Part shown: in pieces, positions 1 to 22,300 of the stretch
Layout: each line of letters opens with the position of its first letter
Position numbering within the stretch: the stretch's first letter is position 1
Origin: a virus
IMG/VR virus record: IMGVR_UViG_3300027917_003197
Location: 1-22,300 of that record
Reading direction: 5' to 3' (one strand)
Length of the DNA stretch: 22,300 bases
The notes under the pieces: generated by a model
The model's database searches: none
Told to the model about the DNA's origin: nothing
The model's input: only the letters and a program-made list of their open reading frames with translations
Translations under genes and position numbers: made by a program

Positions 1-2
1 CT

Positions 3-1202
3 CATGTAGTCTTAGGATTTACTTCAGGGAATATAGTATCTCAGGGAGGAACTAACCAAAATTTACGTGGAGGCACTAACACCTTCAATGGGACTATAAC
101 TATATCGGGAACTTACTATGGTTTCTTTGATGAGGAGTATATGATTGTTATCACAAATGATGATCATTCTGGAGATCCTAGCACAGTTCGTGGGGTGGAT
201 ACTGCTACTGGAATTACACATACAGCCGGAAGTTACGCTGGCACCGTCACTTTGGGCGGAATTTATAATGGGGCTGCTGATAGTAGAACATATACTCTAA
301 CTGTAGATGTGACAAATGGCACCACTATGGGAGCTGGTAGAGGGAATGTACCAAGAATGAGATGGACGTCAGCTGGGCCGGAGACCATGAAAACTTCTCC
401 ACCTCAATGGATAGAACTTTTATACCCAGACCATTGGTATAGTTTGGGAACAAAGGGTGTGCAAGTCAAATTTAGTGACGCTGTATTCAGCGGTGATACT
501 TGGACTATAGATTGTTATGCAGCAGATTATGCTCAGGGCACTAATGGGAATTCACCTGTAGGCACAGCACGCATGGTATGGACTTCCACTAGGGGGGATT
601 ATATAGATTCTCACGTGGCTACCCCAGCGTCTGGCACATGGACGGCTTTAGGATCTAAGGGTTTGTATGTTTCCTTCGGAGGATTCACTAATAATCTATA
701 TGCTGGTGATGAATTCAGAGTAACTTGCGCAGGCCCGCATCCTGGAGCTCAGGCTAATTATGATATTTCAAGCCTAAATTTTGGCAATGTAACAGTCTCT
801 ACTGATTCTGATGTAAAGGCTGTTATGTTCGAAATAATAGGTGGAGCAGAGGAATTATCTACCGTTAAATTTGGGTTACAGAATCACGGCAGTTTTAATC
901 ACCATAACACCGGTAATAATGACACACGTTTTAGGTTTGGAACTGTGGGGCCTGACAATGTGAAAAATGGATATGAGTGGTATCCTAGTATAGTTTACAC
1001 AGATATAAGTGGAGATGCTCCTCCGGCGTACTTGTATGCGGTGGATAAAAATTTATCTGTTGTTTCAACTGCAGATGCATCTGAATCTGTAGGAAATACA
1101 GGATTAACTTCTGATCCTATATGGGTATCAGTTCAATTAGGTTCGAGTGAAACTGGATCTAATAGCACTATAAATTATAGATTATATTTTGACTATTCGT
1201 AA
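3..1202 (+). CDS. Repeat-containing beta-rich virion structural protein, 5' partial
   Basis: The reading frame is open from the first bases of the window to TAA at 1200-1202. The ATG at 141 is therefore probably internal, and the true start lies upstream. About 399 residues are visible, rich in Gly, Thr, Ser and Tyr with almost no predicted helix, as in tail-fibre or adhesin sandwiches. Two internal duplications show. One is a GTxTxxGxYxG..D..Y.(I/L)x(I/V) unit at about 91-160 and again at 233-320. The other is a roughly 56-residue unit at 348-518 and 561-728, each copy running from RMxWTS through a W-x-x-LG-(T/S)-KG core to a final Cys. The last 140 residues form a separate Ser/Thr/Asn-rich beta domain ending in an aromatic strand (YRLYFDYS). 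No enzyme motif is seen. It lies upstream of the other structural genes, across a 99-base gap. A fibre or decoration protein is the best reading; the specific role is unknown. Confidence 0.75.
   Translation, partial: HVVLGFTSGNIVSQGGTNQNLRGGTNTFNGTITISGTYYGFFDEEYMIVITNDDHSGDPSTVRGVDTATGITHTAGSYAGTVTLGGIYNGAADSRTYTLTVDVTNGTTMGAGRGNVPRMRWTSAGPETMKTSPPQWIELLYPDHWYSLGTKGVQVKFSDAVFSGDTWTIDCYAADYAQGTNGNSPVGTARMVWTSTRGDYIDSHVATPASGTWTALGSKGLYVSFGGFTNNLYAGDEFRVTCAGPHPGAQANYDISSLNFGNVTVSTDSDVKAVMFEIIGGAEELSTVKFGLQNHGSFNHHNTGNNDTRFRFGTVGPDNVKNGYEWYPSIVYTDISGDAPPAYLYAVDKNLSVVSTADASESVGNTGLTSDPIWVSVQLGSSETGSNSTINYRLYFDYS
348..728 (+). repeat. Tandem ~56-residue protein repeat (two copies)
   Basis: Copy A (348-518) and copy B (561-728) encode matching segments. 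Both begin with RM(R/V)WTS, share a central W(Y/T)(S/A)LG(T/S)KG followed by (V/L)(Q/Y)V.F, and end with a hydrophobic-polar strand carrying one Cys (TIDC and RVTC). About 14 residues separate the copies. The DNA has diverged strongly, so this is an old duplication visible at protein level, most likely two copies of the same small beta domain. Confidence 0.7.
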
Positions 1203-1301
1203 TTAAGGTATGGTTTAATTCGGGTTCAACTCGGGATGGGACGGACAATTGCTAAAGTGCGGTTTATAAAATATTAGGTTTAAGGAAAATGGAGTAGACT
1301 A
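1203..1301. other. Intergenic gap with weak hairpin and TATA-like stretch
   Basis: This is the longest gap among the structural genes. At 1221-1233 a five-base-pair stem with a three-base loop can form (CGGGT pairing with ACTCG, including one wobble). No T-run follows, so it is not a convincing intrinsic terminator. TATAAAATA at 1265-1273 resembles a viral late-promoter core, but no well-placed -35 box is seen. A promoter for the genes beginning at 1302 is possible but unproven. The 1219-1264 part is visibly richer in G and C than its surroundings. Confidence 0.3.
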
Positions 1302-1610
1302 ATGCGATATTGGGAAGTCCAATTAAAGGACGGAACTATAATAAAAGAAGGACAAATGGAGTGGAATAACGTGCCTAAGAAGGCTATCACTCGTTTGTCC
1401 TTATTTTTTGATGGGCGTAGATGGGATTTAACGGGCAAAGAAGCTTATTTTGTAAGGTATCGAGCAAGTATGATACCTGGAGTTAAAGAAAGTATGAGAT
1501 TGGAAAGAAGAACAATAGGCTTTTATGAAGGGGCTAGCAAAGTATGTTATCACGTAGATGAGTTTACCGGAAGATTTTATATGGAGGTCATAGATAATAG
1601 TGGCAGATAG
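1302..1610 (+). CDS. Small phage-type hypothetical protein, 102 aa
   Basis: A complete ORF starts with ATG at 1302, preceded by purine-rich AAGGAAAATGGAG (1282-1294) as ribosome-binding site, and ends at TAG 1608-1610. The protein is basic and mixed alpha/beta, opening with WEVQLKDGTIIKEGQ and continuing with a W-x-(D/L)-LTGKEAYF-like stretch. It has no signal peptide or membrane segment. The N-terminal pattern looks like small conserved hypotheticals carried by many large phages, but I cannot name a family or function. It overlaps the giant downstream gene by 11 bases, so the two are probably translated in a coupled way. A role as assembly helper or minor structural partner is only an inference from position. 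Confidence 0.75.
   Translation: MRYWEVQLKDGTIIKEGQMEWNNVPKKAITRLSLFFDGRRWDLTGKEAYFVRYRASMIPGVKESMRLERRTIGFYEGASKVCYHVDEFTGRFYMEVIDNSGR
1583..1588 (+). promoter_or_regulatory. Ribosome-binding site for the GTG start at 1600
   Basis: GGAGGT lies 11 bases before the GTG at 1600, inside the end of the preceding gene. The upstream in-frame stop TAG (1591-1593) leaves only two ATA codons before GTG, and the next in-frame Met is residue 45. GTG at 1600 is therefore the only sensible start. The spacing is longer than usual. Confidence 0.6.
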
Positions 1611-4600
1611 TCCGCACGTATGTCAATATTGGAGTGAGCTGGAACCTGCAGTTTGCGCAAACTGGGAAGGTGTATGTGTCTTCGAAGGTCCAAATGGCGA
1701 GCGAGCTACATTTTATCCCTATTGTAATATGATTGGTACTTCTTCGACATGTGATCAATATGACGCAGAGGGAACCCAATCTAGATGCATACTGCCAGAT
1801 GTAAGCAGGCATGTTGTAGATCGTTTAAGTCAAGACGGGACCAAATGGGTTACACTACCGGATAGAGATGAAGAGAATAATTATGTGGCCCTGGAAGATT
1901 CGGATTACAGTCGAATTACTAAGTACAACAAAGACCATTGCGTGTTTGGTGAGGGAGATGGAACTAGTAATCAATGCGCAGCGTATTCACCTTATCACTT
2001 AGGATTTACAACTATACAGCCGGATGATAAGGATTCCACATTAGAATATGACGAAGATGGATATACTACTGGAAGTGGGTTGACTTTTAGACTACCACTA
2101 GGTTATGAAATATTTAATGAACGATCTACATTAAGTAAATGTAATTGGTGGGAAGGATCGGTTGAGTATTTTTCGGTCTCTTCTGGTACTGGGCAGATAG
2201 AGCCTATTCTTTTTAAATGTGATCATCCAGACACAGGTTATACTAAGACATTCAACACACTTAGGTATAATACTGTTGATAGATTTTATACACCTCCTTG
2301 TAATGGCGCTAAACCTGAATGTCAATATTATACAGGTGTTTGTTGGAAATATTGTATAGATGAAAAAATGCGTCAGGGGGATAAAGTTTTAGCTGAACAA
2401 ATATTGGAATTAAGATGGCATTTAAAGAGGAATAGATGGGACGATGTAAAATTTAGAAGAGCTTTTAAAGATTCTAAAATCTATACGTGGGCTGGTGATT
2501 TGATCTATAACTATGATGCCAGCGGTACATTTATAAATAATTGGAGTATAGATTCATTTAGAACGGAAATAACAGATTATGATCTCTTCGAAGTCTCAGC
2601 TACTGGAGAGAGGCTGACAGCTGGAACTCAAGACCAAGGAGGTAAACCTGATTACCCCACATTAGTGGAGGCGCTTAAAGAATTACCCCTACAACCAATT
2701 ATTAGGAATAAATTTTTCAAAGATCCTTTGGACGGAAGCAAATATATTTTTGAGTCTGCTTCAATAGATGGGAGTTCTATATTACTTGTGGGAGATATTT
2801 TTTATAATAGTCCTACCTATGCAATAAATTTAAGTGATCCAGACTTAGATATATTGGCTAGAGATTTTAGAGCTCCGTTTGTTAAACAGACAGGAAGTGA
2901 TAATCCGGACGATTTAATTAGAGCCATAAATGATGGAACTGCCGAATTTGAGGTGGGGGATAAATATTACGATAGTATGGCCGAAATAGAAGCAGCTTAT
3001 GCTATTGAAGAAGAATTTGAAGAATTTTATGACAGATTTGATCTAGCTATAGAAAGGTTGTTGAAATATTGGCCTGACAAAATATTTAGTAGCGAAGTCA
3101 ATTCTGAGTCGTTAATGTTTTCGATAGACGTGCCGTTGCAATGGGGAGAAAACATTATTCTAGTACTAAATAAAGGTAGCGGTAGGTGGGAATTTGATTT
3201 TATGCAATTAACCAATCTATTTTGTGGCGGAGTTATAGCTCAGCGAAGTTTCTCATTAGTGGGGGACGATGCTACTATAGATTATTTACCAGCTTATGAA
3301 AGAGATTTTAATGCCTATTTAAATAAGAATGGGTCTATTGAGTTTAGCTTTGAAACTTATGGTAATGCTCGTGGACCATCCGCTACCACTTCTTACGTTT
3401 ATAATGATTATGCTTTTAATATTCCTTACGCTAATCCACTAAATCCACCGGATCAAGAAACCTATTATTTAGGGTATCGATTATATAAAGTTAAGTTGGA
3501 TATTCCTGATGTCCATATTTTGGCAGATTATATAAGATTTTTTGGAAATGTGGGATATGCAATTGTCGAAATTCCAGACGACGAACGAAAATTAAGTTGT
3601 GCTTTTAGAGATTGGGATATTGAGGGCTCGTTGAATTTACATATAACTACTCAATATGGTGAAGAAAAAACTATTGAAATGGAAATAGTAGAGAAATGTA
3701 CGGCGAGATTAGAAATTAATCAGATGATAATTAAACCTAAAAATCTGGCAGAGTTTACACAACCTTGTGATCCCTATTTGTCGTTCACGGGAGTTTATTA
3801 TTATGAAAAGCGCAGTTTTGATGAAACACCTGATGGAGAGTATGAATTAATAGATGACGATTTCGTAGGCGATGATACAGTTGTTTACAGAGATACTGCA
3901 GTTTTGACCGGGGCTTTAGATTATTATAATCTGACCGAATTTGGTAGTGACCCATTAATTATATCTGTTGTTTACAAAGGATTTATAACTGGCCATATAA
4001 AAGGTGTTACCCGCACAAAAATGCTGACATGGGTTAAGCAGCCTTATTGTCGCGATGTGGAAATATATTACGCTTGGGCTAGGGATTATAGGAATGAGAC
4101 TTTACATCCCGAAGAAGTTTGTTTTGGTCGTACTTATCCACAAAAAGATCCTGATTTGGTCACTAAAGGGCTTGCGCCTCCTTGTGGAGATCATGATCTA
4201 AGTGTATTTACAGGCAAAGGGCCTATGTGGTATCCATATGATGATTGTGATGAGACAGCCGCTTACCCTACAGACCAACTTACTCAACGAGTCACCCTCT
4301 TACTTAATAGGCCCATGGAAGTATTTCAACCTAACGAAGCTGGAGTTATAGAACACGGTTCTTGGGATATGAGAATGTTAGGACCGCAAGATAGTGAAGG
4401 GTATGTATGTGATACCCATGCTTCCATTTTTAACTGTACTTGTGACTGGTCTTACTGCAATTATAAAGCTGAGACCGAACAAAGGTTTACTGGATATGGT
4501 CGATTCAGAGGAAATATGGATGATGAAGCCAAGCTTCGAGCTCTTCAATTTGGAGGATCATTGCCCAAGTTCGGTAATCCGGTTAGAGATTTTCTGAGAA

Positions 4601-7035
4601 GTTATAGGTCTGTAGATAATACCTTTTATTATATAGTTAATAATGGGTCTTATATAAGAAGACAAAAATGGATGCCTTTATATTATTTTTATACTAGTGC
4701 GGATTTAGTGGCGGGTTTGGGAGGAAGTTATCCACATGAATTGTACAGTCGGGATTTAGAATCGCCATTTATTCATCCAATGGGGCTGTATTTGGCTGAG
4801 GGCAATATAGAAGGGGTAAATATAGCTGAGTATATTGACGTAGATGAGGATGATATTCCCAATAGATATTATTTTGACGAAATTTTTGATACTCATAGAA
4901 CTACTTCGTCATTGACATACCCGTATCCTACAAATGCTCAATATGATGGTAGTAACTTTCTTATAACTTGGTTTACATATAAAGATCACCCAACAGATAG
5001 TTCTAAGTCAATTCAATGGGCTTGGCAAGAAGTTTGGAGAGATATTGAGCGAGATATACCAGAAACTGATATTATATTAGGTGAAGATATAGGCGGTTTT
5101 GATTCTGGAGAATATAGTGAGACCGGGGCGATAGAAGTTGAAGAAGTAGGTGTAGAAATAGAAGAGTTGGTAACATCTCGACCTTTCGCCATTAGTGGAG
5201 ACTTAGACTATGTAGGACCATTTTTATTTTTAGACATTGAATATCCGGATTACAAATATGACGCCGAATTAGCAGAACATAGACTTGTTGCGGAAGAAGA
5301 TGACTATGTATTAACATTAACTGCTCCTGTTAGAAATAGTGATGGTGAGTACGAAGACCCTAAATTTAAACTGATGATGTCAACCGCTCTTGTGGACGGC
5401 CCTTATCGAACATTTGATATAGATGGAAATTGGGATCCAGATGATGTTGATAATACTTATTATGACTTGTATACTACTTGTACAACAAGCCCGTGGGTTA
5501 CTGACGTTACTTTATTTGCTCCTGGTTATACAGATAAAACTATAGCACAAGCTGAAACCGATGGTCGGGTTATATCCACATACGATAGTGGTGGAAGCGA
5601 GGTCAAAGAATACTACCAACGAGGACTTAACGTATCATTAGATACCGATAAATTTATCTATTTACCTAGAGAGAAAACTATTATAGAGTATTCAGCTCAA
5701 ACTGTAAAGTTTAGCGACGAGCCTTTCTTGGTATCTGAAGATAGTAAGTATGCAAGTATAATATCTGGCGAAACATACGCGGTAGAGCACTGTTGGGAAA
5801 TAGGATATTCAGCGGATCAAGACGAGGTAGATTTTACATTTAATTTTACTTCTAAGAAAGCGGTGGATCGAGTAATTATTATTTGTAAATTTGGAAGCGA
5901 AGTTCTGGAAACGGATGAGAATGATAATCCAATATCGTGGAGATTATATCATTTACCAGCAGTAGAACTCGCTAGATCTAATCTAGGAATAATTTATGAT
6001 ACGATGTTCAGCGCTAATCAGATGGTGTTAGCGGATAATAATGATAATCTAGTGAATCGTCAAATGTTAATAGATTATAATCTAGATGGAGAAGATGTGC
6101 TTGACACTCACAGTAAATGGAGACTAAGACTTAGAGTAAAGCCTACCTCGGCCGAAATAAACAATGCCGGAATCTCTGGTTATTATAATGACAGTGAGAA
6201 TGTAGTTTTCATAAAATGTATTTATGTTTATGATACTATATTTACAGATGCTAAGGAAACGATATCTAGTTATGAGCGGTTGTATAATATATCATATGGA
6301 AATCATGGGGATTTTCCTCCGCATGGTTATCAAAGTACCGGCTCATTGCTATACCCAGCTACCCACGAGTCATCAACTTTATATCAACGTGATAGTATTG
6401 GCGGAGTTGTAGGGTTATCTAATTCAGACGGCCAATTAAAGACCATGAATAAAATTAGGGGCCGAATAATGTTTGAATGCCATGAAGATAAGGAGCCTCT
6501 CTCAGTAAATACCGTGACGGGAATGGAAGATGAACAAAAACGCATCTACGATGAAATTGCAATCGGAGAAGGCTCGAATAATTTTACTTTTGAAGCTGTA
6601 GCCCCGCCAGGGTTTGAAGAGAAATTATCGAATGCGAATGCTACTTATCCAGCGTTATGGACTTGTAGGTTCACCAATAGTATTGTGTTACCCCTTACGC
6701 AGGTACAACAGTACGATACTTATACTGCTCTAGGCAACTATTGGGACTGGGATTTCTCTGACTTCCATTGGGAAGCTAGGTGTGCGGGCAGCCAGTTTGG
6801 GGTATTTAGTGTCGGTCCTAGACAGGTGTTTGATTATGTTTTGGTTTCAGCCTTTGACGATGATTTAATATGGCAACCTAACGACGCTATAGTAGTTTAT
6901 TACTCGACTATAGGTAGGGTTCTAGTCGATGCTTGGACTTATTTGAAAAATGAATTTACTGGCCGCGAAGAAGCACAGGATAGGATTTTAGATAGTACTA
7001 ATGATACTTACCCCGATGCTATAGATCCTTATTAA
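1600..7035 (+). CDS. Giant cysteine-rich virion-type protein of unknown fold, 1811 aa
   Basis: A single uninterrupted ORF runs from GTG (1600) to TAA (7033-7035). The first 252 residues hold 13 cysteines (among them 8, 19, 26, 42, 51, 63, 114, 126, 181, 207, 234, 241, 248 and 252), followed by a short helical stretch (GDKVLAEQILELR). Residues about 440-500 are strongly acidic and helical. A second Cys cluster at 937-952 (C937, C946, C948, C952, with H940 nearby) precedes a basic segment. The remainder is beta-rich, tyrosine- and aspartate-rich, and without clear repeats. No signal peptide, transmembrane helix, protease, hydrolase or lysozyme motif was seen. Size, composition and position among fibre genes suggest a baseplate, tail-spike or hub-like structural protein. 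The cysteines could bind metal or form disulfides in the finished particle. Virion role: moderate confidence. Precise function: unknown. Confidence 0.7.
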   Translation: MADSPHVCQYWSELEPAVCANWEGVCVFEGPNGERATFYPYCNMIGTSSTCDQYDAEGTQSRCILPDVSRHVVDRLSQDGTKWVTLPDRDEENNYVALEDSDYSRITKYNKDHCVFGEGDGTSNQCAAYSPYHLGFTTIQPDDKDSTLEYDEDGYTTGSGLTFRLPLGYEIFNERSTLSKCNWWEGSVEYFSVSSGTGQIEPILFKCDHPDTGYTKTFNTLRYNTVDRFYTPPCNGAKPECQYYTGVCWKYCIDEKMRQGDKVLAEQILELRWHLKRNRWDDVKFRRAFKDSKIYTWAGDLIYNYDASGTFINNWSIDSFRTEITDYDLFEVSATGERLTAGTQDQGGKPDYPTLVEALKELPLQPIIRNKFFKDPLDGSKYIFESASIDGSSILLVGDIFYNSPTYAINLSDPDLDILARDFRAPFVKQTGSDNPDDLIRAINDGTAEFEVGDKYYDSMAEIEAAYAIEEEFEEFYDRFDLAIERLLKYWPDKIFSSEVNSESLMFSIDVPLQWGENIILVLNKGSGRWEFDFMQLTNLFCGGVIAQRSFSLVGDDATIDYLPAYERDFNAYLNKNGSIEFSFETYGNARGPSATTSYVYNDYAFNIPYANPLNPPDQETYYLGYRLYKVKLDIPDVHILADYIRFFGNVGYAIVEIPDDERKLSCAFRDWDIEGSLNLHITTQYGEEKTIEMEIVEKCTARLEINQMIIKPKNLAEFTQPCDPYLSFTGVYYYEKRSFDETPDGEYELIDDDFVGDDTVVYRDTAVLTGALDYYNLTEFGSDPLIISVVYKGFITGHIKGVTRTKMLTWVKQPYCRDVEIYYAWARDYRNETLHPEEVCFGRTYPQKDPDLVTKGLAPPCGDHDLSVFTGKGPMWYPYDDCDETAAYPTDQLTQRVTLLLNRPMEVFQPNEAGVIEHGSWDMRMLGPQDSEGYVCDTHASIFNCTCDWSYCNYKAETEQRFTGYGRFRGNMDDEAKLRALQFGGSLPKFGNPVRDFLRSYRSVDNTFYYIVNNGSYIRRQKWMPLYYFYTSADLVAGLGGSYPHELYSRDLESPFIHPMGLYLAEGNIEGVNIAEYIDVDEDDIPNRYYFDEIFDTHRTTSSLTYPYPTNAQYDGSNFLITWFTYKDHPTDSSKSIQWAWQEVWRDIERDIPETDIILGEDIGGFDSGEYSETGAIEVEEVGVEIEELVTSRPFAISGDLDYVGPFLFLDIEYPDYKYDAELAEHRLVAEEDDYVLTLTAPVRNSDGEYEDPKFKLMMSTALVDGPYRTFDIDGNWDPDDVDNTYYDLYTTCTTSPWVTDVTLFAPGYTDKTIAQAETDGRVISTYDSGGSEVKEYYQRGLNVSLDTDKFIYLPREKTIIEYSAQTVKFSDEPFLVSEDSKYASIISGETYAVEHCWEIGYSADQDEVDFTFNFTSKKAVDRVIIICKFGSEVLETDENDNPISWRLYHLPAVELARSNLGIIYDTMFSANQMVLADNNDNLVNRQMLIDYNLDGEDVLDTHSKWRLRLRVKPTSAEINNAGISGYYNDSENVVFIKCIYVYDTIFTDAKETISSYERLYNISYGNHGDFPPHGYQSTGSLLYPATHESSTLYQRDSIGGVVGLSNSDGQLKTMNKIRGRIMFECHEDKEPLSVNTVTGMEDEQKRIYDEIAIGEGSNNFTFEAVAPPGFEEKLSNANATYPALWTCRFTNSIVLPLTQVQQYDTYTALGNYWDWDFSDFHWEARCAGSQFGVFSVGPRQVFDYVLVSAFDDDLIWQPNDAIVVYYSTIGRVLVDAWTYLKNEFTGREEAQDRILDSTNDTYPDAIDPY

Positions 7036-7041
7036 GGAGGT
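7034..7041 (+). promoter_or_regulatory. Consensus Shine-Dalgarno overlapping upstream stop codon
   Basis: AAGGAGGT matches the anti-Shine-Dalgarno core and overlaps the TAA (7033-7035) of the 1811-residue gene, five bases before the ATG at 7046. It fixes the start of the zinc protein and predicts efficient initiation or re-initiation there. Confidence 0.8.
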
Positions 7042-7045
7042 TTAT

Positions 7046-7435
7046 ATGTTTGTTTTACCTTGTGAAAAATGTGGTGGTAGATTAATATTAGATGAGATAT
7101 CCACCATGGCAGAATATGCTAAAGATATGGATTATCTTGTCGATGAGATAGGGAATTTGGTTGAAAAATCTATACAAAAATATTTAATATATAGATGTGC
7201 TGATTGTGCAGATGAGCAGAAACTAACTTATAAAGATTGGGAAACAAGAATGCGTTTGAAGATAGCTAAAGATGCTATGGGGTTAAGAAAACAAATAATG
7301 TTTTCTAGAGATATAAATCCTCACACGTTAGATCCGGACAATGGGTTGGAATATTGCGGTCAGTGTGATGGGTATGATGGTGAGGGCAATTGCCTTACTG
7401 ACCTTGTCAAAAAATGTACTATAAGGAAAAAATAA
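7046..7435 (+). CDS. Small protein with two putative zinc sites, 129 aa
   Basis: ATG at 7046 follows a near-perfect ribosome-binding site, and the stop TAA (7433-7435) directly abuts the next ATG. Eight cysteines fall into two sets. C6/C9 and C51/C54 form two CxxC knuckles, as in zinc ribbons, but separated by a roughly 41-residue acidic/helical insert. C104/C107 with C116 and C124 form a second possible site. The middle part (about 62-90) is basic and helical (KDWETRMRLKIAKDAMGLRKQ). There is no enzyme motif and no membrane segment. A zinc-binding fold is well supported by spacing, but the function is not. Between two giant structural genes it could be a minor virion component, an assembly chaperone, or an unrelated nucleic-acid-binding protein. 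Confidence 0.75.
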   Translation: MFVLPCEKCGGRLILDEISTMAEYAKDMDYLVDEIGNLVEKSIQKYLIYRCADCADEQKLTYKDWETRMRLKIAKDAMGLRKQIMFSRDINPHTLDPDNGLEYCGQCDGYDGEGNCLTDLVKKCTIRKK

Positions 7436-10400
7436 ATGTCCTATAATTTTCTTAGAAATGCTAGATCTATCAAAAATTCACCATTGTGTAGATATGACAC
7501 TTTGAATGGGTATGCTAGTAGTCTAGATTTAGATGGGGATTTTGATGGGTGGGATGTTTATGACGAGGTTTATTTATATGGATCTTGGAACGGAACGCTA
7601 TTTGGTACTGCCGATGATAGAGACTGTTATATTAGTAGAACAAACACTCTAGCTCCAGTAGTGGCAGCTTCCAGGTACTATTATATAGAATTAGTGATGA
7701 AAATTACCGATAATAATCGTAAAGCAGTGGGTGGATTGACTACTGGAAGAATTCAGTGGGTAACTATCAATGATCCACTTTGGGATACGGATAAACAGGT
7801 TGATTTTGATTTAATTAATGATGATAAATGGCATGTGTACCGCATTAATGTTGGCCCAGAATCGAAGTGGGTAGGATACGTAAATAATCTGAGGATTCAC
7901 CCATTTATAGATGGTTGGAGTGGGGATCAGTTTACTATAAAATCTATAAAAATAACATCTAATGACGATTGGGTATGTACTAATACTCAATGCTCTTATT
8001 ATACATCATACGAACACCCGTGCCCGGGCGCAGGAAGACGCGCTAACTTGGAGGCGGGAACTTCTAATACTTTTTATACTACAATATCTGGAATTAGTGA
8101 TAAATTGATAGTAAATATAGACGGATATGGCAATGAAGAGTTTGAATTAGGTACGAATATTAATTTAAATGGCGTGGAAATGGCTAGAGTAGTCACCAAT
8201 GCTTTAGGTGTATTAAATATGGGAAGTTATGCCTTTGCAGAGTGTGAGTATTCGGATTTTGATAAACTTAAAATTACATCTGGTACAGTAGGATCGGACA
8301 GCTCTGTGACCATTTTGTATTCAGCCGCCGCTGAAGCTCTGGGATTTTATGATGGTACAACCAATATTTCCACTCATCAATCAGGTATTAATCAAGCTAC
8401 TAAATTTGATTATGCTGCTTCTAGACTGTTTAGACCATTTGAAATTAATAAATTAATAGATGGCTACATTGATGAGCAAGCTTACGTGCATAACCCGCAT
8501 CAATTTGCAACGGAAGGTGGGCGTAGGGATTTTGCCAATATAGGAAATTCTAAGTTAATTTCAAATTTGGCGGGGACGGAATATTATGAAAATTTAAATA
8601 ATAAGGGTAGAACAATAATAGATTTATCGCACCCAATAAATAACAACGGGCGACTGAAAGCTATTTATATTTTTGGCAAAATAAAGGATGGCGATACGGC
8701 TAAGGTAAAAATTTGTCGGCCGTTAAAGAACGGAAATCTAAAAGTTATTCATTCTTTGACATTTAGTAGTAAAACTGCGGGATTAGTTTATACATCTAAG
8801 GATGTTTCTTATAGAATCGATTGTGATATATTAGTTAGTAAGGGTGATGTTATTGGGGTTTATAATGCCAATTTGTATGTTGGTGTTTCCGTAAGCGGTC
8901 AACCAGACGCTACTTTTTACCAATACAACGGAGAGGCTAGCGGCACATTTGATCCGGGGCGGATATATGCTCTAGGAGTAGCTGGATTGTCGGTATATGC
9001 GAGAAGTGACAGACGTCAGAACAACGCCATATTAGATATTGATATGGGTAACAGAATTAATATTGAAGAGGTAAATATTTATGGACAAGAAGAAACCAGC
9101 TATTTCGAATTCAACATAGCTTCGTGTTTAGATGTTGATTGGGATGTCGAGTTATTTAATGAATATCATACGCATTACTATATTAACTGGAATACTGGAG
9201 AACCATTTGGAGTTAATCACAATAATATCGCTTATGGCGAGGATGCGTTATCTGATTTTAAGCGCACTCCTGATAACGGCAAAGTAGGTGATTCATATTA
9301 TTTTGATAATGGACTTGCCACAGCAGGAGAGCACAGTTATTTTTATGTTAATGGTGACGCTGAATGGTTGTACAGTTATGATGGTATATCCGAGTTTAAT
9401 TGGCCTTTGGTCCCTTACCAAACGGTAGGGTTTGTCAGAGACCCAATAGCTTTTACCTTACTATTTCCTAATGAAAGTGAAATTAAGATACATAAAAGTA
9501 TTATGTATTTTAAGGAAGATGACAATTTTAGAAAGTTTGCTTTGTCTTATTATTTGGGGTCGTCAAATGCTACAGGTAATGCAGACGATAGACATTTTAA
9601 CTATATACCTTCTTATAATTCTATAAGATTGGACGGACTGTTGTTTGATTCTACCAATAATGAAAATATAATTGATTATTTATTTAATAACCCATCATCA
9701 GACGATGCACTATACTCTGATGGCGAATTGATTAATGAATCAGCTGTCAAGCAATCGCATGCTACTTGGTGGAATACAATCGAACATAATTTCAGCCCTA
9801 TAAAATGTAAAGGATTTCGTATCTATTGTAATAAGCACCATAGTACTAAAATAAATGAGCTTGAAGTCTATAGTCGTGTCAGAACGGATGCCTCATTAGT
9901 GGATAATATATCCATGACATTTTCTGACGATGGTGAGATATATAAAAGTGCTGATTTCGAAGAAATAGAGACGTCTCAAGTATCTGCCTTTGTAGGAGGA
10001 GCTCCCAGATATTTTAGATTAGAAATGGAGTCCGGCCAAGAGTTTACTATTAATGAGATCGCGATGTCAGTAAGTAATCAGCTTAAATTACCCACTTGTG
10101 AGACCAGCGTGCTTTTAAACAACGCGAAAACTAACGAAATATCGGAAGCCACTCCCCTAATATTTGAAAATGTTTATGACAGGCCTTTCGATCTTATAAT
10201 AGATTTGCCTAAAGAAACTTCTGAAACTAATAATCTAATATTTTGGAGTAGATTTGATTCATTAGATGATATCGAGAACCCTGATGTTGGCCCTGCCTGT
10301 TTTTTATATAAAGAAGATAATTATGACTTATTAAATATGAATGGGCAGTGCGCCATCAATGATCCCACTTATGGGCTTATTAATCTGGTACACGGAAAAG

Positions 10401-13400
10401 AATCTTATGAAATTGTAGATTTAGATTTGAGATGGACATCTCTAGGCACTTTATCTAGCGGGGTCTCTATAGATTTTTGTAATAGTGATTATAAAGATAT
10501 TAAAAAAACCTCATTGAATATAGATGTTGATTCGTCCGGTCAATATTGGAAGGTTGGTTTAAGTTATTTTAATCCTCCTACAGCAGGTATAGTAGCTACA
10601 TATCTAGGAGATATATCAGGCAGCTCTTTTATCGATAGTGGTCCAAATAATTATCATGGATCTACATATGGTAATCCCAGTGAAGTAGTATCAGATGAAG
10701 TAGAAGGCAATTTAATCTACTTTGATGGCAATGATGACATCGAGCTAATGACACACGCCGAAGCCTCTACTTTTGAAAATGCGTTTTCAGTGTCTCTCTT
10801 TTTTAAATGCACCACGACTGTTGGCCATGGTGCCGCCAGGATCATAAGTAGGGATATCTCGGATTATTTCGGCCTGAGAATAGATCAGAGCACCAGTTTT
10901 CCCCAAGAACTCCTATTTTATGATAATACTACTACCCATAATTTGGGTAGTATAATTCAGCCGGATATTCTGTACCATGTAGTTATGATGTTTGATGTTG
11001 CTAATCAAATATCTAGGTGTTATTTAGACGGAACCTTATTATATGAAGATTTATCGTGGGGCGGATTTGATGCCACTAGCAGACCGCTAGCGCTGGCTTC
11101 GAACGTTGAAGCTACTACCCAGCACAATAACCAATTTACAGGTTATATAGGGGATGTTAGATTCTTTAATTATCTTCTTTCAGAAGAAGAGATACGCAAT
11201 TTAAAATATGTTGTAGCCAATTTAGATTCCATAGTTGTTTATAAAAATTCTGATAGATTGGATATAGATAGAGTATATGTTGAAAGCACTAATGATGCTA
11301 ATTCTCAAACTAACGTTTTGATTTCTGACGGGCTTAATATCCCCCTTTCTTATGAAAATCAGTCTTTTGGTTTTAGATTGGCGGGTGGTCCCGATACAAT
11401 AACCAAAGTGGTTATGTATCATTCGCCAACTACTGTTACTAGTGGGGCTGTTAGAGTAAGCCCAAATAATGGTAATAACTATGTTATTGTGGGCTCGTCG
11501 AAGGTGGGGACTTACTCAAATAATAATTGGTATCAGTATTTTGCGATTGATTTAGAACATCGTCATAATATAGATATAATACGGAACTATGGTAATGCTA
11601 CTAATAAATTATTAATAAATAAAGAGACTGGTGTTGAATATTCAAACACAGAAACTTCAGATCCTGATAGTGTAGTTTGGGATAATAGTGATTATACCGA
11701 TGCTAGATGGATGCGAATAAAGCTTTTATGTGGCGATGGGGTTACCAGATGTATTCGTAAGTTGGGTATTTATCCTGATATACTTCAGAATTCTACTCCA
11801 GATAGTGCGTATAACTGTGAATGGCAGTCTTTGGGAACCATATTAACCAATTATGATGTACCTATAAATGTGGCTTATGGAGCTACTGTTACCGGCACTA
11901 ATTATTATTTCAGTACTTGGTATCCTACTAATGCCGTAGACGGAATACATGATGATTATTCGGCTTTAGCTTGCTGGGGATTTCAAAAGGAGCCAGGAGC
12001 CGATGATCCCTACATAGAACTAGACTTTGGCCAAACCTATACGATTAATAAGATTGTCTTATATCACGGATATAATCCTGGGATTGATGATTACATGAAT
12101 ACAGATTATACTTTTAGTGTTTCGGCGAGTACTAGTGGATCTTTTTCAAATGTATTTTCTATAAGTGGTAATTCAAGCCATACAAGAACCCATCAATTTG
12201 ATTCAGTACAGGCTCGTAGAGCCAGGTTAACAATAACTGGGTATGACAGAGGCGACTCTCTTTCAATCTATGATCCTGCCACTAACCAATTTAATATATT
12301 TTTAGGCAGTTTCCTAAGAGAAATAGAGGTTTATACTTATGAAGATAATGGTTACATCGATAGTGAAACTTGGCCTATAGTGTGTATAAATCTTAAAGAA
12401 CCATTCAATGTTTCAAATCATACCTTGATAAATAAAGATCCTAGCGACACATCGACAAACTGGAGTAATGATGATCAATTTTTTTATTATTCAGGCGATT
12501 ATTATGATGATCCCCAAAAGGTGGCCTTCAAAGAAAACCCAGATAGCGGTGTAGTTTATTCGGCCGTAGATAGTTCTGGAAACGCTGAGGGCGAGACAGA
12601 ATACTTATTTACTCAAAATCTATTTTTGGAAGAGGGTATATATCTTATAGAATGGGATGCCTATGACGCTGACTCCGACGACGAGATAAGTTTGCGGTTC
12701 GATGGGCCTGAAGTATTAGATCATTTTGCAGATAATTTAGGTGGGGGCACATGGGTAGCTCAGTCAGGGTATATTCAAATAACAGAAGAAGGTAACTATG
12801 ATCTTAAAGGTATGCAGCACCTAGATTTTAGAGATGATTGGGGAGTTAGAAATCCTGTTATAACTAAATTTAGCACTTCTTCTAAATGGGTGGCTATAAA
12901 AAGAGACACTGCCACAAATTATTCCTATGATGATGATTCTGGAAAATACGGAATAGATTATTTGGAAACAGCCAAGATGTTTGTCAACGATACTCCCCGA
13001 CCTACAGAATATTATTGGTGGTGGGGTTCCAATTTGAGTACATTATCCAACGACTCTTTAAATGTCAAAGTTGGGTCTCGTTCTTTGAAAATTAGGTATC
13101 CCACATCTTCAGGCGTCGACACTTTACAATTTATTGAAGGAGATAATTTTGGTATCGATAATATTTGGTCTGTTAAAGATGTCTTGCAGTTTTGGTTAAA
13201 GATTAGTAATGTGGGTAAGCTGGACACTTCTTTCGGTGATATAACTTTCGGTAGTATAAATCGGGGAGATCCGTTTTATTATGTTTGGAATATTAGCGAT
13301 TTGAATTTGCAGACCGGGTGGAATTTGGTCAAACTTAAATTTGATGATTATGCGGATACTTTTCCAGAACCAAATGATTTGGGTATTAAAACTTATCTAG

Positions 13401-14326
13401 AGGATGATTTGGATTTAAGAAATAACGATAAAAACCTGAAATCATTAAGGATTAGATTTCGAGGAAAAGGGCAGCCCTTTAATATGTATATGGATGATTT
13501 ACACATAGAAAGAAATGTTTTTGAGGACACTGTCCAACATGGGAAAGGTTTGCATTTGAATGGGCATGAGTTGCTACAAATACCCGTGGCTGGGTTAACG
13601 CTTGAACGGGGAGCGGTGGAATTTTGGTTAAAAACCTATTATGATTCTTATGGCCAGGACATGTTTAATAATACAGCTTCTAAAACTTTTTTTACGATAA
13701 CTAATAATAACAATGATATTGTGTCATTAGGGCTCAGAGGTGGAAACTGGTTCGAAGCTATAGTGGGAAACATTAGGAGCAACTTAAATAGGTTTAACGC
13801 TGAATTTGCCAATTTCATAGAGGGTAATTTTGTTAATGTGGGCGAAGTTATTCACTTAGCGTTGGCCTGGAGTCATGATAGTGCTTTTATGGATAATGAT
13901 CATACATTGAGACTATATTTGAATGGAGAACTTATATATGCTAGTACAACTCAATGGGAAGTGAGCGACACGAAGAGTGTACATATTTTGCTCGGGGGTA
14001 AAAGTACCCAGTTAGCCTTCAACCAAGAATCGTATGGTTCTGGTATATTTGATAATATAAAAGTGTATAATTATCCAAAGGACGTTTTTCATATTTATGA
14101 AGAAGGTGTAGAAAGGGATATCATTTATACTCCCAATGATTTTCTTGAAATATCTTCAGACAACGTGAGTTTTTACGGCGCTAACTCTGATCAATTACCC
14201 ATTATATTTGAACAGGTTCCTGCGGGGGGTTCAAGGACCATATATTTGAGGTCGAATAAGAACGACAATTTTGCGCAGAGTAAAAAAACTGCAAATTTGG
14301 TTGTGCAGTGGTTGACAACGGTATAA
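7436..14326 (+). CDS. Giant mosaic adhesin-like virion protein with LamG-like and F5/8-like modules, 2296 aa
   Basis: ATG at 7436 directly follows the previous stop, with AAGGA at 7423-7427 as ribosome-binding site; it ends at TAA 14324-14326. Modules in order: an N-terminal jelly-roll-like region (about 20-180); a Cys motif C181/C186/C196; a beta unit at about 214-305 ending in AEALGFYDG; several discoidin-like sandwich stretches to about 900; a LamG/concanavalin-like domain at about 1058-1260 (IDSGPNNYHG, LIYFDGNDDIEL, YLDGTLLYED, GYIGDVRFFNYLLSEEEI); an F5/8 type C-like domain at about 1479-1637 (NAVDG, YIELDFGQTYTINKIVLY, REIEVYTYE); a carbohydrate-binding-like sandwich at about 1830-2030; a second LamG-like domain at about 2035-2222; and a C-terminal module with PAGGSRTIYLRSN (2262-2274). 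These folds usually bind glycans or surface proteins, so a host-recognition fibre or decoration is inferred. No catalytic residues were recognised. Confidence 0.8.
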   Translation: MSYNFLRNARSIKNSPLCRYDTLNGYASSLDLDGDFDGWDVYDEVYLYGSWNGTLFGTADDRDCYISRTNTLAPVVAASRYYYIELVMKITDNNRKAVGGLTTGRIQWVTINDPLWDTDKQVDFDLINDDKWHVYRINVGPESKWVGYVNNLRIHPFIDGWSGDQFTIKSIKITSNDDWVCTNTQCSYYTSYEHPCPGAGRRANLEAGTSNTFYTTISGISDKLIVNIDGYGNEEFELGTNINLNGVEMARVVTNALGVLNMGSYAFAECEYSDFDKLKITSGTVGSDSSVTILYSAAAEALGFYDGTTNISTHQSGINQATKFDYAASRLFRPFEINKLIDGYIDEQAYVHNPHQFATEGGRRDFANIGNSKLISNLAGTEYYENLNNKGRTIIDLSHPINNNGRLKAIYIFGKIKDGDTAKVKICRPLKNGNLKVIHSLTFSSKTAGLVYTSKDVSYRIDCDILVSKGDVIGVYNANLYVGVSVSGQPDATFYQYNGEASGTFDPGRIYALGVAGLSVYARSDRRQNNAILDIDMGNRINIEEVNIYGQEETSYFEFNIASCLDVDWDVELFNEYHTHYYINWNTGEPFGVNHNNIAYGEDALSDFKRTPDNGKVGDSYYFDNGLATAGEHSYFYVNGDAEWLYSYDGISEFNWPLVPYQTVGFVRDPIAFTLLFPNESEIKIHKSIMYFKEDDNFRKFALSYYLGSSNATGNADDRHFNYIPSYNSIRLDGLLFDSTNNENIIDYLFNNPSSDDALYSDGELINESAVKQSHATWWNTIEHNFSPIKCKGFRIYCNKHHSTKINELEVYSRVRTDASLVDNISMTFSDDGEIYKSADFEEIETSQVSAFVGGAPRYFRLEMESGQEFTINEIAMSVSNQLKLPTCETSVLLNNAKTNEISEATPLIFENVYDRPFDLIIDLPKETSETNNLIFWSRFDSLDDIENPDVGPACFLYKEDNYDLLNMNGQCAINDPTYGLINLVHGKESYEIVDLDLRWTSLGTLSSGVSIDFCNSDYKDIKKTSLNIDVDSSGQYWKVGLSYFNPPTAGIVATYLGDISGSSFIDSGPNNYHGSTYGNPSEVVSDEVEGNLIYFDGNDDIELMTHAEASTFENAFSVSLFFKCTTTVGHGAARIISRDISDYFGLRIDQSTSFPQELLFYDNTTTHNLGSIIQPDILYHVVMMFDVANQISRCYLDGTLLYEDLSWGGFDATSRPLALASNVEATTQHNNQFTGYIGDVRFFNYLLSEEEIRNLKYVVANLDSIVVYKNSDRLDIDRVYVESTNDANSQTNVLISDGLNIPLSYENQSFGFRLAGGPDTITKVVMYHSPTTVTSGAVRVSPNNGNNYVIVGSSKVGTYSNNNWYQYFAIDLEHRHNIDIIRNYGNATNKLLINKETGVEYSNTETSDPDSVVWDNSDYTDARWMRIKLLCGDGVTRCIRKLGIYPDILQNSTPDSAYNCEWQSLGTILTNYDVPINVAYGATVTGTNYYFSTWYPTNAVDGIHDDYSALACWGFQKEPGADDPYIELDFGQTYTINKIVLYHGYNPGIDDYMNTDYTFSVSASTSGSFSNVFSISGNSSHTRTHQFDSVQARRARLTITGYDRGDSLSIYDPATNQFNIFLGSFLREIEVYTYEDNGYIDSETWPIVCINLKEPFNVSNHTLINKDPSDTSTNWSNDDQFFYYSGDYYDDPQKVAFKENPDSGVVYSAVDSSGNAEGETEYLFTQNLFLEEGIYLIEWDAYDADSDDEISLRFDGPEVLDHFADNLGGGTWVAQSGYIQITEEGNYDLKGMQHLDFRDDWGVRNPVITKFSTSSKWVAIKRDTATNYSYDDDSGKYGIDYLETAKMFVNDTPRPTEYYWWWGSNLSTLSNDSLNVKVGSRSLKIRYPTSSGVDTLQFIEGDNFGIDNIWSVKDVLQFWLKISNVGKLDTSFGDITFGSINRGDPFYYVWNISDLNLQTGWNLVKLKFDDYADTFPEPNDLGIKTYLEDDLDLRNNDKNLKSLRIRFRGKGQPFNMYMDDLHIERNVFEDTVQHGKGLHLNGHELLQIPVAGLTLERGAVEFWLKTYYDSYGQDMFNNTASKTFFTITNNNNDIVSLGLRGGNWFEAIVGNIRSNLNRFNAEFANFIEGNFVNVGEVIHLALAWSHDSAFMDNDHTLRLYLNGELIYASTTQWEVSDTKSVHILLGGKSTQLAFNQESYGSGIFDNIKVYNYPKDVFHIYEEGVERDIIYTPNDFLEISSDNVSFYGANSDQLPIIFEQVPAGGSRTIYLRSNKNDNFAQSKKTANLVVQWLTTV

Positions 14327-14331
14327 AGGAG
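14325..14331 (+). promoter_or_regulatory. Ribosome-binding site before 14340
   Basis: AAAGGAG overlaps the TAA of the 2296-residue gene and lies eight bases before the ATG at 14340. It supports that start and translational linkage of the two adhesin genes. Confidence 0.7.
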
Positions 14332-14339
14332 AAAAAAGA

Positions 14340-17300
14340 ATGACCAAGTATAATATAATTAGAAATGGATCCTTTCAGTCCCTAACGGGAGGCGGTGAGG
14401 GAGATATATCTTTGAGCTGGGCCGAGTTAGAAACTCTTATTGATGGCACTCTCGATAGCGGCGGGGTAAGCATAACTAATAGTGGCATATTATATCTTGA
14501 AGCTAATTTAAGCCAACGAATAAAAGTGGACGGTATCAGGTTATATGCTAATGATCTTACCAAGTCAGCCAATATTGATTTTTATTATAGTAATACCGTT
14601 ACGGGTACTTATACACACCTCGCAACGAATGTGGGCTCTTATTATTATACCACCATAGCCGAGCCCAGCGCTCCTAGACGAGTACTAGTCACTATTAGTG
14701 GAATAAACATAGATCTTTACGAATTTCAAATATTTAATGATGACTTTATAGTCGCTTTTGGTCAGGATGGTAGTCAATACGCAGAGTATTTAAATAATAC
14801 GCCGATAGGGGAAGAGGGCGCCTCACAAGCTATTGCTCTTTATAATAATGGTAATTCATCTATATCAGCGGATGCGTATACGGTAGTGGACTATACTGGA
14901 GAAGATGGGGATAATTATATTAAAATATCTTCGTCTCAAAATGGGACTTACTATGGTATAAATGATGGTGTATTAGTAGAAAGTGAGGATTTAACCGATA
15001 CTTACCGGTGGGATTTGGGTACTTTTGATAATACCGAAGTGAGTGCCGATAATGTAATTGTGACTCCTCCAAGTACAAGCCAGGAACCAGCTACTTCTTT
15101 TTCTGAGATTCCTTTTGCGAATTATAGCAGGCCTTACTGTTACTATAATACCCTATTATATAACAATGATGATGATGTTGTATATTTTATATCTAGGGAC
15201 GGTACTTTATTGAAATTATGGTCTTATGACTATGAGAACAACGCTTGGACATATGAGTCCGAACTAAGACCCGGGCCAGCTATTCATCAAGGTAATGTGA
15301 CGGTGGCTGTTTATTTGAATGGATATGTTTATGTCATATCTAGAGTAGATGTGGATACATATGTAGGGGCTTTTTTCAGATATGATGTGAATGGGGTTCA
15401 AGATAACTATGAAGATTTGCCATTGCCTCCAGCTTTTGCTGGATTTAGCCATAATGCTGGTGCAGATAGGATATCTATGTGTACTGATGGGGTGAAATAT
15501 ATTTATATAGCCACCCTTGATCAAGGAAATATGAACACTACGACTGGTAGAAATTTTGCTCGATACGATACGACCACTTCCGGTTGGGTATCGTTAAGCA
15601 ATGGGTATGATAATCAAGTATATTATCAAAATGGTGCTAATGCCAACATGTTTGGTGTTCAGACAATGACTTATGATACAGATAGGAATGTTATTTATAT
15701 GCTCTCTATGGTTTCTAATTATTACGATAGACCTATTGGAGATTCTCCTTATCTATGTCGGTATCATGTAGGCACTGATACGTGGAGTAATAGTTTTCTT
15801 AGATTGGATTCTGGGGGCATAAATGCAGTTGGAGATGACGGTGAATATACCAATCCTGGGGGAATTTGTTATCACGAGGATTGGATATATTTCGGTCCTG
15901 ATCCAGAAGTAAACAATAATAGTGTAACCAGATATAATATAAATACTGCAGTAACTGAAACTATTGCTATAGGATATGAAAATTACAACGGCACTGGTAA
16001 TACGGATTATACTAATCATGAAGGCTATTCAACATTAGTCTTTAGAACTGACGGTACTCGATATATAATGCTGACTAATATTAATGGGCATAGAGACGAA
16101 ATTTATAGAACACCTCAGGTTCCCGCAGGTCCTATTGAAATAATAGCGGATGGCACCTATACTACTCCTGTATTTAAATTGAGTGACAAATATAATTCGA
16201 GTTATTTTATTGTTGATGGAACGACCGACAGTGAGACTGGTAATATAAGTTATGATGAAAATGTTTATAACGGCACCATACGGGTTCGAGGCAGTGATAC
16301 GGCTCCTATAACAATCGACGAGGTCTATATATCTCAGGGGGATTATTATATAATGAGATGGATTCCTTATACAGGCAGTAAAACTACAAACTGGAAGAAT
16401 CCCGGGCATGCTGACGCGAGTCGTTATGATGCTAGGGGTGTTAGAGTTGATAGAAAGACGGGAGACATTATATTTAGCTATTATTATGACTATCTTAATA
16501 CTGAATATAGTTATATTTATAAATATGATAGATCTGGTAATTTGTTATATTCCATGTCTTCTAATCAGGATTATTTTACGTACGCTTTTACTACCGCTAT
16601 GTCTATTGATCAAGATGGTGGTGTGTGGGGATATGCTGATTATGGTGGCATTCAGTATGATAGGCACCTAGTTCATTTTAACAGCACCCTGGCGGTACAA
16701 GAAGCTGATGTATATGAGAGCGGTTTGGATTTTTTATATGATATGACCGCCGAATGGAATGGAAATGGGTGCTGGTATACACACCAACTGGATAATATAT
16801 TATATCATTTAGATCGATGGGGAACTGTTTTACATACTATACCACTGGATGACGTAAAAGCAGTAGCGTCAACTAGGGATAATGGGTGTTGGGTTCATGA
16901 TAGGGGATTAAAGTTATTGCTTAGATATGATAGTGATGGTGACTTCGTAAAATCTGTAAATGTAGATAATTTTGGTTCCAGTTCCGTATTGGACATGCAT
17001 CATGACTATGAGGACGGCGTCTGGCTCAGGGTTGACTACAATATTTATCATATGACATCTGAAGGCGTGTTTGACATTGGTCCTATTTATATTGATTATG
17101 TGAGCCGCTTGCACCCTTCTCATAATGGCGTTTACGTAGTCAGAACTACTAATCCGGATGCGGCATACTTTATAGACAAAGACGCTGGGGCCATTACTAA
17201 ATCTTGGACGTATGGCGTAAATGACACCAATTCAATTTTTGGAGTGTTTTCTTATAATTATGATGATTATTTGGAATATGGATATAGTTATTTACCCATT

Positions 17301-17576
17301 AGTTACGACCCAGTATGGGGAACCGGAGGCTCTTTGGTGTGGACCGAAGTTGTCAAGGATGGATATTTTCTATCTAAAAATATATATCATCAGGTAGAGG
17401 TCACTTTGCGTGGTGAAGCCGTTTTAGAGAAGGTGTTAATGCCGCCGGCGATAAAAAAGCAAGATATTCCTGCTGGAACTTATAAAAATATTTATATAAA
17501 AACAGACATACCTGATGGCGTCGACATAGATAGTTATTCAGGTCGTATAAAAACTTGGTGGGGTGTGGAGGAATAA
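14340..17576 (+). CDS. Double beta-propeller adhesin-like virion protein, 1078 aa
   Basis: The start is ATG 14340 with AAAGGAG upstream; the stop is TAA 17574-17576. Residues 1-135 form a discoidin-like sandwich (RIKVDGIRLYAND; LYEFQIFNDD). Residues about 140-250 form a further beta module. Residues about 255-595 look like a Kelch-type propeller: repeated blades pair YxxxxxxW (for example YDYENNAWTY, YDTTTSGWVS, YHVGTDTWSN) with an aromatic strand such as GYVYVIS, VIYMLS or DWIYFG. A sandwich linker follows at about 600-670. Residues about 672-960 look like a second, NHL/YVTN-type propeller, with repeats such as GVRVDRKTGDIIFSYY, IYKYDRSGNLLYS, YHLDRWGTVLHT and LLRYDSDGDFVKS. The last 60 residues carry PAGTYKNIYIKTD (1044-1056), like the end of the preceding 2296-residue protein. 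Propellers commonly mediate protein or glycan binding; no enzyme motif was seen. A receptor-binding role is inferred. Confidence 0.78.
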   Translation: MTKYNIIRNGSFQSLTGGGEGDISLSWAELETLIDGTLDSGGVSITNSGILYLEANLSQRIKVDGIRLYANDLTKSANIDFYYSNTVTGTYTHLATNVGSYYYTTIAEPSAPRRVLVTISGINIDLYEFQIFNDDFIVAFGQDGSQYAEYLNNTPIGEEGASQAIALYNNGNSSISADAYTVVDYTGEDGDNYIKISSSQNGTYYGINDGVLVESEDLTDTYRWDLGTFDNTEVSADNVIVTPPSTSQEPATSFSEIPFANYSRPYCYYNTLLYNNDDDVVYFISRDGTLLKLWSYDYENNAWTYESELRPGPAIHQGNVTVAVYLNGYVYVISRVDVDTYVGAFFRYDVNGVQDNYEDLPLPPAFAGFSHNAGADRISMCTDGVKYIYIATLDQGNMNTTTGRNFARYDTTTSGWVSLSNGYDNQVYYQNGANANMFGVQTMTYDTDRNVIYMLSMVSNYYDRPIGDSPYLCRYHVGTDTWSNSFLRLDSGGINAVGDDGEYTNPGGICYHEDWIYFGPDPEVNNNSVTRYNINTAVTETIAIGYENYNGTGNTDYTNHEGYSTLVFRTDGTRYIMLTNINGHRDEIYRTPQVPAGPIEIIADGTYTTPVFKLSDKYNSSYFIVDGTTDSETGNISYDENVYNGTIRVRGSDTAPITIDEVYISQGDYYIMRWIPYTGSKTTNWKNPGHADASRYDARGVRVDRKTGDIIFSYYYDYLNTEYSYIYKYDRSGNLLYSMSSNQDYFTYAFTTAMSIDQDGGVWGYADYGGIQYDRHLVHFNSTLAVQEADVYESGLDFLYDMTAEWNGNGCWYTHQLDNILYHLDRWGTVLHTIPLDDVKAVASTRDNGCWVHDRGLKLLLRYDSDGDFVKSVNVDNFGSSSVLDMHHDYEDGVWLRVDYNIYHMTSEGVFDIGPIYIDYVSRLHPSHNGVYVVRTTNPDAAYFIDKDAGAITKSWTYGVNDTNSIFGVFSYNYDDYLEYGYSYLPISYDPVWGTGGSLVWTEVVKDGYFLSKNIYHQVEVTLRGEAVLEKVLMPPAIKKQDIPAGTYKNIYIKTDIPDGVDIDSYSGRIKTWWGVEE
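17567..17572 (+). promoter_or_regulatory. Ribosome-binding site deciding start at 17579
   Basis: GGAGGA, lying within the last codons of the preceding gene, is six bases from the ATG at 17579. This favours that ATG over the in-frame TTG at 17555, which lacks a usable ribosome-binding site and would begin inside the upstream coding sequence. Confidence 0.8.
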
Positions 17577-17578
17577 AA

Positions 17579-19180
17579 ATGCAAGCGACGTATGTTAGTG
17601 CTAATTCATTTACCGTGGTAGGTGATCGTACTTCGGAATTTACCGAGGGAAGAAGATTAAAAGCTGATATGGGCATAGATGGTATAGGATATTTAACTGT
17701 AGCATCTAGTTCTTTTGCCGCTAATACCACCGTGGTGACCAAAGAAAGTCAATTGACCGCTAATTTAACCGAAGTTTTGTATGGAGTGGTTCAGCCGGGA
17801 GTAACCGGTAGTTTGCCAGACCACACTCATGGATCTGACGAAGGTGATGGTGGATATATACGAATGGAAACTACTCTTTCGGGACTTGATGGTACTCCTA
17901 ACGATTATGGTACTTCTGGTTATTTTTTGCAATCTACTGGGGCTGGAACACAATGGGCATCACCATCAGCCGTTATATCAGGTGGACTTAATTTTACAGA
18001 TTTAAACGACACTCCATCGGATTATGGAGTCTCTGGAAATATTTTACAATCCACGGGATCTGGTATCGAATGGACTTCTTTTAGTCAGCCTACGTCTTCG
18101 GGTGTTCCTAGTTTAATTAGTGAAGATACCACTTTATATTTAAGTGTTTCGGGAAGTGATACGTTAGGTGATGGATCACTTGGCGATCCATGGCAAACTT
18201 TTAACACAGCGTGGGATTATTTGAAGGACAAAATTATTCAAACGGATAAAACCGTAACAATTCAATATTTGGATGGGACTCACGTGGTAGGTTCTACTAT
18301 AAGTTCCTATCCACATCCTAATGGATCTCAAATTACTATTGCGGGCGAGACGGTGCTGGAAAGGAACATTACATCAGTCCAATCAAGCTCAGGAGGAGCT
18401 GGAGCTTATTCTATAGTTTTTAATGTTGATAGTGTAGCCGACATTGATGTGGGTGACTATGTTGTTGTCACTAGCGATGCTGCTGGCGGTAGTAATCCAG
18501 ACTACGCTTGTGGTTGTCACGAAATTACTAATGTCGATGGTGTTAATACTAGAATTACCGTATTATCTAAACATCAATCTGGAGTGCCTTCGGGAGCGGT
18601 AACAGCTAGTATTCTAATTTTCAAAACTATATTGGATTGTCTTTCTAATGGAATATATGTTAATGAAGGTAATACGATAAATATTAAAGATATTGTGTTG
18701 GTAAATAGTTTATTGACTGGGAACGGGCTGTATGCTCGAAACAACTCGACTATATCATGTACTGCGCCTATAGGTATTAGTGGTTTTGGGTCAGCTGTTT
18801 ATGCGGATGCTGGCGCCGTAATAAATTTCACTGGGTGTGGGGCTTCTGGCGGCGGCGGCCATCGCTTAATGGCGATTTATGCAGGAATTATATATGCTCA
18901 ATATTCTGTTCTTACTGGTGCTGGAGCACACGGGGCTCTTGCCTACTATAATAGTACTATATCAGCTAATTACACCGTAGCTACTGGTAATACTGGTTCA
19001 GGATTGTATTCTGGGTATAATTCTCATATTCATGCCGCTGATAGTACCTCTACTGGGAATGGTGATTACGGTTGGCGCTCAGCTTATAATGCTGGCGTAC
19101 GTAGAACTGGCGCTGTAACAGGAGGCAACAATGGATCGGGTGATATTTTGGAATCAACTGGTGGTTATGTACAAACATAA
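17579..19180 (+). CDS. Beta-helix tail-fibre-like protein, 533 aa
   Basis: ATG at 17579 is preceded by GGAGGA; the stop is TAA 19178-19180. Residues 1-75 are a compact beta N-terminus, plausibly the attachment domain. PDHTHG (80-85) gives an HxH pair followed by a Gly/Asp-rich turn; similar HxH patterns occur in phage fibres that coordinate metal along a trimer axis. Two roughly 39-residue repeats follow (DxTPxDYGxSGxxLQSTGxGxxW). From about residue 185, LYLSVSGSDTLGDGS and DPWQTFNTAWDYL match the entry region of pectate-lyase-like beta-helix proteins. Gly/Asn/Ser/Thr-rich short strands then run to the C-terminus (for example YNSTISANYTVATGNTGSGLYSG, spread over 321-533), typical of a right-handed solenoid. 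A trimeric fibre or spike is likely. No acidic catalytic cluster can be assigned, so depolymerase activity is open. Confidence 0.8.
   Translation: MQATYVSANSFTVVGDRTSEFTEGRRLKADMGIDGIGYLTVASSSFAANTTVVTKESQLTANLTEVLYGVVQPGVTGSLPDHTHGSDEGDGGYIRMETTLSGLDGTPNDYGTSGYFLQSTGAGTQWASPSAVISGGLNFTDLNDTPSDYGVSGNILQSTGSGIEWTSFSQPTSSGVPSLISEDTTLYLSVSGSDTLGDGSLGDPWQTFNTAWDYLKDKIIQTDKTVTIQYLDGTHVVGSTISSYPHPNGSQITIAGETVLERNITSVQSSSGGAGAYSIVFNVDSVADIDVGDYVVVTSDAAGGSNPDYACGCHEITNVDGVNTRITVLSKHQSGVPSGAVTASILIFKTILDCLSNGIYVNEGNTINIKDIVLVNSLLTGNGLYARNNSTISCTAPIGISGFGSAVYADAGAVINFTGCGASGGGGHRLMAIYAGIIYAQYSVLTGAGAHGALAYYNSTISANYTVATGNTGSGLYSGYNSHIHAADSTSTGNGDYGWRSAYNAGVRRTGAVTGGNNGSGDILESTGGYVQT
17882..18073 (+). 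repeat. Two ~39-residue fibre repeats
   Basis: Copy 1 (17882-17956) and copy 2 (17999-18073) both encode L(D/N)(G/D)TP(N/S)DYG(T/V)SG..LQSTG(A/S)G..W, with a spacing of 117 bases. Repeats of this DTPxxYxxxG...LxSTGxGxxW kind are common in phage tail fibres, where they form short trimeric shaft segments. The DNA is diverged at third positions. Confidence 0.8.
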
Positions 19181-19195
19181 CGTGGAGCTTAATAA

Positions 19196-20650
19196 ATGAC
19201 CAAATGGGTTGAAAATAATAATGCTCAGTGGGTAGATTCCGACGAAGAACAGTGGGCTGTGTCGGGCTATGTTGATTTGGGCGCATCGGTATTTGGCATA
19301 ACCACTGGTGGGGTTCGGTTTAATCTTGGAGCTTATATAAATGTCATTTATACAAAAGATCTAAATGCGATCATTCGAGCTTTTACGCCATCGGATTTGG
19401 GGGCGCTTATAAATGTGGTACAGCCGGTCAATCTACCTGCGTCGATCCATGGATGGGATACTAAAAATTTAACAGCTTTGACGGCCGGCGTGTATGGGCC
19501 TGGAGATTTACAAGCCTCTATTGTAGGCACAGGTGGTTATAGAAATATGGAAGCATATGTGCGTGGTATGCTAGGAACTGAAATATCTAGAAATTTGATT
19601 GCTAATTTAATCGGAACCTACAGCCAAAATCTGCAGGCTATTATAGGATCAATCCCACCGAAAGATCTACAGGCCTTAATAACAGCTACTGGCCAAGCCG
19701 TAAATTTACCCGCTTCAATCGTTCCCAGAGTTATTTACATGACCCAAGTTCTTGAAGTGGCTTTACTGGAACATAAAAATTTGCATGCTATGATAAATAG
19801 TCTATGTTTTAGTAGCGGAAGTTTAGACCTAAATGCTTATACTAAAGCCATCTATAAATTAGACCTACAAGGCATTATCTTTGGATGGCATATAGACATT
19901 TACTCCAATGTTATAGATTTAGCTGCAGCTATAAATACTGCCGATTTTTCGGTCGAGGACAAATTGCCAATAAGCTTTTTTGGAGAAAATATAGATTGGT
20001 ACCATACAAGATTAAAGATAGGATTCAATGCTACTGGGCCAGCTTACACTGTCTGGGATACTCAAGACATTATTTATGGAGCTGCTATTTATAGGAACTT
20101 AGCAGCTAGTATAACTGGCGTACTAGAGTCAATAAACCTGGGAGCTACTATAACCGCCGTATTTGATTTTAATTATACAGAACTACCTTATTATGTTAGC
20201 CCGAGAACAAGAGAGGTAGTTATAGAATTTGATCATCGGTGGAGAGAAAAAACTCGCCGTTTCGTAGAAATATTTTTTGATAATAGTGGGAATACTCCAT
20301 ATCATTATTTCTATGTGAGTGGCACAAACAAGGTCTATAGAGTAGATCGAACAAGACATTGGACTATATGGGCTAAGGGATTTGACCAAGTCGATACAAT
20401 GATTGAGCGTAGGAACGTTAGACACAAGTTTATTTTTAAAGCATCCCAATATGCGAATGTTGATGAGGCTATCCGAGATTTAATAGACAGAGTTTCCTAT
20501 TACAGACGAGCTAATCTTAGTGCTTTTATAAATGGCATATTACCACCCAATGCTAATTTAACCGCTTCAATTAATCCTGTGGTTCCTATTACGCCGCTAT
20601 TCACTTTGAGAGATTTGGGTGCTATTATTAATGGAGTAACATTGGAGTAA
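19196..20650 (+). CDS. [DN]LxAxI dodecapeptide-repeat protein, probable fibre, 484 aa
   Basis: ATG at 19196 follows GGAG (19184-19187); the stop is TAA 20648-20650. The first 20 residues have Trp at 4, 12 and 20 in a polar Asn/Asp/Glu context. From residue 27 the protein is dominated by a short unit, [DN]-L-x-A-x-I-x-x-h, recurring mostly every 12 or 13 residues. [DN]L pairs (one is NM) start at 27, 43, 55, 67, 79, 91, 104, 117, 133, 145, 157, 170, 195, 211, 223, 241, 301, 314, 440, 454 and 473. Residues about 325-435 interrupt the array with a basic, aromatic globular segment containing REVVIEFDHRWREKTRRF. The regular hydrophobic spacing suggests stacked short strands, that is, a solenoid or rod. 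No enzyme motif or membrane helix is evident. As the last gene of the structural run, a fibre or tip protein is inferred; the fold is not one I can name. Confidence 0.75.
   Translation: MTKWVENNNAQWVDSDEEQWAVSGYVDLGASVFGITTGGVRFNLGAYINVIYTKDLNAIIRAFTPSDLGALINVVQPVNLPASIHGWDTKNLTALTAGVYGPGDLQASIVGTGGYRNMEAYVRGMLGTEISRNLIANLIGTYSQNLQAIIGSIPPKDLQALITATGQAVNLPASIVPRVIYMTQVLEVALLEHKNLHAMINSLCFSSGSLDLNAYTKAIYKLDLQGIIFGWHIDIYSNVIDLAAAINTADFSVEDKLPISFFGENIDWYHTRLKIGFNATGPAYTVWDTQDIIYGAAIYRNLAASITGVLESINLGATITAVFDFNYTELPYYVSPRTREVVIEFDHRWREKTRRFVEIFFDNSGNTPYHYFYVSGTNKVYRVDRTRHWTIWAKGFDQVDTMIERRNVRHKFIFKASQYANVDEAIRDLIDRVSYYRRANLSAFINGILPPNANLTASINPVVPITPLFTLRDLGAIINGVTLE
19274..20635 (+). repeat. Degenerate ~12-residue [DN]LxAxI repeat array
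   Basis: About 21 units are visible by eye. The densest runs cover residues 43-116 and 133-180 with almost exact 12- or 13-residue spacing; later copies are more scattered, and two clusters flank a non-repeat domain. Typical units are NLGAYINV, DLNAIIRA, DLGALINV, NLPASIHG, DLQASIVG, NLAASITG, NLSAFING and DLGAIING. The codons differ between copies, so this is protein-level selection rather than recent DNA duplication. Confidence 0.75.
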
Positions 20651-20732
20651 CATAATTTATTTTTTATCTAGCAAAATATCTGTTTTATTCTATAATATAG
20701 TTGAAAATAAGTTAAAACCAGGAGAATAGAAT
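20651..20732 (+). promoter_or_regulatory. AT-rich gap with possible promoter before the thyA-like gene
   Basis: This 82-base gap separates the structural run from the nucleotide-metabolism gene. TATAAT at 20691-20696 is an exact -10 match, but no good -35 hexamer lies 16-18 bases upstream (the site reads CTAGCA). TATAATATA also loosely resembles viral late-promoter cores. AGGAGA at 20720-20725 is the ribosome-binding site for 20733. No terminator hairpin with a T-run was seen. Confidence 0.3.
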
Positions 20733-21383
20733 ATGCGTTTAGAGCATATTGAGGCTACTTCAATATCTGATAGTTGGTTTCAATGCTTGAGTAGAATATT
20801 TGATAGCGGCCGTATTTATACAATAAAAAGAGGAAGTTATGAAGGTCAGCAGAGATTAGAATTTGATTATATAACTATATATATTAGACATCCAGAAGCT
20901 AGACCACTGCTTCCAGAATGCCCGCCGGCCTGTGGAATTCCAAATCCTGCCTCGAATGAATATCTCGAAGAATATCTACCATATTTATTCACAGACCATA
21001 AAAAGCCTAACGAATTTTATACATATGGAACTTACCTAGAAAAACAAATCGAAAAAGTGATAGGTATATTCAAAAAGGGAGATCATGAAACTAACCAGGC
21101 TTGCATGACCATTGGGGATGATCATTCTATCGACCTGCCTGATCCACCCTGTTTAAAAATAATAGATTGTAGGGTTAACGACAATAAGTTGCATTTTATA
21201 ATATATTTTAGATCTAACGATCTATGGAACGGGTATCCAGTTAATATAGCTTCTATACAATTGTTAAAGGAATATATGGCTGAATCGGCCAATTTATTAG
21301 ATGGCGAAATAATATATTCTAGTAAAGGTTTGCATTTATATGATTACGTTTGGGAAGGGGCTAAAAAGGCTATAGGTAAATGA
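20733..21383 (+). CDS. Thymidylate synthase-family protein, short archaeal-like form, 216 aa
   Basis: The start is ATG 20733 with AGGAGA upstream; the stop is TGA 21381-21383. Family landmarks appear in order: YTYGTYL (97-102); PPC with the nucleophile-position Cys140; RSND at 160-163, as in the phosphate-binding RSxD; GYPVNIAS with Asn171; a helix LLKEYMAE; and HLY with His201 and Tyr203. In ThyA these bind dUMP and methylene-tetrahydrofolate and transfer the one-carbon unit. Asn171 matches the Asn that selects dUMP, where dCMP hydroxymethylases have Asp. The residue after Cys140 is Leu, not the usual His. At 216 residues it is shorter than bacterial ThyA (about 264) and near the length of archaeal forms. 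It could make dTMP or, as in some phages with modified DNA, 5-hydroxymethyl-dUMP. It overlaps the next gene by four bases. Confidence 0.85.
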   Translation: MRLEHIEATSISDSWFQCLSRIFDSGRIYTIKRGSYEGQQRLEFDYITIYIRHPEARPLLPECPPACGIPNPASNEYLEEYLPYLFTDHKKPNEFYTYGTYLEKQIEKVIGIFKKGDHETNQACMTIGDDHSIDLPDPPCLKIIDCRVNDNKLHFIIYFRSNDLWNGYPVNIASIQLLKEYMAESANLLDGEIIYSSKGLHLYDYVWEGAKKAIGK

Positions 21384-22180
21384 TACGATATAATATAGTT
21401 TATAATATACGTGAGGCTGTAGATCTATATGATTCTGGGCATAGTCTTAGAGCAATATCTGAAATTTTCGGCGTGTCTAGAAAATTTATACGTAAATCTA
21501 TAGCAAATGTTAGAAATATTAGAAGTGCCAAAGAACAATCATTTTTAACTGCTCAAATGCGTAATATGTCCGATTGGTTTGATATTATAGACTCACATTT
21601 AAAGGCTTATTGGTTAGGCTTCGTATTAGCTGACGGTAATGTAGCAAGTAATTTAAGATCAGTTGAAATAGATCTAGCGATTAAAGATGTTGAGCATCTG
21701 AATAAATTTGCTGAAATATTCAGAATCGACGTAGAAAAAGGTGAAAACAGATGTAGATGTAGGATCTGCAATGTGTATTTATGCAATATATTAGATAATA
21801 TCGGAATACATCCCAACAAAACGTATTTAAATGATGCGTCTGTTTTTGATAAAATACCTTTAAAATTTGCTAATTCTTTTATACTAGGATTTATGGACGG
21901 CGACGGCTCAATATATTTAGATAATAGAAAAAATAATTACATTATTTTAGATTTTACTGGGAGTGAGTCAATTTTAAGAAATGTCAGAGATATATTAGTT
22001 TCTATTCTTCGTGTTAATAAAAATAAAGTTTCTCCAACAAAGAGCGTATTTAGAATACAGTGGTCTGGAAAGCAGGCTATAAAAATATTAAATTGGTTAT
22101 ATAAAGATTCGCCAGTTAGACTGGAAAGAAAATTTAATATATATAATAATATAGCGTCCGAGAAACTCTTCGGATATTAA
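21380..22180 (+). CDS. LAGLIDADG homing endonuclease with N-terminal HTH, 266 aa
   Basis: ATG at 21380 overlaps the stop of the thymidylate synthase-like gene (ATGA); only weak AGG-like sites precede it, so translational coupling is likely. The stop is TAA 22178-22180. Residues about 11-40 form a helix-turn-helix (AVDLYDSGHSLRAISEIFGVSRK), of the kind used as extra DNA-reading domains in mobile endonucleases. Two LAGLIDADG motifs follow: YWLGFVLADG (77-86) and FILGFMDGDG (167-176), each ending in the acidic residue that binds catalytic metal. This is the two-motif, single-chain arrangement. Three cysteines at 125-130 (CRCRIC) lie between the motifs. No frameshift is seen, so it appears intact. 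It is free-standing, not inside an intron or intein visible here, and its cleavage site may be in or near the adjacent gene in uninvaded relatives. Confidence 0.9.
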   Translation: MIRYNIVYNIREAVDLYDSGHSLRAISEIFGVSRKFIRKSIANVRNIRSAKEQSFLTAQMRNMSDWFDIIDSHLKAYWLGFVLADGNVASNLRSVEIDLAIKDVEHLNKFAEIFRIDVEKGENRCRCRICNVYLCNILDNIGIHPNKTYLNDASVFDKIPLKFANSFILGFMDGDGSIYLDNRKNNYIILDFTGSESILRNVRDILVSILRVNKNKVSPTKSVFRIQWSGKQAIKILNWLYKDSPVRLERKFNIYNNIASEKLFGY

Positions 22181-22212
22181 TGATTTTAATACCAAATTAA
22201 AGGGTCTTAGAA

Positions 22213-22300
22213 ATGAACGAATTTTGGGATAAAGTAGAAAGGTGTGAACATAAAAATTTAAATCCGAACTATCTTGAGGGCGGCACATGCTGGACGCCTT
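22213..22300 (+). CDS. Start of a small Cys/His-containing phage-type protein, 3' partial
   Basis: ATG at 22213 has AAAGG upstream (about 22198-22203) and is open to the window end, giving 29 codons. The peptide begins MNEFWDKVERCEHKN and contains C11, H13 and C26, followed by W-T-P. The pattern C-x-H-x-N-L-x-P-x-Y...C-x-T-P is one I associate with small putative zinc-binding hypothetical proteins of large phages, but too little is present to be sure. It follows the homing endonuclease by 32 bases on the same strand. Confidence 0.5.
   Translation, partial: MNEFWDKVERCEHKNLNPNYLEGGTCWTP

Follow-up and report, generated by a model that had tools for sequence, protein, structure and literature searches.

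The window analysed here, an entire IMG/VR record of 22.3 kb, encodes a protein with a long series of [DN]LxAxI units recurring at short intervals, which raises the question of what structure such units would form and what part the protein plays in the phage.

The repeat protein and its units

The repeat protein is encoded by a complete ORF (Table 1), with a Shine-Dalgarno-like GGAG slightly 5' of the ATG at 19196; an earlier note on this DNA had begun the feature at 19274, which is only the position of the first DL. The same note had counted about 21 [DN]LxAxI units, and these are real: we found 20 matches to the strict pattern [DN][LM]xAx[ILVT], and 21 on allowing G for A (DLQGII), where 2000 shuffles of the protein gave an expectation of 0.18 and a maximum of 3. 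The successive spacings between the 21 units are 16,12,12,12,12,13,13,16,12,12,13,25,16,12,18,60,13,126,14,19; 11 of these 20 steps span 12 or 13 residues, in keeping with the spacing described earlier, and Fourier analysis of hydrophobicity along the protein, which had been proposed as a check, peaked at 13 residues. Given that no tandem DNA repeat was detectable beneath the array, the units have diverged at the DNA level. The non-repeat domain that had been described within the array was also recovered, at about residues 326-438, and is mildly basic, with a net charge of +6 as against -7 for the array.

We found no known solenoid or repeat family matching this protein in Pfam, PHROGs or PDB, as the earlier note had supposed: none of the Pfam models, including those for hexapeptide, pentapeptide, beta-helix, adenovirus shaft and LRR repeats, scored above its gathering score, and weak Pfam matches to DUF285 and others were judged to be due to chance. 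Sequence searches of PDB with the protein, the array profile and the inserted-domain profile returned nothing significant, and neither did tblastn searches of GenBank phages with the repeat protein, its relative P0003 and the array of relative L027 (best E about 1) or of plasmids with the L027 array. A search of the open-access literature found no description of a [DN]LxAxI repeat.

Table 1. Parts of the repeat protein and neighbouring ORFs (positions in the 22.3 kb window)
Feature	Position	Strand	Remarks
1811-aa ORF	1600-7035		
2296-aa ORF	7436-14326		
Repeat-protein ORF, complete	19196-20650	+	484 aa
N-terminal tag, three Trp (WVENNNAQWVDSDEEQW), residues 1-26	19196-19273	+	a like tag opens neighbouring 300-325 aa ORFs in related phages
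Regular array, residues 27-183	19274-19744	+	12 [DN]LxAxI units, spacing mostly 12-16
Second unit stretch, less regular, residues 184-260	19745-19975	+	conserved IN..C anchor at residues 200-204
Variable loop (261-300), then two units (301, 314); residues 261-325	19976-20170	+	large insert in this part in relative L061
Inserted domain, residues 326-438	20171-20509	+	highest conservation within the family; without a known match
C-terminal units, residues 439-484	20510-20647	+	unit starts at 440, 454 and 473
Thymidylate-synthase-like ORF, short	20733-21383		216 aa
HTH + LAGLIDADG endonuclease ORF	21380-22180		

Relatives in uncultured phages and the gene neighbourhood

Relatives were reached first via the adjoining 1811-aa ORF, and then by direct searches with the repeat protein. 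About 20 homologues were compared, all from uncultured viral contigs of up to 238 kb in IMG/VR, and their identity to the protein of this record is 54% for L027, 46% for L028, 38% for L030 and 26-30% for the rest of the alignment (A3). Terminase matches in three long records that hold homologues, two of which are above the family cut-off, would suit tailed phages; the tail sheath family was not found in ten related records. Two pattern scans of limited sensitivity over GTDB genomes gave 46 candidate stretches each, none of them confirmed. As for individual records, an in-frame TAA breaks the match upstream of the repeat ORF in L030, where the copy may be truncated or start later, and L023 and L024 (G008 and G012), which are IMG/VR records from different samples, share an identical repeat-protein frame of 741 residues.

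An iterated position matrix over the family detected about 30 units per protein, as against 3.4 in shuffled sequences. A set of 179 distinct units gave a 12-residue consensus (D/N, L, x, A, Y/S, I/L/V, polar, G/A/S, I/W, x, P-rich, x) that reads, as far as sequence can tell, as an amphipathic strand followed by a turn, and conservation across the family is 0.70 in the motif columns versus 0.43 in the others. In the C-terminal half almost all members share one series of spacings (12,12,13,12/13,16,12,12,13,25,16,12,...). The stretch before the IN..C anchor, for its part, is between 163 and 515 aa long in members that are not cut by a contig end, with the protein of this record among the shortest, and this variation in length indicates that units have been gained or lost N-terminally. 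A 14,14,15 rhythm is seen in the N-terminal units of some relatives.

Most members open with a PPxxxxPFxF..GYxxPxFxxxxFxF tag. The tag with three Trp or aromatic residues opens the repeat proteins of this record, L044 and L059, and in other phages of the group it opens a separate, adjacent ORF; to us the N-terminal tag looks like a swappable docking tag. Some members carry additional modules, such as a DUF2341 (just under the cut-off) and a Laminin_G_3 domain at the C-terminus of L029, and in L061 the large insert, which separates the last units from the inserted domain, has a sub-threshold F5/8C-like match. The inserted domain itself had been proposed as a binding head, a reading that is weakened by its all-pair identity of 43%, as compared to 33% for the array. 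Receptor-binding tips are usually not the most conserved part of a protein, and because this domain behaves in the opposite way it is unlikely to be such a tip.

The repeat ORF is preceded by the 1811-aa ORF, the 2296-aa ORF and two more large ORFs, and the gene order in the group runs from the 1811-aa ORF through a 130-aa ORF, a giant ORF with LamG and F5/8C domains and more large ORFs to the repeat protein. Downstream of it, relatives have a more or less complete set of thyA, NDK, a clamp of the DNA polymerase III beta type and RecA, with one to three further large ORFs intervening before thyA or the clamp in L052, L056, L062 and L063. The repeat gene closes a tail-type module or lies close to its end, and from this gene context its product may be located in the virion.

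Several neighbours merit description in their own right. The 2296-aa ORF combines Laminin_G_3 and F5/8 type C domains and is probably a glycan-binding tail protein. The 1811-aa ORF, whose family is unknown, has many invariant Cys and Trp residues, occurs in 13 further phage loci, and is a good marker gene for this phage group. In the short thymidylate-synthase-like ORF Pfam matches only the C-terminal half, and a 4-base overlap joins it to the ORF of the free-standing HTH + LAGLIDADG endonuclease (phrog_4645, 2e-47). Four relatives in which thyA follows the repeat gene were checked (L043, L044, L045 and L062), and none of them has the endonuclease at this position. Endonuclease-like ORFs are also inserted between tail genes in this group, at L045:1612-2475, L045:4716-5567 and L002:23314-24174, the last of which contains repeated zinc-ribbon-like CPxGHxxxxxWxxW..RCPYC segments.

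Similar repeats in cultured large Bacillota phages

A synthetic consensus, [DN]LPASFVVR, which served as a lead, matched gp52 of Brevibacillus phage Jenst (ALA07182.1) with an e-value of 9e-3. By the family matrix Jenst gp52 has 38 units, as against 7.9 ± 2.6 in shuffles, and Bacillus phage G gp367 has 15, as against 3.5 ± 1.6; an excess of units was also noted in SP15_064 of Bacillus phage SP-15, Listeria phage LIS04_86 and Sundance gp53. Perkons ORF173 matches Jenst gp52, yet shows no excess of units in the motif scan. Other matches to the consensus were rejected: those in Aeromonas PhAER-6 and Vogesella fall on the strand opposite to the annotated genes, with simple repeats, gp25 of Arthrobacter EastWest has no units, and the match on a Blattabacterium plasmid, where no gene is annotated, was set aside.

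When the array alignment was compared by hhalign with the class formed by the Jenst, SP-15, LIS04 and G proteins, it gave a probability of 84.8 (E 6.6e-6) over 201 columns, against 1.9 at most for the controls, namely two other alignments, the reversed alignment and 30 shuffles of its columns. Within this class, Jenst gp52 is a member of phrog_11333, of unknown function; the phrog_11333 scan was run on this protein only, and the other proteins of the class were grouped by tblastn to it. Since the repeat protein of this record has no match to the phrog_11333 model at E <= 10, we describe it as sharing the phrog_11333 kind of repeat and do not file it as a member. A common descent of the repeats in the uncultured family and the Jenst class is plausible; it is not proved, because short repeated motifs can converge, and the similarity to the Jenst class, which depends on many copies of a short motif, could have arisen in this way. 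With this reservation, the repeat seems recognisable in cultured large Bacillota phages, where it had gone unnamed.

In Jenst gp52, phage G gp367 and Sundance gp53, CBM96 modules are embedded between the units; a Pfam search found no CBM96 in the repeat protein of this record, which has another domain instead. The genes of this class in cultured phages adjoin genes for RCC1-like, F5/8C or carbohydrate-binding proteins upstream, and an amidase or a holin and endolysin downstream. SP15_064 (KT624200; L070) and LIS04_86 (OQ999172; L071) are labelled 'pectate lyase' and 'pectin lyase fold', and there is a clear [DN]LxSxI excess in the part of them that was read, so that these labels cover at most a portion of the two proteins.

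Possible fold and role

Taken together, we consider the repeat protein to be probably a structural protein of a large tailed phage, belonging to its distal tail or its fibre apparatus. This is supported by the units themselves, the conservation of their order, the variable length of the array, the gene context and the similarity of the repeat to CBM-bearing proteins of giant phages. We propose that each unit would form one beta strand, with its L, A and I facing the core, followed by a short G/P turn, and that the strands might stack into an elongated rod, either alone or with copies of the same protein. The number of N-terminal units would set the length of this rod, and the N-terminal tag would dock it to the virion, while the conserved inserted domain could serve as a joint, an oligomerisation module or an attachment module. 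In relatives, lectin-like domains interrupt or follow the array, so that the rod may present sugar-binding surfaces to the host.

Structure prediction bears on parts of this proposal. AlphaFold models had a mean pLDDT of 35.5 for the repeat protein (11 sequences) and 43.5 for the L027 array (22 sequences), and both of these low-confidence models show about one strand per unit. In a Foldseek search of PDB with a low-confidence model the neighbours were mainly beta-helix proteins, such as the P22 tailspike and pectate-type enzymes (best E 0.04), with no match at E <= 0.001; a fold search against viral models gave nothing significant, with phage G gp367 ranking fifth (E 0.28). The models and fold searches suggest beta structure, and no more. 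Hence, of the earlier description of the array as a solenoid or strand-stacking rod, the predictions favor one strand per unit, whereas the stacking is not borne out by models of such low confidence that lack a fold match at this threshold.

The array could alternatively be an ordinary single-chain right-handed parallel beta-helix of the sort found in many tailspikes, each coil taking up two or three of the 12-residue units; the repeat would then be no more than an uncommonly regular form of it, and the protein would still belong to the tail. The earlier argument from the shortness of a 12-residue period does not settle the matter, as two or three units might fit into a single coil, and 24 residues would suit the usual one; the strands and turns of the low-confidence model are also of fitting length, and the Foldseek neighbours in PDB are largely of this fold. 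However, there is no fold match at E 0.001, the pLDDT is 43, and no Pfam beta-helix model matches the ORF. Furthermore, profile similarity at lags of 1-7 over 18 aligned units revealed no significant super-period, of two or three units or otherwise; a super-period of 3-4 units suggested by a crude test did not reach significance with the related sequences combined in a single profile. We therefore regard the beta-helix as rather unlikely.

Another alternative, which we consider improbable, is that the protein does not fold alone but is a molecular string, with its units completing sheets in partner tail proteins and tying virion proteins together. This would be in line with the apparent equivalence of the units, the recurrence of short strand-like N-terminal tags (FxF..GYxxPxFxxxxFxF and W-rich) among the proteins of this gene module, and both monomer predictions falling below confidence despite 11-22 homologues, although low confidence also results from shallow alignments and homo-oligomers. 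That the protein is not a virion part but an intracellular or assembly protein, whose gene merely happens to close the tail block, is very improbable: its gene does border thyA and replication genes, but relatives have fused or inserted lectin-like domains, the tag is common to other tail-module genes, and cultured phages place such genes between tail-type and lysis genes.

Returning to the tail or fibre protein that we favor, we suggest more tentatively that the 12-residue, one-strand repeat may represent an undescribed fibrous fold, common to a clade of uncultured large phages and to the cultured giants among Bacillota phages, and serving as a mast of variable length for sugar-binding modules. 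If this is true, unannotated tail proteins would have a common architecture, from large-phage lineages to textbook giants such as phage G, and the cultured phages with the repeat offer a system in which to solve its structure; a new fold would also be a fibrous building block of tunable length.

Among known systems, the right-handed beta-helix tailspikes of the P22 type are likewise elongated beta structures in phage tails with a weak Foldseek resemblance, but their coils take about 20-25 residues and lack a fixed [DN]LxAxI, and there is no significant sequence or fold match. The triple-stranded beta-helix of phage T4 gp5 and the triple beta-spiral of fibre shafts, with repeats of about 8 and about 15 residues, are also short-repeat fibres with one or two strands per repeat, and are comparable only in the way they would work, since their repeat length and consensus differ and no sequence match was found in Pfam or PDB. 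The phrog_11333 class, whose annotations go no further than hypothetical, 'pectate lyase' or 'pectin lyase fold', differs from the protein of this record in several ways: the fourth residue of the unit is S and not A, the arrays are less regular, some of the proteins are far longer, and the insert (in Jenst, G and Sundance) is CBM96 in place of the conserved domain seen here. The two have in common [DN]Lx[SA]xI units at a spacing of 12-14 residues, inserted globular domains and a similar gene neighbourhood.
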